From the NCBI RefSeq assembly GCF_900107255.1, contig NZ_FNPH01000002.1, positions 124,001 through 188,000 on the forward strand: 64,000 nucleotides of DNA. Direction: 5' to 3'. The notes beneath the pieces were generated by a model. It was not told where the DNA came from. It saw only the letters and a list, made by a program, of their open reading frames with translations, and did not search any database. Numbering within the stretch: position 1 is the first letter of the stretch; the number at the start of each line of letters is the position of its first letter. Source of the stretch: Micromonospora pattaloongensis. GTDB taxonomy: Bacteria > Actinomycetota > Actinomycetes > Mycobacteriales > Micromonosporaceae. The position numbers and the translations under genes are program-made. Positions 1 to 64,000 of the stretch are shown piece by piece.

Positions 1-381
1 CGTGAAGGGCTCTCCCCGGCGCAGGCCGCCGTGCGGCGAGATCCGCAGCTCCTGGCCGTCGCGGGCGAAGCCGGCGGGCCGGCCGTCGACGGTCACCGCG
101 CGGACCGTGAAGCCGCGCAGGTCGAGGTTGAACGTCGACAGCGCCCGGGTGGCGCGGGCGCTGATCACGGCGACGCCGCGCAAGGCCCGGCTGGTCGGCT
201 CGTAACGCAGGTCGAGCCCGTAGTGCCGGACGTCGTACCCGCCGTTGCCGGCCGCCGGGAAGTAGTCGTCGCCCACGCCCGGCGCGCCGGGCGCCCCCGG
301 GGTGGCGCCGGCGGGCGCCGCGAGAAGCACGGTCGCGATCATCGGGGCGAGCGCCGCGGCCGCCCGTCGAGACATGGCCAT
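1..381 (-). CDS. Secreted M1-family metallopeptidase, N-terminal part
   Basis: Only the first ~127 residues are inside the window; the gene runs off the left edge. The protein starts MAMSRR and has a signal peptide with an Ala-rich hydrophobic core ending near APAGA. It then shows the start of an aminopeptidase-N fold: a G-N-G-Y-D-V-x-H-Y stretch followed by beta strands (LDLRYEP, STFNLDLRGF, VDGRPAGF). This is the usual opening of actinobacterial exported M1 zinc peptidases. The HExxH zinc motif would lie outside the window, so activity cannot be checked. A second ATG at 375 is an alternative start. A TAGCGT box lies 8 nt upstream of the first ATG, so the leader is very short at most. Confidence 0.8.
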   Translation of the reverse strand, partial: MAMSRRAAAALAPMIATVLLAAPAGATPGAPGAPGVGDDYFPAAGNGGYDVRHYGLDLRYEPTSRALRGVAVISARATRALSTFNLDLRGFTVRAVTVDGRPAGFARDGQELRISPHGGLRRGEPFT

Positions 382-520
382 GGTTCGACACGCTAGCGGG
401 CGCGCCGGTCGACGCGGAACCCGCGTCGTCGCCGTCGGGGGTGGCGGTCGGGCGAGACGGGAGGTTTGACGCGCGTCGGCGCGGAAATGGCAGGGGTAGC
501 CGATATCGAGGAGATTGACC

Positions 521-1483
521 ATGGTGACGGTGGGCTACACCCTGATGACGGAGCAGAGCGGCCCCAAGGAGCTGGTCGACTACGCGGTCCGGGCCGAGGA
601 GGCCGGTTTCGACCTCGCGGTCATCTCCGACCACTACTACCCGTGGCTCGACTCCCAGGGACACGCCCCGTACGCCTGGTCGGTGCTCGGCGCGGCCGCG
701 CACGCCACCTCGCGCATCGAGCTGATGTCGTTCGTGACCTGCCCGATCCGGCGCTACCACCCGGCGGTGGTGGCGCAGAAGGCCTCGACCGTCGCGCTGC
801 TGGCCGACGGCCGGTTCACCCTCGGGCTCGGCGCCGGAGAGAACCTCAACGAGCACGTGGTCGGCGACTGGCCGCACGTGCAGCAGCGCCACGACATGTT
901 CGAGGAGGCGCTGCAGATCATCCGGCCGCTGCTGGACGGGGACACGGTGACGTACTCGGGCGACCACTTCGAGGTGCCGGAGGCGTACCTGTGGGACCGG
1001 CCGGAGCGGCCGGTGCCGATGGCGGTGGCGGTCTCCGGGCCGTCCTCGTGCGAGCTGGCCGGCGAGTACGCCGACGCGGTGATCGCGGTGGAGCCGAAGC
1101 CGGAGCTGCTGGAGCTCTTCGACCGGGCGGGCGGGGCGGGCAAGCCGCGCTACGGCCAGCTGCCGATCTGCTACGGCCCGGACGAGGCCGAATGCCGCAA
1201 GATCGTGCACGACCAGTTCCGCTGGACGGGGCTGGGCTGGAAGGTGAACGCGGAACTGCCCGGCCCGGACTCGTTCGCCAGCGCGACGCAGTTCGTGCGC
1301 GAGGAGGACGTGGCCCAGCTCGTGCCGTGCGGGCCGGACATCGAGCAGCACGTCGAGGCGTTCAAGAAGTACGCGGACGCGGGCTTCACGCACCTGGCGC
1401 TGGTGCAGGTGGGCGGCCAGGGTCAGGAGATGTTCCTGGACTGGGCGCGCGACCAGCTGCTGCCGCGGCTGCGGGAGCTGTAG
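521..1483 (+). CDS. LLM-class F420-dependent oxidoreductase
   Basis: 320-residue luciferase-like TIM-barrel flavin/F420 oxidoreductase. Family landmarks are the opening MVTVGYTLMTEQ, the SDHYYPW motif near residue 40, CPIRRYHP with the following VAQKASTVALLADGRF helix, and GLGAGENLNEHV. They match the subgroup related to F420-dependent glucose-6-phosphate dehydrogenase and hydroxymycolate-type enzymes (TIGR03557-like). F420H2 or F420 is the likely cofactor; the substrate is not predictable. The ATG at 521 is chosen over an in-frame TTG at 515 because GAGGAG sits 7 nt upstream. The gene stands alone, convergent with the GNAT gene that ends 22 bp downstream. Confidence 0.9.
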   Translation: MVTVGYTLMTEQSGPKELVDYAVRAEEAGFDLAVISDHYYPWLDSQGHAPYAWSVLGAAAHATSRIELMSFVTCPIRRYHPAVVAQKASTVALLADGRFTLGLGAGENLNEHVVGDWPHVQQRHDMFEEALQIIRPLLDGDTVTYSGDHFEVPEAYLWDRPERPVPMAVAVSGPSSCELAGEYADAVIAVEPKPELLELFDRAGGAGKPRYGQLPICYGPDEAECRKIVHDQFRWTGLGWKVNAELPGPDSFASATQFVREEDVAQLVPCGPDIEQHVEAFKKYADAGFTHLALVQVGGQGQEMFLDWARDQLLPRLREL

Positions 1484-1505
1484 CGGCGCCGTCGTGGGTC
1501 TGCCG

Positions 1506-2036
1506 TCACCGCCACTCGCGCAGCACCGCCACGCCGGACTCCCCCGGCGCCTCGACACTGCGCGCGAAGCGGTCGACCTCGACGAAGCCGGCCTTGCCGG
1601 CGACCGCGGCGGAGCCGGCGTTGGCGGCGTCGTGGCGCAGCGCGACCCGGTCGACGCCGGGCAGGGAGCGCGCGAGGCTGGCCAGCGTGCGCGCGGCGGC
1701 GGTCGCGTAGCCCTGGCCGGTGTGCGCGCTGTGGATCCAGTAGCCGATCTCCAGCACGCCCGGCCCCATCCGGGTCATCAGGCTGGCGGCGCCGACGAGC
1801 TCGCCGATCGCGGTGAAGACCGCGTAGTTGAAGGCGGTTCCGCGCTCCCAGTCGCTCGCCGAGGTCGTCAGGAAGGCGTCCGCGTCCTCGACGCCGTACC
1901 CCTGGTGGGCCCACGGCATGAAGCGGTTGAGCTCGGGCAGGGACGCGCGGACGACCTCGACGAGCGCCGCTGCCCACGCCGGCTCCCAGCGCTTCAGCAC
2001 CAGGCCACCGGCGTTGATCATCTCGGGTGGTTCCAC
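1506..2036 (-). CDS. GNAT-family N-acetyltransferase (RimJ/RimL-like)
   Basis: 176 residues with the RimJ/RimL-type layout: an N-terminal LKRW strand, a central W-E-R-G-T-x-F-N-Y-A-V-F acceptor-side region, and an acetyl-CoA loop close to GYWIHSAHTGQGYAT. The C-terminal RVALRHDAANAGSAAVAGKAGF segment is the usual helix-strand after the CoA site. GTG at 2036 is chosen because GGGAGAGGA lies 7 nt upstream; ATG at 2021 is the alternative. The substrate (protein N-terminus or small molecule) is unknown. Confidence 0.85.
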   Translation of the reverse strand: MEPPEMINAGGLVLKRWEPAWAAALVEVVRASLPELNRFMPWAHQGYGVEDADAFLTTSASDWERGTAFNYAVFTAIGELVGAASLMTRMGPGVLEIGYWIHSAHTGQGYATAAARTLASLARSLPGVDRVALRHDAANAGSAAVAGKAGFVEVDRFARSVEAPGESGVAVLREWR

Positions 2037-2087
2037 GAGTCGATCCTCTCCCGGCCGCCCCGCCGGGACAAAACGGTTATCCCCGCG

Positions 2088-2126
2088 CGATCGTGTCGTG
2101 GGCCGGCGGGCGCGGGGACACGATCG
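2088..2126. repeat. 10-bp perfect inverted repeat in intergenic gap
   Basis: CGATCGTGTC (2088-2097) and GACACGATCG (2117-2126) are exact inverse copies separated by 19 GC-rich bases. They sit between the end of the endonuclease/phosphatase gene (2213) and the GTG start of the GNAT gene (2036). The repeat could be a terminator for the upstream minus-strand operon or an operator for the GNAT gene; nothing decides between them. Confidence 0.4.
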
Positions 2127-2212
2127 AGTCCGGAGATATGCCGGAGAGTCATAAAAATGCCGCAGCGTCATATCGACCGGACCGAGGGTGTCGTCGTCGG
2201 GCCGCGGGGCGA

Positions 2213-3022
2213 CTACCGCCGTCCGGGCCGGAACGAGAGGTCGAGTTCCGCCACAACCGGATAGTGGTCCGAGGCGCGTTCCGCCGCGCCGCCCTCGACG
2301 ACCCGGCATGCCCGGGCCAGCTTCGCCACCGCCGGGGTGCCCAGGATGTAGTCCAGCCGCATTCCGGAGAACTCGTGACCGCCGCCCTCGGTGGTCGGCG
2401 CGGTGTGCTCCCTGCCGCCACCGGGCGCGTGCCGGAACAGATCGACGAGGCCGGCGCGCTCCAGCTCGGCCACCGCCCGGGTGTCCACCGTGTCGGTCGG
2501 GCCGGGGAGCATGTGCCGCGACCGGTACCGGGCGGAGAGCCGTTCGATCCGCTCCGCGTGGTCCGTCCACGGGTCCAGCGAGTTGAGGTCGCCCATCAGC
2601 AGCGCCATCCGGTCCCGCCGCAGCCGCGCGGCGATCCAGCGCGCCTCGCGCAGCCGACGGCGTCCGCGGAACGGGTCGAGGTGGGTGCCGACGACCACGA
2701 GCGGCCCGCGGTCGGTGTCGACGACGACCCGGGCCGCCGCGTGCAGGAACGGCCCGCGGATCGGGCCGGCCGACAGCGCCTCGCCGGGGGGCCGGAGCAG
2801 CACGGCGACGGATTGACCGACCCAGGAGCGGGCCAGGTACGGCGTCATCCCGAGCGCCCGCGCGAACCGGTCCAGCAGCCCGCGCCGGCCGAACCCGCGC
2901 AGCTCCTGCAGCGCGAGCACGTCGGGGCGCTGGTCGTCGATCACCGCGATGATCTCGTCCAGCCGGGAGCGGCCGTCGCCGTCCCGCCCGCCGGTCTTGA
3001 TGTTGTAGGTCATCACCTTCAC
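2213..3022 (-). CDS. Endonuclease/exonuclease/phosphatase-family protein
   Basis: 269 residues. The fold signature is complete: MTYNIKTGG at the N-terminus (metal-binding Asn), a catalytic Glu in LALQEL, G-T-H-L-D-P-F in the middle, MGDLNSLDP, and a C-terminal RLDYILGTP...SDHYPVVAEL with the catalytic SDH. Relatives include DNase I-like enzymes and sphingomyelin/inositol phosphatases; no signal peptide is seen, so a cytoplasmic role is likely. GTG at 3022 has GGAGG about 8 nt upstream. The gene follows the PAP2 gene by 16 bp on the same strand, so the two are probably co-transcribed. Confidence 0.88.
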   Translation of the reverse strand: MKVMTYNIKTGGRDGDGRSRLDEIIAVIDDQRPDVLALQELRGFGRRGLLDRFARALGMTPYLARSWVGQSVAVLLRPPGEALSAGPIRGPFLHAAARVVVDTDRGPLVVVGTHLDPFRGRRRLREARWIAARLRRDRMALLMGDLNSLDPWTDHAERIERLSARYRSRHMLPGPTDTVDTRAVAELERAGLVDLFRHAPGGGREHTAPTTEGGGHEFSGMRLDYILGTPAVAKLARACRVVEGGAAERASDHYPVVAELDLSFRPGRR

Positions 3023-3038
3023 CGCGACCGCCTCCGCC

Positions 3039-4550
3039 TCACCGCCGCGCGGCGACGACCCGCTCGCGCTCGGCGCCGGCGGCAACCGGCTCCGCCGGCC
3101 GGTCGTCCCCGGCGGCCGGGGCGGGGAGTTCGTCGGGGGCGCGGTCGGCGTTGGGGCGGATCACCCACCAGAGCAGACCGATCAGCATGGCGGTGAGCAG
3201 CGCGGCGCCGGCGAAGTCGCTCGGGTGGTGCATGCCCCGGTACATCCGGGACAGCGCGACCCCGACCGGCATGACGACCGCCGCGGCGACGGTCAGCCAC
3301 CGCCACCACCGGTTGGTGTGTCCCATCACCAGCACGGCGAGCGCCACGTAGAGGCACATGGTGGCGGCGATGTGGCCGGACGGGAACGCCGCGGTCGGCA
3401 GCTTGCCGTCGAGGTGCTCCACCGGCGGGCGCGGCCGGTCGACGGCCCGGGCGGTGGCCAGGAAGAGGCTCAGCTCGCCGAACATGGCCAGCACCAGGAA
3501 CAGCACCGGCCGCCACCGCCGCCACAGCGCGAGCATCAGCGGACAGGCGACCAACGACACGAACAGGATCGCGTGCGTGTCGCCGGCCTTGCTCCAATAC
3601 CAGCTGACCTCGTCGAGCGACGGGGTGCGCTGCTCGGCCAGCCAGCGCGGCACGACGGCGTCCAGCGTCGCCACGAAGGTCCCGTCGGCGTGGTAGCTGA
3701 CCAGCATGCCGAAGCCGAAGAGCACGCCGAAGATCAGCACCCAGCCGGTGAGCAGCTCCGCGATGGCGGCCCGGGGGCGCTCCACGATGCCGTCCTCGTC
3801 CGGAGCCGGCACGAGATCCCGCGCCGCCTCCGGCTCCAGCCCCTCGGTGATCGGCGGCACCGGCCGGCCCACCTCCCGCCGCCACAGCCGGAAGGCGTAC
3901 GCCGTGACGCCGAGCCAGGCGGCGCCGAGCAGCCAGCCGCCGAGCACGTCGGAGACGAAATGCACACCCAGCGCGATCCGGGTGACGCCGACCGCGACGA
4001 CCACCGTGGCGGCGAGCGCGACGGCGGCCCGGCGCGACCACCCGCGCAGCAGCGGCAGGAAGACCAGGAGCAGCGCGCCGTACGTGACGATCGAGCCGAG
4101 CGCGTGTCCACTGGGGAAGCTGTTGCCGGGGGCGTGCGCGACCGGCACCTCCACCACCGGCCGCAACCGTCCGACCAGGAGCTTCAGCGACGGGTCGAGC
4201 AGCAGCGCGCCAACGCCGGTGACGATGAGGTAGACCGCGAGCCGCGGCTGCCGGCGGATGAACAGCCCGACCACGGCCGCCGCGACCAACCACAGCATGA
4301 TCGGCCGCCCGCCGAGCCGGGTCACCGCCTCCAGCACCGTGACCAGGTCGCCGTGCGGGGAGACGAGCCGGTTGAGCCGGTCCGCGACGCCCTGGTCGAT
4401 GGCGTACAGCGGCGTGAAGTGGAACCGCACCAGCATCAGCAGGGCGCCGAAGGCCGTCCCGGCCCCCGCCACGACCAGCAGACCGACGAGCGCGCGCTCG
4501 GTGAAGTGCGCCGCCGGTCGCCGCAGCACCCGTTCGTCCGTACCGACCAC
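3039..4550 (-). CDS. Integral membrane protein with two tandem PAP2 phosphatase domains
   Basis: 503 residues with two complete type-2 phosphatidic-acid-phosphatase catalytic triads in one chain. Domain 1 has KLLVGRLRP, FPSGHA and R-I-A-L-G-V-H-F-V-S-D-V. Domain 2 has A-R-A-V-D-R-P-R-P, FPSGHI and SRMYRGMHHPSD. Each domain is surrounded by about five hydrophobic helices. A hydrophilic linker (around residues 225-265) separates them. PAP2 enzymes dephosphorylate lipid phosphates such as phosphatidate or undecaprenyl pyrophosphate on the outer face. Both motif sets look intact, so this is a fused pair rather than one active plus one dead copy. GTG 4550 follows GGAGG by 6 nt. Confidence 0.88.
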   Translation of the reverse strand: MVGTDERVLRRPAAHFTERALVGLLVVAGAGTAFGALLMLVRFHFTPLYAIDQGVADRLNRLVSPHGDLVTVLEAVTRLGGRPIMLWLVAAAVVGLFIRRQPRLAVYLIVTGVGALLLDPSLKLLVGRLRPVVEVPVAHAPGNSFPSGHALGSIVTYGALLLVFLPLLRGWSRRAAVALAATVVVAVGVTRIALGVHFVSDVLGGWLLGAAWLGVTAYAFRLWRREVGRPVPPITEGLEPEAARDLVPAPDEDGIVERPRAAIAELLTGWVLIFGVLFGFGMLVSYHADGTFVATLDAVVPRWLAEQRTPSLDEVSWYWSKAGDTHAILFVSLVACPLMLALWRRWRPVLFLVLAMFGELSLFLATARAVDRPRPPVEHLDGKLPTAAFPSGHIAATMCLYVALAVLVMGHTNRWWRWLTVAAAVVMPVGVALSRMYRGMHHPSDFAGAALLTAMLIGLLWWVIRPNADRAPDELPAPAAGDDRPAEPVAAGAERERVVAARR

Positions 4551-4602
4551 ACCACACCTCCGCGTCCCGGTTGGCGTGGCCGATACCCCGAACGGGGGAC
4601 GC

Positions 4603-5622
4603 CTACACGCCGCCGCTGGCCGCCGCGGCGCGCGCCGCCCCCGCCGGCGGCTCTTCGGGCTGTTGGTCCGCCGGCTCCCAACGGTCCGGCTGCGCCGGCT
4701 CCGGCACCCCCACCCGCAGCGCCTCCAGCTGGGCCGCGAACGCCAGCCCGAAGAAGAGCGCGATGCCGGTGAGGTTGGCCCAGAGCAGCAGCGCCATCAG
4801 CCCGGTCAGCGCCCCGTAGGTCTGCCCGAAGGCGTCGCTGAACCGCACGTACGCGGCGAGCCCGAGGCTGGCCAACCACCACAGCGCCAACGCGATGGCG
4901 GCCCCGAAGAGCAGCCAGGACAGCCCCGGTTGGCGGCGGCGCGGCGTGTGCCGGAAGATCACCGCCACCGCCAGCACGGTCAGGCCGAGGCTCAGGGGCC
5001 AGCGCAGCACGTTCCAGCCGGCCCCGGCGATCGATCCCCACGCGTACTGCCGCTGCACCGAGTCACCGAGCGCCCGCCCGGCGACCAGCGCGAGGAAGCC
5101 GGTCAGCGCCGGCACCCCGGCGACCAGCGCCAGGACCGTGGCGCGCAGGTACTTCCAGAGCGCGGGCCGGTCACGTTCCACGCCGTAGATGCGGTTGGCG
5201 CCGCGCTCGATCTGCGCCATCGCGGTGGTGAGCGCGACCAGCCCGGTGATCAGACCCAGGGCGAGCGCCACCTCGCTGACCCGTTCCGTGTGCTCGGAGT
5301 CGGTCAGCAGCTCGCGCACCATCTCGGCGCTCGAACCGGGAGTGATCGCCAGGACGGTGTCGGCGACGATCCGTCCGCCGCGTTCCGCGCCGAGCTTGCC
5401 GGTCAGCCCGGTCAACGCGATCAGGAACGGCACCACCGCGAGGCAGAGCTGCAGCGCCAGCGCGCGGGCGTGGCTGAAGCCGTCGCCGTAGCGGAACCGG
5501 ACGAACGCGTCGCGCAGCAGGTGCCAGCCGCCGTGCCGGCGCAGCGTGTGCCAGGCATCGTCCGCGGAGAGCTCCTGGTCGGCCATCAGCCGCGTCTCCG
5601 GCACCATCCGGGTGCTGCTCAC
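4603..5622 (-). CDS. YihY/BrkB-family membrane protein
   Basis: 339 residues with six predicted membrane helices and the family's typical N-terminal soluble helix (AWHTLRRHGGWHLLRDAFVRF). The first helix, rich in L/V/F (LALQLCLAVVPFLIALTGL), and the YAWGSIAGAGWNVLRWPL and GQTYGALTGLMALLLWANLTG segments match the family formerly mis-called ribonuclease BN. Function is unsettled; transport or envelope roles have been suggested. The GTG start at 5622 overlaps the lipid-kinase stop codon (GTGA), with GGAGGAG just upstream, so the two genes are translationally coupled. Confidence 0.88.
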   Translation of the reverse strand: MSSTRMVPETRLMADQELSADDAWHTLRRHGGWHLLRDAFVRFRYGDGFSHARALALQLCLAVVPFLIALTGLTGKLGAERGGRIVADTVLAITPGSSAEMVRELLTDSEHTERVSEVALALGLITGLVALTTAMAQIERGANRIYGVERDRPALWKYLRATVLALVAGVPALTGFLALVAGRALGDSVQRQYAWGSIAGAGWNVLRWPLSLGLTVLAVAVIFRHTPRRRQPGLSWLLFGAAIALALWWLASLGLAAYVRFSDAFGQTYGALTGLMALLLWANLTGIALFFGLAFAAQLEALRVGVPEPAQPDRWEPADQQPEEPPAGAARAAAASGGV

Positions 5623-6620
5623 GACCGCTCCTCCCCCAGTTCGTCGACGCGTTCCCGGCCGCGCCGGCGCGCCGCCTCGGCGTCCACGCTCAGGTCGGGC
5701 GCCGCCTCGGGCTGCGGCACGCAGAGCCACAGCGCTTGCGGTCGCACGTCGACGCGGAGCGTCCGGCCGCGCCCGATCAGGTCGCCGTCGAGCTCGCACG
5801 GCTGCGGCCGCCGGCTGGTTATCTCCACATGCCGGCCACGGAACACCTCCATCCGCGGCACCCGGCGCCGGCGCAGCAGCACCGCCCAGCCGAGCGAGAA
5901 CCAGTGCCGCAGGGTCCGCGGGGTGAGCACCGCGACGTCGAGGTAGCCGTCGTCGGGCTCGGCGTCGGGCAGCAGCCGCACCCCGCCCTGGAGCCGGCCG
6001 ACGTTGGCGACCAGGACGGTGCGGGCCCGCCGGCGCACCGGTCGCCGGTCGTCGATCCGGATCGAGACCCGCATCGGCCGGTCGCGCAGGTGCCGCACCG
6101 CGCCGATCACGTACGCCGGCCAGCCGATCCGCGCCTTGGTCGCCTCGGACGTGGCGGCGAGCATCTGCGCGTCGAAGCCCATCCCCGCCATCACCGTGAA
6201 GTAGCGGTCCCCGACCACACCCACGTCGAGGCGCCGGCGCCCCTGCTCGACGGCGACCTCGACCGCCTCGACCGGGTCGGTGGAGAGGCCGAGGTTCGCG
6301 GCCAGCAGGTTGCCGGTCCCCTGCGGCAGCACGGCCAGCGCCACGTCGGTGCCGACCAGGGCGCTGACGCACGACATGACGGTGCCGTCGCCGCCGCAGA
6401 CGAAGACGACCTCGACGCCCGCCTCGACGGCGCGTCGCGTCTGGCCGGCGCCCGGGTCGGCGACCGTCGTCTCGAACCACATCGGGGCCGGCCAGCCCGC
6501 GGCCGCGAGCGCCTTCTCCACCACCCGTCGCAGCCGGGAAACATCGGCGACCTTGGCCGGGTTGACCACGACGGCGGAACGCGCCGCCCGCGGGACCTCG
6601 GATCCGGAGGGGCTGTTCAC
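5619..6620 (-). CDS. Diacylglycerol/lipid kinase family protein
   Basis: 333 residues of the DagK/YegS/sphingosine-kinase fold. The N-terminal ARSAVVVNPAKVAD strand and the CGGDGTVMS nucleotide loop are clear, followed by LPQGTGNLLAANLG. The C-terminal half has the family's PDDGYLDVAVLTPR beta-sandwich segment and a late CELDGDLIGRGRTLRVDV stretch. It should phosphorylate diacylglycerol or a related lipid alcohol at the inner membrane face. Neighbouring PAP2 and BrkB genes suggest a lipid-phosphate turnover theme. GTG 6620 was chosen where the conserved sequence begins; upstream in-frame codons encode low-complexity sequence and no good RBS is visible. Confidence 0.85.
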   Translation of the reverse strand: MNSPSGSEVPRAARSAVVVNPAKVADVSRLRRVVEKALAAAGWPAPMWFETTVADPGAGQTRRAVEAGVEVVFVCGGDGTVMSCVSALVGTDVALAVLPQGTGNLLAANLGLSTDPVEAVEVAVEQGRRRLDVGVVGDRYFTVMAGMGFDAQMLAATSEATKARIGWPAYVIGAVRHLRDRPMRVSIRIDDRRPVRRRARTVLVANVGRLQGGVRLLPDAEPDDGYLDVAVLTPRTLRHWFSLGWAVLLRRRRVPRMEVFRGRHVEITSRRPQPCELDGDLIGRGRTLRVDVRPQALWLCVPQPEAAPDLSVDAEAARRRGRERVDELGEERS

Positions 6621-6888
6621 GGCGGACAGTCTGCACCAGCCCACGCCCGGCGGCGACCCGACCGACGCCGATGTGACGCTGGGCGCGAACACGTTTGGCG
6701 GCGGGTTGTCCGGCTGCCGCCACCTCCTCAGCAAGGCCCTCGACCAGCAAAATCGACGATCTTGCATATGTCTGATCCGTTCACATCAGCCGTGACAGCA
6801 ACCGACGCGCACCGCCAGGCCCGTCGGCGCACACCTTCGCGACACGACCGCACTCGAGGCTGGCGCGCGGATGGACGTCGAACCTGTA
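6621..6888. other. Divergent intergenic region
   Basis: About 270 bp between the divergent lipid-kinase and XRE genes. The base composition turns noticeably less GC-rich towards 6900. I see no ORF or RNA with support here; it holds the promoters of both genes. Confidence 0.5.
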
Positions 6889-6894
6889 TAGAAT
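6889..6894 (+). promoter_or_regulatory. -10 box of a leaderless promoter for the XRE gene
   Basis: TAGAAT followed by exactly six bases and then the ATG at 6901. The expected transcription start is the A of the ATG, so the message would have no leader, and no ribosome binding site is present. No convincing -35 is visible. Confidence 0.6.
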
Positions 6895-6900
6895 TCAATA

Positions 6901-7275
6901 ATGAGCGCCGATTTCGCTAGGGTTCTTGATGGCCTTATGCAGAACCGTCGACTATCAGCAAGAGCCGTCAGCCGAGCTTCTGGTCGGGCCGAGTCGACTG
7001 TCAATCAACTACTTACGGGTAAGCTTCAGCCAACGCACGCTATCGTTCGGGATCTTGCGCCCGTACTGCAGTTAGACACAGCCGACCTATTTGTCATTGC
7101 GGGCCTTTCCGTAGATTCCGAAACGGTCGCGCGCGAGCCATACCCTGCGACCGCAGAGATAGGCCAACTCGTTGCTGCTGCCAGCTTCTTGACTCCCCCA
7201 GAGGTCAGGCTATTAGTCCAATCCGCCAAAGCTCTCAGAGACGAAACCCGAGAACATCGCGGCGGCACCTCTTAA
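6901..7275 (+). CDS. Small XRE-family HTH protein
   Basis: 124 residues. Residues ~5-60 form a Cro/CI-type helix-turn-helix: LDGLMQNRRLSARAVSRASGR, then ESTVNQLLTGKLQPTHAIVRDLAPVL and TADLFVIAGL. The C-terminal half (LVAAASFLTPPEVRLLVQSAKAL) is helical and probably a dimer or ligand region. Codon use is much less G/C-ending than in neighbours, which suggests recent transfer. The gene runs convergently into the RHS gene, whose tip shares this composition, so it may belong with that module. It does not resemble a known immunity protein. Confidence 0.75.
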   Translation: MSADFARVLDGLMQNRRLSARAVSRASGRAESTVNQLLTGKLQPTHAIVRDLAPVLQLDTADLFVIAGLSVDSETVAREPYPATAEIGQLVAAASFLTPPEVRLLVQSAKALRDETREHRGGTS

Positions 7276-7321
7276 GGTTTAGCAATCCGCCACCGTGGCG
7301 AGAAAACTGGCGCCATAGCCC

Positions 7322-7367
7322 GCGGGGCCGCTGACGCATCGACCTGGATGCATTTCAGCGGCCCCGC
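7322..7367. terminator. Bidirectional terminator between XRE and RHS genes
   Basis: A perfect 13-bp stem GCGGGGCCGCTGA (7322-7334) pairs with its inverse copy at 7355-7367. It is extended inside by GCATC/GATGC around a 6-nt GACCTG loop. It lies 46 bp past the XRE stop and 32 bp past the RHS stop, so it can end both convergent transcripts. Confidence 0.75.
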
Positions 7368-7399
7368 AGGCATCTAGCCCGGAACAATCATGCCAACAG

Positions 7400-7788
7400 C
7401 TAGCTGAATTCGAACGGATCCCATTGCGCATTCCGCAGGTCGAACCCATTCCGACCAAAGGCATCACGTATTATGCCTTCAGTGGAGGCGCCTGGCCGAT
7501 AGTGCCCTGAGAAGTTGTCGAATCGATTGATCACTCCACCCGGGCCCACGTCGAACGTACCAGCGGCTAGTACACCCTTACCCCGCGAGAGGCTGGTGTG
7601 ACCAGCGCCCGGCGCGATCTCCCAGAGACTTTCATGGAAAGTCCGAACTGACTTATCTGGCATGACCACGAAATGATGGTTTCCCTCCGCCAGATTCGCA
7701 CCGTTCCTCGTCCATGAACTCATGGGAATCCAGTCCTGAGGACTATCATCCGCGCCATTTCGACCAGGATGCAGGAGACCGTCACGGC
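7400..7788 (-). other. C-terminal tip (candidate toxin) module of the RHS protein
   Basis: The stretch after the Hint VHNC boundary encodes the last ~130 residues. Its codons are clearly more A/T-ending than the repeat body, and the composition resembles the adjacent XRE gene. Tip swapping by recombination is known for this protein class. Visible motifs are NHHFVVMPD, FHESLWEIAPGAGHTSL and DNFSGHYRPGAS, which I cannot tie to a named toxin family. No codirectional immunity gene follows: only 124 bp separate it from the opposing XRE gene. Confidence 0.6.
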
Positions 7789-10700
7789 AGTTGTGTACGA
7801 GCACCGGCGTTGTGCCTGCGAGCACGTAGTACGTGTGGATGTCGTTGACCGAGAGGTTGTGGACGATGGCGTCGCGGGTGTGGCGCTCGATCCCGGCGAC
7901 CGCGACCGCGTTGCCGTCACTGTCGCGCAGCTGATCGCCGACCTCGAGCTGGGTGGCCGGGACCCAGCCGCGCTCGGGTGAGTAGAACTTGTGCCCGTCG
8001 GTGGCGGTGACCTTCGCGGGCGGGCCGCCGCCTCCGGCGCCGGATCCGACCAGGGTCAGGTCGACGAGGTTCTTCTCGCCCGAACCCTCGACGGTCGCGG
8101 TGACCTGCTCGGGCTCGGTCACGCCGGTCTCGGCGTTGGTGGCCAGGACGCTGTCGCCGGCCCGCACCTGCTCGATCCGCTTGGTGCTGCCGTCACCCAT
8201 CCGGACCTCGGTGCCGGGCAGGAACGAGTTGGTGAGCTCCCTGCCCTTCGCGATCCGACAGCTCTCGGCGCCCTCGTCGGCCTGCTTCTTCTGCTGCTGC
8301 TTGGCCCCTTCGGTCGCCTTCTTGGTGGTCTGTTTGGCCTCCGCGCCGGTCTTCTTCGCCCCGCCCGCCGAGGCCTCGACCGCCTTCTTGTACTTGGCGC
8401 TCTCCTCGGCCTCCTGCGCGGTCTTGCCGGCCTTCTTCACCCAGCGCGGGATGCTGCTCAGCGCGTTCCTGGCCGACTTCAGCTTGCTGTACGCCTCGAT
8501 CAGCCGACGGCCCACGCCGATGGCCTTGATCATGACCTTGGCGGCCTTGAACAACTTGCCCCACGGCACCGCCTGCAGCGCGGTGGAGATGCAGGCGACA
8601 ATGTCGCCCTCGGTGACGCACTTCTTGGCGTCGTTGAACCCGACCAGGTCGAGGATCAGGTTGATGATCTCGTCCGCGATCTGCTTGATGAACCCCTCGG
8701 CCTCGTCGACGAGCTTCTTCGCGCTGTCGTACTCGGGGTTCGACTCGCAGTCCGGCTGGCCGTCCGCGGTGCACTGCTCATTGCCGCCCGGACCGGTCGT
8801 CGCGGTCGGATCGGCCGGCGTCGAGGTCGGGGTGCTGTCGTAGTCCTCCGGGATCGGTCGCATCCCGGTCGGGTCGGTCAGTACGCCGGGGCGGTTGTTC
8901 GCGTAGGCGTACGACGAGATCGCCGGTTGCGCCGCGGGTGCCGCGGCCGGGTCCCGGGCGTCGAAGCGGCCGGTGTCGGGGTCGTAGTTTCGGGCCCGCA
9001 GCTGGTAGCGGTCGCCCTGGCTGGTGTCGTGGTAGCCGCCCGCGAACTGCATCGGGTTGGCCGGCGCGTCGTCGGTGAGCTTCTTCCCGCCGTCGGTCAG
9101 GCCCTCGCCGCGGGCCACCCCGAACGGGTCGTAGTCGTACGCCCACTCCCGCGTGCCGTTCGGCGCCACCACCGCGGAGACCCCGCCGAGCCAGTCATGC
9201 GTGTACGAGTGCGCGGTCTGGGCGTCGCCGCTCGGGGTGAGCAGCGCCAGCGGGGTGCCGGACGGGTCGTACAGGAACGACCGCTGCGTCGTCCCCGCCG
9301 CGCTGGACTGCGAGTCCACCGCCAGCATCGGCATCCCGGCGTTGACGTCCCAGCTCCAGGTCTGGCGGACCTCGTCGGCCCCGCCGCCGGAGACGGCGGC
9401 GATGCGGTTGCCGATCGCGTCGTAGGTGTACGTCGTCCTGCGGCCGTCGACGGTCGCCGACGTCATCGTGTGGTCGAGGGCGTAGGTGTACCGGTCGGTG
9501 CCGGCGCGGGTCTGGTTGCCCTCGAGGTCGTAGTCGAAGGTGCGCAGCGACGAGCGGGAGCCGACCGTCAGCTCGGTCTGGAGCTGGTCCGCCGCGTCGT
9601 ACGTGTAGGTGGTGAGGGTGTTCTCCCCCGGCGCCTTCTTCCGCTGGGTCTTACGGTTGCCGACCAGGTCGTACGTGTAGTCGATCCGCTCCGCCGCCTC
9701 ACCGTCACAGGTCTGCGCTCCGTAGCACGCCGAGGTGAGGCGGTTCGCCGCGTCGTAGTCGTACGCCGTGGTCTCGGTGATGGTCGGCTGGCCGGCCTCG
9801 CCGCGCCGGGAGGTGACCTTGGTGGGGTTGCCGACCGGGTCGAGGGTCAGATCGAAGGCGGACACCACCTGTTCGCCCTGGGTGGAGGCGACGCTGGTGA
9901 GCCGCCCGGCGCGGTCGTAGTCGCGGTTCTGCACCAGCCCGGTGGACTGCGGGTAGGTGATCTTCTTGAGGTTGTCCGCGACGTCGTAGTCGAAGCCGTA
10001 CCGGGCGGAGCTGCCACCCTTGCTCGCGGTCAGCGCGGTGACGCGGTTGCCGTCGTCGTAGTCGGCGTTGATCCGGGTGCCGTCCGGGTAGGTACGGGCG
10101 GTGACCCGGTCGAGTTCGTCGTAGGTGTAGCCGAACTTCTCGTCGCCGCGCGTGACCTCGACCAGCCGGCCCGTCGCGTCGTAGGCGCGCTCCTGCGTCC
10201 CGGACGGGTCGGCGGCGGAGACGAGCCGGTTCTTGGCGTCGTAGCCGTACGTGTAGGTGACGCCACCCTGGCCGAGTTGCTTGCTGGTCAGCCGGCCGAG
10301 GTTGTCGTACCCGAAGGAGATCGTCCGCTTCGGGCGCGTCGGATCCGGCCACTCCGGGCCGATCCGCGCCGTGACCTGCTCCACCAGGTTCGAGTCGGCG
10401 TCGTAGACGAGCTCACGCCGCCGGCCGAGCGGGTCGGTGGAGACGACCAGGCGACGGGCCCGGTCGTACTCCATGCTCGTGGTGTGCTGCAGCGGGTCGG
10501 TGACCTTGATGGGCTGCCCGTTGGCGTTGTAGTCGTACCGCGTCGCCTGCAGGACGTTGCTCGCGTCCGGCCCGAGCACCGCCTGCAGCCGGTCGGCCGC
10601 GTCGTAGGTGTACCGGGTGCTCTTGTTGTTCGCGTCGGTCTGCGACGTCACCCGGTTGATCGCGTCGTAGCTGGTCCGGGTGACATTGCCGAGCGCGTCG

Positions 10701-13540
10701 GTCACCGACTCCAGGTTTCCGGCCGGGTCGTACGCGTAGCGGGTGGTGTAGTCGGCGGGGTTGGCGCCGGAGACGTTGCCGCGCGGCTCGGTGATGGCGA
10801 CGGGGCGGCCGTCGTCGTCGTACTGCCACGTGATCACGCCACCGGTCGGGGTGGTCTGCCTGGTCGGGTTGCCGGCATCGTCGTACTCGATCTTCGCCGG
10901 CACTCCCGCGCCGCCGGATCCGGTGCGCCGGTTGGCCTCGTCGAACGAGTGGGTGAGCTTCTCCCCGTTCTCGTTCGTCATCCCGACGACGTTGCCGTTG
11001 TTGTCGTACCCGACCCGGGTCGGCACGTTGAACTGGTCGCGCTGCTCGGTCGGCCGGTCCAGCGCGTCGAAACCGGTGTCGATCTGCACCCGCTGCCCGT
11101 TGGTCCCGTACGGGCGGTCGGCGCGGATCATGTTGCCGTTGTGGTCGTAGTAGAAGACCGTCGTGTATCTGCCCTTGTTCGCCGGGTCCGCGTTGCCGCG
11201 CGGCGACGTCTCGGTCTTGGAGCGGCCCTGCTCGTCGTAGGTCCAGCTGACGGTGTTGCCCTCGCCGTCGGTGACCGACGCGTTGCGGCCACCCGGGGTG
11301 TAGGTCTGCCGCGTGACGTTGCCGACCGGGTCCTTGACCTCTATCACCCGGCTGTTCTTGTCGTACGTGGCCCGCGACGAGTTGGACAGCGGGTCGGTGA
11401 TGACCACCGGGTTGCCCAGCTCGTCGTAGGTGGTGCGCGACGGGGTGAGCTTGCCCGGCTGCCACACCTGGGTGATCCGGTTCTGCTGGTCGTAGCCGAA
11501 GCGGGTGCGGTAGGCGTCGCGGTTGCCGTTCGGGATCGTGCCGCGGGGGTCCACCACCGAGGTCATCCGACCCGTCAGGTCGTACGTCATCTCGGTACGC
11601 CGCCCGGTCGGCGAGATCTCCGCCGTGCGGTTGCCGTGCTGGTCGTACTCGTAGCGGGTTACCTTGTCCCGCGGGTCGGTGCGGGTGACGACGCGGCCCT
11701 TGTCGTCGTAGCTGTAGCGGTAGCCCTTGTTCTGCGGCTGCTTCGGGTTCCGCTGCGCGACCATCTCGTTGTACTCGTTGAACTCGTACACCCAGGTGTT
11801 GCCGCGGCCGTCCTGGTACGCCGTCAGGTTGTTGCGCTCGTCGAAGCTGCTCGCCGTCGTGAACGCGAACGGTTCCGGCGCGCGCCGCTGCACCGGGTTG
11901 CCGGCGTCGTCGTGCCGGGTCTCCTCCTGGTTGCCCTTCGGGTCGACGACGAGGTTGCGCCGCAGCCCCTTGTCGTAGCGGTGGTTGACCACGTCCTGGT
12001 TGGCGTTGCGCGAGTAGAGCAGCACGTTGTCGCGGTAGCCGTCGACCACGGCCACGTTGTCCGGGTCGGTGGTGGTCGCCTCCTGCTTGCCGGCGTCCCA
12101 CGTGAACTTCGTGACGCCGCCCTCGGGGTCGGTCTGCGCGGTCACCCGGCCGTCCGCGCCGTAGGTGTTGCGGATCGCGAAGTTGCCGCGCGCGTCGATG
12201 ACCCTGGTCATCCGGCCGGAGGTGTCGTACTGGTATGCCGTGACGAAGCCACGCGGGTCCTGCGTCTTCGCCAGCCGGCCGCCCGAGTAGTCGAACTGCA
12301 CCCACCGGCGGTCCGGCAACGAGATCTTGTAGATCAGCCGGAGGTCGCGGCGCCACTCGATCTTCGCCACCCGCCCCGAGGCGTCGGTGACGGTCTCCAG
12401 CAGCCCGTCGCCGCCGTACGCCAGCGTCACGCCGTGCCCGCGGGCGTTCTTGATGCTCGTCAGCCGCCCCTGGGCGTCGAAGCGCAGCGTCCGCTGATCC
12501 GGGGTCACCAGCTGCCAGCCGCCGTCCACGGCGGACAGCTTCGACCGGATGCCGACCGGCGCCCGGTACGAGCCGTCGCCGTTGCGGGTGAAGACCGCCT
12601 CCGAGGCGTCCTCGGCGCGCACCCGCACCGCGCCGTCGTCGCCGGCCACCACCCGCGCGTCGTACGTCCAGGTCCAGCCCGGCCCGAACATCCCGGCCGT
12701 CGGGTTGCCCGAGGAGTAGTAGCGGGAGGCGTTGAACGGGATGCCGTACGAGGCCATCACGAAGTCGCGCTCGGTGCGCGAGTACGTCCCGGTGCCGGTG
12801 TTGACGCCGGCACCACGCATCGCCTGCCCGGACAGCGTCTGACCCAGCACGGTCGGGCAGCCGCAGCCGATCGCCTGACCGGTCGGCAGCGCCGGCGGGG
12901 TGTCCGTGACGCGGGGCCCCGCCGGGTTCGACGGCGTTGAGACCACCTCGGAGCCGTCCGGCTGCACCACGGTCACCGTCACCGTGTACTGCCGCGCCGG
13001 GTCCAGCGCCCAGCCCTCGGCCGCACCGAAGCTGCGGCACAGCCGCCGGTCCTGCTGGAAGCACTCCGTCACGTCGCCGTGGCCGAGATCGACCGAGCGC
13101 TGCTCGGTCTTCGCCTCCACGTCGGTGACCGTGGCGTACCAGCGGGCCCACGACTGCGGGTCGTTCCGGTCGAAGTCCCCGTCAAAGTAGGCGACCAGCG
13201 ACGTGTCGCCCAACATGAACCCGGAGCGCAGCACCGGGTCCGAGGCGGCGTTCGGGGTGTCGTCGGTGCTCACCGTCGTGCGCGCGGAGCGCCTGGCGAC
13301 GGCCTGCGGTTTACCCGCCGCCTTCACCGACGGCGGCACCGCGGGCGCGGTCACCCCCGGTGGCAGCCCGTGGCGGGGCTTCGCCGAGTCCGGCAGCGGC
13401 CGCTCCACCGGGCCGCGGCCCGGCTGTGCGACCGGCGGCGCCGCGTGGGCCGCGCGCGGCAGCACCACCAGCACCATCGATACGGCCATGAGCAGGGCAA
13501 GGGCATGGCAGGACAGCCGGAAACCCGGTAAGGCACGCAC
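7400..13540 (-). CDS. Secreted RHS-repeat polymorphic-toxin-like protein with Hint domain
   Basis: 2046 residues. Residues 1-33 are a signal peptide (hydrophobic core then PRAAHA). A DUF6531-like segment follows (GAGVNTGTGTYSRTERDF, NASRYYSSGN). Residues ~330-1560 are more than twenty YD/RHS repeats of the Y-x-Y-D-x-x-G-R type, capped by the RHS core at RARNYDPDTGRFDARDP and YAYANNRPGVLTDPTG. Residues ~1766-1915 are an intein-like Hint domain (NSFLPGTEVRMGDG to TPVLVHNC). The last ~130 residues are a tip domain of unassigned activity, with G-H-T-S-L-S-R-G-K-G and FSGHYRPG motifs. Such proteins display or release a toxic tip towards competitors. GTG 13540 is chosen because GGGGGA precedes it and the signal peptide follows directly; in-frame upstream starts add 20 residues. 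Confidence 0.9.
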   Translation of the reverse strand: MRALPGFRLSCHALALLMAVSMVLVVLPRAAHAAPPVAQPGRGPVERPLPDSAKPRHGLPPGVTAPAVPPSVKAAGKPQAVARRSARTTVSTDDTPNAASDPVLRSGFMLGDTSLVAYFDGDFDRNDPQSWARWYATVTDVEAKTEQRSVDLGHGDVTECFQQDRRLCRSFGAAEGWALDPARQYTVTVTVVQPDGSEVVSTPSNPAGPRVTDTPPALPTGQAIGCGCPTVLGQTLSGQAMRGAGVNTGTGTYSRTERDFVMASYGIPFNASRYYSSGNPTAGMFGPGWTWTYDARVVAGDDGAVRVRAEDASEAVFTRNGDGSYRAPVGIRSKLSAVDGGWQLVTPDQRTLRFDAQGRLTSIKNARGHGVTLAYGGDGLLETVTDASGRVAKIEWRRDLRLIYKISLPDRRWVQFDYSGGRLAKTQDPRGFVTAYQYDTSGRMTRVIDARGNFAIRNTYGADGRVTAQTDPEGGVTKFTWDAGKQEATTTDPDNVAVVDGYRDNVLLYSRNANQDVVNHRYDKGLRRNLVVDPKGNQEETRHDDAGNPVQRRAPEPFAFTTASSFDERNNLTAYQDGRGNTWVYEFNEYNEMVAQRNPKQPQNKGYRYSYDDKGRVVTRTDPRDKVTRYEYDQHGNRTAEISPTGRRTEMTYDLTGRMTSVVDPRGTIPNGNRDAYRTRFGYDQQNRITQVWQPGKLTPSRTTYDELGNPVVITDPLSNSSRATYDKNSRVIEVKDPVGNVTRQTYTPGGRNASVTDGEGNTVSWTYDEQGRSKTETSPRGNADPANKGRYTTVFYYDHNGNMIRADRPYGTNGQRVQIDTGFDALDRPTEQRDQFNVPTRVGYDNNGNVVGMTNENGEKLTHSFDEANRRTGSGGAGVPAKIEYDDAGNPTRQTTPTGGVITWQYDDDGRPVAITEPRGNVSGANPADYTTRYAYDPAGNLESVTDALGNVTRTSYDAINRVTSQTDANNKSTRYTYDAADRLQAVLGPDASNVLQATRYDYNANGQPIKVTDPLQHTTSMEYDRARRLVVSTDPLGRRRELVYDADSNLVEQVTARIGPEWPDPTRPKRTISFGYDNLGRLTSKQLGQGGVTYTYGYDAKNRLVSAADPSGTQERAYDATGRLVEVTRGDEKFGYTYDELDRVTARTYPDGTRINADYDDGNRVTALTASKGGSSARYGFDYDVADNLKKITYPQSTGLVQNRDYDRAGRLTSVASTQGEQVVSAFDLTLDPVGNPTKVTSRRGEAGQPTITETTAYDYDAANRLTSACYGAQTCDGEAAERIDYTYDLVGNRKTQRKKAPGENTLTTYTYDAADQLQTELTVGSRSSLRTFDYDLEGNQTRAGTDRYTYALDHTMTSATVDGRRTTYTYDAIGNRIAAVSGGGADEVRQTWSWDVNAGMPMLAVDSQSSAAGTTQRSFLYDPSGTPLALLTPSGDAQTAHSYTHDWLGGVSAVVAPNGTREWAYDYDPFGVARGEGLTDGGKKLTDDAPANPMQFAGGYHDTSQGDRYQLRARNYDPDTGRFDARDPAAAPAAQPAISSYAYANNRPGVLTDPTGMRPIPEDYDSTPTSTPADPTATTGPGGNEQCTADGQPDCESNPEYDSAKKLVDEAEGFIKQIADEIINLILDLVGFNDAKKCVTEGDIVACISTALQAVPWGKLFKAAKVMIKAIGVGRRLIEAYSKLKSARNALSSIPRWVKKAGKTAQEAEESAKYKKAVEASAGGAKKTGAEAKQTTKKATEGAKQQQKKQADEGAESCRIAKGRELTNSFLPGTEVRMGDGSTKRIEQVRAGDSVLATNAETGVTEPEQVTATVEGSGEKNLVDLTLVGSGAGGGGPPAKVTATDGHKFYSPERGWVPATQLEVGDQLRDSDGNAVAVAGIERHTRDAIVHNLSVNDIHTYYVLAGTTPVLVHNCRDGLLHPGRNGADDSPQDWIPMSSWTRNGANLAEGNHHFVVMPDKSVRTFHESLWEIAPGAGHTSLSRGKGVLAAGTFDVGPGGVINRFDNFSGHYRPGASTEGIIRDAFGRNGFDLRNAQWDPFEFS

Positions 13541-13741
13541 GATTTTCCCCCGTGTCGTGAGGTGACTTACGGTCGTAGGCCACACTCCTCGCATCGACAA
13601 CGGTCACGCAATGAGTAATCGGCGACCGGCCGCACGCGGGCATCCCGGATCATGTTTGACCAGCGCGCAATCGACCGAACGGCCACGGAAAGTGAGACTT
13701 ACGTACGTCGATGGCCGCGCTGGACGCGCGCCTTCGATCGC

Positions 13742-13960
13742 TCACCGAACCCAACCGACGAAGCGTTGGTGGAGCCGCCCGGCCGGGAGCCAGACCAGGT
13801 CTTCGGCGGCCCAGACGAGGTAGGCGCCCATGTAGAGCGCGAGCGAGACCGGGGCACCGTCGAACTCCGCGCGCAGCTCGCGCTTCCGCGTCGGACAGGG
13901 CCACGGTGCGTCGCAGCCGCCGCAGCGCCAGAGCGGCGCGACCGGGCCGTGGGTGGTCAC
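13742..13960 (-). CDS. Small conserved actinobacterial protein
   Basis: 72 residues starting V-T-T-H-G-P-V. It has a WRCGGCDAPWPC cysteine segment near the N-terminus, then LRAEFDGAPVSLALYMGAYLVWAAEDL and a C-terminal HQRFVGWVR. Short proteins of this pattern are common in Micromonosporaceae beside GntR-type HTH genes, and I recall database copies carrying an unsupported 'flavin reductase' name. The Cys pairs could bind zinc. Its GTG overlaps the stop of the preceding gene, so it is the last of three coupled small genes. Confidence 0.7.
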   Translation of the reverse strand: MTTHGPVAPLWRCGGCDAPWPCPTRKRELRAEFDGAPVSLALYMGAYLVWAAEDLVWLPAGRLHQRFVGWVR

Positions 13961-14136
13961 CGCGCGCCGCCGAGGAATCGTGCCGTCGTGGTCCGCGCGT
14001 GCCGGCTGATCGCCCACTCCACCTGCCAGCACGGGTACGGCGTCAGCCGCGCCCACCAGGCGCGGCAGCCCGTGCACATGTCGTCCACGCCTCGGACGTG
14101 TCCCGCCAGGATCACCGCCTCCGGATGCTCGCTCAC
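13957..14136 (-). CDS. Small Cys-containing hypothetical protein
   Basis: 59 residues starting V-S-E-H-P-E-A-V-I-L. The core is DDMCTGCRAWWARLTPYPCWQVEWAISRHA-like, with three cysteines in a CxxC plus C arrangement (break of the motif: DDMCTGCRAWW, then YPCWQ). GTG 14136 lies 2 bp after the upstream stop with GGGGAG in front, and its own stop overlaps the next start by 4 bp. It is the middle gene of the three-gene set; function is unknown. Confidence 0.65.
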   Translation of the reverse strand: MSEHPEAVILAGHVRGVDDMCTGCRAWWARLTPYPCWQVEWAISRHARTTTARFLGGAR

Positions 14137-14138
14137 CG

Positions 14139-14321
14139 CTACTCCCCTGCCTTCGGCCAGTGGCCCCGGTTGATCGGGATGCGATGCCGCGCACGGCACG
14201 GCAGCTCGTTCCCGCAGCGGCAGACCCGCCGCCACTTCCGCCACGACCACACCGGCCGATGGCGACGCGCCAGCGTCAGCGCCACCGCGACCAGGTACTC
14301 CTCGTACGAGACGTGCCTCAT
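14139..14321 (-). CDS. Small basic hypothetical protein
   Basis: 60 residues starting MRHVSYEEYL, followed by a helix (VAVALTLARRHR) and a basic Cys pair segment (WRRVCRCGNELPC). It opens the coupled three-gene set and is divergent from the GntR-type HTH gene across a 235-bp gap. The same arrangement occurs around other such HTH genes in Micromonosporaceae in my recollection; the shared function has not been described as far as I know. Confidence 0.65.
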   Translation of the reverse strand: MRHVSYEEYLVAVALTLARRHRPVWSWRKWRRVCRCGNELPCRARHRIPINRGHWPKAGE

Positions 14322-14556
14322 CAGGACTTCGCCCGATCCGGCGGCCGGTCCGACGCGAGCATTGGCAGCCCCTATCGCCGCAGCTGATCGACGTGGATGC
14401 CCGAACGCGACCGGCCCGGACACCCACGCCGATGAGGACTCACCCGCCAGCGCCAACCGAGGGGATCGACCTCCTTCTCAACGTCCCATAGGTAGCGTTG
14501 GGTAGTCAAGGGATGAGGAAGGTGGTCTACTCGGATTGCCAACCGAGGAGAGCACC
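14322..14556. other. Divergent intergenic region
   Basis: 235 bp between the three-gene small-protein set and the GntR-type gene. No ORF with support; it should carry both promoters. I see no clear palindrome. Confidence 0.4.
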
Positions 14557-14772
14557 GTGCCGCCGCGTTACCGCTACGAACAGATCGCCGACGACCTCGC
14601 CGAACGCATCGCGTCAGGCGAGTTCGCGCCCGGCGCCAAGCTACCCAGCCGACGAGAACTCATCGAGCAGTACGGCGTCACCGAGCCGGTGATTGATCGC
14701 GCCATGCAGGTGCTGCGGATCAAAGGAATGACGGAGACCCTGCCGGGCGTGGGCGTGTTCGTCGCCGAGTAA
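14557..14772 (+). CDS. GntR-family HTH-only regulator
   Basis: 71 residues, essentially only the winged-helix DNA-binding domain: RYEQIADDLAERIASGEFAPGAKLPSRRELIEQYGV, then a recognition helix (TEPVIDRAMQVLRIKGM) and the wing ending GVGVFVAE. The usual C-terminal ligand domain is absent and a stop follows the wing, which is typical of the short actinobacterial GntR type. GTG 14557 has GAGGAG upstream at 4-8 nt; an in-frame ATG 21 nt earlier lacks an RBS. Confidence 0.82.
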   Translation: MPPRYRYEQIADDLAERIASGEFAPGAKLPSRRELIEQYGVTEPVIDRAMQVLRIKGMTETLPGVGVFVAE

Positions 14773-14940
14773 CAGTAGATCCGAATTTTGCGCTGCCGCT
14801 GACAACGTAGCCCGCCGCTCGCGCACCCGGTTGAGCCGGCGAAGCCGCCAATCGCGACCTATCCGAGCAGTCACGGCGGGAACGACGTCTATCGTTTACC
14901 GCCTGCGTAGCCACGGGCTCACCGGCACAGGGACGGGTAG

Positions 14941-15522
14941 ATGAGCGACGACCAGGACGCCGTAGGCGCGATGAGCTTCATCTTCGAAGCTGGCGTGCTG
15001 AAACGAGCAGCACGCACGGGCTGGTGGTTCGCCGGCATCAAGAACCCGGAATCAATCGCAGAGCACTCGTTCCGGACTGCGCTCATCGGCATGATGCTCG
15101 CGGCAATGGAAGGCGCGGACCCAGGACGCGTGGCGATGATGTGCGTCCTGCACGACACCCAGGAAACCCGGATCACCGATATTCCCCACATCGCAAAGCG
15201 CTACCTCACCGCCGCACCGAACACGGCCATCACCGCCGACCAGGTCGCCGACTGCCCGCCGGTCGTCGCCGAAACAATCGCCAGCGCCGTCGCCGAGTAC
15301 GAAGCGGGTGAAACCCTTGAAGCCGTGGTGGCCCGCGACGCCGACAAGCTGGAGTGCCTTGTGCAGGCGGTGGAGTACCGCCACCAGGGCATCGACGGCA
15401 CCCAACGCTGGGTCGACAGCTCACGCGCATCGCTGAGAACCGCGTCAGCGCACCGCCTCGCCGACGCCGCCCTGACGGGACAACCGCTCGCCTGGCTGAG
15501 CCCACCCAGGCCGCCGGGGTAG
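14941..15522 (+). CDS. HD-domain hydrolase (HDDC2/YfbR-like)
   Basis: 193 residues. Metal ligands of an HD phosphohydrolase are in place: H in ESIAEHSFRTALIG, the HD pair in CVLHDTQETR, and D in VVARDADKLECL. The length and the EYEAGETLEA region match the HDDC2/YfbR group, which removes phosphate from deoxynucleoside monophosphates. Pairing with the short GntR gene upstream (168 bp) is probably a conserved neighbourhood. A GGGACGGGTAG element directly precedes the ATG. Confidence 0.85.
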   Translation: MSDDQDAVGAMSFIFEAGVLKRAARTGWWFAGIKNPESIAEHSFRTALIGMMLAAMEGADPGRVAMMCVLHDTQETRITDIPHIAKRYLTAAPNTAITADQVADCPPVVAETIASAVAEYEAGETLEAVVARDADKLECLVQAVEYRHQGIDGTQRWVDSSRASLRTASAHRLADAALTGQPLAWLSPPRPPG

Positions 15523-15651
15523 GAGCACGCCGGGTATCGGCGGCGAGCCGCACAGGTCGGGCCGGGTACCGGATCGCGGGCCGGAAGGTGCGGGACCGCG
15601 ACACCGCACCCGGGCGCCGTCCGTGGGATGGTCGCGTGGTCCCTCCGGCGC

Positions 15652-15657
15652 TACGGT
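15652..15657 (+). promoter_or_regulatory. -10 box of a leaderless promoter for the MBL gene
   Basis: TACGGT followed by six bases and the ATG at 15664, the same geometry as at several other genes in this window. Confidence 0.5.
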
Positions 15658-15663
15658 GCGGAG

Positions 15664-16359
15664 ATGCGTACGCAGGACATCCATCGCGTCTTGCTCGGAA
15701 CGTTCGTGCGGCCCGCGCAAGAAACCGGGACGGGGCATCCGCGAGTCGAAGCGGTGTACGGGTACCTCATCCGACACGAGGCGGGCCTCGTCCTTCTCGA
15801 CACCGGAGTTGGCGTCGGGGACAGCGAGACAGAGGACCGGTACCGACCACGCCGCATCGCGCTTCCCGAGGCGCTCGGCGGCGTCGGCGTCACATTGGAC
15901 GAAGTCGACGTCGTGGTGAACTGCCATTTGCACTTCGATCACTGCGGTGGCAACCCGATGCTGCCGGGTAGGCCCGTGATGTGTCAGCGCCAGGAACTTG
16001 AGGATGCCCGCAGGGGTAACTACACGATGGACCACCTCATCGACTACCGCGGCAGTAGGTATGACCTGTTGGACGGCGAGGCGGAGATCCGGCCAGGCGT
16101 GCATGTGATCCCCACTCCGGGGCACGTCGACGGGCACCAGTCACTGGTGGTGAAGTGCGAGGACGGCACGGTTGTGCTGGCCGGGCAGTCGCACGACACC
16201 GCCTCTGGGTGGAGTGCTGATGCACTCGCTGCCTCGGCCAAAGCTCTGGGTCACAGCCAACCCTTACCGTTGGCCCCAGCGTGGATGGAACGGCTGTTGG
16301 CCTTCGATCCCAAGCGGGTTGTCTTCGCTCACGACGCCGCGATATGGGAGCCAGCCTGA
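15664..16359 (+). CDS. MBL-fold metallohydrolase (lactonase-like)
   Basis: 231 residues. The metallo-beta-lactamase zinc motif appears as N-C-H-L-H-F-D-H-C-G-G around residue 90, with a later TPGHVDGHQSLVV histidine, an AGQSHD-type aspartate region and a final FAHD. The order and the N-terminal LIRHEAGLVLLDTGVG strand resemble AHL-lactonase/AttM-like enzymes, so a small lactone or ester is the most likely substrate. ATG 15664 is used because the -10 box is 6 nt upstream; an earlier in-frame ATG at 15628 would lie before the promoter. Confidence 0.82.
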   Translation: MRTQDIHRVLLGTFVRPAQETGTGHPRVEAVYGYLIRHEAGLVLLDTGVGVGDSETEDRYRPRRIALPEALGGVGVTLDEVDVVVNCHLHFDHCGGNPMLPGRPVMCQRQELEDARRGNYTMDHLIDYRGSRYDLLDGEAEIRPGVHVIPTPGHVDGHQSLVVKCEDGTVVLAGQSHDTASGWSADALAASAKALGHSQPLPLAPAWMERLLAFDPKRVVFAHDAAIWEPA

Positions 16360-16384
16360 CAGATTCCTCATCTACAACACGGAC

Positions 16385-16414
16385 GATGGGGCCGGCGTTG
16401 CCGCCGGCCCCATC
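16385..16414. terminator. Shared terminator hairpin
   Basis: GATGGGGCCGGCG (16385-16397) pairs perfectly with 16402-16414 across a 4-nt loop. It lies between the convergent MBL-hydrolase and serine-protease genes, 25 and 16 bp from their stops. Confidence 0.75.
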
Positions 16415-16430
16415 GCTTACCGGGGGGATG

Positions 16431-17552
16431 TCAGGAGGTCGTGAGGCGCAGGCCGTACGCCCCGAGGATCTCGTTGACCGGCTGGAAGTAGGTGGTGCCG
16501 CCGGAGGAGCAGTTGCCCGAGCCGCCGGAGGTGACGCCCTGGGCCTGGTTGCCCGAGATCCACGAGCCGCCCGAGTCGCCCGGCTCGGCGCAGGCGTTGG
16601 TCCGGGTCAGACCGCTGACCGTGCCCTGGGAGTACGAGACGGACTGGTTCTTGGACTGGATGGAGCCGCAGCGCCAGCCGGTGGTGGAGCCGGAGCGGCA
16701 GACCGACGCGCCGACGGCGGCCTCCGAGGAGCCCTTCACCGCGACGGCGTAGCCGTTGTACTGGTTGACCGAGCCCTGACCGACCCAGCTGGAGTTGGTG
16801 CGGACCCAGGCGTAGTCGTTGCCCGGGAAGGACGAGCCGGCGAAGCTGCCCATCGCGACCCGGTTGCTGCCGCTGACCGCCTGGCCGGTGCTGCCGCAGT
16901 GGCCGGCGGTGACGAAGCCACCGCTGACGGCGAAGCCGACCGAGCAGCGCCCGCTGCCGATGTAGTAGGCGTCGCCACCGTAGAAGTTGTAGTAGGTCTG
17001 CGGGGTGTCGTTGACGACGGCGACCCGGACGGCGTCGCCGGTGCCCGCCGCGAACGTCTTGGCCGCGGCCTCGCCGCCCTTGACGGCCTCGACGACGACG
17101 GTGTTGGTGGCGACGTCGACGTACCAGCCGGTCACCGACTTCGGCGCGGTCCGCGCGTCCAGGGTGTCCTTGATGGCGTTGAGCGCGGCCTCGCTGCGGC
17201 TCACGACGGTGGGGGTCGCGCCGGCGGCGCGGACCTTGGCGGCGGAGGCCGCGTCGGTCACCGCGACGGCGAGGGTGCCGTCGGGGCGGATCCACGCGCC
17301 GCCGAAGCGGCTGCCGAGGCTGCCGCGCATGGTCTGCTCGGTCTTGGCGGCGGCGAAGTCGCTGCGGAGCCGGGCCTTGGCCTGGTCGGCGGTGAGGCCG
17401 AGGTCGCGCTGCATGGCCGAGAGCACCTCGGCCGAGACGCCGGCGGCCGGGTCGGTGGTCGGGGCGGCCGTGGCCGGCTGGTGGAACGCGGCCACGATGC
17501 CCGCGGCGAACAGCGTGGCTGCCGCGGCGGATGCGATCTTGCGGGGGCGCAT
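16431..17552 (-). CDS. Streptogrisin-like secreted serine protease (S1 family)
   Basis: 373 residues. It has a signal peptide (RKIASAAAATLFAAGIVAAF), then an alpha-lytic-protease-type pro-region (~residues 45-185, ending near TPQTYYNFYGGDAYY), then a chymotrypsin-fold domain. The catalytic His is in FVTAGHCGS, Asp in GNDYAWVRT and Ser in EPGDSGGSW. Cysteines are placed as in streptogrisins. The pro-region normally folds the protease and is cut off after export. ATG 17552 is preceded by a purine-rich RBS (GAAGGGA). A clean terminator follows at 16385-16414. Confidence 0.93.
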   Translation of the reverse strand: MRPRKIASAAAATLFAAGIVAAFHQPATAAPTTDPAAGVSAEVLSAMQRDLGLTADQAKARLRSDFAAAKTEQTMRGSLGSRFGGAWIRPDGTLAVAVTDAASAAKVRAAGATPTVVSRSEAALNAIKDTLDARTAPKSVTGWYVDVATNTVVVEAVKGGEAAAKTFAAGTGDAVRVAVVNDTPQTYYNFYGGDAYYIGSGRCSVGFAVSGGFVTAGHCGSTGQAVSGSNRVAMGSFAGSSFPGNDYAWVRTNSSWVGQGSVNQYNGYAVAVKGSSEAAVGASVCRSGSTTGWRCGSIQSKNQSVSYSQGTVSGLTRTNACAEPGDSGGSWISGNQAQGVTSGGSGNCSSGGTTYFQPVNEILGAYGLRLTTS

Positions 17553-17774
17553 TGACGGTCCCTTCGGTGGGGGGTAAGGAACACTCTGCGCGCATTGGCC
17601 CGGGTATCGGGCTTCTGCGCCGTCAGGCCCGTAACGCTAACCACCCTCAATTCCCAGCAGTACATCACTTTCTCGTCATATTGCGACGTATGCCGCCGTT
17701 GACCAGCGCCGATGGGCCGCGCGTCCCGGCCGGTCGATCACCCGTGCGGGTGCGAGAACTCTACGATCATCGAT

Positions 17775-17808
17775 CGGCGCCCGCATCGTCGGTACGATGC
17801 GGGCGCCG
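17775..17808 (-). terminator. Terminator of the HTH/Clp-N operon
   Basis: CGGCGCCCGCATCGT (17775-17789) and its exact inverse (17794-17808) form a 15-bp stem with a CGGT loop, starting 15 bp after the stop of the Clp-N gene. The rest of the 270-bp gap up to 17553 holds no supported gene. Confidence 0.8.
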
Positions 17809-17822
17809 AGTCGCCTCGATGC

Positions 17823-18401
17823 TCAGGCGGCGGCGCGCACCGCGGCCTCCACCCGCCGGCGCAGGTCGTCGAGGTCGAGTCCGGCCTCCGTGAGTACGAG
17901 CGCCGCCAGCCCCTCCCCCTCGCGCACCAGCCCGAGCAGGATGTGCTCGGTGCCGATGTGCCGGTGCTTCAGCCGCAGCGCCTCGCGCAGCGACAACTCC
18001 AACACCTTCTTCGCCCGCGACGAGAACGGCCAGCCGCGCCGCCGACCCCGCCGCAGTCCCCACTTGGGACGGTCCTCGGGCGGCTCCAACGCGCCCGGGC
18101 CGAACGCGGCCTCGATCTTCGCCCGTACCGCGTCGAGGTCGATGCCGATCTCGCGGAGCGCGGCGGCGTCCGCCTCGCCGAGCACCCGCGGTCCCCGCCC
18201 CACGTGCCGCAGGATCCGCGCGCGCAGGTCGTCGGCGTCCGCGCCCGCCTCGCGCAGCACCATCGCCGCGAGACCCGCGTCGTCGGCGAGCAGCGCGAGC
18301 AGGATGTGCTCCGTACCGATCTTGTCGTGTTCGAGGCGCCGCGCCTCGGCCTGCGAGCGCGTGACGACCTCGCGGGCGCGGTCGGTGAACCGTTCGAACA
18401 T
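17823..18401 (-). CDS. Stand-alone double Clp N-domain protein (ClpC2-like)
   Basis: 192 residues with two copies of the Clp N-terminal repeat and no ATPase domain. Copy 1 is FERFTDRAREVVTRSQAEARRL with KIGTEHILLALL; copy 2, after a basic linker (LRRGRRRGWPF), is SSRAKKVLELSLREALRL with HIGTEHILLGLVREGEGLA. In ClpC these repeats receive adaptors, phospho-arginine proteins and antibiotics. A free copy could act as an adaptor, a decoy or a sensor. ATG 18401 overlaps the stop of the HTH gene (TGATG) with GGGAGG 4 nt upstream, so translation is coupled. Confidence 0.88.
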   Translation of the reverse strand: MFERFTDRAREVVTRSQAEARRLEHDKIGTEHILLALLADDAGLAAMVLREAGADADDLRARILRHVGRGPRVLGEADAAALREIGIDLDAVRAKIEAAFGPGALEPPEDRPKWGLRRGRRRGWPFSSRAKKVLELSLREALRLKHRHIGTEHILLGLVREGEGLAALVLTEAGLDLDDLRRRVEAAVRAAA

Positions 18402-18637
18402 CACGCCTCCCGTGCGGTCTCCGCCGGCGCCCGGCCGGCGTGCTTTTTGTGGACTCCCTGCCTGCTGACCTCGAGCGCGTCGGCGATCTCCTGCCAGGAC
18501 CAGCCCTGCCGCCGGGCGTTGTCGACCTGGACCCGCTCCAGGCCCTCCAACAGGCGGCGCAGGGCGAGCACCGCACGCAGGCCGACCCGGGGGTCGGTGC
18601 TGGCGGCCGCCGCGGCGAGTTCCGTTGCCTGACTCAT
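18401..18637 (-). CDS. Small HTH regulator paired with Clp-N protein
   Basis: 78 residues. The C-terminal half is a helix-turn-helix: RRQGWSWQEIADALEVSRQGVHKKH, with a long N-terminal helix (LRAVLALRRLLEGLERVQVDNA). The gene directly precedes and overlaps the Clp-N gene. Two copies of a TGTCAAC-N4-GTTGACA palindrome lie between its start and -52, so autorepression is very likely. The transcript appears leaderless: a TTGACA -35 and TAGGTT -10 with 18-bp spacing place the start at the A of this ATG. Confidence 0.85.
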   Translation of the reverse strand: MSQATELAAAAASTDPRVGLRAVLALRRLLEGLERVQVDNARRQGWSWQEIADALEVSRQGVHKKHAGRAPAETAREA

Positions 18638-18639
18638 GC

Positions 18640-18657
18640 TGTCAACCTAGGTTGACA
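18640..18657. promoter_or_regulatory. Palindromic operator 1 over the -10 region
   Basis: TGTCAACCTAGGTTGACA is a perfect 18-bp palindrome beginning 3 bp upstream of the HTH start codon. It contains the presumed -10 (TAGGTT on the minus strand, 18644-18649). Confidence 0.8.
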
Positions 18658-18664
18658 ACGCCAC

Positions 18665-18688
18665 GTGTGTCAACCCAAGTTGACACAC
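18665..18688. promoter_or_regulatory. Palindromic operator 2 over the -35 region
   Basis: GTGTGTCAAC (18665-18674) and GTTGACACAC (18679-18688) are exact inverse arms around 4 bp. The arms and 4-bp centre match operator 1; the centres are 28 bp apart. It contains the presumed -35 TTGACA (minus strand, 18668-18673). Confidence 0.8.
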
Positions 18689-18747
18689 CGCGTACGCCGA
18701 CCCGTCGATGGAAAGAGGGCGCCCGCCGACGGCCGGGCCGCCGGTGG

Positions 18748-19401
18748 CTAGCGGAGCCGGGCAACGGCCTCCGTCGTGAGCTCCTCGGGGGTCGCGATGA
18801 CCAGGTCGGCGAGGGCGAGCGCGTCGGGCGCCGGCGGGTACGCCGCGTGCGGCATGGCGATCACCGCCATGCCGGCCGCGGCGGCCGCGCGCAGCCCGTT
18901 GGAGGAGTCCTCGACCGCCGCGCACTCCGACGGCGGCACCCCCAGCCGCTCCGCCGCCGCCAGGTAGACGTCCGGCGACGGCTTGCCCGCCGCCACCTGC
19001 TCGGTCGAGAGCGTCACGGTGAAGGCGTCGGCGAGTCCGGCGACCACCAGCACGCGGTCGATCAACCGGCGCGGCGACGAGCTGGCCAGGCCGAGCGGGA
19101 ACCGCGCCGCGAGCCGGCGTACCGCGTCGACCGCACCGGGAACCAGCGGCAGCCGCTGCTCGTAGCGACCCGCCATCCGCTCGATCACCTCGGTCGCCAC
19201 CCGCTCCGGGTCGCGCCCGACGCCCAGGTCGGCGCCGAGGTAACGGGACCACTCAGCCGTACTCATCCCCATCAGCCGTCGCTGTGCCTCCGGCAGCCAC
19301 GTCCCACCCGTCTCGGCGACGTACGCCCGCCGCACCTCCTCCCATACCGGCTCGGTGTCGATGAGCACGCCGTCCAGGTCGAAGACAACCGCAGTGATCA
19401 T
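18748..19401 (-). CDS. HAD-superfamily phosphatase (beta-phosphoglucomutase-like)
   Basis: 217 residues. HAD motif I is VVFDLDGVLIDTEP at the N-terminus, motif II is GLASSSPRRLID, motif III is the Lys in AAGKPSPDVYL, and motif IV is CAAVEDSSNGLRAAAAAGM. The cap is the small helical type (residues ~15-85), as in beta-phosphoglucomutase and sugar-phosphate phosphatases. The substrate is probably a small sugar phosphate. ATG 19401 has AGGA 8 nt upstream. It is a single gene divergent from the first usp gene. Confidence 0.88.
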   Translation of the reverse strand: MITAVVFDLDGVLIDTEPVWEEVRRAYVAETGGTWLPEAQRRLMGMSTAEWSRYLGADLGVGRDPERVATEVIERMAGRYEQRLPLVPGAVDAVRRLAARFPLGLASSSPRRLIDRVLVVAGLADAFTVTLSTEQVAAGKPSPDVYLAAAERLGVPPSECAAVEDSSNGLRAAAAAGMAVIAMPHAAYPPAPDALALADLVIATPEELTTEAVARLR

Positions 19402-19507
19402 GGGTTCATCCTGCCCTGCGACCCCGTTTCGCGCCGCCGCGCCCGCCCCGGCCGATACCCTCCACCTGGCGGCACCCCCCACAGCGGTGACACGGCAGGG
19501 GGCAGGA

Positions 19508-20347
19508 ATGCCAGCTCAGGGTCCACAGGTCACGCGGGACCGGATCGCCGTCGGGGTGGACGGTTCGGAGTCGAGTCTCCGCGCGGTCCGGCTGGCCGCC
19601 CACGAGGCGGCGCTGCAGCGGCGTCCGCTGCGGATCGTGCACGCGCTCAACTGGATCCCCGACCAGTCCGCGCCCAGTGACGGCGAGCCGCGCCCGGCGG
19701 CCGAGGCGCTCGTCAATCGCGCCGCCGCGCTGGCCGAGCAGGTCGCGCCGGGGTTGGAGACCGAGGTCGCGATCGGCGAGGGGACGCTGACCGGGACGCT
19801 GCTGCGCGAGTCGAACCTCGCCGGCCTCATCGTGCTGGGCGACGGCGGTCTCGACCGCCACACCTGCCTGCCGCTGGACGCCCCGGCGGTGCAGCTCGCC
19901 TCCCGTTCCAAGTGCAGCGTCATGCTGGCCCGCGGCGAGCAGACCGGCGACGAGGGTCCGGTGCTGGTCGGGGTGGACCGGTCGGCCGGCGGCGAGCGGG
20001 CGCTGGAGTTCGCCTTCGAGGCGGCCGCGAACCGCCGCGCCGAACTGGTCGTCGTCCGGGCGCTCGATTCCGACGCCCCCGAGGACGCGGACGTGACCGC
20101 GGCGCAGTTGGCCGAGGCGGTCGGGCCGTGGCAGGAGAAGTACTCCGGGGTCACCACGCGGCGGCACGTGCTCGCCGGCGAGCCGCCGCAGGTGATGGTG
20201 GCGCAGTCGAAGTCGGCGGCGTTGGTGGTGGTGGGCGCGCGGGGCGAGCACCCGGTGCGCACCCCGCTCGGCTCGGTGACCCAGGCCGTCCTGCATCACG
20301 CCCCCTGCACGACCGTCGTGGTCCGCGCCATCCCGCCCACCGCCTGA
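19508..20347 (+). CDS. Universal stress protein, two UspA domains (copy 1)
   Basis: 279 residues, two tandem Usp folds. Domain 1 begins RIAVGVDGSESSLRAV; domain 2 begins PVLVGVDRSAGGERALEFA and ends with the nucleotide-binding loop VVVGARGEHPVRTPLGSV. Domain 1's corresponding loop (IVLGDGG) is less canonical, so ATP binding may be limited to domain 2. These proteins are dormancy and stress factors in actinobacteria. GGCAGG lies just before the ATG. It is the first of four related genes in 3.8 kb. Confidence 0.9.
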   Translation: MPAQGPQVTRDRIAVGVDGSESSLRAVRLAAHEAALQRRPLRIVHALNWIPDQSAPSDGEPRPAAEALVNRAAALAEQVAPGLETEVAIGEGTLTGTLLRESNLAGLIVLGDGGLDRHTCLPLDAPAVQLASRSKCSVMLARGEQTGDEGPVLVGVDRSAGGERALEFAFEAAANRRAELVVVRALDSDAPEDADVTAAQLAEAVGPWQEKYSGVTTRRHVLAGEPPQVMVAQSKSAALVVVGARGEHPVRTPLGSVTQAVLHHAPCTTVVVRAIPPTA

Positions 20348-20513
20348 GTCCATCCGTACGGCCATCCAATGTGGACGCGTGAACTGGTTGACGTGCTACG
20401 TTCGCAAATTCGTCTCACATCGGTGCGCCTCAACCGTGGTCCGGGGCCGCCGCTGACAGGGATGATTGAGGGGGCAGGCAGATCTCGGCACGGGAGCGCA
20501 CCCGGAGGTGGTC

Positions 20514-21326
20514 GTGGTGGACAGCGGAGACAGAAATCCCATCGTGGTCGGTGTCAAAACCGCGGCCCCGGAGTCCCCGGCCGTCCGGCTGGCCGGGGCC
20601 GAGGCGCTGCTGCGGGGGCGTCCGCTGCACATCGTGCACGCCTTCGTCTGGCCGCCGTTCACGTCCCCGGACGGCGATGGCGCCGGTTACGGTTCGCCGC
20701 GGCAGGACGCGGAGAGGATCGTGGCCGACGCGATCGCCGAGGCGCGGGCCGACCGGCCGGGCCTGACGGTCTCGGGTGAGGTGGTCGACGGCGCCGCCCT
20801 GGAGACGCTGGTCAACCTGTCCGCGCGGGCCGCGCTGCTGGTGCTCGGCAACAACACGCTCCGTCGCTCGGTGACCCTGCCGGTCGAGTCGCTGGCGGTG
20901 CAGGCGTCGGCGCGCGCCGGCTGCCCGGTGATCATCGCGGACGGTTCCGAGCGGCCGGACGCCCCGGTGGTCGTCGGGGTCGATGGGTCGCCGTGGATGG
21001 CCCCGGCGCTGGATCTGGCCTTCGAGGAGGCGGAGCTGCGCGACGTGCCGCTGATCGTGGTGCAGGCCGGCGGGAACGAGCGGGCGGCGGCCGGCGTACA
21101 CCATCCGCTGCTGCACACCACGCTGTCGCCCTGGCTCGCCCGCCACCCGCGGGTGCAGGTGGAGCAGCGGGTCGTCGCCGAGCCCCCCACGGAGGCGCTC
21201 GGCGACCTGTCGCACAAGGCCCAGCTGCTGGTGGTGGGCGCCCGCGGCTGGCAGGCCCGGCTGCTCGGCTCGGTCACCCAGGCGATGCTGCTGCACGCGG
21301 ACTGCCCGGTGGCCGTCGGCCGCTGA
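20514..21326 (+). CDS. Universal stress protein, two UspA domains (copy 2)
   Basis: 270 residues. Domain 1 starts PIVVGVKTAAPESPAVRLA, where the usual VDGS is replaced by V-K-T-A, and its LVLGNNTL loop lacks the G-x-x-G pattern, so domain 1 probably does not bind ATP. Domain 2 has VVVGVDGSPWMAPALDLA and VVGARGWQARLLGSVTQ. Four GTG codons cluster here; GTG 20514 is best spaced (6 nt) from GGAGG at 20503-20507. The operon position suggests joint stress induction with its neighbours. Confidence 0.88.
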   Translation: MVDSGDRNPIVVGVKTAAPESPAVRLAGAEALLRGRPLHIVHAFVWPPFTSPDGDGAGYGSPRQDAERIVADAIAEARADRPGLTVSGEVVDGAALETLVNLSARAALLVLGNNTLRRSVTLPVESLAVQASARAGCPVIIADGSERPDAPVVVGVDGSPWMAPALDLAFEEAELRDVPLIVVQAGGNERAAAGVHHPLLHTTLSPWLARHPRVQVEQRVVAEPPTEALGDLSHKAQLLVVGARGWQARLLGSVTQAMLLHADCPVAVGR

Positions 21327-21398
21327 CGTCGGCAGCGCCGCCGTACCCGCAAGCCACCGCAACCCGGCGATCCGGGCGAACCACCTCAGTTTCGCGGC

Positions 21399-21404
21399 TA
21401 TGGT
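21399..21404 (+). promoter_or_regulatory. -10 box ahead of usp copy 3
   Basis: TATGGT followed by six bases and an in-frame GTG at 21411. Either the message is leaderless with GTG 21411 as start, or it has a 33-nt leader carrying GGAGG for the ATG at 21444. Confidence 0.5.
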
Positions 21405-21443
21405 GAGACGGTGACCGACGCGGTCGGCGGCGGAGGTGCATCG

Positions 21444-22328
21444 ATGCGTACGGACACCTCGGCGCCCGTCGTCGTCGGCGTCGACGGATCGCCGGCCGCG
21501 CTCGCGGCCGTCCGGTTGGCCGCGCGCGAGGCCGCGCTGCGCAAGTGCCCGCTGCGGTTGGTGCACGCGTTCATCTGGCCGCAGCTGAAGGCGCCGCGCG
21601 CCCATCTGCCCGCCGGCCCACCCGAGGGCGGCCTGCGCCAGCAGGCCGAGCGGACCGTCGCGGACGCGGTGGCGGAGGCGACCCGGGCCGCGCCGGACCG
21701 CGTCGTGATCGACGAGATCGTCGACGGCTCCCCCGCGCCGGTGCTGCTGCGCGAGTCGCGCCGCGCCGGGCTGCTCGTGCTCGGCTATCACGGGCTCGGC
21801 GCGGTCACGGGCGCGCTGATCGGGTCGGTCGCCACCCAGGTCGCCGGGCACGCGGCCTGCCCGGTGATGGTGGCGCGCGGCGAGAACCATGCCGACGGCC
21901 CGGTGATGGTCGGCGTCGACGGGTCGCCGTGGTCGGAGCGCGCCGTCGCATTCGCCGCCGAGGAGGCCGCGCTGCGCGCGGCACGCCTGGTCGTGCTGCA
22001 CGCGCGCAACGGCCCGCTGCCGGTCGCCACCGGCGACCCGGAGGCCACCGCGTCCGATGTGGACGCTTCCGACGCCGACGAGGAGGTCGCGCTCACCGCG
22101 ACCGTGGCGGCGCTCCGGGCACGCCACCCGCAGGTGCCGATGACGCACCGGCTCGTCCAGGGCCGGGCGACGCGGGTGTTCGTCGCCGAGTCGGCCGGCG
22201 CGCAACTGATGGTCGTCGGCGCGCGGGGCCGCGGCGGCTTTCCCGGGCTACGGCTGGGTGGGGTCAGCCAGGCGGTCCTGCACCACGGCAGCTGCCCGCT
22301 CACGATCGTCCAGGAGCCGCAGCCATGA
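21444..22328 (+). CDS. Universal stress protein, two UspA domains (copy 3)
   Basis: 294 residues. Domain 1 has VVVGVDGSPAALAAVRLA and VLGYHGLGAVTGALIGSVA; domain 2 has VMVGVDGSPWSERAVAFA and VVGARGRGGFPGLRLGGVSQ. Both ATP-binding loops look intact, unlike in copies 1 and 2. ATG 21444 is chosen for the well-spaced GGAGG (21432-21436); the in-frame GTG 21411 is a leaderless alternative that would add 11 residues. Confidence 0.88.
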   Translation: MRTDTSAPVVVGVDGSPAALAAVRLAAREAALRKCPLRLVHAFIWPQLKAPRAHLPAGPPEGGLRQQAERTVADAVAEATRAAPDRVVIDEIVDGSPAPVLLRESRRAGLLVLGYHGLGAVTGALIGSVATQVAGHAACPVMVARGENHADGPVMVGVDGSPWSERAVAFAAEEAALRAARLVVLHARNGPLPVATGDPEATASDVDASDADEEVALTATVAALRARHPQVPMTHRLVQGRATRVFVAESAGAQLMVVGARGRGGFPGLRLGGVSQAVLHHGSCPLTIVQEPQP

Positions 22329-22338
22329 CCGTACGCCC

Positions 22339-23244
22339 GTGACGGCCGCCGCGGCGCGACCGGTCGTCGCCGGGGTGGACGGCTCCCCCGGCAGCCTGAC
22401 CGCCGCCCGGCACGCCGCGTACGCCGCCGCCACCCGGTCACTGCCGCTGCGGCTGGTGCACGGCTTCCTGCCGGCGCTGGACCACGGCCTGCCGGAGAAC
22501 CCGTACGACGGCGATCCGCCCGCGCCGGGCCAGCCGGAGCGGCGGATGCTCACCGACACGGCCGAGCGGCTGCGCCGGGAGTGGCCGGAGCTGACGGTCT
22601 CGACGCGGCAGGCGCCCGACGGCGGGGCGGCGACGCTGATCGAGGAGTCGCGCCGCGCCGACCTGGTGGTCGTGGGCGACCGCGACCGGGAGCGCCTGGG
22701 CGAGCTGCTGCTCGGCTCGGTCGCCTCGCAGGTCACCGGACATGCGCACTGTCCCGTGCTGGTCGTACGCCCGCCCGACCGGCCCGTCGACCACCCGGGG
22801 CCGGTCATCGCCGGCATCGACGGGTCGCCGGCCGGCGACGCGGCGCTGATAGCCGCGGCGCACGAGTCGGTACGCCGGTCCCGGCTGCTGGTGGTCGCGC
22901 ACGTGTGGTGGGCGGCGGCGGTGCGGGAGACGCGCGAGACGTACGCCGGGATCGAGGCGACCGCGATGGCCGACGCCGCCGAGCTGGTCGTCGCCGCGGT
23001 GGCGAACGTCCAGGCACGGTTTCCGGGGATCATCGCGGAGGAGAAGCTGATGCGCGGCCCGGATCCGGCGCGCACCCTGGTGGAGGCCAGCCGGGAGGCG
23101 GGGCTGCTGGTGGTGGGGGCGCGCGGGCACGGCGGCCTCGCCGAGCTGCTGCTCGGGTCGGTGAGCCAGCGGCTCGTGCAGTACGCCCGGTGCCCGGTGC
23201 TGGTCGCGCGCGCCCAGTCGGCGCCGCTCAGCCCGCCCGGCTGA
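22339..23244 (+). CDS. Universal stress protein, two UspA domains (copy 4)
   Basis: 301 residues, beginning 10 bp after copy 3, so almost certainly in one operon with it. Domain 1: PVVAGVDGSPGSLTAARHAA and VVGDRDRERLGELLLGSVA. Domain 2: PVIAGIDGSPAGDAALIAA and VVGARGHGGLAELLLGSVSQ. GTG 22339 is the only start that leaves room after the copy-3 stop. Its 3' end overlaps the end of the convergent HxlR-redoxin gene by 17 bp. Confidence 0.88.
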   Translation: MTAAAARPVVAGVDGSPGSLTAARHAAYAAATRSLPLRLVHGFLPALDHGLPENPYDGDPPAPGQPERRMLTDTAERLRREWPELTVSTRQAPDGGAATLIEESRRADLVVVGDRDRERLGELLLGSVASQVTGHAHCPVLVVRPPDRPVDHPGPVIAGIDGSPAGDAALIAAAHESVRRSRLLVVAHVWWAAAVRETRETYAGIEATAMADAAELVVAAVANVQARFPGIIAEEKLMRGPDPARTLVEASREAGLLVVGARGHGGLAELLLGSVSQRLVQYARCPVLVARAQSAPLSPPG

Positions 23245-24076
23245 GTGCCCAGTCGATGGCGTCGGCGATGTCGAGCACCGGGTAACGCACCGCCCGGATC
23301 CGCCGATCGGCGTCGATCACGAACAGCGACCGGCGCAGCCGTACGGTGTCGGCGACCCGGACGGTGGGCAGCCGCAGCGCGGCGGCGAGCTCCAGCGCGC
23401 TGTCGGAGAGCAGCGGGAACGGGATGGCCTCGGCCTCAGCGAAGGCGCGCTGCTCCTCGGGGCGCTGCGTGCTCACCCCGTGCACCGCCACCTTGGCGGC
23501 CCGGAACTCCCCGTAGCGGTCCCGGAAGAGGCGGTTCTCCAGGGTGCAGCCGGCGGCGCCGGGCACGTCGGACCAGCCGTCCGGCAGCGGCGAGGGCGTC
23601 CCGGTCGCCGGGTACGCGAACAGCACGGTGGGACCATCGACGACGGCGCCGTCGCCCGCGGTCGCGGGCAGCCGCAGCGCCGGCACCACCGTGCCGACCA
23701 GCGCGTGCACCCGTTCGTGGTCGGCGTGCGTGGAGGTGGCCGTCACCTCGCCGTCGCCGAGCACCCACCGGTCGCCCCAGTCCTGTAGCCCGACCAGGAC
23801 CGGCAGCAACGCCCGGCCGCGCGCGGTGAGCAGGTAGTCGTGCCGGGGCGGGGCGCTGGTGTAGGCGACCCGCTCCAGCACGCCCGCGTCAACCAGGTGG
23901 CGCAGCCGGTCGGCGAGCACCTTGCGGGAGATGCCCAGCTCCGCGACGAGGTCGTCGAAGCGGCGGTGGCCGCGGGCGACGTCGCGGACCACGAGCCAGC
24001 ACCAGCGGTCGGCGAGCACCGCCGCAGCGGCGCTGACCGCGCACGCCGGGTCGGGAGAACTGGGTTGCCGCGGCAT
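23228..24076 (-). CDS. HxlR-type winged-helix regulator fused to a peroxiredoxin-like domain
   Basis: 282 residues. Residues ~10-110 are an HxlR DNA-binding domain: C12 at the conserved redox-Cys position, then DRWCWLVVRDVARGHRRFDDL, GISRKVLADRLRHLVDAGVLERV and a wing. Residues ~130-282 resemble a redoxin/AhpC-TSA fold: TVLFAYPATGTPSP, then AAGCTLENRLFRDRY with the candidate peroxidatic C177, and RRSLFVIDADRRIRAVRYPV. The chain could couple peroxide chemistry to DNA binding. It is divergent from an MFS pump with one shared 21-bp palindrome, and it looks leaderless (TATGCT, 6 nt, ATG). Confidence 0.85.
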   Translation of the reverse strand: MPRQPSSPDPACAVSAAAAVLADRWCWLVVRDVARGHRRFDDLVAELGISRKVLADRLRHLVDAGVLERVAYTSAPPRHDYLLTARGRALLPVLVGLQDWGDRWVLGDGEVTATSTHADHERVHALVGTVVPALRLPATAGDGAVVDGPTVLFAYPATGTPSPLPDGWSDVPGAAGCTLENRLFRDRYGEFRAAKVAVHGVSTQRPEEQRAFAEAEAIPFPLLSDSALELAAALRLPTVRVADTVRLRRSLFVIDADRRIRAVRYPVLDIADAIDWALSRAG

Positions 24077-24089
24077 GATCCCAGCATAG

Positions 24090-24110
24090 TAAGTTCCCAT
24101 TGGGAACTTA
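24090..24110. promoter_or_regulatory. Palindromic operator between HxlR-redoxin and MFS genes
   Basis: Two 10-bp arms, TAAGTTCCCA (24090-24099) and TGGGAACTTA (24101-24110), are exact inverses around one central base. The site abuts the -10 of the regulator (24083-24088, TATGCT on the minus strand) and lies 14 bp before the MFS start, so one bound dimer could control both directions. Confidence 0.8.
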
Positions 24111-24123
24111 CTGGGGAGGACAC

Positions 24124-25332
24124 GTGCTGCGGACCGCGCCCACCTGGCTCAAGGCCCTGCTGATCGGGCAGGCCGTCAACGCGGCGGGCGCGCTCGCCTG
24201 GATCTACCTGACGCTCTACCTGGTCGACGAACGCGGCCTGCCCGCCGGCACGGCCGCCCTGATCACCGCGACGTACGGCGTCGGCCTGATCGCCGGCAAC
24301 CTCGGCGCCGGCTCGCTCGGCGACCGGCTCGGGCTGCGGCCGGTCCTGGTCGCGTCGCTGGCCACCTGGGCGGCCGCCTGCGTCGCCGTCCCGCTCACCC
24401 CCACCCCGCTGCTGGCCCCGGTCGCGCTGCTCGCCGGGGCGTCCGGCGGCGCCGGACGGCCGCTGATGAGCGCGCTGGTCGCCACGGCCATGCCCACCGA
24501 ACGGCGGCGCGAGGCGATCGCGCTGTCCCGGGTGGCGAACAACCTCGGCACGGTGGTCGGCCCGCCGCTCGGCGGCCTGCTCGCCACCACCAACTTCGAC
24601 CTGATCTTCGTCATCGACGCGGTGAGCAGCGTGCTGCTGATCGCCGCCGTCGTCCGCTGGTGCCCGTCCCCGCGTCCCGTGCGGCACCCGGACGGCCCGC
24701 GCACCGTTCTGCACGCCCTGCGCGCCGACCGCGCCATGGTCACGCTCCTGGTCACCGTGTTGGCCGTCGACACCGCGTACCGGCTGGTCTACACCGTGCT
24801 GCCGCTGTTCCTGCGCGACCGGGGCGCGCCGCCGCTGGCGTACGGCGTCCTGGTGTCGCTCAACTGCGTGGTGATCGTGCTGTTCGAGGCCCGGCTCGCC
24901 CGCCGGCTCGCCGACCGCTCCGCGGCAGTCGTGATCGGCGCGGGCTACGCCCTCGTCGGGCTCGGCTGGTTGGTGCTCGGCGCGGCCCCCACCGTCGTCA
25001 TCGCGTTCGTCGCGGTCCTCGTGGTGACCGCTGGCGAGATGCTCTACAAGCCGACCGCCACGGCGCGCGCCGCAGACCTGGCCCCGTCCGGCATGGACGG
25101 GCGTTACCAGAGCCTGTACGCCGGCGCATCGATCACCGGCGCGTTCCTGTCGCCGCTGCTCGGCACCACGCTCTACGGCGCGCGGCCCTGGCTGGTCTGG
25201 CCGCTCGCCGGCGCGGTCGCCCTGCTCGCGGCGACCGCGCTGGTCCGGTCCGCCCGCGGGCGGGAGAAAGATCCGCGTGATCAGGCGGTTCCGCTCACGG
25301 CACGCCGACAACACGCGGGACGTACTCCCTGA
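24124..25332 (+). CDS. MFS transporter, probable efflux pump
   Basis: 402 residues with about 12 membrane helices. Helix 2-3 loop carries GSLGDRLGLRPVL, the MFS motif A. Mid-chain basic loop RADRAMVTLLVTVL and second-half ARRLADRSAAVV are typical. Position next to a redox-type HxlR regulator with a shared operator suggests an inducible drug or electrophile exporter. GTG 24124 follows GGGGAGGA closely. The last ~20 codons lie within an inverted-repeat element (25270-25343) and the stop codon is inside its right arm, so the C-terminal tail is likely element-derived. Confidence 0.88.
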   Translation: MLRTAPTWLKALLIGQAVNAAGALAWIYLTLYLVDERGLPAGTAALITATYGVGLIAGNLGAGSLGDRLGLRPVLVASLATWAAACVAVPLTPTPLLAPVALLAGASGGAGRPLMSALVATAMPTERRREAIALSRVANNLGTVVGPPLGGLLATTNFDLIFVIDAVSSVLLIAAVVRWCPSPRPVRHPDGPRTVLHALRADRAMVTLLVTVLAVDTAYRLVYTVLPLFLRDRGAPPLAYGVLVSLNCVVIVLFEARLARRLADRSAAVVIGAGYALVGLGWLVLGAAPTVVIAFVAVLVVTAGEMLYKPTATARAADLAPSGMDGRYQSLYAGASITGAFLSPLLGTTLYGARPWLVWPLAGAVALLAATALVRSARGREKDPRDQAVPLTARRQHAGRTP

Positions 25333-25343
25333 TCACGCGGATC
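25270..25343. repeat. 16-bp inverted repeat, REP-like element at MFS 3' end
   Basis: GATCCGCGTGATCAGG (25270-25285) and its perfect inverse (25328-25343) flank 42 bp. Each arm carries a TGATCA core. It could serve as terminator for the MFS gene. Similar arms recur between genes in Micromonospora genomes in my recollection, which I could not check. Confidence 0.65.
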
Positions 25344-25389
25344 AGGCGAGGGGGTCGCGGGGCGGCGGGTTAGGGGGGAGAGTGGCGGT

Positions 25390-26193
25390 GTGGTGGTGCC
25401 GGTGCACGACATCAATCCGGTGCGGCGTACGCCGTGGGTGACGTGGGCGCTGATCGCGGTGAACGTGCTCGCGTTTCTGCTCACGCCGACCGTGGCCAGC
25501 ACGGGCGTGACCCGCGACAGCCTCAGTCAACTGTGCCGGCAGGAGGCGTTCTACGAGCGGTACGGGGCGATCCCGCGGGAGTTGGTCGACAACCGGCCGC
25601 TGCCGGCGGCCACCACCGGCGACGTCGGGGTCGGGCCGAACGGGCCGGGATGCGTCGTCGAGCGGCGGTGGTACGAGAAGATCCCGGTGCTGTCGGTGCT
25701 CTCCTCGATGTTCCTGCACGGCGGCTGGCTGCACCTGCTCGGCAACATGCTCTATCTCTGGGTCTTCGGCAACAACGTCGAGGACCGCTTCGGGCGGCTG
25801 CGCTTCCTGCTGTTCTACCTGTTCTGCGGCTACGCCGCGGCGTACGGCTTCGCGCTGGTCAACGCCGCGGCGACCCAGCCGCTGGTCGGCGCCTCCGGCG
25901 CGGTCTCCGGGGTGCTCGGCGCCTACCTCGTCCTCTTCCCGCGGGCCCGGGTCTGGAGCCTCGTTCCGGTCCTGCTGTTCATCCCGCTCCGGCTGCCCGC
26001 CTGGCTCGTGCTCGGCCTGTGGTTCGTGCTGCAGTGGCTCTACTCCTCCGGCTACGCCGTCTCCAACGCCGGCTCCGTCGCCTACTTCGCGCACGTGGTC
26101 GGCTTCGTCGTCGGCATGATCGTCGCGCTGCCGCTGGCCGGCCGGCGCCCGCCGCCCGAACCCCGCCGCTGGGGCGGTCCGGTCCCGACGTAG
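25390..26193 (+). CDS. Rhomboid-family intramembrane serine protease
   Basis: 267 residues, about seven membrane helices. The catalytic serine is S169 in GASGAVSG and the catalytic histidine is H235 in FAHVVGFVVG. The L1/helix-2 signature FLHGGWLHLLGNMLYLWVFG and the N-terminal amphipathic NPVRRTPWVTWALIAVNVLAF are family hallmarks. A cytoplasmic-type insertion with two cysteines (residues ~40-90) precedes the core. It should cut transmembrane substrates within the bilayer. GTG 25390 follows GGGGGGAGAG by about 7 nt. Confidence 0.92.
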   Translation: MVVPVHDINPVRRTPWVTWALIAVNVLAFLLTPTVASTGVTRDSLSQLCRQEAFYERYGAIPRELVDNRPLPAATTGDVGVGPNGPGCVVERRWYEKIPVLSVLSSMFLHGGWLHLLGNMLYLWVFGNNVEDRFGRLRFLLFYLFCGYAAAYGFALVNAAATQPLVGASGAVSGVLGAYLVLFPRARVWSLVPVLLFIPLRLPAWLVLGLWFVLQWLYSSGYAVSNAGSVAYFAHVVGFVVGMIVALPLAGRRPPPEPRRWGGPVPT

Positions 26194-26400
26194 CCACCAC
26201 CTCGCCCCGTGTCGCGCGCGGCGCGCGGGCAGCGGCGTAGCCGCCACCCACCACCGTCGTTGACCCGCCGGGAGGCAATGGCGGCAACACTGCGACGGGG
26301 GCAGGGCAGTGACGGGGAATGGACGGCTGCCGGTGGAGCAGCGATGGCGACCGACGGCAGCGAACGTGGGGGCTCGGCGCGGTGACGACGGGGACCGCCC

Positions 26401-27429
26401 GTGCTGACCGGCTGGTTCGTCGTCGTCGGGGTCGGGTGCGTCGCAGGTTTCGTCGCCTGGCTGATCGGCGTGGCGATGCTGCGTGCGCTGAGGGCGGCGC
26501 GCAAGAAAGAGGCGGACGTCGCGGAACGGCGGGTGCACATCCAGCGCTCGTTCTCGGCGCTGTTCGTGATCGCCTCGATGTACTACACCCTGCCGTTCAC
26601 CGGGTTGCCCAAGGCCCATTTGAAGCCGGTTCGGCACGTGCTGCTGATCCTGCTGATCCTCACTCTCGGGTGGTTCCTGCTCAAGGTGGGGCGGGCGATC
26701 GAGGATGCGCTGGTCGAGCGCTATCCGGTCAGCCGGCTCCCGGACGACCCGCGCGCCCGGCGGGCCCGCACGCAGATCGCGGTCCTGCGCCGGGTCTTCG
26801 CGACGCTCGTCGTCCTGGTCGCCATCGGCGCCGCGCTGACCACCATCGAGCCGATCCGGGTGCTCGGCACGTCGGTGCTCGCCTCCGCCGGCGTCGCCAG
26901 CGTCGTGCTCGGCATCGCCGCCCAGGGCACGCTCTCGCACGTGCTGGCCGGCCTGCAGCTCGCCTTCACCGACGCCCTGCGCATCGACGACGTGGTGGTG
27001 CTGGAGGGCGAGTGGGGGCACATCGAAAACGTGCAGCTCACCTACGTGGTCGTACGGAGCTGGGACGAACGCCGGATCATCCTGCCGACCACGTACTTCA
27101 CCACCAAGCCGTACCAGAACTGGACCAAGTACGAGTCGCGGGTGCTCGGCACGATCGACGTCCAGCTCGACTACACCGCGGACATCGACGTGCTGCGCGC
27201 CGAGACCCAACGCCTGCTCGACAGCAGCGAGCATTGGGACCACCAGTACTGGGTGCTGGAGATGACCGAGATGACGTCGTCGACGGTCACCATTCGGATC
27301 GCCGCGTCGGCGCCGAACGGCGCGAAGGTCTGGTGGCTGCGGGTGCAGCTCCGCGAGGGGCTCGTCAAGTACCTGCGGGACAACCACCCGCAGTGGCTGC
27401 CCCGCGGCCGCGGCGCCTACCAGCCCTGA
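26401..27429 (+). CDS. Mechanosensitive channel, MscS family
   Basis: 342 residues. Three to four N-terminal membrane helices are followed by the conserved pore-lining and beta domain: LGTSVLASAGVASVVLGIAAQGTLSHVLAG, then LRIDDVVVLEGEWGHIENV and RIILPTTYFTTKPYQNW. The C-terminal domain (~residues 255-342) is soluble. It would release osmolytes on hypo-osmotic shock. The GTG at 26401 starts right before the first helix; no strong RBS is visible, so the start is uncertain by a few codons. Confidence 0.9.
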   Translation: MLTGWFVVVGVGCVAGFVAWLIGVAMLRALRAARKKEADVAERRVHIQRSFSALFVIASMYYTLPFTGLPKAHLKPVRHVLLILLILTLGWFLLKVGRAIEDALVERYPVSRLPDDPRARRARTQIAVLRRVFATLVVLVAIGAALTTIEPIRVLGTSVLASAGVASVVLGIAAQGTLSHVLAGLQLAFTDALRIDDVVVLEGEWGHIENVQLTYVVVRSWDERRIILPTTYFTTKPYQNWTKYESRVLGTIDVQLDYTADIDVLRAETQRLLDSSEHWDHQYWVLEMTEMTSSTVTIRIAASAPNGAKVWWLRVQLREGLVKYLRDNHPQWLPRGRGAYQP

Positions 27430-27578
27430 CGCCGCTCGCGCCCCGCGGCGAAGCGGATCGACGTCTGCTCCAGGGACGACCGTCGGGCCAGCGCCGTGGC
27501 ACGCGCCATGCCCTGTCGGACGCGCCGTCGACGCGGTAGACAGGAAGGCGGGTGCTGCCGCGGCGCCGGAGGTGGGAC

Positions 27579-30017
27579 GTGAGCGGCTACGTGAACTCCG
27601 ACGGTGGGGGCTGGACCGAGCTGCGGGTTCACGGGGTGGCCGGCACCCCGCCGGAGGACATGCTCGGACACCCGCACGTCGTGCGCGTCGCCGGGGACGC
27701 CGACGCCGGCTTCTACCGGCGCTGGTGGGAGGCGGAGCCGGTCGCGGCGGACACCGCCGAACAGCGGCTGGAGGCGTACTCGTGGGGCGGGCTGACCGCC
27801 GGCAGCGGCCAGCGCGCGCTGTGGCTGCTGCTGACCCCGTTCCTGCTGGTCAACGTCGCGTTCTGGGCGCAGCCGCCGGCCGGGGACGGTCGCGGGCGCC
27901 GCACCGCGCGGCGGGTCGGCGACACCGCGCAGCGGCTCTTCGCGCTGACGTTGACGCTCGCCCTGGTGGCGTCGGTGGCCCTGGTCTCGATGGACTTCGC
28001 CGGCTGGCAGTGCGGCCGGCCGGCGCACGCCTGCGCGGAGAAGGTGTCCTGGCTGGAGTTCCTCTCCTGGTCCTGGCTCGACCTGCCCGGACGCCGTCTC
28101 GCCGTGACCGCGGCGGCGCCGCTGGCCGTGGTGGCGCTGCTGTGGTGGCTGGCGCAGAAGACCTGGCGCGGCCTGGAGGCGACCGACGTGCCGTCCACCG
28201 TGCCGGAGGACCGGCACCGGACACCGTTGGAGGACCGGCGGATGTGGAACGGCGGCGCGCCGGTGCGCCGGCTCCGGGCGGTGCACGTGGCGGCCGGTTT
28301 CGCGCTCGTCGGCGTCCTGCTGCTCGCCCCGTTCCTCGAGTTCGGCGGCCCGGTGGTCGGCGTCCTGATGGTGGTGACGCTGGGCCTGCTCGCCTGGTGC
28401 GTGGTGCTCACCTGCCTGGCCCGGATGACCGAGCGGAGCCGACCGGACGGCGAGGATCACGACGTGGGGCGGCGCGACGGCTACACGGTCCTGCCGTGGC
28501 TCGCCCTGGGCCTGGCCGCGCTCGCCGCGGTCGTGGTGGCGCAACCCGCGATCGGCGCGGCCCGGCCCGGTGACGCGCGTCCCGCGCTGCCGGGGCTCGC
28601 GCCGACCGTGCACGCGCTGACCGGGGCGCAGGTCGCCCTGCTGCTCGCCGTGATCGTCGTGCTGCCGGTGCGCCGCGCGCCCCGCCGGTCCGCGAGCGCG
28701 GACCCGGACGCCGGCGCCGCCGCGCATCCGGACGCCGGCCCGGGCCGGGCCGCGGATGCCGACTCCGCACCGGCCTGGGGCGGGCTGGTGACCGCCGGGC
28801 TGATGCTGACCGGGGCGTCGCTCGGCACCACCTTCGGCGCCGGGCTGGCCGTGTCGGTCGCGCACGTCCTGGGCCGGCCAGCGCCGGCCGCGCTCGGCCC
28901 GGACACGTACGTGGTGCCCATGCCGTACTTCTGGGCGGCCGCGCTGACCGTCCCGGTCGCCGCCGGGTCGCTGCTGCTGGCCGGCCTCGGGCAGTGGCTG
29001 ATCCGCCGAGACACCGCGCGGACCCTGCGCGACCGGGTGGTCCCCGCCTATCCGGCGGCCGGGATCTGCGCCGCGCTCGCCGCACCCGACGCGCCCGGCC
29101 ACGCCGCGACGCTGCGCCGGGCCCGCCGGATCGCCGCCGAGTGGTCCGGCGCCACCGTCAGCGACGTCGTCGAGCGGCTCGCCGGCGCGCTGGTCGCGCT
29201 GCTCGCCGTGCTCGTCGCCGCCGGGGTGCTCGGCTACCTCGCGGACCCGGAGTGGGTCTACACGCACGCGCGGTGGGCGGTGAACATCGGCGACGCGCTC
29301 GTCGGCGGCCTCGTCGCCGGGCTGCTCTACGTCGGGCGGCAGGCGTACGGCCATCTGCGGTTCCGGCGGACCGTCGGGGTGCTGTGGGACGTGGGCACGT
29401 TCTGGCCGCGCGCCACCCATCCCCTCGCCCCGCCCTGCTACGCCGAACGGGCGGTGCCCGACCTCATCCGGCGCATCCACCATCTCGGCCACGCCTGCGC
29501 CGGGCGGGTGCTGCTCTCCTGCCACTCCCAGGGCACCGTGATCGGGGCAGCCGTGGTCATGCAGCTGACGTACGCCGAGAGCGCCCGGGTCGCCCTGCTC
29601 ACCCACGGCGCTCCCCTGCGCCGCATCTACGGACGCTTCTTCCCCGGCTACTTCGGCACCATGGCGCTGCGCCGCACCGGCGCGCTGCTGGTCGGGCCGC
29701 CGCTCGACACGAGCGACGGCGCCCGCGCGCGGTGGCCGTGGCGCAACCTCTACCGGCCCAGCGACCCGATCGGGGGCTGGGTGCTGCGGGACCGTCCGGC
29801 CGTGGAGATCAGCCCCGCCGAGTGGGCAGCGGACCCCCGCGCCGGGGACAACGGCGACGTGGACCGGTGCGTCATCGATCCGGTCTTCGCCCGGGCCGCC
29901 GGCGACAGCGCCTATCCGCCCACCCGCGGCCACTCGGCCTACCCCGACGAGCCGGCGTACGGCGCCTCCGTCGACATCGTCCGGGAGCTCCGCGTCGCCA
30001 CCCCCCGCGACCGGTGA
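27579..30017 (+). CDS. Large membrane protein with serine-hydrolase-like C-terminal domain
   Basis: 812 residues, not a family I can name. The N-terminus is soluble and distinctive (WTELRVHGVAGTPPEDMLGHP, then RWWEAE). About ten hydrophobic helices follow in two groups (~residues 85-260 and 300-600). The C-terminal ~200 residues look like an alpha/beta hydrolase remnant: RVLLSCHSQGTVIGAAVVMQL holds an S-x-x-x/GxSxG-type elbow near residue 648, and LTHGAPLRRIYGRFFPGY follows. A membrane-bound lipase or esterase is plausible, and the N-terminal RVHGVAGTP resembles the first strand and HG of such folds. GTG 27579 follows GGAGGTGG. Confidence 0.7.
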   Translation: MSGYVNSDGGGWTELRVHGVAGTPPEDMLGHPHVVRVAGDADAGFYRRWWEAEPVAADTAEQRLEAYSWGGLTAGSGQRALWLLLTPFLLVNVAFWAQPPAGDGRGRRTARRVGDTAQRLFALTLTLALVASVALVSMDFAGWQCGRPAHACAEKVSWLEFLSWSWLDLPGRRLAVTAAAPLAVVALLWWLAQKTWRGLEATDVPSTVPEDRHRTPLEDRRMWNGGAPVRRLRAVHVAAGFALVGVLLLAPFLEFGGPVVGVLMVVTLGLLAWCVVLTCLARMTERSRPDGEDHDVGRRDGYTVLPWLALGLAALAAVVVAQPAIGAARPGDARPALPGLAPTVHALTGAQVALLLAVIVVLPVRRAPRRSASADPDAGAAAHPDAGPGRAADADSAPAWGGLVTAGLMLTGASLGTTFGAGLAVSVAHVLGRPAPAALGPDTYVVPMPYFWAAALTVPVAAGSLLLAGLGQWLIRRDTARTLRDRVVPAYPAAGICAALAAPDAPGHAATLRRARRIAAEWSGATVSDVVERLAGALVALLAVLVAAGVLGYLADPEWVYTHARWAVNIGDALVGGLVAGLLYVGRQAYGHLRFRRTVGVLWDVGTFWPRATHPLAPPCYAERAVPDLIRRIHHLGHACAGRVLLSCHSQGTVIGAAVVMQLTYAESARVALLTHGAPLRRIYGRFFPGYFGTMALRRTGALLVGPPLDTSDGARARWPWRNLYRPSDPIGGWVLRDRPAVEISPAEWAADPRAGDNGDVDRCVIDPVFARAAGDSAYPPTRGHSAYPDEPAYGASVDIVRELRVATPRDR

Positions 30018-30120
30018 AAAATACCTCCGATCGAACGCACCCACCCCGGCACATATTGACAGCGGCACCGCGCGGGTCCACTCTCGTCGATACGTCATTT
30101 CCCGTACGGATGGAGACGCG

Positions 30121-30858
30121 ATGCTCAGACGTACCGGCAGAGTCCTCGCCGCGCTCACCCTCGCCGCGGCCGCGACGCTCGTCGGGGCGGTCACCACCGC
30201 CGCCCCCGCGCGCGCCGACGGCTGCTACACCTGGGGGCGCACCCTCTCCCCGGGCATGACCGGCGAGGACGTGCGGCAGCTGCAGATCCGCGTCGCCGGC
30301 TACCCCGGCTACGGGGCGGTGCTCGCGATCGACGGCGACTACGGCCCCGCGACCAAGTCCGCGGTCACCCGCTTTCAGCAGGCGTACGGCCTGCCCGCGG
30401 ACGGCGTCGCCGGGCCGCAGACGTTCAACCGGATCTACGCGCTGCAGGACGACGACTGCACCCCGGTCAACTTCAGCTACGCCGAGTTCAACGACTGCAA
30501 CTCGGACTGGTCCGGCGGTGCGGTCTCCGCCGCAACCGCCCGGTTCAACGCGCTGGTCAACATGTGGAAGCTGCAGGCCATGCGGCACGCGCTGGGCGAC
30601 CAGCCGATCCGGGTGACCAGCGCCTTCCGCAGCCACGCCTGCAACAACGCTGTCGGCGGCTCCGCCACCAGCCGCCACCTCTACGGCGACGCTGTCGACC
30701 TCGGCGTCAGCCCACACTCGCTGTGCCGGCTGGCGCAGCAGGCCCGCAACCACGGCTGGAACGAGATCCTCGGCCCCGGCTACCCGGGCCACGACGACCA
30801 CACCCACGTCGCGCACAAGTCGAGCCGCACCTGGTCCGCGCCGACCTGCGGCATCTGA
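30121..30858 (+). CDS. Secreted M15 D-Ala-D-Ala carboxypeptidase with PG-binding domain
   Basis: 245 residues. Signal peptide (RVLAALTLAAAATLVGAVTTAAPARA), then a peptidoglycan-binding type-1 domain (~residues 45-105: MTGEDVRQLQIRVAGYPGY, YGPATKSAVTRFQQAYGLPADGVAGPQTF), then an M15A zinc peptidase. Zinc and catalytic residues are in SRHLYGDAVDLG (H, D) and HDDHTHVAH (H). Cysteine pairs are probably disulfides. It should trim cell-wall peptides. A TTGACA at 30056-30061 is a candidate -35 upstream. The S-A-F-R-S-H motif typical of the family precedes the zinc site. Confidence 0.92.
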   Translation: MLRRTGRVLAALTLAAAATLVGAVTTAAPARADGCYTWGRTLSPGMTGEDVRQLQIRVAGYPGYGAVLAIDGDYGPATKSAVTRFQQAYGLPADGVAGPQTFNRIYALQDDDCTPVNFSYAEFNDCNSDWSGGAVSAATARFNALVNMWKLQAMRHALGDQPIRVTSAFRSHACNNAVGGSATSRHLYGDAVDLGVSPHSLCRLAQQARNHGWNEILGPGYPGHDDHTHVAHKSSRTWSAPTCGI

Positions 30859-30918
30859 TCCCGGTACCGCTCCGGCGCCGGCGGGTGGTCGCACGGCCAC
30901 CCGCCGGCGCCACCGGCG

Positions 30919-30982
30919 CGGGTCAGTCCGCGCCGAAGCGGTCGGAGAGGCGGGTCAGTCCGCGCCGAAGCGGTCGGAGAGG
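30919..30982. repeat. Perfect 32-bp tandem duplication over a stop codon
   Basis: Bases 30919-30950 are repeated exactly at 30951-30982. The unit spans the last codons and the stop of the RibD-type reductase gene (minus strand, stop at 30955). The second copy downstream is out of frame and non-coding. Confidence 0.85.
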
Positions 30983-31647
30983 GCGTAGCGCAGCAGCACG
31001 ACGTCGTCGATCTGGCGCACCTCGGCGATGCTGGCGCGGCGCCCCGGATGCCAGGGAAACCGGCCGTCGCGCACAAAGCGGGGCGCCCGGCAGTCGCCGA
31101 CGAAGAACGGCGCCACCACCAGGTGCAGCTCGTCGGCGAGCCCGGCGGTCAGGAACTGCGAGTGCATGGTGCCGCCGCCCTCGACCATCAGCCGGCGTAC
31201 GCCGCGGGCGGCGAGGTCGGCCAGCGCCCGCACCGGCTCGACCGGCTCGCCGGCGTCCACCACCGTGGCGACCGTCCCGAGCCGCTCGCGCGCCTTCTCC
31301 ACGGCGCCCGTCGCGCAGTACACGATCTTCTCGGTGTCGCCGGTGGTGAAGAACCGCGCGCCCGGATCGAGGTCGCCGCTGCCGGTCACGGTGACCTTGG
31401 TGGGCGACGGCGGCAGCCCGCGCGCGACCCGCTCGTCGCGGCGCCGCTGCGCGCGCACCAGCAGCCGCGGGTTGTCCAGCCGCACCGTGCCCGCGCCGAC
31501 CAGGATCGCGTCGCACTCGGCGCGCACCTCGTCGATCCGGTCCAGATCGTCCGAGTTGGACAGCATCAGCCGCTGTCCGGTGGCGTCGTCGATGTAGCCG
31601 TCCATCGACATGGCGCAGCTGAGCAGGACGTACGGTCGGTCACTCAC
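30955..31647 (-). CDS. RibD C-terminal/DHFR-fold reductase
   Basis: 230 residues, only the reductase half of RibD; the deaminase domain is absent. Landmarks: PYVLLSCAMSMDGYIDD at the N-terminus, DAILVGAGTVRLDNPRLLVR, then KVTVTGSGDLDP and RRLMVEGGGTMHSQFL for NADPH binding. This type reduces the ribosylamino group of the RibA product to ribitylamino. GTG 31647 overlaps the ribA stop by 8 bp, so it is translationally coupled to ribA. Its 3' end carries the 32-bp tandem duplication. Confidence 0.88.
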   Translation of the reverse strand: MSDRPYVLLSCAMSMDGYIDDATGQRLMLSNSDDLDRIDEVRAECDAILVGAGTVRLDNPRLLVRAQRRRDERVARGLPPSPTKVTVTGSGDLDPGARFFTTGDTEKIVYCATGAVEKARERLGTVATVVDAGEPVEPVRALADLAARGVRRLMVEGGGTMHSQFLTAGLADELHLVVAPFFVGDCRAPRFVRDGRFPWHPGRRASIAEVRQIDDVVLLRYALSDRFGAD

Positions 31648-32296
31648 GGACGAACGGCAGGTCGAGGGTGTGTTCGCCGCGGCTGGCCTTGGTGGCCAGG
31701 TAGCCGGCGTTCGCCGGGGACAGGTACACCCCGGTCGTCACCCGTTGGGTCACTGTCACCCCGAGCCGGCCGAGCTGCTCGGCCTTGTCGGGGTTGTTGC
31801 TCAGCAGCGCGACGCCCTCCACCCCGAGCGCCGCGAGCATCTGCGCCGCCGCCGTGTAGTCGCGCTCGTCCTCGCGGTGGCCCAGCGCGACGTTCGCCTC
31901 GTACGTGTCCAGGCCGGCATCCTGCAGCGCGTACGCCTCCAGCTTGGTGTAGAGCCCGACGCCGCGCCCCTCCTGCCGCAGGTACAGCAGGAACCCGCCG
32001 GCGTCGGCGATCCGCTCGACCGCCTCCCGCAGCTGCGGGCCGCAGTCGCAGCGCTGACTGCCGAACACGTCCCCGGTCAGGCACTCGCTGTGCGGGCGGA
32101 CCAGCGGGGTGCGCCCGTCGGTCGCGCGCCGGTCGGGCGGCGCGGCCCAGTCACCGAGGCCGAACGCCAGATGCTCCCGCTCGTCGGCCAGGCCGTTGAA
32201 CGTGAACACCCGCGCGGTCGTGGCGTACCCGTCGGGGAAGCGCAGCGGCACCGTGACCTGGGTCCGGACCGTCGCCACCCGCAGTGCTTCGTACAT
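31640..32296 (-). CDS. ribA: GTP cyclohydrolase II
   Basis: 218 residues, free-standing RibA without a RibB partner domain. The zinc triad is C-x10-C-x-C in HSECLTGDVFGSQRCDCG, followed by LRQEGRGVGLYTKLEAYALQD and the nucleotide site TGVYLSPANAGYLATKA-like end (N-N-P-D-K before it). It opens GTP to 2,5-diamino-6-ribosylamino-pyrimidinone phosphate, formate and pyrophosphate. The genes around it are not the ordinary rib operon (no ribB, ribH or ribE), so this copy probably feeds another product. No FMN riboswitch is visible in the 67-bp gap upstream. Confidence 0.92.
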   Translation of the reverse strand: MYEALRVATVRTQVTVPLRFPDGYATTARVFTFNGLADEREHLAFGLGDWAAPPDRRATDGRTPLVRPHSECLTGDVFGSQRCDCGPQLREAVERIADAGGFLLYLRQEGRGVGLYTKLEAYALQDAGLDTYEANVALGHREDERDYTAAAQMLAALGVEGVALLSNNPDKAEQLGRLGVTVTQRVTTGVYLSPANAGYLATKASRGEHTLDLPFVRE

Positions 32297-32363
32297 TCGT
32301 CTCCTCCGTCAGACGCTGCCGGACCCGCCCGCAGCGCGTACCGCCTCGACAACCATGTCGCTC

Positions 32364-33335
32364 TCACCCAGCGGCGGCGCCCGCGACCCGGACGGCGGTG
32401 GGCACCCGGACCCGCCGCAGCAGCAACACGGCGGCACCGGGAAGACTGGAGACGATCACCAGCGCCCCGTACACCATGGCGGTCGCGACGCCCTGGCCGG
32501 CGGTCAGGCCGGCGGCGGCGAACGCCCACGCCGCCACGCCCTCGCGCGGCCCGAAGCCGGCGACGTTGGCGGGCACGCTCATCGCCAGCAGCGCCAGCAG
32601 GGTCAGCGGCACCAGCTCCGACAGCGGCGCGGTGGCGCCCGCGGTGCGCGCCGCGACCAGGAAGGTCGCCAGGTGACCCGCGACGACCACCACCGAGGCG
32701 ACGAGCACCCCCGGCCAGGCCCCGCGGGCCAGCAGCCCGGCCCGGACGTCGGTCACGGCGGCGCGCAGCACCCGCGCCCGCCGCGAGGGGCCCGAGCGCG
32801 GCAGGGCCCGGCCCAGCAGGACGACGCCGAGCCCGCCGACCAGCAGCAGCGCGAACGCGACCGGCAGGTACGGCCGGACCGGCGACGGAAGCGCGACGAG
32901 CACGACCACCGCGACGACGGCCTGGACGACCTGTCCCGCGGTCCGCTCCCACACCACCGCGCGGACGCCCCGGCCGACGTCGCCGACGTCCCGGCCGTGC
33001 CGCACCGCACGGTCGACGTCACCGACGACGCCACCGGGGAGCGTCGCGTTCAGGAACACCGAGCGGTAGCAGTGCGCGACCGCGGCGCCGAACGGCAACC
33101 GCACCCCGAGACCGTCGGCGACCAGCCGCCACCGCCAGGCGCAGCAGACGGTGGTGAGCGCGCCGAGCCCGAGCGCCGCCGCCAGCGCCCACGGCTCGAT
33201 GGCGCGCAGCCCGTCGAGGAACGGGCCGGCGCCCAGCCGCCACGCCAGCACGGCGAGCACGGCGGCCCCGCCGAGCGCCCGCGCCCACGCCCAGAACGCG
33301 CGCGCGCCGCGCCCGGTCCCGTCACCGTTTCGCAC
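32364..33335 (-). CDS. Flippase-like membrane protein (LPG-synthase TM / UPF0104 family)
   Basis: 323 residues, about eight membrane helices. Family motifs: AWRWRLVADGLG in the second loop, YRSVFLNATLPGGVVGDVDRAVR, the VVWERTAGQ segment and SVPANVAGFGPREGVAAWAF. This is the membrane half of lysyl-phosphatidylglycerol synthases without the aminoacyl-transferase domain. Stand-alone copies are suspected to move glycolipids across the membrane. Its place in an operon with a glycosyltransferase and cyclohydrolase suggests export of the pathway product. GTG 33335 follows GGGGAGG. Confidence 0.85.
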   Translation of the reverse strand: MRNGDGTGRGARAFWAWARALGGAAVLAVLAWRLGAGPFLDGLRAIEPWALAAALGLGALTTVCCAWRWRLVADGLGVRLPFGAAVAHCYRSVFLNATLPGGVVGDVDRAVRHGRDVGDVGRGVRAVVWERTAGQVVQAVVAVVVLVALPSPVRPYLPVAFALLLVGGLGVVLLGRALPRSGPSRRARVLRAAVTDVRAGLLARGAWPGVLVASVVVVAGHLATFLVAARTAGATAPLSELVPLTLLALLAMSVPANVAGFGPREGVAAWAFAAAGLTAGQGVATAMVYGALVIVSSLPGAAVLLLRRVRVPTAVRVAGAAAG

Positions 33336-33394
33336 CCGCCGGCCTCCCCGGAAGAAACGTCTTCCTGCCTGTACGCACGCGACCGCCCGCCGGT

Positions 33395-34219
33395 TCACCC
33401 GGCGCCGGCGAGCAGGTCGTGGTGATCGACCACCACCCGCAGCCGTCCGGCGGCGGCCTCCGCACGGCGCCGACGGGCGTACGGCGCCGCGGGCCCGGCG
33501 AGCTCCGGCCGCTGCTCGCACGCGGCGTCCACCCAGCCGGTGAGCCACTCGGCGATCAGGTCCGCCTGCTCCGGGCCCAGCCGCCACGGGCTGGATCGCA
33601 CGTCGACGTCGACGCCGTGCCGGGTGAACGCCGCGGCGCAGGCGTCCGCCGCGTCCGGGCCGAGCAGCGTCCGGCCGTCGACCGTGCGGCGCTGATGGTC
33701 GTTGAACGCCGCCGCGATCTCGGCGTCCAGCGGATCGGCGGGCGTGAGCTGGACCCGCCCGATCACCGAGATCATCAGCAGCGCCGGGCATCCGGCCCCC
33801 GCGCAGGCCGCCACGACCCGCTCGATCTCGTCGGCGGTCAGCATGTCGAGCAGCGCGGACGCGGTGACCAGGGACGCGCCGTCGAGGTCGGCGGGGGTGA
33901 GCCGGGTGATGTCGCGGCGCCGGGTCTCGACGGTGACGGGCGCGCCGTCGGCGGCGGTGTCGACCATGTCGGCCGCGGCCCGTTCCAGCAGGTCGGCGTC
34001 CCGGTCGTACATGATCCAGTGCTGCGGCCCGGCCAGCCGCGGGGCGAGCCACCGCCCCATCGACCCGGTGCCGCTGCCGAAGTCGTGGATCACCGTACGT
34101 CCACCGCCGGCCAGTCGCCGGCGGACCGGCTCCAGCAGCTCGGACGCGCGGGCCGCGGCGTCGGCGGGCTCCCGGAGCCGGAGCCAGTCGGCGAACGTCC
34201 GGCTCGCCTCGGCGCTCAT
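33395..34219 (-). CDS. Class I SAM-dependent methyltransferase
   Basis: 274 residues. SAM site: VIHDFGSGTGSMGRWL, then HWIMYDRDADLLERA and DLDGASLVTASALLDMLT. The C-terminal part (VDVDVRSSPWRLGPEQADLIAEWLTGW, ~residues 200-274) is characteristic of the actinobacterial copies in this kind of cluster. It is likely an O- or N-methyltransferase acting on the pathway intermediate. ATG 34219 overlaps the GT stop (ATGA), so the two are coupled. Confidence 0.88.
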   Translation of the reverse strand: MSAEASRTFADWLRLREPADAAARASELLEPVRRRLAGGGRTVIHDFGSGTGSMGRWLAPRLAGPQHWIMYDRDADLLERAAADMVDTAADGAPVTVETRRRDITRLTPADLDGASLVTASALLDMLTADEIERVVAACAGAGCPALLMISVIGRVQLTPADPLDAEIAAAFNDHQRRTVDGRTLLGPDAADACAAAFTRHGVDVDVRSSPWRLGPEQADLIAEWLTGWVDAACEQRPELAGPAAPYARRRRAEAAAGRLRVVVDHHDLLAGAG

Positions 34220-35253
34220 GCCGCCACCGCCGCGGTCAGCGCGCCGGCGACCCGGGCCGCGGTGACGTCCCAGCCGGTCAGCGTCGCACGACGGCCGTGC
34301 GCGGAGCGCCGCAGCCGCCGGCGCAGCTCCGCGTCGCCGAGCCAGCGCCGCAGCGCCCCGGCGAGCGCTCCCGGATCCCCCGGCTGCACCAGCAGGCCCG
34401 GCCGGCTCCCGTCGGGCGCCCGCCCCAGCGCCTCCGGCAGCCCGTCCACGTCGGAGGCCAGCACCGGGATTCCCCGGGCCAGCGCCTCCGTGACCACCAT
34501 GCCGTACGTCTCGGCGCGGGAGGCGAGCACGAGCAGGTCGGCACCGGCGTACGCGGCGGCGAGCCCGTCGCCGGTGCGCGGGCCGACCAGGCTGACGCGG
34601 CCGGCGACACCGGCGGCGTGCGCCCGTCGGCGGAGCCGGTCGACGAACTCCGGATCGCGGGTCAGGGCGCCGACGCAGACGCAGCGCCAGGGCAGGTCCG
34701 CGGCGGCGGCCAGGGCCTCCATCAGCACGTCGTGCCCCTTGCCGGCGGTGACGGCGGCGACGCAGAGCAGCTCCGCGCCGCCGGCCGACCCGGTCGCCAG
34801 CGGCGCGGGGTCCACCCCGGGCGTGGCGACGTGCACCCGCTGGGCGGGCAGCGCGTACCGGTCGAGCAGTTGGCGCCGCGTCCACTCGCTGGTCGCCACG
34901 ATCGAGGTGGCGGCGGCCAGCGCCGCCCCCTCGGCGTCGTCGCACAACGGCATGTGCACCAGGACGACCAGACGCAGTCGGCGGGCCGCCGGGACCAGCA
35001 CCTGCGGCACCGCCGAGGCGACCAGCCCGTCGAGCAGCACCACCGCGTCGTCGTCGAGACCGGCGAGCAGCCGGGCGAGCCCGGCGCGCTCCGTCGCGGT
35101 CGGCCGCGGCCACGCGCCGGGGACGACGTGCTCCCGGAGGCTCCAGCCGGCGGCGGTCAGTCCGGCGCAGACCCGCCGGTCGTACGTGTTGCCGCCGCTC
35201 GGCGTGGCCGGATCGTCGATGTCGTGGGGCAGCACGACGTTGACCAGCCTCAT
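34216..35253 (-). CDS. GT4-family glycosyltransferase
   Basis: 345 residues of GT-B fold. N-terminal acceptor domain: [28 protein letters not shown]-terminal nucleotide-sugar domain: [20 protein letters not shown], then the E-x7-E motif in [23 protein letters not shown]. It should transfer a sugar from a nucleotide donor to the pathway acceptor on the cytosolic face. It overlaps the PTPS-like gene by 4 bp upstream and the methyltransferase by 4 bp downstream. Confidence 0.9.
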
Positions 35254-35648
35254 AGCGGGCGCTCGTAGCTGGCCCAGGCGATGTGCGACTCGTGCAGCGT
35301 CACCGTGATCCCGGCCAGCCCGCGCGCCCCGTCGCCCAGGTCGCCGGCGTGGACGCGGTCGGCGAGCCGGTCGGCGATCGTCCGGGCGAGCACCTCGGTC
35401 GTGGTGTTCACGCCGGCGAACGCGGGCTCGTCGTCGAGGTTGCGGTAGGTGAGCTCGCCGAGGACCGCGTTCAGCTGCTGCGCGGCGAGCCCGATGTCGA
35501 CGACGATGCCGTCGGCGTCGAGCTCGGCCCGCCGGAACGTCGCGTCGACGACGAACGTCGCGCCGTGGAGTCGCTGCGCGGGTCCGAAGACCTCGCCCCG
35601 GAAACTGTGCGCGATCATGATGTGATCACGGACGGTCACGCTGAACAC
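35250..35648 (-). CDS. PTPS/QueD-like protein with altered active site
   Basis: 132 residues with the T-fold of 6-pyruvoyl-tetrahydropterin synthase. Kept features are H14 in IAHSF, the H of [14 protein letters not shown] and the late E in [11 protein letters not shown]. Changed features are important: the usual LHGHNY is LHGATF (second zinc His lost), no Cys precedes it (QRLHG), and the D-H pair of LDHxxLN reads TYRNL. So classic PTPS or QueD catalysis is unlikely. It probably handles a related GTP-derived ring or acts as a different lyase. GTG 35648 follows GGAGAG by 6 nt; the gap to the MDR gene is 3 bp. Confidence 0.82.
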
Positions 35649-35651
35649 GGT

Positions 35652-36632
35652 TCACTCTCCGTCGTAGGTGATGAGATGGCACAGCGCGGGAAGGCTCCCG
35701 GCCGCCAGTTGGACGAGCACGTCGGGTAGCTCCGCGAACCGGGACTCGCCGGTGATCAGCGCGTCGAACGCGGGATCGCGCAGCAGCTCCAGCGCCAGCG
35801 CCAGCCGGTCGGCGAAGCTGCGGCTGCCCCGGCGCGCCGGCGACACCATGCCGACCTGGCTACTGCGGATGGTCAGCCGTCCGGAGTGGAACGCTCCGCC
35901 CAGCGACACGTTCACCGCGCGGTCGCCGTACCAGCTCAGCTCGATCACCGTGCCCTCCGGGGCGAGCAGCTCCAGCGACCGCTGCAGCCCCTCGGCGGTC
36001 GCGCTGGCGTGCACGACCAGGTCGCGCCCGCCCGCCGCGTCGGCGGGCAGCGCGAATTCCACGTCCAGCGCGGCGGCGATCTCCGCCCGGGCGGGATCGG
36101 CGTCGACGAGCTCGACCCGGACGCCGGGGAACCGGGCGGCCAGCGCCGCGACGCAGCACCCCACCATGCCGCCGCCCACCACCGTGATCCGGTCGCCGAC
36201 CAGCGGCGCGGCGTCCCACAGCGCGTTCACCGCGGTCTCCACCGTCCCGGCGAGCACGGCCCGGGCCGGCGGCACCCCGTCGGGCACCACCACCACGGCG
36301 TCGGCCGGGACGACGTAGGCGGTCTGGTGCGGGTGGAGGCAGAAGACGGTACGGCCGGTGAGCGCCGCCGGGCCCGCTTCGACCACGCCGACGTTGAGGT
36401 AGCCGTACTTCACGGGCGCCGGGAAGTCGCCCTCCTGGAACGGGGCGCGCATCGCGGCGTGCTGGCCGGCCGGCACGCGACCGGAGAAGACCAGCGTCTC
36501 GGTGCCCCGGCTGACGGCGGAGTGCAGCGTGCGGACCAGGACGTCGTCGGGGCCGGGCGCGGGCAGCGTCACCGGCCGGATCTCGCCCTGCCCGGGCGAG
36601 CGCAGCCAGAAGGCGTGGGCCTCCCGCGTCAC
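35652..36632 (-). CDS. MDR-family (zinc-type) alcohol dehydrogenase
   Basis: 326 residues of medium-chain dehydrogenase fold: N-terminal GroES-like region (VLVRTLHSAVSRGTETLVFSG), then a Rossmann domain with VVGGGMVGCCVAALAARF and a downstream acidic VELVDADPARA that favours NAD(H). The structural-zinc cysteines are absent and the usual catalytic Cys is replaced in SAVSRGTE, as in the BchC/threonine-dehydrogenase-like subgroup. It should oxidise or reduce a sugar or polyol carbon. First gene of the seven-gene operon; GTG 36632 follows GAGGAG. Confidence 0.87.
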   Translation of the reverse strand: MTREAHAFWLRSPGQGEIRPVTLPAPGPDDVLVRTLHSAVSRGTETLVFSGRVPAGQHAAMRAPFQEGDFPAPVKYGYLNVGVVEAGPAALTGRTVFCLHPHQTAYVVPADAVVVVPDGVPPARAVLAGTVETAVNALWDAAPLVGDRITVVGGGMVGCCVAALAARFPGVRVELVDADPARAEIAAALDVEFALPADAAGGRDLVVHASATAEGLQRSLELLAPEGTVIELSWYGDRAVNVSLGGAFHSGRLTIRSSQVGMVSPARRGSRSFADRLALALELLRDPAFDALITGESRFAELPDVLVQLAAGSLPALCHLITYDGE

Positions 36633-36731
36633 GGTTTCTCCTCATTTGTGGAATCTGGACCGAACCGAACGCCCACGCTTTCCGTGTTCCCTGTCGTCAG
36701 CGGGTCGTCGATCTTTACTCACGGAGGCATG
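36633..36731. promoter_or_regulatory. Divergent promoter region of the two pathway arms
   Basis: 99 bp separate the seven-gene minus-strand operon from the plus-strand CDP-alcohol transferase set. It must hold both promoters; a TTTACT at 36713-36718 is a possible plus-strand -10. I see no strong palindrome. Confidence 0.4.
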
Positions 36732-37481
36732 GTGCCCAGGGTTCAAACCGGTCCGGCGATCGGGCTGATCATCCAGTTTGTCCTGCTCGCCGGCCTCGCC
36801 GCGACCGCCGGGCTCGGCCTGGCGGGCTGGCTCGCCGGACTCGCGCACGGGACCGTGACGTGCCTCGTGCTCGCCCACGGGCTGCGCCGGTCCGGCGCGC
36901 CCGGCCTCGGGCCCGCCGACCGGGTGACGCTGGCGCGGGCCCTGCTGGTCGGCGGCGTCACGGCGCTGACCGTGGACGGCTTCACCCGGCCTACGCCGGT
37001 CGGGCTGCTGGTCGCCCTCACCGCCGTGGCGCTGTCGCTCGACGCGGTCGACGGATACGTCGCCCGGCGCACCGGCACCGTCAGCGCGCTCGGCGCGCGC
37101 TTCGACATGGAGGTCGACGCGTTCCTGATCCTGGTGCTCTGCGTCCACGTCACGCCGGCGGTGGGTCCCTGGGTGCTCGCCATCGGGGCGATGCGGTACG
37201 CCTTCGTGGTCGCCGGCTGGGCGCTGCCGTGGATGCGTGGCTCGCTGCCGCCGCGTCACTGGCGAAAGGTCGTCGCGGCCGCCCAGGGCGTGCTGCTGGC
37301 CGTCGCGGCCGCCGAGGTGCTGCCCGGGCCGGGGACCGCCGTCGTGCTCGCGGTGTCGCTGGCCCTGCTGATCGAGTCGTTCGGCCACGACGTCGGGTGG
37401 CTGTGGCGGCACCACCCCGCCCGCCCCGGCACCGCCGCCGGCCCGGTGGGCAGCCCCTCCCCCGGTCTGATCCTGCGCTGA
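36732..37481 (+). CDS. CDP-alcohol phosphatidyltransferase family protein
   Basis: 249 residues, about six membrane helices. The catalytic motif D-x2-D-G-x2-A-R-x8-G-x3-D-x3-D is complete: SLDAVDGYVARRTG then GARFDMEVD. It joins a CDP-activated alcohol (usually CDP-diacylglycerol) to a hydroxyl acceptor with loss of CMP. GTG 36732 has a better-spaced GGAGG (4 nt) than ATG 36729. It is the first gene of the plus-strand set and suggests the pathway product becomes a phosphodiester lipid. Confidence 0.88.
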   Translation: MPRVQTGPAIGLIIQFVLLAGLAATAGLGLAGWLAGLAHGTVTCLVLAHGLRRSGAPGLGPADRVTLARALLVGGVTALTVDGFTRPTPVGLLVALTAVALSLDAVDGYVARRTGTVSALGARFDMEVDAFLILVLCVHVTPAVGPWVLAIGAMRYAFVVAGWALPWMRGSLPPRHWRKVVAAAQGVLLAVAAAEVLPGPGTAVVLAVSLALLIESFGHDVGWLWRHHPARPGTAAGPVGSPSPGLILR

Positions 37482-37493
37482 GGAGACGTGGAC

Positions 37494-38162
37494 GTGACCC
37501 AGTTCGACGCCGTGCTGTTCGACGCCGGCGACACCCTGATCCGGCTGACCGGCAGCGGCGAGACGCTGCTGCACAGGGCGGCCGCCGCCCTCGGCGTCGA
37601 CCGGCTCGACCCGGACGAGGTCGCGCGGGTGTGGCGGCGCGTGCTGGAGCGCGCCGGCACCGCCGAGGAGCTCGCCAAGGGCCGGGACCTGTCGCCCGAG
37701 CGGCACCGCGAGGTGTGGACGGCGCTGTACGACACCGCCGGGTGCGAGAAGCTGGCGCCGGGGCTGAGCGGGCACCTGTACGCGCTCACCGTCCGGGCGG
37801 AGTCCTGGGAGGCGTTCCCGGACAGCGTCGACACCCTCAGGTCGCTGCACGAGCGCGGCGTACGGATCGGGGTCGTCAGCGACACCGGCTTCGACCTGCG
37901 CCCGGCGCTGGAGCTGCGCGGGCTGTCGCCGTTCGTCGACACCGTCGTGATGTCATACGAGTGTGGGGTGTGCAAGCCGGCGGCGACGCCGTTCCTGATC
38001 GCGTGTGAACGCCTCGGCGTGGCCCCGGAGCGCGCCCTCATGGTCGGCGACAACCCGCTCACCGACTCGGGCGCGGTGGCCGCCGGCCTGTACGCGTTCC
38101 TGCTGCCGCCGGCGGCGGCGGCCGGCCCGCGAGGGCTCCGGCACGTCCTGGCCCTGGTCTGA
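37494..38162 (+). CDS. HAD-family phosphatase
   Basis: 222 residues. Motif I is AVLFDAGDTLIRL, motif II is GVVSDTGFD, motif III Lys in CGVCKPAATPFLIA and motif IV MVGDNPLTDSGAVAAGL. The helical cap makes it HAD-IA type. It starts 12 bp after the CDP-alcohol transferase, and GTG 37494 has an AGGAG 8 nt upstream (GTG 37488 is only 2 nt from it). A phosphatase after a CDP-alcohol transferase often removes phosphate from a phosphatidyl-alcohol phosphate, as in phosphatidylglycerol synthesis. Confidence 0.87.
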   Translation: MTQFDAVLFDAGDTLIRLTGSGETLLHRAAAALGVDRLDPDEVARVWRRVLERAGTAEELAKGRDLSPERHREVWTALYDTAGCEKLAPGLSGHLYALTVRAESWEAFPDSVDTLRSLHERGVRIGVVSDTGFDLRPALELRGLSPFVDTVVMSYECGVCKPAATPFLIACERLGVAPERALMVGDNPLTDSGAVAAGLYAFLLPPAAAAGPRGLRHVLALV

Positions 38163-38186
38163 CCCGCACCCGGAAGGACACCCCGC

Positions 38187-39914
38187 ATGCTCCCCGAAAC
38201 GCCGCACCGCAGCGAGGCCACTGTGGAGGAGACACCGACGGCGGACGCCGGTCCCGCCGGGCACGGGGGCAGGCGCCGCGTGGCCGCCTGGGCCATCACC
38301 GCGCTGGCCGGCCTGCTGGTGCTCGTCGCTCTCACCGCGCCGAACCAGCTCACCCGGCTCACGCCCGCCGCGTTCCTGCGGATCCCGCTCGAGGCGCTGG
38401 CCACGGTCGCCGTCCTGCTCGTGCTGCCGCCGTGGCCGCGCCGGGTCGTGGCCGGGCTCGCCGGGTTCACCCTCGGCCTGCTGGCCGTCCTGAAGGTCGC
38501 CGACATGGGGTTCTACGGGGCGTTCGACCGGCCCTTCCACCTCGGTGTCGACTGGGTGCTCTTCGACGACGCGGCGGGGTTCGTGTCCGACTCGTTCGGT
38601 CGGACCGCCGCGATCGGCGCGGTGGTCGCGGCGGTGCTGCTCGTCACCGCGGTGCCCGTGCTCCTGGCGCTGTCGGTGCTGCGGCTGACCCGGCTGGTGG
38701 TCCGGCACGACGTCACGGCGCGGCGGTCGGTCGCCGCGCTGGCGGTCGGCTGGCTGGTGCTGGCCGCGCTGGGCGTGCGGATCGTCCCGGACGCGCCGGT
38801 CGCGGACAGCAGCGCGACCGCGCTGGTCTACGACCACGCGCGCCAGGTGCGCGCCGGCCTGCAGGACCGGAAGACGTTCGCCGCGGAGCTCGCCGACGAC
38901 GCGTTCGGGAACACCCCGGCCGATCAGTTCCTGACCGCGCTGCGCGGCAAGGACGTGATCGTCGCGTTCGTCGAGAGCTACGGGCGCGACGCGGTCGAGG
39001 ATCCGGAGTTCGCCCCGCAGGTCGGCGCGGTGCTCGACGACGGCGACCGGCGACTGCGCGCCGCGGGCTTCGCCTCCCGCAGCGGCTTCCTCACCTCACC
39101 GGCGATGGGCGGCGGCAGCTGGCTGGCGCACGACACGCTGCTCTCGGGGGTGTGGATCGACAACGAGCAGCGGCACCGCGCGCTGCTGGCCAGCGACCGG
39201 CTCACCCTGGGCACCGCGTTCCGGCGCGCGGGCTGGCGGACCGTCGGCGTCATGCCGGCCATCACGCAGGACTGGCCGGAAGGGGCGGTCTTCGGCCACG
39301 ACCGGCTGTACGACAACCGCAATCTCGGCTATCGCGGCCCGACCTTCGCCTACGCCCCGATCCCCGACCAGTACACGCTGTCGGCGTTCCAGCGGCGGGA
39401 GCGGCCGGAGGCGGACCGGCGCCCGGTGATGGCGGAGATCGCCCTGGTGTCCAGCCACTCGCCGTGGACGACCATCCCCCGGCTGCTGGACTGGGACTCC
39501 CTCGGCAACGGCCGGGTCTACCGCGACGCCACCGCCGCGACCGAGAAGCCGCAGCAGGGGGTGCGCGGCGATGCCACCACCCGCGCCCGCGCCGGCTACC
39601 GGCGCGCGATCGAGTACTCGCTGAGCAGTGTCATCTCCTACGTCGAGCGGTACGGCGACGACGACCTGGTCCTCGTCCTCCTCGGCGACCACCAGCCCAC
39701 CCCGCTCATCACGGGCGAGGGCGCCACCCGGGACGTGCCGATCACCATCGTGAGCCGGGACCGGGCGGTGCTGGACCGGATCGCCGGCTGGGGCTGGCAG
39801 GAGGGGCTGCGGCCCGGTCCGCAGGCCCCGGTCTGGCGGATGGACACGTTCCGGAACCGCTTCCTGACCGCCTTCGGTCCGCACCCCGGGACCGCCCCGG
39901 GGCGCCCCCGCTAG
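38187..39914 (+). CDS. Membrane sulfatase-like / LtaS-type phosphotransferase
   Basis: 575 residues. Five membrane helices occupy residues ~30-205, followed by an extracellular alkaline-phosphatase-superfamily domain: VIVAFVESYGRDAVEDPEF, then SGFLTSPAMGGGSWLAHDTLLSG (candidate Thr/Ser nucleophile region), MAEIALVSSHSPW and LVLVLLGDHQPTPLI with the late D-H metal pair. The layout is that of lipoteichoic-acid synthase and other phosphoethanolamine or phosphoglycerol transferases. It probably transfers a phospho-alcohol on the outer face. It lies 24 bp after the HAD gene with GGAAGGA before the ATG. Confidence 0.85.
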   Translation: MLPETPHRSEATVEETPTADAGPAGHGGRRRVAAWAITALAGLLVLVALTAPNQLTRLTPAAFLRIPLEALATVAVLLVLPPWPRRVVAGLAGFTLGLLAVLKVADMGFYGAFDRPFHLGVDWVLFDDAAGFVSDSFGRTAAIGAVVAAVLLVTAVPVLLALSVLRLTRLVVRHDVTARRSVAALAVGWLVLAALGVRIVPDAPVADSSATALVYDHARQVRAGLQDRKTFAAELADDAFGNTPADQFLTALRGKDVIVAFVESYGRDAVEDPEFAPQVGAVLDDGDRRLRAAGFASRSGFLTSPAMGGGSWLAHDTLLSGVWIDNEQRHRALLASDRLTLGTAFRRAGWRTVGVMPAITQDWPEGAVFGHDRLYDNRNLGYRGPTFAYAPIPDQYTLSAFQRRERPEADRRPVMAEIALVSSHSPWTTIPRLLDWDSLGNGRVYRDATAATEKPQQGVRGDATTRARAGYRRAIEYSLSSVISYVERYGDDDLVLVLLGDHQPTPLITGEGATRDVPITIVSRDRAVLDRIAGWGWQEGLRPGPQAPVWRMDTFRNRFLTAFGPHPGTAPGRPR

Positions 39915-39968
39915 ACGCCGCCGACTCGCGGGCCTCTTCGTCGCCGACCCCCGTTTAGGGTGGGCGGC

Positions 39969-40421
39969 ATGGCCGAGTCGTGGGACCCCACCGCTACCGG
40001 CGTGCTGCGGCTGCCCTCCGGCCGGCTGGTCCGGGGGCGGGCGCTGCGCCGGCCGCTGCCGCCGGGGCCCACACCCACCTTCGGCCTCTACCTGCTGGGC
40101 ACCGAGCCGCCCGCCCGCGCCTGGGAGAGCCGGTGGTTGCGCTGGCCGGACTTCCGGCTGCCGGCGGACCGCGCGCAGGCGCGGCTGCTGCTGCGCCAGG
40201 CGTGGGAGCGGGCGGCGACCGGGCGGGTGGAGCTCGCCTGCCGCGGCGGCCGGGGACGGACCGGCACGGCGCTGGCCTGTCTGGCCGTGCTCGACGGCGT
40301 TCCGGCGGAGCGGGCGGTGGCGTTCGTCCGGGAGCACTACGACCCGCACGCCGTGGAGACGCCCTGGCAGAAGCGGTACGTCGCCCGCTTCTCCGGGCGC
40401 GGGGATGCGGTCACGGGGTGA
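39969..40421 (+). CDS. Protein-tyrosine-phosphatase-like protein
   Basis: 150 residues. The C-x5-R phosphate loop is visible as ACRGGRGRTGTALACLA, with general-acid Asp candidates earlier (RWPDFRLP). The size and late position of the loop resemble small dual-specificity/Cys phosphatases. It follows the sulfatase-like gene by 54 bp and may still belong to the same transcript. TAGGGT lies 7 nt before the ATG, so it can also be expressed from its own nearly leaderless promoter. Confidence 0.8.
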   Translation: MAESWDPTATGVLRLPSGRLVRGRALRRPLPPGPTPTFGLYLLGTEPPARAWESRWLRWPDFRLPADRAQARLLLRQAWERAATGRVELACRGGRGRTGTALACLAVLDGVPAERAVAFVREHYDPHAVETPWQKRYVARFSGRGDAVTG

Positions 40422-40550
40422 CCCGCACGCCGCCCGCGGCGCGCCCGCCGGGACGGGGGTATCCCCCGGCGACGACCGGTCGCGTTTGCCCCGCCCGCGC
40501 GGGGGTAGCCGGCATGGCTGACGAGGCCACGTACCCCACGGGAGGTCGGA

Positions 40551-41393
40551 ATGACGCTCGCGATGCCTGCGATCACGTTGCCGTCCGGCGAGACGATGCC
40601 GGCGCTCGGCCAGGGCACCTGGTTCCTGGGCGACGACCCGGCGAAGCGGCGCGACGAGATCACCGCGCTGCGGACCGGCCTCGACCTGGGCATGACGCTG
40701 CTCGACACCGCGGAGATGTACGGCGACGGCGCGTCCGAGGAGCTGGTGGGCGAGGCGATCGCCGGACGGCGCGATGAGGTGTTCCTGGTCGACAAGGTGC
40801 TGCCGTCCAACGCCAGCCGGCGCGGCACCGTGCAGGCCTGCCGCCGCAGCCTCCAGCGGCTCGGCGTCGATCACATCGATCTCTACCTGCTGCACTGGCG
40901 GGGCAGTCATCCGCTGGCCGAGACGATCGAGGCGTTCGCCGAGTTGGTCGACGCCGGCGACATCGGGCAGTGGGGGGTGAGCAACTTCGACACCTCCGAC
41001 ATGACGGAGCTGATGGACGCCGGCGGCGAGGCGTGCGCGACGAACCAGATCCTCTACAACCTGACGCGGCGCGGTCCCGAGTTCGACCTGCTGCCCTGGC
41101 TGCGCGAGCACGACATCCCCGTGATGGCGTACTCGCCGATCGAGCAGGGGCGGCTGCTGGGCCACCCGCAGCTCGAGGAGGTCGCCGCGCGGCACGAGGC
41201 CACACCCGCGCAGGTGGCGCTCGCCTGGCTGCTCCGCCAGGAGGCGGTCGCGGCCATCCCCCGGTCATCGAAGCCGGATCACACCCGGCAGAACGCCGGG
41301 GCGCTGGGTCTGACTCTGACCGCCGAGGATCTCACCGCCCTCGACGCCGCGTTCCCGCCGCCGACCGTGCGGCAGCCGCTGGCGATGTTGTAG
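40551..41393 (+). CDS. Aldo/keto reductase
   Basis: 280 residues of (beta/alpha)8 barrel. The catalytic tetrad is in LLDTAEMYG (Asp, Tyr), LVDKVLPS (Lys) and LYLLHWRG (His). The C-terminal NADPH segment is [27 protein letters not shown]. Substrate is a carbonyl compound, not predictable. GGGAGG lies about 6 nt before the ATG. It is a single gene. Confidence 0.92.
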
Positions 41394-41519
41394 CTGCCTG
41401 GACCGCCTGCGCGGCGGCGCGTGATCTTGCAGTGCTCTCCCAGTCTCGGACGTGCATACTTGTGCGGTTCACGTTCGTGCCGGAGGGCCTGCTCGTCCGG
41501 CTGCTGCGCGAGGGTGGTT

Positions 41520-44500
41520 GTGGTGGTCGAGAAGACGTCGTCCGGCGGACGCGGGGTTTCCAACAGCACGGCGGCGATGGCGGACCCCGGTCTGCGACAA
41601 CTGCTCGCGGGTCTGACCGCCGTGCGCGACGGCGACTTCGGCACGCGCCTGCCGGAGGACGGCGACGGCCTGCTGGGCGAGATCGCGACCGTCTTCAACG
41701 GCATGGTCGACCAGCTCTCGCTCTTCACCTCCGAGGTCACCCGTGTGGCCCGCGAGGTGGGCACGGAGGGGCAGCTGGGCGGTCAGGCCGAGGTGCCCGG
41801 CGTCTCGGGCACCTGGAAGGACCTCACCGACTCGGTGAACGCGATGGCCGGCAACCTCACCGACCAGGTCCGCGACATCGCCGAGGTCGCCACCGCGGTG
41901 GCCCTGGGCGACCTGTCGCAGAAAATCACCGTGGACGTGCGCGGCGAGATCCTGGAGCTGAAGAACACCATCAACACGATGGTCGACCAGCTGTCGTCCT
42001 TCGCCGACGAGGTCACCCGGGTGGCCCGCGAGGTGGGCAGCGAGGGGCGGCTGGGCGGCCAGGCCGAGGTGCCCGGCGTCGCCGGCACCTGGCGCGACCT
42101 CACCGACTCCGTGAACTTCATGGCCGGCAACCTCACCAGCCAGGTCCGCAACATCGCCCAGGTGACCACCGCGGTCGCCCGCGGCGACCTGTCCCAGAAG
42201 ATCACCGTCGACGCCCGCGGCGAGATCCTGGAGCTCAAGAGCACCATCAACACGATGGTGGATCAGCTGTCGTCCTTCGCCGACGAGGTCACCCGGGTGG
42301 CCCGCGAGGTCGGCACCGATGGCCGGCTCGGTGGGCAGGCGCAGGTCAGCGGCGTCGCCGGCACCTGGCGCGACCTCACCGACTCGGTGAACTCGATGGC
42401 CGGCAACCTCACCGACCAGGTGCGCAGCATCGCCCAGGTCGCGACCGCCGTGGCGCGCGGCGACCTGTCGCAGAAGATCACCGTTACCGCGCACGGCGAG
42501 ATCCTGGAGCTGAAGAACACCATCAACACGATGGTGGATCAGCTGTCGTCCTTCGCCGACGAGGTCACCCGGGTGGCCCGCGAGGTCGGCACCGAGGGCC
42601 GGCTCGGCGGCCAGGCGGACGTCAAGGGCGTCTCCGGCACCTGGAAGGACCTCACCGAGTCCGTCAACGTCATGGCGGACAACCTCACCGCGCAGGTCCG
42701 CAGCATCGCCGAGGTGACCACCGCGGTCGCGAAGGGCGACCTGTCCCAGAAGATCCGGGTCGACGCCCGAGGCGAGATCCTGGCGCTGAAGGAGACCATC
42801 AACACGATGGTCGACCAGCTCTCGGCGTTCGCCGACGAGGTGACCCGGGTGGCCCGCGAGGTGGGCACCGAGGGCCGCCTCGGCGGCCAGGCGCGGGTGT
42901 CGAACGTCGCCGGCACCTGGAAGGACCTCACCGACAACGTCAACGAGATGGCCAACAACCTCACCAACCAGGTGCGCTCGATCGCGCTGGTGGCGACGGC
43001 GGTGGCGCAGGGCGACCTGAGCCGGCAGATCACGGTGGAGGCGAAGGGCGAGGTCGCCGTCCTCGCCCAGACCATCAACACCATGGTCGACACGCTCGGG
43101 GCGTTCGCCGACGAGGTGACCCGGGTGGCCCGCGAGGTGGGCACCGAGGGCCGCCTCGGCGGCCAGGCCCGGGTGCCGAACGTCGCCGGCACCTGGAAGG
43201 ACCTCACCGACAACGTCAACTCGATGGCGAACAACCTCACCGGCCAGGTCCGGAACATCGCCCAGGTCACCACCGCGGTGGCGCAGGGCGACCTGACCAG
43301 GAAGATCGACGTCGACGCCCGCGGCGAGATCCTGGAGCTCAAGACGACCATCAACACGATGGTCGACCAGCTCTCCAGCTTCGCGGCCGAGGTCACCCGG
43401 GTGGCCCGCGAGGTGGGCAGCGAGGGCCGCCTCGGCGGCCAGGCCGAGGTCGAGGGCGTCTCCGGCACCTGGAAGCGGCTCACCGAGAACGTCAACGAGC
43501 TGGCCGGTAACCTCACCCGCCAGGTCCGCGCGATCGCCGAGGTGACCAGCGCGGTCGCCACCGGCGACCTGACCCGCTCCATCACCGTGGAGGCGCCGGG
43601 CGAGGTCGGCGAGCTGAAGGACAACATCAACTTCATGGTGGAGTCGCTGCGCGAGACCACCCGGACCAACCAGGAACAGGACTGGCTCAAGACCAATCTG
43701 GCCCGGATCGCCGGGCTGATGCAGGGCCACCGCGACCTCGACGTCGTCGCCGGCCTGGTCATGAACGAGCTCGCCCCGCTGGTCTCCGCGCAGCTCGGCA
43801 CGTTCCTGCTGGTCGACGACAGCAGCGGCGGCACGGAGCTGCGGGTGGTCGGCGGCTACGGCCACAGCGCCGCGGGCCGGCGGTACGCCCTCGGCGAGTC
43901 GCTGGTCGGGCAGGTCGCGGTGAGCAAGCGACCGATCGTGGTGGACGCGGTGCCCGCCGACTACTTCACGGTCTCGTCCAGCCTCGGCGCCAGCGCCCCG
44001 CTGCACCTGATCGTGCTGCCGATCCTCTTCGAGGACCAGGTGCTCGGCGTGATCGAGCTGGCCAGCATGGGCCGCTTCACCGAGACCCAGCACGACTTCC
44101 TCAACCAGCTCACCGAGACGATCGGCGTCAACGTCAACACCATCGTGGCGAACGCCCGCACCGACGTGCTGCTGACGGAGTCGCAGCGGCTCGCGGCCGA
44201 GCTGCAGGCCCGGTCGGAGGAGCTGCAGGCCCGCTCCGAGGAGCTGCAGCGCTCCAACGCCGAGCTGGAGGACAAGGCGGCGCTGCTGGCCCGCCAGAAC
44301 CACGACATCGAGACGAAGAACTCCGAGATCGAGCAGGCCCGGCAGGAGCTGGAGGCCCGCGCCCAGCAGCTGGCGCTGGCCTCGAAGTACAAGTCGGAGT
44401 TCCTGGCCAACATGAGCCATGAGCTGCGTACGCCGTTGAACTCGCTGCTCATCCTCGCCCAGCTGCTGGCCCAGAACCCGGCCGGCAACCTGACCGGCAA

Positions 44501-46040
44501 GCAGGTCGAGTACGCGACGGTGATCCACTCGGCCGGCACGGACCTGTTGCAGCTCATCAACGACATCCTCGACCTGTCGAAGGTCGAGGCCGGCAAAATG
44601 GACATCAACCCCGAGACCTTCGAGCTCTCCACGCTCTGCGACTACGTCGACGCCACCTTCCGGCCGTTGACCACGCCGCGCGGGCTGGAGCTGGAGATCA
44701 GCACCGGGGCCGACGTGCCGACCGAGCTGCACACCGACGAGCAGCGGCTCCGGCAGGTGCTGCGCAACCTCGTCTCCAACGCGGTGAAGTTCACCGAGAA
44801 GGGCCGGGTGGAGCTGCGGGTCGACCGGGTCGGGCCCGGTGAGCTGCCCGAGAGCTTGGAGCCCGCCGACGCGGTCGTCGCGTTCCGGGTCACCGACACC
44901 GGAATCGGCATCGCCGAGCAGCACCTCACCGCCATCTTCGACGCCTTCCAGCAGGCCGACGGCACCACGAGCCGGCGGTACGGCGGGACGGGCCTCGGGT
45001 TGTCGATCAGTCGCGAGATCGCGCACCTGCTCGGCGGCCAGATCACCGCGGAGAGCGTGCTGGGACAGGGCAGCACGTTCACGCTCTACCTGCCGGTGAC
45101 CGCCCCGACCGTGGCCCCCGGCGGCGAGCCCGGCACCGCCCCCGTCGCGCTTCCGGTGGCGCTGCCGCCGGCCGTCCCGGTCGCGCCGGGCGAGGGCCGC
45201 CGGGTGCTGGTGCTGGAGCGCCACGACAACGGGCTGCTGACGCTGCTGACCCAGGGGGTGGCGACCGACCTGGGCGAGGCGGCCCCGCCGGTGGAGGTGT
45301 TCACCGCGGTGGACGCGGCCTCGGCGATGGAGGCGCTGACGCATCGCCCGTACCACTGCGTGGTGCTGCAGCTCGACGCCCCCGACGACACCGGGACGGT
45401 GGTGCTCAAGGCGCTGCACGACGACCTGACGCTGCGCGGCGTGCCGGTCCTCGCCTACCACGGGCACCCGCTGACCCCCAACCAGGACTCCCTGTTGCAG
45501 GTGCTCGCCCACGAGCGTCCGTTGGAGCTGCTGCGCAGCCTCGACGACCTGCGTGAGCGGATCACGCTGCACCTCACGGCCGTCACCCCGGAACGGGTCC
45601 TGCCGCTGAGCGCCGCCGCGCCGGAGACGCGCCCGGCCGCCGAGTCCGGCCTGGGCGAGCTGACCGGACGCAAGGTGCTGGTGGTCGACGACGACGCCCG
45701 CAACGTCTTCGCGCTGACCAACATCCTGGAGCTGCACGGGATGGACGTCGTCTACGCGGAGAACGGCCGCAAGGGCGTCGAGATGCTGATGCGTCACGAC
45801 GACATCGACCTGGTGCTGATGGACGTGATGATGCCGGAGATGGACGGGTACGCCGCGACCGCCGCGATCCGTGCCATGCCCCGCTACGCGAACCTGCCGA
45901 TCATCGCGGTCACCGCGAAGGCCATGCACGGCGACCGGGAGAAGAGCATCTCCTCCGGCGCCAGCGACTACGTCACGAAGCCCGTCGACGCCGCCGACCT
46001 GCTGCAGTGCATGGGTCGTTGGCTGAGCGCCGGGAGGTAG
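41520..46040 (+). CDS. Soluble poly-HAMP hybrid histidine kinase (group III/Nik1-like)
   Basis: 1506 residues with no membrane helix or signal peptide. Residues ~25-710 hold about 15 HAMP domains: one initial HAMP and seven 92-residue units, each an [10 protein letters not shown]...LTDSVN type followed by an AEVATAVA...GDLSQKI type. Then come GAF (~738-880), a coiled coil of LQARSEELQ repeats (~890-955), HisKA with H967 in [10 protein letters not shown], HATPase (~1073-1193), a pseudo-receiver (~1229-1353, the phosphoacceptor position reads VVLQLDAP), and a true receiver with D1435 in [11 protein letters not shown]. The plan matches fungal osmosensing kinases of group III. GTG 41520 sits 5 nt after AGGG; the earlier in-frame ATG 41421 encodes an unlike Cys-rich lead. 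Confidence 0.88.
41733..43664 (+). repeat. Seven tandem 276-bp repeats encoding paired HAMP domains
   Basis: The unit starts GAGGTCACCC at 41733, 42009, 42285, 42561, 42837, 43113 and 43389, an exact 276-bp period with no insertion or deletion. Several adjacent units share long near-identical stretches, so copy number could change by recombination. Confidence 0.92.
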
Positions 46041-46519
46041 CCGCGTCCAGGGAAGGTGACCGCACGGTCGTCGCCACCAACCGCCGGGCGTGGCACGACT
46101 ACGCGATCCTCAAGACGTACGAGGCGGGGATCGTGCTGGTCGGCACGGAGGTGAAGTCGCTGCGGGCCGGCCGGGTGTCGCTGGTCGACGCGTTCGCCCA
46201 GGAGCGCGACGGTGAGCTGCTGCTGTACGGGCTGCACATCGCCGAGTACGGGTACGGCACGTGGACGAACCATCAACCGCGCCGTACCCGCAAGCTCCTG
46301 CTGCGGCGGGTGGAGATCGACCGGATCACGGACAAGGTGCGCGAGGGCGGGCTGACGCTCGTTCCGTTGTCGATGTACTTCGCGGGCGGCTGGGCGAAGC
46401 TGGAGCTCGGCCTCGCCCGGGGCAAGCGGTCGTACGACAAGCGGCAGGCGCTGGCCGAACGGGACGCGAACCGCGAGATCACCCGGGAGTTGGGGCGCCA
46501 CCTCAAGGGGCGGCGCTAG
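46007..46519 (+). CDS. smpB: SsrA-binding protein SmpB
   Basis: 170 residues. Strong family match: [43 protein letters not shown]-type opening, then [17 protein letters not shown] and [11 protein letters not shown], ending [18 protein letters not shown]. SmpB delivers tmRNA to stalled ribosomes. The GTG at 46007 overlaps the kinase by 34 bp; TTG 46019 is an alternative, and no start exists downstream of the kinase stop before conserved sequence. No ssrA gene and no prfB-ftsE-ftsX neighbours are present, so this may be a second, kinase-linked copy. Confidence 0.9.
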
Positions 46520-47376
46520 CCGGCGTCGCTGCCCTGGCTGGCCGCGGACGCCTTCCCGGCCAGCCAGATCCCGGCCACGATCGCCGCCGACGCGGCGGCG
46601 AGGCCGGCGATCTTCGGCCCGGTGAGCGCGATCGTCTCGTCGAAGACGATCACCCCGAGCAGCACGCTGACCACCGGGTCGGTCAGGGTGAGCGCGGTCA
46701 GGGGGGCGGCGAGCCGACCGCTCTGGAACGCGTTCTGGGTGAGCAGCAGCCCGGTCAGCGCGGAGCCGGCGAGGGCGGCGACCCGCCAGTCGACGACCGC
46801 GGTGAGCAGGTCGCCGTGATAGTGGCCGAGCACGGCCTTCACCAGGGCGGCCGTGAGGCTGTACGCGACACCGCCGGCGAAGCCGAGCAGCGCGCCGCGG
46901 GCGGCGCCGTGCAGCCACCGGGAGACCAGCGCGGAGGCCGCCACCACGGACACCGCGGCGAGTCCGGGCGCCCACCAGCGCGACGCCGGCGGATCGGTCT
47001 GCCCGGTCTGCGCCCCGGCGACCGCCACGAAGGCGGCCAGCCCGGCCGCGCCGAGCACCACCGCGACCAGATCGCGGCGGAGCACCCGGCGTCGGTTGAG
47101 CCGGGCCTCGATCAGCACCGCCATGAGCAGCCCGCTGGAGAGCACCGGCTGGACGGTCACGAGCGTCCCGAACCGCAGCGCGAGCGCCTGCAGCGCCACG
47201 CCGGCGGTGTCCGGCACCCACGCCCACAGCCACAGCGGGCTGCGGAGCAGCCGCAGCAGCAGCCGCGGGTCCAGGGCGGCGTGCGGTTGCTGCTGTTTCG
47301 CCGCCTTCTGATGCAGCGCCGAGGCCAGCGCGAAGCAGAACGCCGCCACCACGGCGAGCCCGACCGCCAGGATCAT
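46516..47376 (-). CDS. EamA/DMT-family membrane transporter
   Basis: 286 residues, about ten membrane helices in the two five-helix halves of the drug/metabolite transporter fold. Second-half signature [29 protein letters not shown] is typical. N-terminal half contains [30 protein letters not shown], as in actinobacterial DMT proteins of unknown substrate. It ends convergently with smpB, overlapping by 4 bp, and follows the glycosyltransferase gene by 22 bp on the same strand. Confidence 0.85.
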
Positions 47377-47398
47377 GGGTCCCGGACCGGCGCGGTGA

Positions 47399-48607
47399 TC
47401 ATTGTTCCCGCGACGGCGTCTGGGCGGCGATCGCGTCGAGGACCATGGCCGCCATGTCGCGACCGGTCGCCGCGCGCGGCGCGGTACGTCCGGCCGCGAC
47501 GACGTCGCGCAGCGTCCGGGACAGCTCCGCCGGCGTTTCGACGTACCGGGTGAGTCCGCAGCCGGCCAGCACCCGCGCGTTGGCTATCCCGTGCCCGGGG
47601 ATCGGCCGGTACGTGATCGTGGGCAGCCCCACGGCGAGCGACTCCTGGCAGGTCAGCCCGCCCGCGTTCTCGACGAGCACGTCGACCGCGCTCATCAGGG
47701 TCGGCATGTCGCCCACCCACCCGAAGACGTAGCCGGGATATCCCCGCAGCCGCCGGCGCAGCGCCTCGTTGCGCCCGCAGACCACGACCGGTCGGACGCA
47801 CCCGCTGGCCAGCACGTCCGCGGCGGTGCGTTCGACCTCCCCCACGCCCCACGAACCGGCGACGATCAACGCCAGTCGTTCCTCCTCCGGCAGCCCGAAC
47901 CGCCGTCGCGCCTCGGCCCGGCCCACCCCGCCGGACGCGGGAAAGCGCGGGGAGACCAGGGCGTCCACCACCCGCGTCCGTCGCACCCCCATCGCCCGCG
48001 CCTGGTCGCGGACCGCGTCGTGGATCACGCAGTACTCGTCGACGCCGGCCGCCAGCCAGGCCGGGTGCAGCACGAAATCGGTCACGTAGGTCAGCACCGT
48101 CCCCGAATAGCCGAGCTCGCGCAGTGGTCCCACGACCTGGTTCGCGAACGGGAAGGTGGTGACCACGGCGCGGGTGTCCGCCGGCAACCGCGCCACCAGC
48201 CGCCGCCCGGCCGGACGCAGCACCCCCCTGATCGCGTCCATCAACGCCGGCGACCGACCGAAGAGCCCGAACAACAGCTCGTAGCCCGACGGCAGCCACC
48301 GCAGCATCCCCCGGTACACCTGTCGGACGACGATCGGGAACGGCGGGGGCAGCAGTGACAGCAGGTTCACCCGGTCCACCCGCAGCCCGCGTACGGCCAG
48401 CCGGCGTCCCAACTCCGCCGCGGCGGCGTCGTGGCCCGCTCCGATGTCCGCGGAGATGACCACGACCGAGCCCCCTGCGACCGACGCGGCGCGGACGGGC
48501 CGTTCACCGGCGAGCGGCGCGGACCCGTCGCCCCCCGGCCGCGCGGACCGACGCGGGCCTGCCCCTACGGCGTACCGTGTCAACCCGCCTCCTGGCCGCT
48601 GCGTCAC
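47399..48607 (-). CDS. MGDG-synthase-like glycosyltransferase (GT28)
   Basis: 402 residues. N-terminal MGDG-synthase region: VVVISADIGAGHDAAAAELGRRL, then LLSLLPPPFPIVVRQVYRGML and TFPFANQVVGPL. C-terminal GT-B half: LALIVAGSWGVGEVERT, VGDMPTLMSAVDVLVENAGGLTCQE and RPIPGHGIANA. It should add a sugar to diacylglycerol or a polyprenyl acceptor. The long arginine-rich lead suggests the start may be later than GTG 48607, but no other codon fits upstream of residue ~55 with an RBS. It lies 10 bp after the deacetylase gene. Confidence 0.83.
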   Translation of the reverse strand: MTQRPGGGLTRYAVGAGPRRSARPGGDGSAPLAGERPVRAASVAGGSVVVISADIGAGHDAAAAELGRRLAVRGLRVDRVNLLSLLPPPFPIVVRQVYRGMLRWLPSGYELLFGLFGRSPALMDAIRGVLRPAGRRLVARLPADTRAVVTTFPFANQVVGPLRELGYSGTVLTYVTDFVLHPAWLAAGVDEYCVIHDAVRDQARAMGVRRTRVVDALVSPRFPASGGVGRAEARRRFGLPEEERLALIVAGSWGVGEVERTAADVLASGCVRPVVVCGRNEALRRRLRGYPGYVFGWVGDMPTLMSAVDVLVENAGGLTCQESLAVGLPTITYRPIPGHGIANARVLAGCGLTRYVETPAELSRTLRDVVAAGRTAPRAATGRDMAAMVLDAIAAQTPSREQ

Positions 48608-48617
48608 ACCGCACCGT

Positions 48618-49409
48618 CTACCCCCATATTTCGGCACCATTCGCCGCATGGCGGCCAAAGCGCCGGGCTTCCCATTCAGGCCCGCGTCCCGTTGCGTGGT
48701 CAACCAACGGCCCCACCGTCAGGCCCCGCCGCCGCGCGTCGGCGATCAGCACCGGCAGGGCCCCCAACGTGGCGCGCCAGGCGCTCGGCGCGGTCAGCGC
48801 GTCGGAGTCGTGCAGCAGTACCGTTCCCCCACCACCGAGCGCACGCGTCACGGTTCGGAAGACCGACGCCGGCGTGGCGCCCGACTCCCAGTCGCGGCCC
48901 CACGTGGTCCACAGCCGCGGTCGCAGCCCCAGCCGCCGGCAGGCCAGCAGCGCGGCGGTGGTCAACACCCCGTACGGCGGCCGGTACCAGACCGGCAGGA
49001 CGCCGGTGACCTCCGCGATCCGGTTCCGCGCCCGCGCGATGTCGCCGTAGGTCGCGGCCGGTGTCCGCCACAGCAGGTTGCGGTGCTCCCAGCCGTGCAC
49101 GGCGACGTCGTGCCCGCCCGCCACGATCTCCCGCCCGAGTCCCGGATCGCGGTCGAGCATCCGTCCCAGCAGGAAGAAGGTCGCCCGCACCCGCGCCTGC
49201 GCCAACGCCCGCAGGAACAGCGGGGTGGAGGCCCGCGCCGGCCCGTCGTCGAAGGTCAACGCGACGTAGCCCGCACCGGGTCCGGACAGCCCGGGCCACA
49301 GCCGCGACCGCACGGCCGGCACGCCCGTCACCGCGGGCGCGGCGTTCGCCAGGGCCGCCGCGACCGTCAGTCCGGCCGCCAGCCGTGCCGCCCGCGACTG
49401 TCCCACCAT
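48618..49409 (-). CDS. Polysaccharide deacetylase (CE4 / NodB homology)
   Basis: 263 residues. N-terminal signal or anchor helix (RLAAGLTVAAALANAAPAV), then the NodB domain: VALTFDDGPA (catalytic Asp and metal Asp), VAVHGWEHRN (metal His pair), YRPPYGVLT, WGRDWESG and VLLHDSD. It removes acetyl groups from a cell-surface polymer such as peptidoglycan or a secondary glycan. ATG 49409 is used; a longer in-frame opening upstream is not conserved-looking. It heads a three-gene operon with the GT28 and EamA genes. Confidence 0.87.
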   Translation of the reverse strand: MVGQSRAARLAAGLTVAAALANAAPAVTGVPAVRSRLWPGLSGPGAGYVALTFDDGPARASTPLFLRALAQARVRATFFLLGRMLDRDPGLGREIVAGGHDVAVHGWEHRNLLWRTPAATYGDIARARNRIAEVTGVLPVWYRPPYGVLTTAALLACRRLGLRPRLWTTWGRDWESGATPASVFRTVTRALGGGGTVLLHDSDALTAPSAWRATLGALPVLIADARRRGLTVGPLVDHATGRGPEWEARRFGRHAANGAEIWG

Positions 49410-49611
49410 CCGCCACCGTCCATGGATATCCCGGTCGGCAGCCGGGTCAGAGAATGCGAATCCCGGGCAGCACGATCCGACAGTCGACGCCGACCCGACC
49501 ACGAGCCGATCGGGCCGTGCTCGCCCGGACAGCCGCATTTTCCCGCTTCGCGGTCGCCACGGAACCGCATTCCCCGCTCTTGCAACAACAACCGAGAGCC
49601 CCCGGCGCCCG

Positions 49612-49661
49612 GTTGGTCATGAGCTCGCGGCGCGTGTCGCGCGGTGAACCTCATGATCAAC
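49612..49661. terminator. Hairpin after wrbA, REP-like
   Basis: GTTGGTCATGAG (49612-49623) pairs with CTCATGATCAAC (49650-49661) with one G-U, and a GCGCG/CGCGC stem sits inside. It lies 32 bp after the wrbA stop. The rest of the 283-bp gap (49410-49692) shows no gene. The TGATCATGAG-type arm looks like an element scattered in Micromonospora genomes in my recollection. Confidence 0.5.
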
Positions 49662-49692
49662 ACGAGCGGCGGGGGCCCCGGTGAGCTGCCGA

Positions 49693-50304
49693 TCAGGCCC
49701 GGGAGTTGAGCCGACCGGCGATCGCGACCACGCGGGACGCCATGTGGTCCAGCGCGGCGAACTGCACGTCGGTGAGCGGGTCGGTGTTGTTGCCGCCGGT
49801 GACGTGGGAGACGCCGTACGGGTTGCCGTCGGCGAACTTCAGCGGGTCGGTGTAGCCGGGGGCGACCACGAGGCCCCCGAAGTGGTGGATGGTGTTGTAG
49901 AGCGCCAGCAGCGTCGATTCCTGGCCACCGTGGGCGGTCTGGGAGGCGGTGAAGCCGGCGTAGACCTTGTCGGCGAGCTGGCCCTGGGCCCACTGTGGGC
50001 CGAGCGTGTCGAGGAACTGCTTGAGCTGGCTGGCGATGTTGCCGTACCGGGTGGGCGAGCCGAAGAGCACGGCGTCGGCCCAGACCACGTCGTCGGCGGC
50101 GGCCCGCGGTTCGTCCTTGGTGGCCTCGACGTGCTGGCTCCACGCCTCGTTGGAGGCGATCGCCTCCTTCGGGGCGAGCTCGGCGACCTGGCGCAGGCGC
50201 ACCTCCGCGCCCGCCTTCTCCCCCGCGGCGGCCAACCGCTGCGCCATGCCGTGCAGCGTCCCGGTGGCCGAGTAGTAGATGATCGCGAGCTTCACATCGC
50301 TCAT
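49693..50304 (-). CDS. wrbA: NAD(P)H:quinone oxidoreductase, WrbA type
   Basis: 203 residues of flavodoxin fold. FMN loop IIYYSATGTLHGMAQ, then LFGSPTRYGNIASQLKQFLDTLG, FTASQTAHGGQESTLLALYNTIHHFGGL-type active-site segment, and GVSHVTGGNNTDP. It performs two-electron reduction of quinones, avoiding semiquinone radicals. Single gene divergent from the winged-helix gene; AGGGAGTGTCC precedes the ATG. Confidence 0.93.
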   Translation of the reverse strand: MSDVKLAIIYYSATGTLHGMAQRLAAAGEKAGAEVRLRQVAELAPKEAIASNEAWSQHVEATKDEPRAAADDVVWADAVLFGSPTRYGNIASQLKQFLDTLGPQWAQGQLADKVYAGFTASQTAHGGQESTLLALYNTIHHFGGLVVAPGYTDPLKFADGNPYGVSHVTGGNNTDPLTDVQFAALDHMASRVVAIAGRLNSRA

Positions 50305-50460
50305 GAGGACACTCCCTGTACCGGTGACGGGCCGATGCCCGACCCGCCGTTAGTTGCTTCGTCAACAAATCCACCCTTACCCGCTGCCCGACGAAGTAAT
50401 CGCAACGGGTCGGAACCGGACGATCAGCGTCGGCGCACCGGGAATGTCAGAGGCGGCGCC

Positions 50461-50466
50461 TAGGGT
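50461..50466 (+). promoter_or_regulatory. -10 box of a leaderless promoter
   Basis: TAGGGT, six bases, then the ATG at 50473 of the winged-helix protein. Confidence 0.55.
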
Positions 50467-50472
50467 GGAGCC

Positions 50473-51594
50473 ATGGTCGACCGACACCAGGTGGTGCCGC
50501 GTCAGGTGGTGCGGCGTCAGGTGCTGAGGTTTCGGGTGCGGGCGCAGCAGCTCGACCGGGCGCGCGGCACGCTCGCCGACACCGCCCTGCTGGACATCGG
50601 CGTGCAGGACACGGGCGCGGATGGCGGCCGGTGGGCGCTCGCCGCCCGCGGGGTCGACGTGGCGACGGTGTCCGACGAGGATCTGATCCTGCTCTGGACC
50701 GTGCGCGGCGCCCCGCATCTCTACCGCCGCGCCGACGTGGCCCGGGTGGCGGCGGCGGTTGAGCCGTTCTCCGACGCCGACGCGGGCAAGCGGATCTACG
50801 ACGCGGCCAAGCCGCTGAAGGCCGCCGGCATCAGCAACCTGGCCGCGCTCGACGAGGTGGCCGCGCGGATGCGGGCCATCGTGACGGCGCCGACGGTCAA
50901 GGGAGAGGTGTCCGGTCGGCTGGCCGGGGTCATGCCGGAGCCGTACCTGCGCTTCTGCCGGCCCTGCGACGCCACCCACCTGTACGAGATGCCGTTCCGG
51001 CTGGCCGCGCTGCGGGCCGGGTTGCAGCTGCGCCTCGACACCTCGCCGCCGATCCTGGAGCGCATCCCCGGCTTCCGCCGGGCCGCCGCCGCGGGCGAGC
51101 GGTTCGACCTCATCCGGGCCTATCTGCGGCTGCTCGGTCCGGCGACCCCCCGCCACGTGGCCGACTACCTCGACGCCCCGGTCCGGGACGTCAAGGCGGC
51201 CTGGCCCGACGACGTGGTCGAGGTGACCGTCGATGGGGAGCGCCGGTCGCTGCTCGCCTCCGACGCCGACGCGCTGGCCTCGGCCGACCCCACCGGCACC
51301 CGGCTGCTCGGCCCGTACGACCTCTTTCTCCAGGCGAAGGACCGGCCGACCCTGCTGCCCGACCCCGCACGTGCCAAGGAGTTGTGGCCGGTGCTGGGCC
51401 GCCCCGGCGCGGTGCTGGTCGACGGCGAGCTGGTCGGAGCCTGGCGCCCCCGCAAGTCCGGCAAGACATTGACCGTCACGGTGCAGCCCTGGCAGAAGCT
51501 GTCGACGGCCACCCGCCGGGCGGTCACGGAACAGGCCGAGCGGCTCGCCGCGCACCGCGGCGTCGCGCTGCGCGGCATCGAGGTCACCGACTGA
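50473..51594 (+). CDS. Winged-helix protein of the HTH_42/AlkZ-like group
   Basis: 373 residues. The tandem winged-helix C-terminal part contains RAYLRLLGPATPRHVADYLDAPVRDVKAAW, then the family's FLQAKDRPTLLPDPARAKELW and GAVLVDGELVGAWRPRKSGKTLTVTV. The group includes the DNA glycosylase AlkZ/YcaQ, whose N-terminal catalytic motif is Q-x-Q or Q-x-D; here the corresponding region reads DIGVQDTG, so glycosylase activity is uncertain. Possible role in alkylation or crosslink repair. The N-terminus (HQVVPRQVVRRQVL) is repetitive. Confidence 0.78.
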   Translation: MVDRHQVVPRQVVRRQVLRFRVRAQQLDRARGTLADTALLDIGVQDTGADGGRWALAARGVDVATVSDEDLILLWTVRGAPHLYRRADVARVAAAVEPFSDADAGKRIYDAAKPLKAAGISNLAALDEVAARMRAIVTAPTVKGEVSGRLAGVMPEPYLRFCRPCDATHLYEMPFRLAALRAGLQLRLDTSPPILERIPGFRRAAAAGERFDLIRAYLRLLGPATPRHVADYLDAPVRDVKAAWPDDVVEVTVDGERRSLLASDADALASADPTGTRLLGPYDLFLQAKDRPTLLPDPARAKELWPVLGRPGAVLVDGELVGAWRPRKSGKTLTVTVQPWQKLSTATRRAVTEQAERLAAHRGVALRGIEVTD

Positions 51595-51601
51595 CGATCG
51601 C

Positions 51602-52240
51602 TCACGGCGTCCGGACCATCGTCTGCTGGTGCAGTCGGCGGCCGTCGTCCCGGATGCCGGGGACCAGCGGCGTCGGGCCGTGCTTGACGAAGCCCATCCG
51701 TTCGAAGAACCGCACCGCGCGGGTATTCTCGGCCAGGGTCTGCAGGTGACAGCCGGGTGAGCCGGCCTCCCGCAACCGGTCGAACCACCGCTCCATCAGC
51801 CCGTCGGCCACCCCGGTCCCCCGCCCCTCCGGCGCGACGTTGATGTGCAGGTGCGACGGCCACCGGGGATCGGCGAAGTCGCCGGCGACGGGCTCGCGCC
51901 GCACGCCCGCCCGGACGACGTCGATCGTGGCGCGCGCGAAGAAGGCCACGGTCCCGGGTCGGAAGATCAGCCGGTACTTCTTGATCGCTTCGCCGATCCG
52001 TTCCGTGTCGGTCGGAAAGGTGGCGCTGTCCAGGCACCCGGACAGGTAGCCGACCAGCGCGCCGTCGGCCACCGCGACGAACAGCGACTCCGGTTCGCGC
52101 TCCACGTACGGGTCGAGGTAGATCGCCGCCTCGGACTCCGCATGCCCCCACATCGAGCCGGGCGCGCCCTCGCCGGCCCGGAGGAACAGCTCCCGCAGCG
52201 GCCCACGGTCGGTCTGCACGAACGTCCGAATCTCGATCAC
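51602..52240 (-). CDS. GNAT-family N-acetyltransferase
   Basis: 212 residues. The acetyl-CoA loop is visible as LHINVAPEGRGTGVADGLMERWF, followed by LQTLAENTRAVRFFERMGF. A longer-than-usual middle (KKYRLIFRPGTVAFFARATID) precedes it. Substrate unknown. GTG 52240 starts right at IEIRTFVQTD. The gene is convergent with the winged-helix gene, with a 7-bp gap. Confidence 0.87.
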   Translation of the reverse strand: MIEIRTFVQTDRGPLRELFLRAGEGAPGSMWGHAESEAAIYLDPYVEREPESLFVAVADGALVGYLSGCLDSATFPTDTERIGEAIKKYRLIFRPGTVAFFARATIDVVRAGVRREPVAGDFADPRWPSHLHINVAPEGRGTGVADGLMERWFDRLREAGSPGCHLQTLAENTRAVRFFERMGFVKHGPTPLVPGIRDDGRRLHQQTMVRTP

Positions 52241-52372
52241 GTCCGACCCACCCCCGCCGACTGCGCGCCTGCCTGCTCAGGGTCGCACAGCCCCGGCGAC
52301 GCGGGTGCCGTCGCGGAGACGTCGTCGCGTGGTAGCTCCTCGACCTCGCTCCGAATTGCCGCAACTGCACGG

Positions 52373-52405
52373 ATGGAGACATTTCGTGCGGTTCACATTC
52401 TCCAT
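52373..52405 (+). repeat. Small hairpin in the TerC upstream region
   Basis: ATGGAGA (52373-52379) and TCTCCAT (52399-52405) are exact inverses around 19 nt, 65 bp before the TerC start. It could be a leader hairpin or an operator. I do not see the paired motifs of a yybP-ykoY manganese riboswitch. Confidence 0.3.
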
Positions 52406-52470
52406 ACAGGGAAGATCGTTAAGCTCTGCCGGGCGCGCGCGAGCGCGGCGATCAATACCAGGAGGGTGAC

Positions 52471-53241
52471 ATGGAGTGGCTGACCAGTCCGGAGCTGTAC
52501 GTGGCGTTTGCCACGCTGCTCCTGCTGGAGATCGTGTTGGGCATCGACAACGTCGTGTTCATCTCGATCCTCGCCGGGAAGCTGCCAGCGGACCAGCAGA
52601 AGCGGGCCCGGACGCTCGGACTCGCGCTTGCGCTGATCACCCGGCTGATCCTGTTGGCGTCACTGTCCTGGGTGATCGGGCTGACCGCGCCGCTGTTCAC
52701 GGTCTTCGGCATGGAGATCTCCGGACGGGACCTGATCCTGCTACTGGGCGGGTTGTTCCTGCTCGGCAAGGCGACGTACGAGATCCATGAGCACCTGGAG
52801 GGATCCGAGCACGGCACCCAGCGGGCGACCGCGTCGTTCGCGGCGGTCATCGCGCAGATCCTCGTGCTGGACGTGGTCTTCTCGCTGGACTCGGTCATCA
52901 CCGCGGTCGGCATGGTCGACCAGCTCGGCATCATGGTCGCGGCGGTCGTGGTCGCCATGATCATCATGCTGGTCTCGGCCGGCGCGATCAGCCGCTTCGT
53001 CAACCAGCACCCCACGGTGAAGATGCTGGCGCTGTCGTTCCTGCTGCTGATCGGCGGCAGCCTCATCGCCGAGGGGCTCGACCAGCACATCCCCAAGGGC
53101 TACGTGTACGGCCCGATCGCCTTCTCGATCTTCGTCGAGTTCCTGAACCTGAGGGCGAAGGCGCGTCGGAAGAGCGCGGAGCCGGTGCACCTGCACCCGA
53201 CGTACGTCAAGGAGACGACGCCGGCGGACAGCGCCCACTGA
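52471..53241 (+). CDS. TerC/Alx-family membrane protein
   Basis: 256 residues, seven to nine membrane helices. Acidic intramembrane motifs typical of the family: LLLEIVLGIDNVVFISILAG near the N-terminus and VLDVVFSLDSVITAVGMV in the middle, plus ISRFVNQHPTVKMLALSFLLLIG. The family is linked to tellurite resistance and to manganese export at the membrane. The ATG follows AGGAGGGTGAC, an excellent RBS. Single gene. Confidence 0.92.
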   Translation: MEWLTSPELYVAFATLLLLEIVLGIDNVVFISILAGKLPADQQKRARTLGLALALITRLILLASLSWVIGLTAPLFTVFGMEISGRDLILLLGGLFLLGKATYEIHEHLEGSEHGTQRATASFAAVIAQILVLDVVFSLDSVITAVGMVDQLGIMVAAVVVAMIIMLVSAGAISRFVNQHPTVKMLALSFLLLIGGSLIAEGLDQHIPKGYVYGPIAFSIFVEFLNLRAKARRKSAEPVHLHPTYVKETTPADSAH

Positions 53242-53315
53242 GACACGCGGCGCCGGGGGCTCACGCCTCCGGCGCCGCCGCGTCCGTTCAGGACGCCCAC
53301 GCCGTCCAGCGGTGC

Positions 53316-54614
53316 TCAGTCCAGGCCGAGGCCGCGCCGGCCGGTGTCGTTCAGGTCGTCGAGCTGGAACCGGTTGTCCCAGCCGCGCTCGTAGTGTTCG
53401 GCCGGGAAGTCGCTCGGGCTGGAGCCCGTCAGGAAGGCCTCCCGCACGCTCGCGGCGTACGTCTCGTTGCGCGGGCACCAGGGGGCGGCCGGGATGTACA
53501 TGACGTTGCCCCAGCCCTTCTGGTCCGTCACCGGCGCGACGCTGTGGATCATGTCGCAGTGCCACCAGACGGAGTCGCCGGCCCGGACGTCCGGGATGCC
53601 GGACAGGGCCCTCATCAGCAGCGGGTGCCACTTCTCGCCGGCCGGGAAGACCTGGTTGACGGTGACGCCGCACATGTCGTCGTCCGGCACGTCGGGCAGC
53701 AGCGGCCGCAGCATCAGGTACGCCATGGCCGCCGGGATCGGCACGGTGTGCAGCACGCCCTGGTCGTGGTCCATGTCGGACAGCGCCGTCCAGCCCTGGA
53801 AGGTGCGGAACGCCGAGCACATGGTGCTGCCCGGGTACTGCGGTCCGGCGGTGCGGTAGGCGGCGTCCCACGGGTCGTACTGCTCGACGCTGCCGTCGAA
53901 GAGGTGCCGGAACGCCTTCTGATAGGCCTCGGTCATCCACAGGTCGAGGGTGCCGGGGTCGAGGTGGGTGCCGAGGCCGCCCGAGTCGGCGCCCTCGGGG
54001 CGGCGGCGGATCCGGTCCGGGTAGAGCGAGTCGCGGTGCGGGTCGAACCACCGCTCACCCTCGGACTCGTGCTTCCACAGGCCGTTCAGGAACGCCTGCA
54101 CGCGCGCCATCCGGTCGCTCTGCCGGGCCTGCATCTGCGCGTGCGACCAGTAGATCGGGTAGATCTCGGGTTTGGAGCCGACGCTGCCGAAGAAGTCGTC
54201 GCCGGGGCCGCGGTAGTTCTCGAAGAACCGGTTGCTGTCGACGTACTCGACGATGTCGCGGTCCCACTGCAGCGCCTGTGCGCGGGCGAAGTGCCCGCGC
54301 ACGACGAGGCAGCCGCGCCGGCGCAGCAGCGCCAACTGCTCCGCGGACACCGTGCCGGCCTCGATGTCGGCGTACTCGATGACCGGCCAGATCTGCTCGC
54401 CGCGCGCGCGGGCCGCGGTGATCTCGTCGACCTCGGCGCGGATCCGGGCCTCGACGACGGCGAAGACCTCCTCGACGGTGCGGCCGGAGGCGGCGATCCG
54501 GGCCCGCAGCGCGGCCTTGATCTCGCGGATCGCGGCCCGCAGGTCGGCGGGGGTCTCCTCCCAGTGCGGCAGCGCGGGCAGGGCGGCGGCAGCGGGCAGG
54601 ACGGGAGCTGACAC
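53316..54614 (-). CDS. DUF1479 (YbiU-like) putative Fe(II)/2-oxoglutarate oxygenase
   Basis: 432 residues. The DUF1479 signature is clear: RAAIREIKAALRARI and VIEYADIEAGTVSAEQLALLRRRGCLVVRGHF at the start, GGLGTHLDPGTLDLWM in the middle (HxD metal pair) and WWHCDMIHSVAPVTD near residue 340 (distal His). Arg following in YIPAAPWCPRNE-like segment. The fold predicts iron- and 2-oxoglutarate-dependent hydroxylation; the substrate is unknown. GTG 54614 has AAGGAG 8 nt upstream. It is divergent from a ROK regulator 92 bp away, which probably controls it. Confidence 0.88.
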   Translation of the reverse strand: MSAPVLPAAAALPALPHWEETPADLRAAIREIKAALRARIAASGRTVEEVFAVVEARIRAEVDEITAARARGEQIWPVIEYADIEAGTVSAEQLALLRRRGCLVVRGHFARAQALQWDRDIVEYVDSNRFFENYRGPGDDFFGSVGSKPEIYPIYWSHAQMQARQSDRMARVQAFLNGLWKHESEGERWFDPHRDSLYPDRIRRRPEGADSGGLGTHLDPGTLDLWMTEAYQKAFRHLFDGSVEQYDPWDAAYRTAGPQYPGSTMCSAFRTFQGWTALSDMDHDQGVLHTVPIPAAMAYLMLRPLLPDVPDDDMCGVTVNQVFPAGEKWHPLLMRALSGIPDVRAGDSVWWHCDMIHSVAPVTDQKGWGNVMYIPAAPWCPRNETYAASVREAFLTGSSPSDFPAEHYERGWDNRFQLDDLNDTGRRGLGLD

Positions 54615-54694
54615 GGCGACCACTCCTTCTAGTCAATGCTCCTTACTTGAACCGACGGTACGGGTCGACGCGCCTTCCAGGCAAGAGCCCTACC

Positions 54695-54700
54695 TAGAAT
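54695..54700 (+). promoter_or_regulatory. -10 box of a leaderless promoter for the ROK gene
   Basis: TAGAAT, six bases, then the ATG at 54707. The short 92-bp divergent gap suggests shared control with the DUF1479 gene. Confidence 0.6.
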
Positions 54701-54706
54701 TGGTGA

Positions 54707-55792
54707 ATGGTTGCCGCCAAGCCGTCGCTGGAGCTGGTCCGGTCGCTGACCGACGAGCACGTGCTGCGCGCGCTGATGCGGCACCGGCGGCTGACCCGCG
54801 CCGAGCTGGCCGCCGAGACCGGCATCTCGAAGCCGACGGCCGGCGAGAGCGTACGCCGGCTGACCGAGCGCGGGCTCGTCGCCGACACCGGCGAACGGAC
54901 CCCCGGCGGACGCGGCCGCGGCCGGGTCGGCTCGTACTACGCGCTGACCGCCGGCACCGGCGTCGCGCTCGCGGTGAGCATCGCGCCCGAGGGCATCGTG
55001 GCCGAGGCCGTGGACGCCTACGGCGACACCGTCGCGCGCGCCTGCCGCCCCCTCGACCGGCCGGCCCGACCCGATCAGGTCGCCGCCGCGCTGACGGCGG
55101 CCGCCGCCGAACTCGCCACCGCCACGCCCCGACTGGCGGTGGTCAGCGCCGCCGACCCGGTCGACCGCGCCACCGGCCGGCTGATCCAGCTCCCCGACGC
55201 GCCGTTCCTGATCGGCGAGCTCGACCCCGTCGCGCTGCTGAGGCCGTACGTCGACGGACCGGTCACCGTGGACAACGACGTGAACTGGGCGGCCCGCGCC
55301 GAACCGGGTCCGACCGACTTCGCCTACCTGTATCTCGGCGAAGGGCTCGGCTGCGCCGTCGTCAGCGACGGCGAGGTCAAGCAGGGCCGCACCGGTCTTG
55401 CCGGCGAGATCGCCCACCTTCTCACCGTGGGGCCGGACAATTCCGCAGTACGGCTCATCGAGGTCTTCGGGCAGCTCGGCCTGCGCCAGCCGGATTCCAC
55501 CGCGATCGACGTCGACCGGGTTCTCGCCGACTCGCCGACCGTCCGGCGCTCCGTGGGCCGGGCCGTCAGCGGGGCGATCGCGGCGATCGTCGCGCTCACC
55601 GACCCGGAGCTGGTCGTCATCGGCGGGTCGTGGGGCCCGCCCCTGCTCGACGACATCGCCGCAGCCGTCGCCGACCTGCCGCGCCGCGTCCCGCTCCGGG
55701 CCGCCACCCTGACCGACGAGCCGGCGCTCGCCGGCGCCCGCGCCGACGCCCTGCACCGGCTGCGGGCGGCCATCATCGGCGCGACCACCTGA
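54707..55792 (+). CDS. ROK-family transcriptional regulator
   Basis: 361 residues. N-terminal winged helix: HVLRALMRHRRLTRAELAAETGISKPTAGESVRRLTERGLV. C-terminal sugar-kinase-like ROK domain: VTVDNDVNWAARAE, FAYLYLGEGLGCAVVSDGEVKQGRTGLAGEIAHLL and VVIGGSWGPPLLDDIAAAV. After GEIAH the usual CxCGxxGC zinc cluster is missing (VGPDNSAVRLIEVFG), so sugar phosphorylation or zinc structure is lost; it most likely senses a ligand only. Leaderless start. Confidence 0.88.
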   Translation: MVAAKPSLELVRSLTDEHVLRALMRHRRLTRAELAAETGISKPTAGESVRRLTERGLVADTGERTPGGRGRGRVGSYYALTAGTGVALAVSIAPEGIVAEAVDAYGDTVARACRPLDRPARPDQVAAALTAAAAELATATPRLAVVSAADPVDRATGRLIQLPDAPFLIGELDPVALLRPYVDGPVTVDNDVNWAARAEPGPTDFAYLYLGEGLGCAVVSDGEVKQGRTGLAGEIAHLLTVGPDNSAVRLIEVFGQLGLRQPDSTAIDVDRVLADSPTVRRSVGRAVSGAIAAIVALTDPELVVIGGSWGPPLLDDIAAAVADLPRRVPLRAATLTDEPALAGARADALHRLRAAIIGATT

Positions 55793-55861
55793 CCCGATTC
55801 GCCAACGGAGGCGCCGGAAAATCGGTGGACCTGACGCATGTCGATGGGAATCGTTGTCGGC

Positions 55862-56605
55862 ATGCGACAGGAGGACATCTGGGACGGCGACGCCGCCGCG
55901 CGCTACGACACTCCCGGCACCGGCATGTTCGCGCCGGAGGTTCTGGGGCCGACCGTCGACCGCCTCGCCGAACTCGCTGGCGGTGGACGGGCGCTCGAGT
56001 TCGCGATCGGGACCGGTCGGGTCGCCGTCCCGCTCGCCGAACGCGGCGTACCCGTCACCGGCATCGAGCTGTCACGGCCGATGATCGACCAACTGCGGAC
56101 GAAGGTGGATGAGACGACGATCCCGGTGATCGTCGGTGACATGGCGAGCGTCCGCGCCCCCGGGACGTACACGCTCGTCTACCTCGTCTACAACACGATC
56201 TCCAACCTGCTGACCCAGGCCGAGCAGATCGCGTGCTTCCGCAACGCGGCCCGGCACCTCTCCCCCGGCGGCCGGATCGTGATCGAGCTCGGGGTGCCGG
56301 AGCTGCGCAAGCTTCCACCGGGTCAGCAGGCCGCGGTCTTCCACGTCGAGCCCGGCTACATCGGGCTGGACACCTACGACGTGCTGCGCCAGCACCTCGT
56401 TTCGCACCACTTCACCTTCGACGAGAGCGGACGGGCCCGACTGTCCCGCAGCCCGCACCGCTACATCTGGCCCGCGGAGCTCGACCTGATGGCGCAGGTG
56501 GCCGGGTTCGAGCTGGAGAGCCGCCATGCGGACTGGGCCGGAGCGGAGTTCACCGCCGAGTCGGGGTCGCACGTCTCGGTCTACCGCCTGCCGCCGCACC
56601 GCTGA
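55862..56605 (+). CDS. Class I SAM-dependent methyltransferase
   Basis: 247 residues. Family opening MRQEDIWDGDAAARYDTPGTGMF, SAM loop ALEFAIGTGRVAVPLAERGVPVTGIELSRPM, then VIVGDMASV, YTLVYLVYNTISNLLTQ and GGRIVIELGVPEL. C-terminal ends HADWAGAEFTAESGSHVSVYRLP, typical of small-molecule methyltransferases of this clade. ATG 55862 matches the conserved start; ATG 55838 and 55844 upstream are alternatives. A fragment nearly identical to part of this gene occurs at 62097-62150. Confidence 0.88.
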   Translation: MRQEDIWDGDAAARYDTPGTGMFAPEVLGPTVDRLAELAGGGRALEFAIGTGRVAVPLAERGVPVTGIELSRPMIDQLRTKVDETTIPVIVGDMASVRAPGTYTLVYLVYNTISNLLTQAEQIACFRNAARHLSPGGRIVIELGVPELRKLPPGQQAAVFHVEPGYIGLDTYDVLRQHLVSHHFTFDESGRARLSRSPHRYIWPAELDLMAQVAGFELESRHADWAGAEFTAESGSHVSVYRLPPHR

Positions 56606-56882
56606 CGCCTTCCCGACGCCGGCGCAATGGTTGATAAGCATCGTTCAAAACTTCGTAACCAGGCGCCGGCAGCACAGGTACGACCAGCGGTATTCAACGC
56701 GCCCGCGCTTGTCGGATCAGGCAACACTCGCGGGAGGTAGCGCCAGTTGTCCACTGTGGTTGGACAGTACGCGAGGTCGCCGTTACGCTCCCGAGCAAGA
56801 AGCGACGACCCCCGGGGAAGCATGGCCGCGGACCCGAGGGCCGCCGCTTCTGATGTTCACACGTCTCCCCGCAGGAGGAACC
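56606..56882. other. Intergenic, compositionally distinct leader region
   Basis: 277 bp with lower GC than neighbours; no supported gene. It precedes the secreted protease and should hold its promoter. Confidence 0.4.
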
Positions 56883-58184
56883 ATGAGAACGCGACCAAGC
56901 ATATTCCGAGTCACCCGAAACAGGCGACTCAGCCTGGGCGTGGCGGCTCTAGTTGCCGTACCGATCGCGCTCATGCCGGTCAGCGGCGCATCAGCCGGCG
57001 GTGACGGGGCCCCGAGCAATGACCCTCAGTCGGTCGACAACATCGACCCGAAGATCCTTGCCACGATGCGGCAGCAGGAGGCACTGCAGCCTGCCGTCCA
57101 GGCAATCCAGGCCGAGTACGTCCGCTCGCAGGCGTCCGGCTTCACCAGCATCGCCTTCGAAGGCAACGGCTTGACGCTGCGCTGGAAGGGCACCCTGACA
57201 CCCGGTATGCAAGCTGCCGTCGACACCGCACGTAAGACCGGACCGCTCAAGATCCAGCAGGCCAACTACTCATTGGCCGAGCTTGAAGCCGCAGCGGACA
57301 CGATCACGGCTCGCATCAAATCTCGCGGCGGCAGCCAGATTCAGGCGATCGTCACCAACGCCGACGGCAGCGGTCTGGTGGCGGAGCAGATGCCTGCCTC
57401 CGCCGCGTCTAAGTTGTCCAGCGACCGTTCCCGTGCCGGCAAAGCTCCGCTGGCGTCAGCTAACGAGATCCTCACCGGCCTGCCGCTCAGCGTTCCGGTG
57501 AAGGTGACGACAGCGGCCGACGCGATCAAACCGATGACCAGCAGGTTGGAAGACGTACCGAACTGGAACGGCGGCGGCTACTACGAAACCTGGCGCGGTA
57601 AGGATTTCCGGATGGCCTGCACCACCGGCTACGGAGTAAGTAACGGAAGCGGTCGCAAGTTCGTTCTGACCGCGGCGCACTGCGGGAGCATTCCCGACGA
57701 AGCCTTCCAGGGCACCTCCCGCTACCGGATGGGCCCGGTTCACAGCGACCAGTGGCAGTACGACTTGATGCTCATCGACGCTCCCGGGTCGGATCGGATC
57801 TTCGATGGTACTCCGACGACCAGCAACTACAAGATCGTCAGAAGCTGGGGATACCATGCCTCCGGCGAGCTGCTGTGCCAGTCCGGTGCGACGTCCGGTA
57901 CGGTCTGCGGGCTGCGTACCGAAGGCCCCACCCGTGTCCAGGTTCCGTATCCCGGAGACTCCGACGGTGACTACGGCTACATAGTCGACGGCCTTATCCG
58001 CACCACGCAGGTTGACAAAAAGACTGCCGCACAGGCAGGCGACAGTGGCGGACCGGTCTTCTCCCTCGACGGGTCGGGCGTGAGAGCGAAGGGCATTTCA
58101 TCCAGCGGCGGCGGAAGTGTCCTGAACTTCCAGGACTGGGCGGATGTCATCCGACTCTTCGGCTGCTACCCGCTAGTCGGCTAG
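56883..58184 (+). CDS. Secreted trypsin-like serine protease
   Basis: 433 residues. Signal peptide (RRLSLGVAALVAVPIALMPVSGASA), a pro-region of ~180 residues, then an S1 protease domain. The triad is H266 (LTAAHCGS), D294 (WQYDLMLID) and S388 (AGDSGGPV). Cysteine pairs flank His and Ser. Codons are less G/C-ending than the flanks, suggesting acquisition. RBS AGGAGGAACC precedes the ATG. It is followed 21 bp later by a lipoprotein gene of the same composition, so the two likely moved together. Confidence 0.88.
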   Translation: MRTRPSIFRVTRNRRLSLGVAALVAVPIALMPVSGASAGGDGAPSNDPQSVDNIDPKILATMRQQEALQPAVQAIQAEYVRSQASGFTSIAFEGNGLTLRWKGTLTPGMQAAVDTARKTGPLKIQQANYSLAELEAAADTITARIKSRGGSQIQAIVTNADGSGLVAEQMPASAASKLSSDRSRAGKAPLASANEILTGLPLSVPVKVTTAADAIKPMTSRLEDVPNWNGGGYYETWRGKDFRMACTTGYGVSNGSGRKFVLTAAHCGSIPDEAFQGTSRYRMGPVHSDQWQYDLMLIDAPGSDRIFDGTPTTSNYKIVRSWGYHASGELLCQSGATSGTVCGLRTEGPTRVQVPYPGDSDGDYGYIVDGLIRTTQVDKKTAAQAGDSGGPVFSLDGSGVRAKGISSSGGGSVLNFQDWADVIRLFGCYPLVG

Positions 58185-58205
58185 AACCGACCCAGAAAAG
58201 AGGAC

Positions 58206-58811
58206 ATGATGCCGCACCCCAAAGCGTCACACCGCACGCTCCCAAATTCCGCCAGGCGAAACAGCATCCTGCCGGTCCTGGCTGCGGCCATTGTCGTCGC
58301 AGCGACCGCCGGAGGCTGTAACAGCGCGGGCAGCAGCAACGACGGAGTGCCCGCGGCGGCGAGCGCCGGGCCGACAACCTCGGCGGCTGCGGCACCGCAG
58401 CCCACCAGTACCCCCGGGCCAGCGGCGTGCCCTACGTCGACCACTAACCGGGGAATGGACGTGCTGAAGGGGACGCGGACTGGGACTCTGGTGGCACCTG
58501 GCGCCACGACAGCACTGCTGTGCGTGTACCCGTTCGTCAGTACCGACCCAATGCCGCTCGGGAAAACACACACAGCCAAAGACCCTGCCGGCGTTGCGAA
58601 ACTGCTGAACACGGCGCCGGACACACCGCCGGCACCGAATCTGGATAGCAGTTGTCTGGCCGGCGGCAAGGAGCAATACCTGTTCGTGCTGGGATACCCT
58701 AACCGGCCTCCGGCCGTGGTGACGGTAGGCTGCGGCACCGTGGAAAGCGGTGGGGTGGTGCGGTACGACGCACCACTCAAGGAACTGCTGGCGTTCTGGC
58801 CCAACCGCTGA
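58206..58811 (+). CDS. Putative lipoprotein of unknown function
   Basis: 201 residues. Basic N-terminus, hydrophobic helix (ILPVLAAAIVVAATAGG) and a lipobox-like TAGGC with Cys ~38, then a Ser/Ala/Pro/Thr-rich linker and a small domain with four cysteines (AACPTSTT, LLCVYPF, SSCLAGG, VGCGTVE). It should be anchored on the outer membrane face. No family recognised; it may partner or restrain the protease upstream. ATG 58206 or 58209 could start; AAGAGGA is upstream. Confidence 0.72.
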   Translation: MMPHPKASHRTLPNSARRNSILPVLAAAIVVAATAGGCNSAGSSNDGVPAAASAGPTTSAAAAPQPTSTPGPAACPTSTTNRGMDVLKGTRTGTLVAPGATTALLCVYPFVSTDPMPLGKTHTAKDPAGVAKLLNTAPDTPPAPNLDSSCLAGGKEQYLFVLGYPNRPPAVVTVGCGTVESGGVVRYDAPLKELLAFWPNR

Positions 58812-58871
58812 CCGGGGCGCAGCAGTAGTTCAATGCGCGCCTGAGAACGGCGGCAGTCGGCAAAGCAATAG

Positions 58872-58897
58872 CGCCTCGGACGAGTCGGTCGGAGGCG
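58872..58897 (+). terminator. Possible terminator after lipoprotein gene
   Basis: CGCCTC (58872-58877) and GAGGCG (58892-58897) form a short stem about 60 bp after the stop. Stem length is modest. Confidence 0.35.
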
Positions 58898-59130
58898 TTA
58901 CTGCTTGCTGCCGGTCAGATCGCGTTGTTGTCCATAGAGGTCATCCTACGAACTTGTCGTGTTACTGCCGTTTAGCCGGCGGGGAAGATGCCACACACGC
59001 TCTCAACCGCTCCCGCTGCCTGAGCGAGTGAGATATGGCCTCGGTAGTGGTGGTGGATAGTACTGCTACCGGGAAGGCGCCAGTTGAAGCTCATGTCCCC
59101 AGTTGCTGCGCGGCCCCACGCGGCGGGCCA
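58898..59130. other. Non-coding gap
   Basis: The remainder of the 319-bp space between the lipoprotein and the convergent MFS gene. Composition is mixed; no supported ORF or RNA seen. Confidence 0.4.
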
Positions 59131-60402
59131 TCACTGCTCGGGCAGGTTGCGCATGGTGCGCAGCGGGGAAAAGACGACCCAGAACACCCCGAGCAGGGCA
59201 CCGAGGGTGGCGATCCAGAGGGCCGGACGTACCTCGATCGCGGCGCCGAGTGCCCCGCCGATCAGTGCGCCGACCGGCCGGATTCCGTAGTTGACGGTGC
59301 GCTTGAACCCGGAGACCACGGCGAGCATCGTCTCCGGTGTGGCCGCGATCTGCACCGATCCGGCCGCGATGTCGAGGACCATGACGCCCAGCGCGGAGAC
59401 GAACTCGGCGGCGAACAGCAGCGCGAGCACCAGCGGCCGCGGTCCCCCGGCCAGCGGCACGAGGACCAGTGGGGCCGGAAAGACGACGAGGCCGAGGATC
59501 AGCGCGGGGCCGATGCCGATCCGGCGACTGACCGGGCCGGTGATCGCTGCGCCGAGCAGTCCGCCGAACGCGCCGGCCCCGATGATCAGGCCCAGCACGC
59601 CCGGGGAGACGTCCAGCTCGGTGGTCACGTACAGCACGAAGAGCACGGCGAACATGTAGTTGAACAGGTTGAGGGTGGTGGTGCCGAGCAGGATCGCCCG
59701 TAGCACCGCAGAGCGGGCGACGTACCGGACGCCGGCGAACATGCCCAGGCCGGGGCCGCTCTGCACGGGACGCTCGGTGACCCTTATCCGGGTCAGGAAG
59801 ACAGCCGACGTCAGGTAGGTAAGCACGTCGGCGACCAGTGCGACCGGGGCGGTGAGCACCTGCACGAGCACGCCACCGATGCTCGGGCCGGCCACGTACG
59901 ACATGGCTCTGCTGCCGTTGATCAGACTATTGGCGTCCACATAGTCCGCTCGCCGGACCAGGGCGGCGAACAGGCTGCTGTGCGCCACCTCGAAGAACAC
60001 CGAGAGGGTCCCGACCAGGAAGGCCAGGACACAGAGCAGCGGCAGGTTCAGTGCGTCCGCCCACCACAGCAGCGGCACGGCCAGCAGAAGGCCCGCCCGA
60101 CCAAGGTCCGCGATGATCATTACCTGGCGTCGGCGCGGGTACCGGTCCACCCAGGCGCCGGCCGGCAGGGAGAGAAACACGTTCGGCAGCAGCGACGCGG
60201 CGGTCAGGTATCCCATTTCGGCGGGTCCGGCGCCGATCGCGAGCACGGCCAGCAGCGGCACGGCGAGCACGGTGATCTGGTCACCGAAAAGCGACACGGT
60301 CTGCGCGGACCAGTAGCGACGGAAGGCCGTTTGCTGTAGCAGCCGCGGGATGCGCGGCCGGCGCGGCGGTGCCGGGTCGGCCAGGACGAGGGTTTCGGTC
60401 AC
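59131..60402 (-). CDS. MFS transporter (MDR-type efflux, MefA-like)
   Basis: 423 residues, twelve membrane helices. N-terminal RYWSAQTVSLFGDQITVLAVPLLAVL and the loop GAWVDRYPRRRQVMI (motif A variant) match the MefA/tetracycline-type efflux group. The second half begins near RSAVLRAILLGTTTLNLFNYMF. The ATG at 60402 overlaps the stop of the ArsR-type regulator (ATGA), so expression follows the regulator. Confidence 0.88.
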   Translation of the reverse strand: MTETLVLADPAPPRRPRIPRLLQQTAFRRYWSAQTVSLFGDQITVLAVPLLAVLAIGAGPAEMGYLTAASLLPNVFLSLPAGAWVDRYPRRRQVMIIADLGRAGLLLAVPLLWWADALNLPLLCVLAFLVGTLSVFFEVAHSSLFAALVRRADYVDANSLINGSRAMSYVAGPSIGGVLVQVLTAPVALVADVLTYLTSAVFLTRIRVTERPVQSGPGLGMFAGVRYVARSAVLRAILLGTTTLNLFNYMFAVLFVLYVTTELDVSPGVLGLIIGAGAFGGLLGAAITGPVSRRIGIGPALILGLVVFPAPLVLVPLAGGPRPLVLALLFAAEFVSALGVMVLDIAAGSVQIAATPETMLAVVSGFKRTVNYGIRPVGALIGGALGAAIEVRPALWIATLGALLGVFWVVFSPLRTMRNLPEQ

Positions 60403-61013
60403 GGCTCCGTCTCCGATCGCCGGTCATCGGGGGGCACCGGCCCACGCGGCACCGCCATCTGGATGATCTGCACCGGGCGAGACCCGGCCGGGCGTCTCGC
60501 CGGGTCGGCAGCCCGGTCGTCGTACCGGGCCAGCAGCGCGTCGACCTCCTCGGTGAGCTCGCGCAGCTCAGCCGCGGTGACGTGCAGCAGCGCGTCGCCG
60601 AAGCCGGCGGCGGCCCGCCATTCGACGGGCTCGTCGCCCCGGACCGCGAGGTAGTCCTGGGCGTATTGCACGAAGACGGCGAGCATCACGCTGTTGAGCT
60701 GGTCCGTGGCGGCCTTCATGGCCGGGTCGTCGGAGTCGTCGTCCCAGGACGTGTATCGCGTGGTGGCCCGCCAGGGCCGTTCCCGGCCGTCCGCCCCGGG
60801 AACGCGTTCGGCGAACCCGTACTTGGCGAGCTGTCGCAAGTGGAACGAACAGTTCGGCACGTTGTCGTCGAGCCGCGCGGCAGCCTGAGTTGCGGTCATC
60901 GGGCCGTCCCTGCGCAGCAGTCCGATCAGACGCAGCCGCAGCGGATGCGCGTACGCCCGCAGGGTGCGCGGGTCGGTGAGCTTGATGGAACGCTCGCGCG
61001 CCTCGTCCGTCAT
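60399..61013 (-). CDS. ArsR-type winged-helix regulator of the MFS pump
   Basis: 204 residues. HTH_20/ArsR-like N-terminus: LRAYAHPLRLRLIGLLRRDGPMTATQAAARLDDNVPNCSFHLRQLAKYGFAERV, a wing ending WRATTRY, then a helical C-terminal domain (~residues 85-160) with LRELTEEVDALLARY. Likely represses the coupled MFS pump until a drug binds. A TTCTAAA-N6-TTTAGAA palindrome touches its start codon. Confidence 0.87.
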   Translation of the reverse strand: MTDEARERSIKLTDPRTLRAYAHPLRLRLIGLLRRDGPMTATQAAARLDDNVPNCSFHLRQLAKYGFAERVPGADGRERPWRATTRYTSWDDDSDDPAMKAATDQLNSVMLAVFVQYAQDYLAVRGDEPVEWRAAAGFGDALLHVTAAELRELTEEVDALLARYDDRAADPARRPAGSRPVQIIQMAVPRGPVPPDDRRSETEP

Positions 61014-61014
61014 A

Positions 61015-61034
61015 TTCTAAAGAATATTTTAGAA
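61015..61034. promoter_or_regulatory. AT-rich palindromic operator at ArsR start
   Basis: TTCTAAA (61015-61021) and TTTAGAA (61028-61034) are exact inverse arms around GAATAT, 1 bp upstream of the regulator's ATG. Such an AT-rich site in a GC-rich genome is a strong candidate for autorepressor binding. Confidence 0.75.
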
Positions 61035-61102
61035 AGGTATCTCTAGCAAGCCCGGGTTGAGCTCCAGAATTCGACCGACACCGACTACCGCCTGCGGCGA
61101 TG

Positions 61103-61108
61103 TAAGAT
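61103..61108 (+). promoter_or_regulatory. -10 box of a leaderless promoter
   Basis: TAAGAT, six bases, then the GTG at 61115 of the small membrane protein. Confidence 0.55.
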
Positions 61109-61114
61109 CATCTG

Positions 61115-61336
61115 GTGAAGGGTCCATCTCGGAGGCTGCGATATTCGCTCGGCTTGTCAGCCTGGATCCTGGCCGGGGTAGCGCTGTGGCAGGGCTGGCC
61201 CGCCCTGCAGTGGGTGCTGACGGGCGTTGCGTTGCTCCTGCTCGTTGGGCCGCTGTGGCGCGACCGGAGCAACGATCCCAGACCGGAGACCGACTCGATC
61301 GAGAAGCGGCTGCGCTGGTATCCGAGCTGGTGGTGA
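61115..61336 (+). CDS. Small two-helix membrane protein
   Basis: 73 residues: a basic N-terminus (KGPSRRLRYSL), two membrane helices (SAWILAGVALWQGW and LQWVLTGVALLLLVGPLW), and a charged tail ending RLRWYPSWW. Leaderless-type promoter in front supports it as a real gene. Function unknown. Confidence 0.65.
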   Translation: MKGPSRRLRYSLGLSAWILAGVALWQGWPALQWVLTGVALLLLVGPLWRDRSNDPRPETDSIEKRLRWYPSWW

Positions 61337-61513
61337 ACCGCGCGGCGTCACCGGACCTGGGAGGATGTTTCCTCGCTGGAAGGACGCCCGCCATGCAACA
61401 GGCCGCACACGCGGCCTGAACCACTCAGCCCCGCGAGTCAACCAAACCCCGCGCAGTCCCGCCCGTGCACGGGTCGCCAGCGGTGACAGGGTGCGCGGGA
61501 AGGAAGGACCAGG

Positions 61514-61966
61514 ATGTCAGACCTGACGATACGGCCGGCCGCTGCGGAGGATGTCGCCGCGATTGTGGCGATGCTCGCCGACGACGTACTCGGTGCGACC
61601 CGGGAGTCACCGGACGACCTGGAGCCGTACCTGACGGCGTTCGCCGTGATCGACGCCGACCCGCACCAGACGCTCGTGGTCGCCGAACGCGCCGGCAGCA
61701 TCGTCGGCACGCTGCAGCTGACGATCCTGCCCGGGCTTTCCCGCCGGGCCACCACGCGGGCGCTGGTGGAGGCCGTCCGCGTGTCCAGCTCCGAGCGGGG
61801 CAGCGGACTGGGCACGGAGCTCTTGCGCTGGGCGATCGACGAGGCCCGCCGCCGCGGTTGCCGCCTGGTACAGCTCACCACCGACCGGGCGCGGACCGAC
61901 GCCCACCGCTTCTACGAGTCCCTCGGCTTCGAGGCCACCCACATCGGCTACAAGCTGGCGTTGTGA
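61514..61966 (+). CDS. GNAT-family N-acetyltransferase
   Basis: 150 residues. IRPAAAEDVAAIVAML opening, VVAERAGSIVGTLQLTILPGLSRR, CoA loop VSSSERGSGLGTELLRWAIDEA and LTTDRARTDAHRFYESLGF. This layout matches small aminoglycoside- or amino-acid-type GNATs. GGAAGGACCAGG precedes the ATG. Single gene. Confidence 0.88.
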   Translation: MSDLTIRPAAAEDVAAIVAMLADDVLGATRESPDDLEPYLTAFAVIDADPHQTLVVAERAGSIVGTLQLTILPGLSRRATTRALVEAVRVSSSERGSGLGTELLRWAIDEARRRGCRLVQLTTDRARTDAHRFYESLGFEATHIGYKLAL

Positions 61967-62048
61967 GTTCGTCGACCCGGGCCGCCGGGAATCGGCCGCC
62001 CGGGCAGCGGACTGCCGGGCCACGGGTTAGCCGTACTGCCCAGGGACG

Positions 62049-62099
62049 TTACTTGTAGGCGGAGGCGTTGTCGGTCAACACCCGCTCGACGACTTCGCC
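62049..62099 (-). pseudogene. Transposase remnant (integrase-core fragment)
   Basis: The minus strand reads GEVVERVLTDNASAYK and then a stop. The VLTDNASAY core is the second catalytic-Asp strand of the DDE integrase core used by IS481/IS3-type transposases. Only ~16 codons remain, so it is a scar. Confidence 0.6.
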
Positions 62100-62150
62100 A
62101 CCGAACGCGGCGTACCGGTCACCGGCATCGAGCTGTCGCGCACCGCTTGA
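62097..62150 (+). pseudogene. Methyltransferase gene fragment
   Basis: The plus strand reads ATERGVPVTGIELSRTA and stops. It matches residues around the SAM-binding loop of the methyltransferase at 55862 (LAERGVPVTGIELSRPM), with two base differences over about 40. It abuts the transposase remnant. Confidence 0.6.
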
Positions 62151-62159
62151 ACCCGCCCA

Positions 62160-62609
62160 CTATGCCGTCGCGCCGGTCGTGGTTTCCGCTGCCCGGCTGG
62201 TATCGCGACCCCGTGGAGACCACCGCCGCAAGACGTCCTTCACGGACGGGCCGCCGGCGAAGCACCAGACGGCAATGACCGGGTCGCAGATCGCACACCC
62301 CAGCGAAGAGTGGGCCGCGAAGGGCAGGATCGGCTTGCCGTCAAGATGGTGCAGTACGTCCCAAGCGGTGTGCAGGAGCCACGCGACGCCGATCCAGCGC
62401 CAGGAGCGCAGCCCTCGGAAGGCCACATAGGTCATGCCTGCGGTGAACAGCAACTCCCATACGCCGAAGCCGCCGCCGAGGTAGGCGGCGCCGGCACCGG
62501 CGACCACGACGGCGTTGAGAGGCCGACGATGCTCGACGCGAACGAGGGAGTTCAGGGCGGCGTATGCCAGCCCGATCAGAATGGGCGCGATCACGGTCAC
62601 CACCAGCAC
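62160..62609 (-). CDS. DUF6010-family membrane protein
   Basis: 149 residues, about four membrane helices. Conserved blocks: VIAPILIGLAYAALNSLV, AGAGAAYLGGGFGVWELLFTAGMTYVAFRGLRSW, WLLHTAWDVLHHLDGKPILPF and SSLGCAICDPVIAVWCFAGGPS. The two His pairs and the CAICD cysteines are invariant-looking and could bind a metal. Function unknown. GTG 62609 is the first start before the first helix. It is divergent from the GlxA-type regulator. Confidence 0.82.
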   Translation of the reverse strand: MLVVTVIAPILIGLAYAALNSLVRVEHRRPLNAVVVAGAGAAYLGGGFGVWELLFTAGMTYVAFRGLRSWRWIGVAWLLHTAWDVLHHLDGKPILPFAAHSSLGCAICDPVIAVWCFAGGPSVKDVLRRWSPRGRDTSRAAETTTGATA

Positions 62610-62693
62610 GCTAAAGCGACGGTTGCGGCAACAACAGTGGCGGCATCGCCAACCCTCGACGGATGAGCGCCACGCCCCGGCTTGGCACCGGAA

Positions 62694-62699
62694 TAGCAT
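62694..62699 (+). promoter_or_regulatory. -10 box of a leaderless promoter for the GlxA-type gene
   Basis: TAGCAT, six bases, then GTG at 62706. Confidence 0.5.
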
Positions 62700-62705
62700 C
62701 AGCGG

Positions 62706-63728
62706 GTGCACATAGTGGCGGTGGTCGCGTTCGATGGCGTCATCGGCTTCGACCTGGCAACCCCGCTGGAAGTGTTCGGCCGAGCCCGCCGGCTCGACGG
62801 GCGACCCGCGTACGACGTCCGCGTGTGCGCCGACCGTGACCAGATCGACGCTGGCGCCTTCACGCTCCGCGCGCCGTGGAGCCTGGACGCGTTGAGCGCC
62901 GCGCACACCGTCGTCGTGCCCGGGGTCGCCGATCCCGGGGCCGCCGTCCCGCCGCAGGTGCTGGACGCCCTGCGGGCGGCTGCAGCCCGGGGAGCACGCG
63001 TGGCATCCATCTGCGTCGGCGCGTTCAGCCTCGCCGCGGCGGGCCTGCTCGACGGCCGCCGCGCGACAACCCACTGGGCCGCGGCGGCCGCGCTGGCACG
63101 GCGCTATCCCGCCGTGAACGTCGATCCAGACGTCCTCTACGTGGACGAGGGGGACGTGCTGACCTCGGCCGGCGCCGCGGCCGGGCTCGACCTGTGCCTC
63201 CACATGGTCCGCTGCGACCACGGAGCCGCAGTCGCCGCCGAGACTGCCCGGCTATCGGTGATGCCGCTGGAACGCGCCGGCGGGCAGGCCCAGTTCATCG
63301 CGCATGAGCCGCCGACGGCGGACGGTTCATCCTTGCAACCACTGCTGGAGTGGATGGCCGAGAACGCCGCCCGCGACCTCAGCCTCGGTGACATGGCGGC
63401 CCGAGCCGCTGTCAGTAGCCGGACCTTGATCCGGCGGTTCCGCGAGCAGACCGGCACGACGCCGATGCAGTGGCTCACCCGCTGCCGGGTGCGCCGGGCG
63501 CAACAACTGCTGGAGACGAGCGACGTGCCGGTGGAGCAGGTCGGCATCCGGGCAGGCTTCGCGGCAGCCACGACGTTCCGCGAGCGCTTCAAGGAGATCG
63601 TGGGCGTCAGCCCCTGGGCGTACCGGCGCGCTTTTCAATCGTCCCGACCGCGCAGCCCGGCGAGCGCCAGAGCCGTTGACACAAGTCGAGCGATCAGCAC
63701 GGCAGCCGGCGCTCGGGATCATGGCTGA
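62706..63728 (+). CDS. GlxA-family AraC-type regulator with DJ-1/PfpI domain
   Basis: 340 residues. Residues ~1-190 are a DJ-1/PfpI-like glutaminase-amidotransferase fold (VVAFDGVIGFDLATPLEVFG, VVVPGVADP, ASICVGAFSLAAAGLLDGRRATTHW), here a ligand sensor. Residues ~230-320 are two AraC helix-turn-helices (LSLGDMAARAAVSSRTLIRRFREQTGTTPMQWL and VEQVGIRAGFAAATTFRERFKEIVG). The adjacent divergent DUF6010 gene is the likely target. Confidence 0.9.
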   Translation: MHIVAVVAFDGVIGFDLATPLEVFGRARRLDGRPAYDVRVCADRDQIDAGAFTLRAPWSLDALSAAHTVVVPGVADPGAAVPPQVLDALRAAAARGARVASICVGAFSLAAAGLLDGRRATTHWAAAAALARRYPAVNVDPDVLYVDEGDVLTSAGAAAGLDLCLHMVRCDHGAAVAAETARLSVMPLERAGGQAQFIAHEPPTADGSSLQPLLEWMAENAARDLSLGDMAARAAVSSRTLIRRFREQTGTTPMQWLTRCRVRRAQQLLETSDVPVEQVGIRAGFAAATTFRERFKEIVGVSPWAYRRAFQSSRPRSPASARAVDTSRAISTAAGARDHG

Positions 63729-64000
63729 TGGTCGAGGTTGAGTCGGCGGGTGCAGTGGGATCGTATTTCTGCGCGGTGGCGGCGAACCACTCTAGGATCG
63801 CTTCCCCTGCGAGCACGCCGGTCTCCGAGGTACGGGTCACGTGCGGCGCGGACCAGTCGGTGTCGAAGAGTTCGCCGTGCCGCGGATGCACCCCTAGGTC
63901 GGCGCTCTCCAGCAGGTCGATGTCCAGCAGTGAGTCGCCGGCCGCGAGCACGATCGCGGCGTCGATCCGGCGCGCCACCTCGCGCACGGCGGCCGCCTTC
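63694..64000 (-). CDS. HAD-family hydrolase, C-terminal part
   Basis: The gene runs off the right edge; ~101 C-terminal residues are visible. VLAAGDSLLDIDLLESADLGVHPRHGEL is HAD motif IV in a Cof/sucrose-phosphatase-like setting, followed by VTRTSETGVLAGEAILEWF. I recall similar HAD proteins in tellurium-resistance-linked biosynthetic operons, not checked. Its 3' end overlaps the end of the GlxA-type gene by 35 bp. Confidence 0.75.
   Translation of the reverse strand, partial: KAAAVREVARRIDAAIVLAAGDSLLDIDLLESADLGVHPRHGELFDTDWSAPHVTRTSETGVLAGEAILEWFAATAQKYDPTAPADSTSTISHDPERRLPC

Follow-up and report, generated by a model that had tools for sequence, protein, structure and literature searches.

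What is made by a gene cluster in which the genes for a GTP cyclohydrolase II (RibA) and a RibD-type reductase lie beside those for a PTPS-like protein, a glycosyltransferase and a putative flippase? The question is raised by a locus of Micromonospora pattaloongensis contained in the 64,000-nucleotide stretch of contig NZ_FNPH01000002.1 that we analysed (hereafter the window). Its open reading frames (Table 1) have the layout originally described, with seven closely packed genes on the minus strand that face an arm on the plus strand. A 3-bp gap (35649-35651) separates ADH from the PTPS-like gene, followed by 4-bp overlaps at PTPS-like/GT4 (35250-35253) and GT4/methyltransferase (34216-34219) and an 8-bp overlap at RibA/RibD_C (31640-31647); the flippase gene is spaced by 67 bp from RibA and by about 59 bp from the methyltransferase gene, depending on the start codon chosen. 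The start of the CDP-alcohol gene at 36729 was read from the sequence. Pfam scores exceeded curated cut-offs for RibD_C, GTP_cyclohydro2, LPG_synthase_TM, Methyltransf_25 (30 bits), Glycos_transf_1 (94 bits), PTPS (85 bits), CDP-OH_P_transf and Hydrolase (HAD). We think it rather likely that the locus represents one instance of a conserved actinobacterial pathway with a head module and a membrane module, whose catalytic steps are read from protein families. On our best reading, the head module would make a glycosylated 2-amino-pyrimidine or pterin, and the membrane module would lipidate, flip and decorate it.

Table 1. Features of the cluster and its divergent arm, in window coordinates.
Feature	Coordinates	Strand	Evidence
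RibD C-terminal-type pyrimidine reductase without deaminase	30955..31647	-	PF01872 151 bits; TIGR01508 best
RibA, GTP cyclohydrolase II, Tyr-type	31640..32296	-	PF00925 181 bits; site residues
LPG_synthase_TM-type integral membrane protein, putative flippase	32364..33335	-	PF03706 94 bits; 76/80 loci
Class I SAM methyltransferase	33395..34219	-	Methyltransf_25; structure model; 77/80 loci
GT4-type glycosyltransferase, MshA-like C-terminal half	34216..35253	-	Pfam/NCBIfam; 80/80 loci
PTPS-like T-fold protein, SCO6650 match (PDB 3d7j)	35250..35648	-	Full-length match; residue alignment
ADH, MDR-family dehydrogenase, BchC-like, apparently without catalytic-zinc Cys	35652..36632	-	TIGR01202 bchC; 80/80 loci
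96-bp divergent intergenic region (ADH / CDP-alcohol gene), presumed shared promoter region	36633..36728	.	Sequence
CDP-alcohol phosphatidyltransferase-family membrane protein	36729..37481	+	PF01066 48 bits; motif; 74/80 loci
HAD-family hydrolase, accessory	37488..38162	+	Pfam Hydrolase 75 bits; 1/80 loci
Membrane-anchored alkaline-phosphatase-superfamily protein (LtaS/EptA/PbgA-like)	38187..39914	+	Profile; fold match; co-occurrence
Tyrosine-phosphatase-like gene, last of plus-strand set	39960..40421	+	0/80 loci

The comparison covered 80 fetched related actinobacterial loci. Six genes (ADH, PTPS-like, GT4, methyltransferase, flippase and CDP-alcohol transferase) are jointly present in 67 of them, in agreement with the expectation that similar sets exist in other actinobacteria. 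The arrangement goes beyond chance: 72 loci have the CDP-alcohol gene in divergent orientation, no more than 1 kb upstream of ADH. An LtaS-like gene is found within 10 kb of the cluster in 19 loci, and RibA was not found near the cluster in eight, some of which are contig ends; no full second RibA was found in the genomes of loci L026 and L051. The gene set seems common to many soil actinobacteria, its genes tending to be passed on and lost jointly; in a survey of the phylum it is uncommon (10 of 396 genomes). Two genes initially counted as members fared less well: the tyrosine-phosphatase-like gene does not belong to the set, having no tblastn relative (E 1e-5) at any of the 80 loci, and the HAD phosphatase is accessory rather than core.

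The co-occurrence of the two arms was followed at two scales. One genus, represented by 51 genomes, is inferred to be Streptomyces, since named Streptomyces loci are the best matches to its own. Of these genomes the identical 20 carry the PTPS-like gene, the CDP-alcohol gene and the LtaS-like gene, with the last of these within 4 kb in three, 0.8-5.1 Mb off on the same contig in six, and on another contig in 11. The tree of this genus implies about five joint changes, two of them forced by well supported branches, a number that cannot reach significance alone. Among 101 genomes of the window's family, the PTPS-like gene is present in 63, ADH in 69, the CDP-alcohol gene in 68 and the LtaS-like gene in 69; CDP-alcohol and LtaS-like genes occur together in 68, CDP-alcohol alone in none and LtaS-like alone in one, and statistics on these family counts ignore relatedness. 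The original prediction of the two arms as one unit is thus upheld by their joint occurrence in the family, in the inferred Streptomyces and at the 80 loci.

An alternative that we consider unlikely is that the head genes make a soluble pterin or pyrimidine glycoside while the CDP-alcohol and LtaS-like genes make an unrelated envelope lipid, the two being joined only by shared regulation or ecology. Such a separation would suit the five family genomes where the CDP-alcohol and LtaS-like genes adjoin each other away from the PTPS-like gene, a genome (G470) that carries ADH and the PTPS-like gene with neither CDP-alcohol nor LtaS-like genes, and the absence of an enzyme directly linking the arms. 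However, it sits poorly with arms that are present or absent jointly even when unlinked, with a flippase at 76 and a methyltransferase at 77 of the 80 loci, and with an exchanged head found beside the same membrane genes.

This exchange was seen in the window's family, where eight genomes carry the CDP-alcohol gene without an SCO6650-type protein, seven of them with a diverged ADH. Five of these seven alternative loci were fetched. Each encodes a different PTPS-family protein, and their RibA shares 52-54% identity with that of the window; identity is 52-60% for the methyltransferase, the flippase (called in two loci) and the CDP-alcohol protein. Three of the five also have HAD copies (71-73% identical). 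A RibA-RibD_C fusion was confirmed by Pfam in both alternative loci tested.

The PTPS-like protein itself has a described counterpart: it matches across its whole length SCO6650 of Streptomyces coelicolor (E 2.4e-68), a protein of solved structure (PDB 3d7j). Its predicted alteration is confirmed: H14, A24, H28, A30 and E120 are invariant in 21 of 21 aligned rows, Ala24 replacing the catalytic Cys of the CxxxHGH motif (QueD/PTPS activity) and Ala30 the second His of HGH, so that the zinc His triad, of which H14 and H28 are kept, is incomplete. E120, which we take to be the pterin-anchoring Glu near the C-terminus of the PTPS family, is also kept in all rows of an alignment that takes in the alternative T-fold type (9 of 9). 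Both types retain this Glu and two His, and the alternative one keeps HSH. A single shared reaction fits them poorly, since one has a zinc site and the other has none.

The first step of the head module appears to be served by three RibA lineages: a Tyr-type, a Met/His-type and the RibA-reductase fusion, with no deaminase alongside any of them. The window RibA retains the zinc Cys triad and Arg128 (C, C, C and R in all rows listed) and has Tyr at the position of E. coli Tyr105, a residue that presumably has a role in deformylation. Met or His occupies this position in 46 of 73 cluster loci, and a creatininase-family gene is present at all 46 of these and at none of the 27 Tyr-type loci. This gives a genomic rule, that Met/His RibA pairs with a creatininase-family partner, which corresponds to one evolutionary event on the tree. 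Three such partners score best with MftE (132-143 bits, cut-off 172) rather than ArfB (29-39 bits, cut-off 180), all below cut-offs. The Tyr/Met/His difference with its creatininase-family partner, the RibA-RibD_C fusion and the alternative head module all go beyond what had been predicted.

The RibD_C protein scores higher with the archaeal-type reductase model TIGR01508 (141 bits, cut-off 186) than with ribD_Cterm (127 bits, cut-off 150). At 26 of 27 Tyr-type loci, no more than 1.5 kb separates RibA from RibD_C. Of 46 Met/His loci, 37 showed no reductase. Five such genomes were searched for a relative of the linked reductase at E 1e-15: G402, G403, G405 and G409 have none, and the fifth has a 37% match. 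Given the missing reductase, Met/His loci may draw on RibD for the reduction or do without it. The dehydrogenase scores below the cut-off for Pfam ADH_zinc_N (24.8 against 31.8 bits) and matches TIGR01202 bchC (E 5e-15, 55 bits, cut-off 291); the catalytic-zinc Cys in GIC-GSD of RspB is replaced, as judged from a weak local alignment with a weak domain score, and an S(R/K)GTE-type motif is found in 16 aligned rows.

From these families, RibA would convert GTP to 2,5-diamino-6-ribosylamino-4(3H)-pyrimidinone 5'-phosphate (DARPP), with a putative creatininase-family formamidase completing the step in other lineages, and RibD_C would reduce the ribose to a ribityl group without deamination. The dehydrogenase and the T-fold protein would then remodel the 2-amino-4-oxo-pyrimidine, to which the GT4 enzyme would add a sugar. 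Our guess is that reduction at C1' by RibD_C and oxidation at C2' by the dehydrogenase would give the same 1-amino-1-deoxy-ketose that GTP cyclohydrolase I forms through an Amadori rearrangement. The T-fold protein would then close this ketose to a dihydropterin. It is rather unlikely that the T-fold protein instead carries out both Amadori rearrangement and ring closure on the ribosyl compound, with the sugar or side chain left as the target of the reductase and dehydrogenase. T-fold relatives do include GTP cyclohydrolase I, and the 37 Met/His loci lacking a reductase would fit, but the fusion of RibA with RibD_C in the two alternative loci tested and their proximity at Tyr-type loci argue for reduction directly after RibA.

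For the membrane module, the DxxDGxxAR...G...D...D motif is kept in 13 aligned CDP-alcohol rows, and the methyltransferase was modelled with a pLDDT of 92 (best VIA match Z 19.6, rmsd 3.4, 237 aligned). The LtaS-like protein has no Pfam match at E 0.001 and no NCBIfam match at E 0.01, and its profile reaches one solved sequence only, LTA primase, marginally (E 0.0075); a low-confidence model (pLDDT 57) matches the folds of PbgA, LtaP, LtaS and EptC (E ~1e-5). It is therefore predicted to be a membrane-anchored alkaline-phosphatase-superfamily protein; the earlier LtaS label stands for the superfamily, and identity as an LTA synthase is putative. The CDP-alcohol transferase would couple a phosphatidyl or related group to the product of the head module or to the sugar phosphate of that product, the LPG_TM protein would flip the lipid-linked product, the LtaS-like enzyme would add or remove a phospho-substituent outside, the methyltransferase would cap the product and HAD, where present, would remove a phosphate. 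Judging from the families, the GTP-derived product is probably attached to a membrane lipid.

That the CDP-alcohol enzyme makes a soluble, cofactor- or solute-like phosphodiester, exported rather than flipped, seems to us quite unlikely. Some enzymes of its family do have non-lipid or lipid-precursor products, and the closest NCBIfam models of this protein are weak and mixed; yet an LPG_TM-type membrane protein at 76 of the 80 loci and a co-occurring membrane-anchored phosphotransferase-like protein speak against this alternative. We found neither a product nor a mutant nor an assay for the pathway. An unlikely but attractive form of the lipid-attached reading is a glycosylated, methylated, lipid-anchored pterin on the outer face of the actinobacterial membrane, whose synthesis would bypass GTP cyclohydrolase I and end in ring closure by a zinc-free T-fold protein. 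It would imply a redox detour to the GTP cyclohydrolase I ketone and a new class of surface lipids, perhaps linked to aerial growth or sporulation.

A complete rib operon (ribD, ribE, ribBA and ribH together) lies elsewhere in this genome, on a different contig, so the ribA/reductase pair of the window is not the only source of riboflavin precursors, and a Pfam/NCBIfam scan found no deaminase, ribB, ribE or ribH among the cluster genes. This operon and the lack of a deaminase support the view that RibA and RibD_C serve a product other than riboflavin. RibA and RibD_C are riboflavin-pathway families, but a spare riboflavin-precursor operon raising flavin supply at certain growth stages is very improbable and largely refuted by the rib genes clustered elsewhere and missing here, by the joint conservation of six non-flavin neighbours in 67 of 80 loci, and by the anticorrelation of SCO6655 expression with predicted flux (-0.61; PMC2853524). 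Since the arms co-occur even when unlinked and riboflavin has its own operon, we take the arms to belong together.

Toxoflavin and 7-azapteridine pathways have likewise recruited RibA- and RibD-like enzymes for a non-flavin product; we know of no T-fold, GT4, CDP-alcohol or flippase partners in them. Glycosylated pterins of cyanobacteria and Chlorobium are taken to derive from GTP cyclohydrolase I, and to our knowledge have no lipid module. They share with the proposed pathway a glycosyltransferase acting on a pterin (PMC5683033; PMC13259868), which in Chlorobium belongs to a 'GT-1- and AviGT-4-like' family (PMC5683033). The archaeal and bacterial riboflavin entry through ArfA/ArfB and BrbF shares early intermediates, a formylated pyrimidine being deformylated by a creatininase-family protein such as BrbF (PMC9478397); in contrast, our cluster, without deaminase, ribB, ribE and ribH, would feed another product. 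Lipid head-group and LTA-type assembly uses the same superfamilies (CDP-alcohol transferase and LtaS-type) with a flippase-like protein, whereas the window set co-occurs with a GTP-derived head module and has marginal similarity to LtaS. Should our reading be right, a GTP-derived surface lipid or glycoconjugate, of which we know of no isolation, is made by many actinobacteria, and these RibA, RibD_C and PTPS genes should not be annotated as riboflavin, folate or queuosine enzymes.

A single pathway with defined partners and a likely first intermediate would also house two open puzzles of Streptomyces, the role of SCO6650 and the switch-residue difference of SCO6655. The latter, a GTP cyclohydrolase II paralog of S. 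coelicolor, reportedly releases a formylated product because of Met120 (a finding attributed to Spoonamore and Bandarian). In S. tendae, the gene order is PTPS-like, GT4, methyltransferase, flippase, creatininase-family and RibA, which would fit the numbers SCO6650-SCO6655 and, by position, make the methyltransferase SCO6652. The S. tendae copy has a Met-type RibA with a creatininase, whereas the Tyr-type RibA of the window has a reductase beside it and lacks a creatininase.

A single scan with the PTPS-like protein returned at least 454 relatives, of which the best 80 were retained, and neighbouring genes were counted by tblastn (E 1e-5) in the sequence fetched around each, at most 10 kb per side, with some misses being contig ends. 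Among these best 80 of at least 454, ADH and GT4 were each present in 80/80 loci, the methyltransferase in 77, the flippase in 76, the CDP-alcohol gene in 74 (divergent and within 1 kb of ADH in 72) and RibA in 72; all six core genes occurred at once in 67. Less regular companions in the same 80 loci were a creatininase-family gene (47), RibD_C (36) and an LtaS-like gene within 10 kb (19). The HAD (1/80) and the tyrosine phosphatase (0/80) were rejected as core parts, although the HAD is still counted as accessory because it is present in three of five loci with an exchanged PTPS-family head (hereafter alternative loci). Hosts among the matches listed were Micromonospora and relatives, Streptomyces, Pseudonocardia, Amycolatopsis, Kutzneria, Sciscionella, Actinomadura and MAGs. 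Phylum-wide, the PTPS-like cluster protein is uncommon (10/396 genomes, E 1e-20). A distant ADH-PTPS-GT4 set was also observed in another family of the class (L128 in genome G008; identities of 57-58% for ADH and PTPS-like, 32-39% for GT4), and no other cluster genes were recognised near it in a partly masked stretch.

The two arms, linked in the original prediction, indeed belong together, as indicated by their joint presence and absence across 101 genomes from the window's family, taken as Micromonosporaceae (named Micromonospora loci being the best match; G204, 92%), and in 51 genomes of genus g8, taken as Streptomyces (named Streptomyces loci being the best match; six loci, 81-88%). In the 101 family genomes, PTPS-like was found in 63, ADH in 69, CDP-alcohol in 68 and LtaS-like in 69. 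CDP-alcohol and LtaS-like were both present in 68, CDP-alcohol alone in none, LtaS-like alone in one, and neither in 32 (Fisher p 1.6e-25, relatedness ignored). PTPS-like and CDP-alcohol occurred together in 60 family genomes, PTPS-like only in three, CDP-alcohol only in eight and neither in 30, and lay within 10 kb of each other in 50 of the 60. The three lacking CDP-alcohol are G414 (69% complete), G471 (77% complete) and G470, where ADH and PTPS-like alone of the cluster genes were recognised. LtaS-like and CDP-alcohol were within 10 kb in 35/68 family genomes; in five (G411, G428, G453, G490 and G504) this pair, 0.9-1.9 kb apart, is remote from the PTPS-like gene.

Within g8, PTPS-like, CDP-alcohol and LtaS-like were present in an identical set of 20 genomes. 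The distance from CDP-alcohol to PTPS-like was 1.7-2.1 kb in all 20, and LtaS-like lay within 4 kb in three; in six it shared the contig at a distance of 0.8-5.1 Mb, and the remaining 11 had it on a different contig. In an rpoB tree covering 50 of the 51 genomes, the pattern took five changes, all joint, two being forced by well supported branches; the corrected test is unable to attain significance, and independent pairs were too few for phylogenetic sign tests, here as on the RibA tree (below).

Eight family genomes carry CDP-alcohol and LtaS-like and no SCO6650-type protein (the Streptomyces coelicolor counterpart of PTPS-like). Seven of them have a diverged ADH, the eighth, G446, being in 780 contigs; alternative loci were fetched from five of the seven (G475 and G506 left out). 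All five encode a different PTPS-family protein, 25-27% identical to that of the window (Pfam run on three), which keeps the three zinc His and has Glu in place of the Cys. All five also encode a RibA that shares 52-54% identity with the window's over the aligned part. Gene calls further gave the methyltransferase in 5/5, GT4 in 4/5 and the flippase in 2/5; CDP-alcohol and ADH were each called in 4/5, the fifth being seen in the family-genome search. A RibA-RibD_C fusion was identified by Pfam in both alternative loci tested, and in the remaining three the RibA frame has a length of 442 to 501 aa. RibA and RibD_C matches also fall within one frame in Pseudonocardia acidicola (L045). Three alternative loci have a similar membrane protein near the CDP-alcohol gene, and one a nearby gene for GPP34, a family that binds phosphoinositides in eukaryotes (table).

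The residue at the E. coli Tyr105 position of RibA, read in 73 cluster loci including the window, was Tyr in 27, Met in 41 and His in 5. A creatininase-family gene was present at 46/46 Met/His loci versus 0/27 Tyr loci; in 45 of the 46 its distance from RibA was 1.5 kb or less, L082 being the exception. Adding same-genome paralogs and alternative loci, the partner accompanied 47/47 Met/His versus 0/55 Tyr sequences, non-cluster RibAs being viewed with no more than some 1.5 kb of flanking sequence. The cluster RibAs sorted into QEGR-Tyr, Met/His and fusion groups, with support of 100, 94 and 98, respectively. The Met/His and creatininase pairing is a single change on this tree; independent origins of the switch were not found, all cases lying on one side of the branch with support 94. 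A Sciscionella locus without RibA (L028) has a shortened creatininase-family gene, and both RibA copies read in that genome are Tyr, three further partial matches being unread; we read this exception to the pairing as decay. Across 14 genomes, 44 RibA matches gave 30 loci and 29 readable residues (Tyr 24, Met 2, His 3), and all five Met/His were cluster copies. One cluster RibA copy (L111) is on a contig other than that of its PTPS-like gene.

RibD_C lay within 1.5 kb of RibA at 26/27 Tyr loci versus 9/46 Met/His loci. To look for a dedicated reductase elsewhere where none is linked to the cluster, 16 genomes were searched with the L024 reductase as query; relatives of at least 69% were found only in L024's own genome, G400 and G401. 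The RibA-RibD_C pair may be a unit of its own, because window-type pairs were found in S. himalayensis (L115) and Kutzneria (L116), with RibA 68% and 67% identical, the Kutzneria pair lying either on a contig separate from the PTPS-like locus or at a great distance from that locus. SCO6655, a RibA counterpart in S. coelicolor, reportedly has FAPy activity, and if this and the formamidase role of BrbF carry over, all RibA types would reach the same deformylated pyrimidine. That role of BrbF is described in PMC9478397.

In the window, the open frames were confirmed at their predicted positions, as was the minus-strand spacing (one 3-bp gap; overlaps of 4, 4 and 8 bp), and Pfam agreed on RibD_C, GTP cyclohydrolase II, LPG_synthase_TM, GT4, PTPS, CDP-alcohol transferase, HAD and class I methyltransferase. 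The 'LtaS-like' protein matched no Pfam or NCBIfam family model; profile and fold comparison placed it weakly near LtaP, LtaS, PbgA and EptC (model mean pLDDT 57). ADH belongs to the MDR family, with BchC as nearest model (score under cut-off), and apparently lacks the catalytic-zinc Cys in a weak local alignment. The methyltransferase has an ordinary class I fold, and comparison with structures gave no substrate hint.

The PTPS-like protein matched SCO6650 (PDB 3d7j) over its full length (E 2.4e-68). In an alignment of the window protein and 20 relatives (80-89% identity to it), all 21 rows have Ala where the Cys and the third zinc His would stand and share two invariant His residues and an invariant C-terminal Glu. 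Two copies per genome occur in G528 and G412. Crystallography of SCO6650 reportedly found neither zinc nor PTPS activity. A review of PTPS subfamilies calls PTPS-V unclear (PMC5041015).

The 2-amino group being retained, the Glu-anchored T-fold, the reductase adjoining RibA and the dehydrogenase together suggest that the ribityl chain would be re-oxidised beside the ring and then closed to a dihydropterin, the C-terminal Glu of the T-fold presumably being the anchor. The families of the membrane genes suggest that the product may be lipidated and flipped. GT4 gave MshA-like and generic matches to solved structures, and no pteridine glycosyltransferase was among its 18 matches at E 1e-5. MshA, a GT4-type relative, works on polyol phosphates. 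Another such relative acts on a pterin in Chlorobium, according to PMC5683033.

Riboflavin supply as the main role was rejected: the genome's ribD, ribE, ribBA and ribH sit on another contig, so that the outcome that the original prediction had named against itself, the RibA/reductase pair as the strain's only source of riboflavin precursors, does not hold. No deaminase was found among the window's cluster genes.

Every enzyme family of the cluster is already known, and Streptomyces orphan members have been studied, SCO6650 by PDB entry 3d7j and, reportedly, SCO6655. The open literature searched gave single-gene mentions only (PMC2853524, PMC3610822), plus the PTPS review (PMC5041015). No paper on the joint cluster was found there; subscription papers were mostly outside this search, so that absence from print is not implied. 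We rate the joint pathway as new in kind because we know of no system that couples a RibA-derived pyrimidine with a lipid module; its novelty rests on the lipid link, and would be less if that link is wrong.

Two studies offer hints on expression. For SCO6652, which by its number would be the cluster's methyltransferase, the second mycelium showed an increase of log2 4.3 at 48 h and of 4.1 at 72 h (PMC3610822); SCO6655 expression showed a correlation of -0.61 with predicted flux (PMC2853524). The M15-type peptidase of the window had no tblastn relatives at the best 80 of at least 454 loci; it and a hybrid histidine kinase are listed in the table.

Features observed in the window and in alternative loci
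Locus	Coordinates	Feature	Details
Window	30121-30858	M15-type peptidase	Peptidoglycan-binding domain; directly downstream of operon
Window	41421-46040	Hybrid histidine kinase	1539 aa; eight HAMP matches, GAF, HisKA, HATPase, receiver domains
L124	7730-8719	Membrane protein	Copy scanned: Exo_endo_phos; VanJ model 230 bits against cut-off 700
L125	7239-8159	Membrane protein	
L130	8154-9074	Membrane protein	
L124	9581-10276	GPP34 gene	Golgi phosphoprotein 3-like
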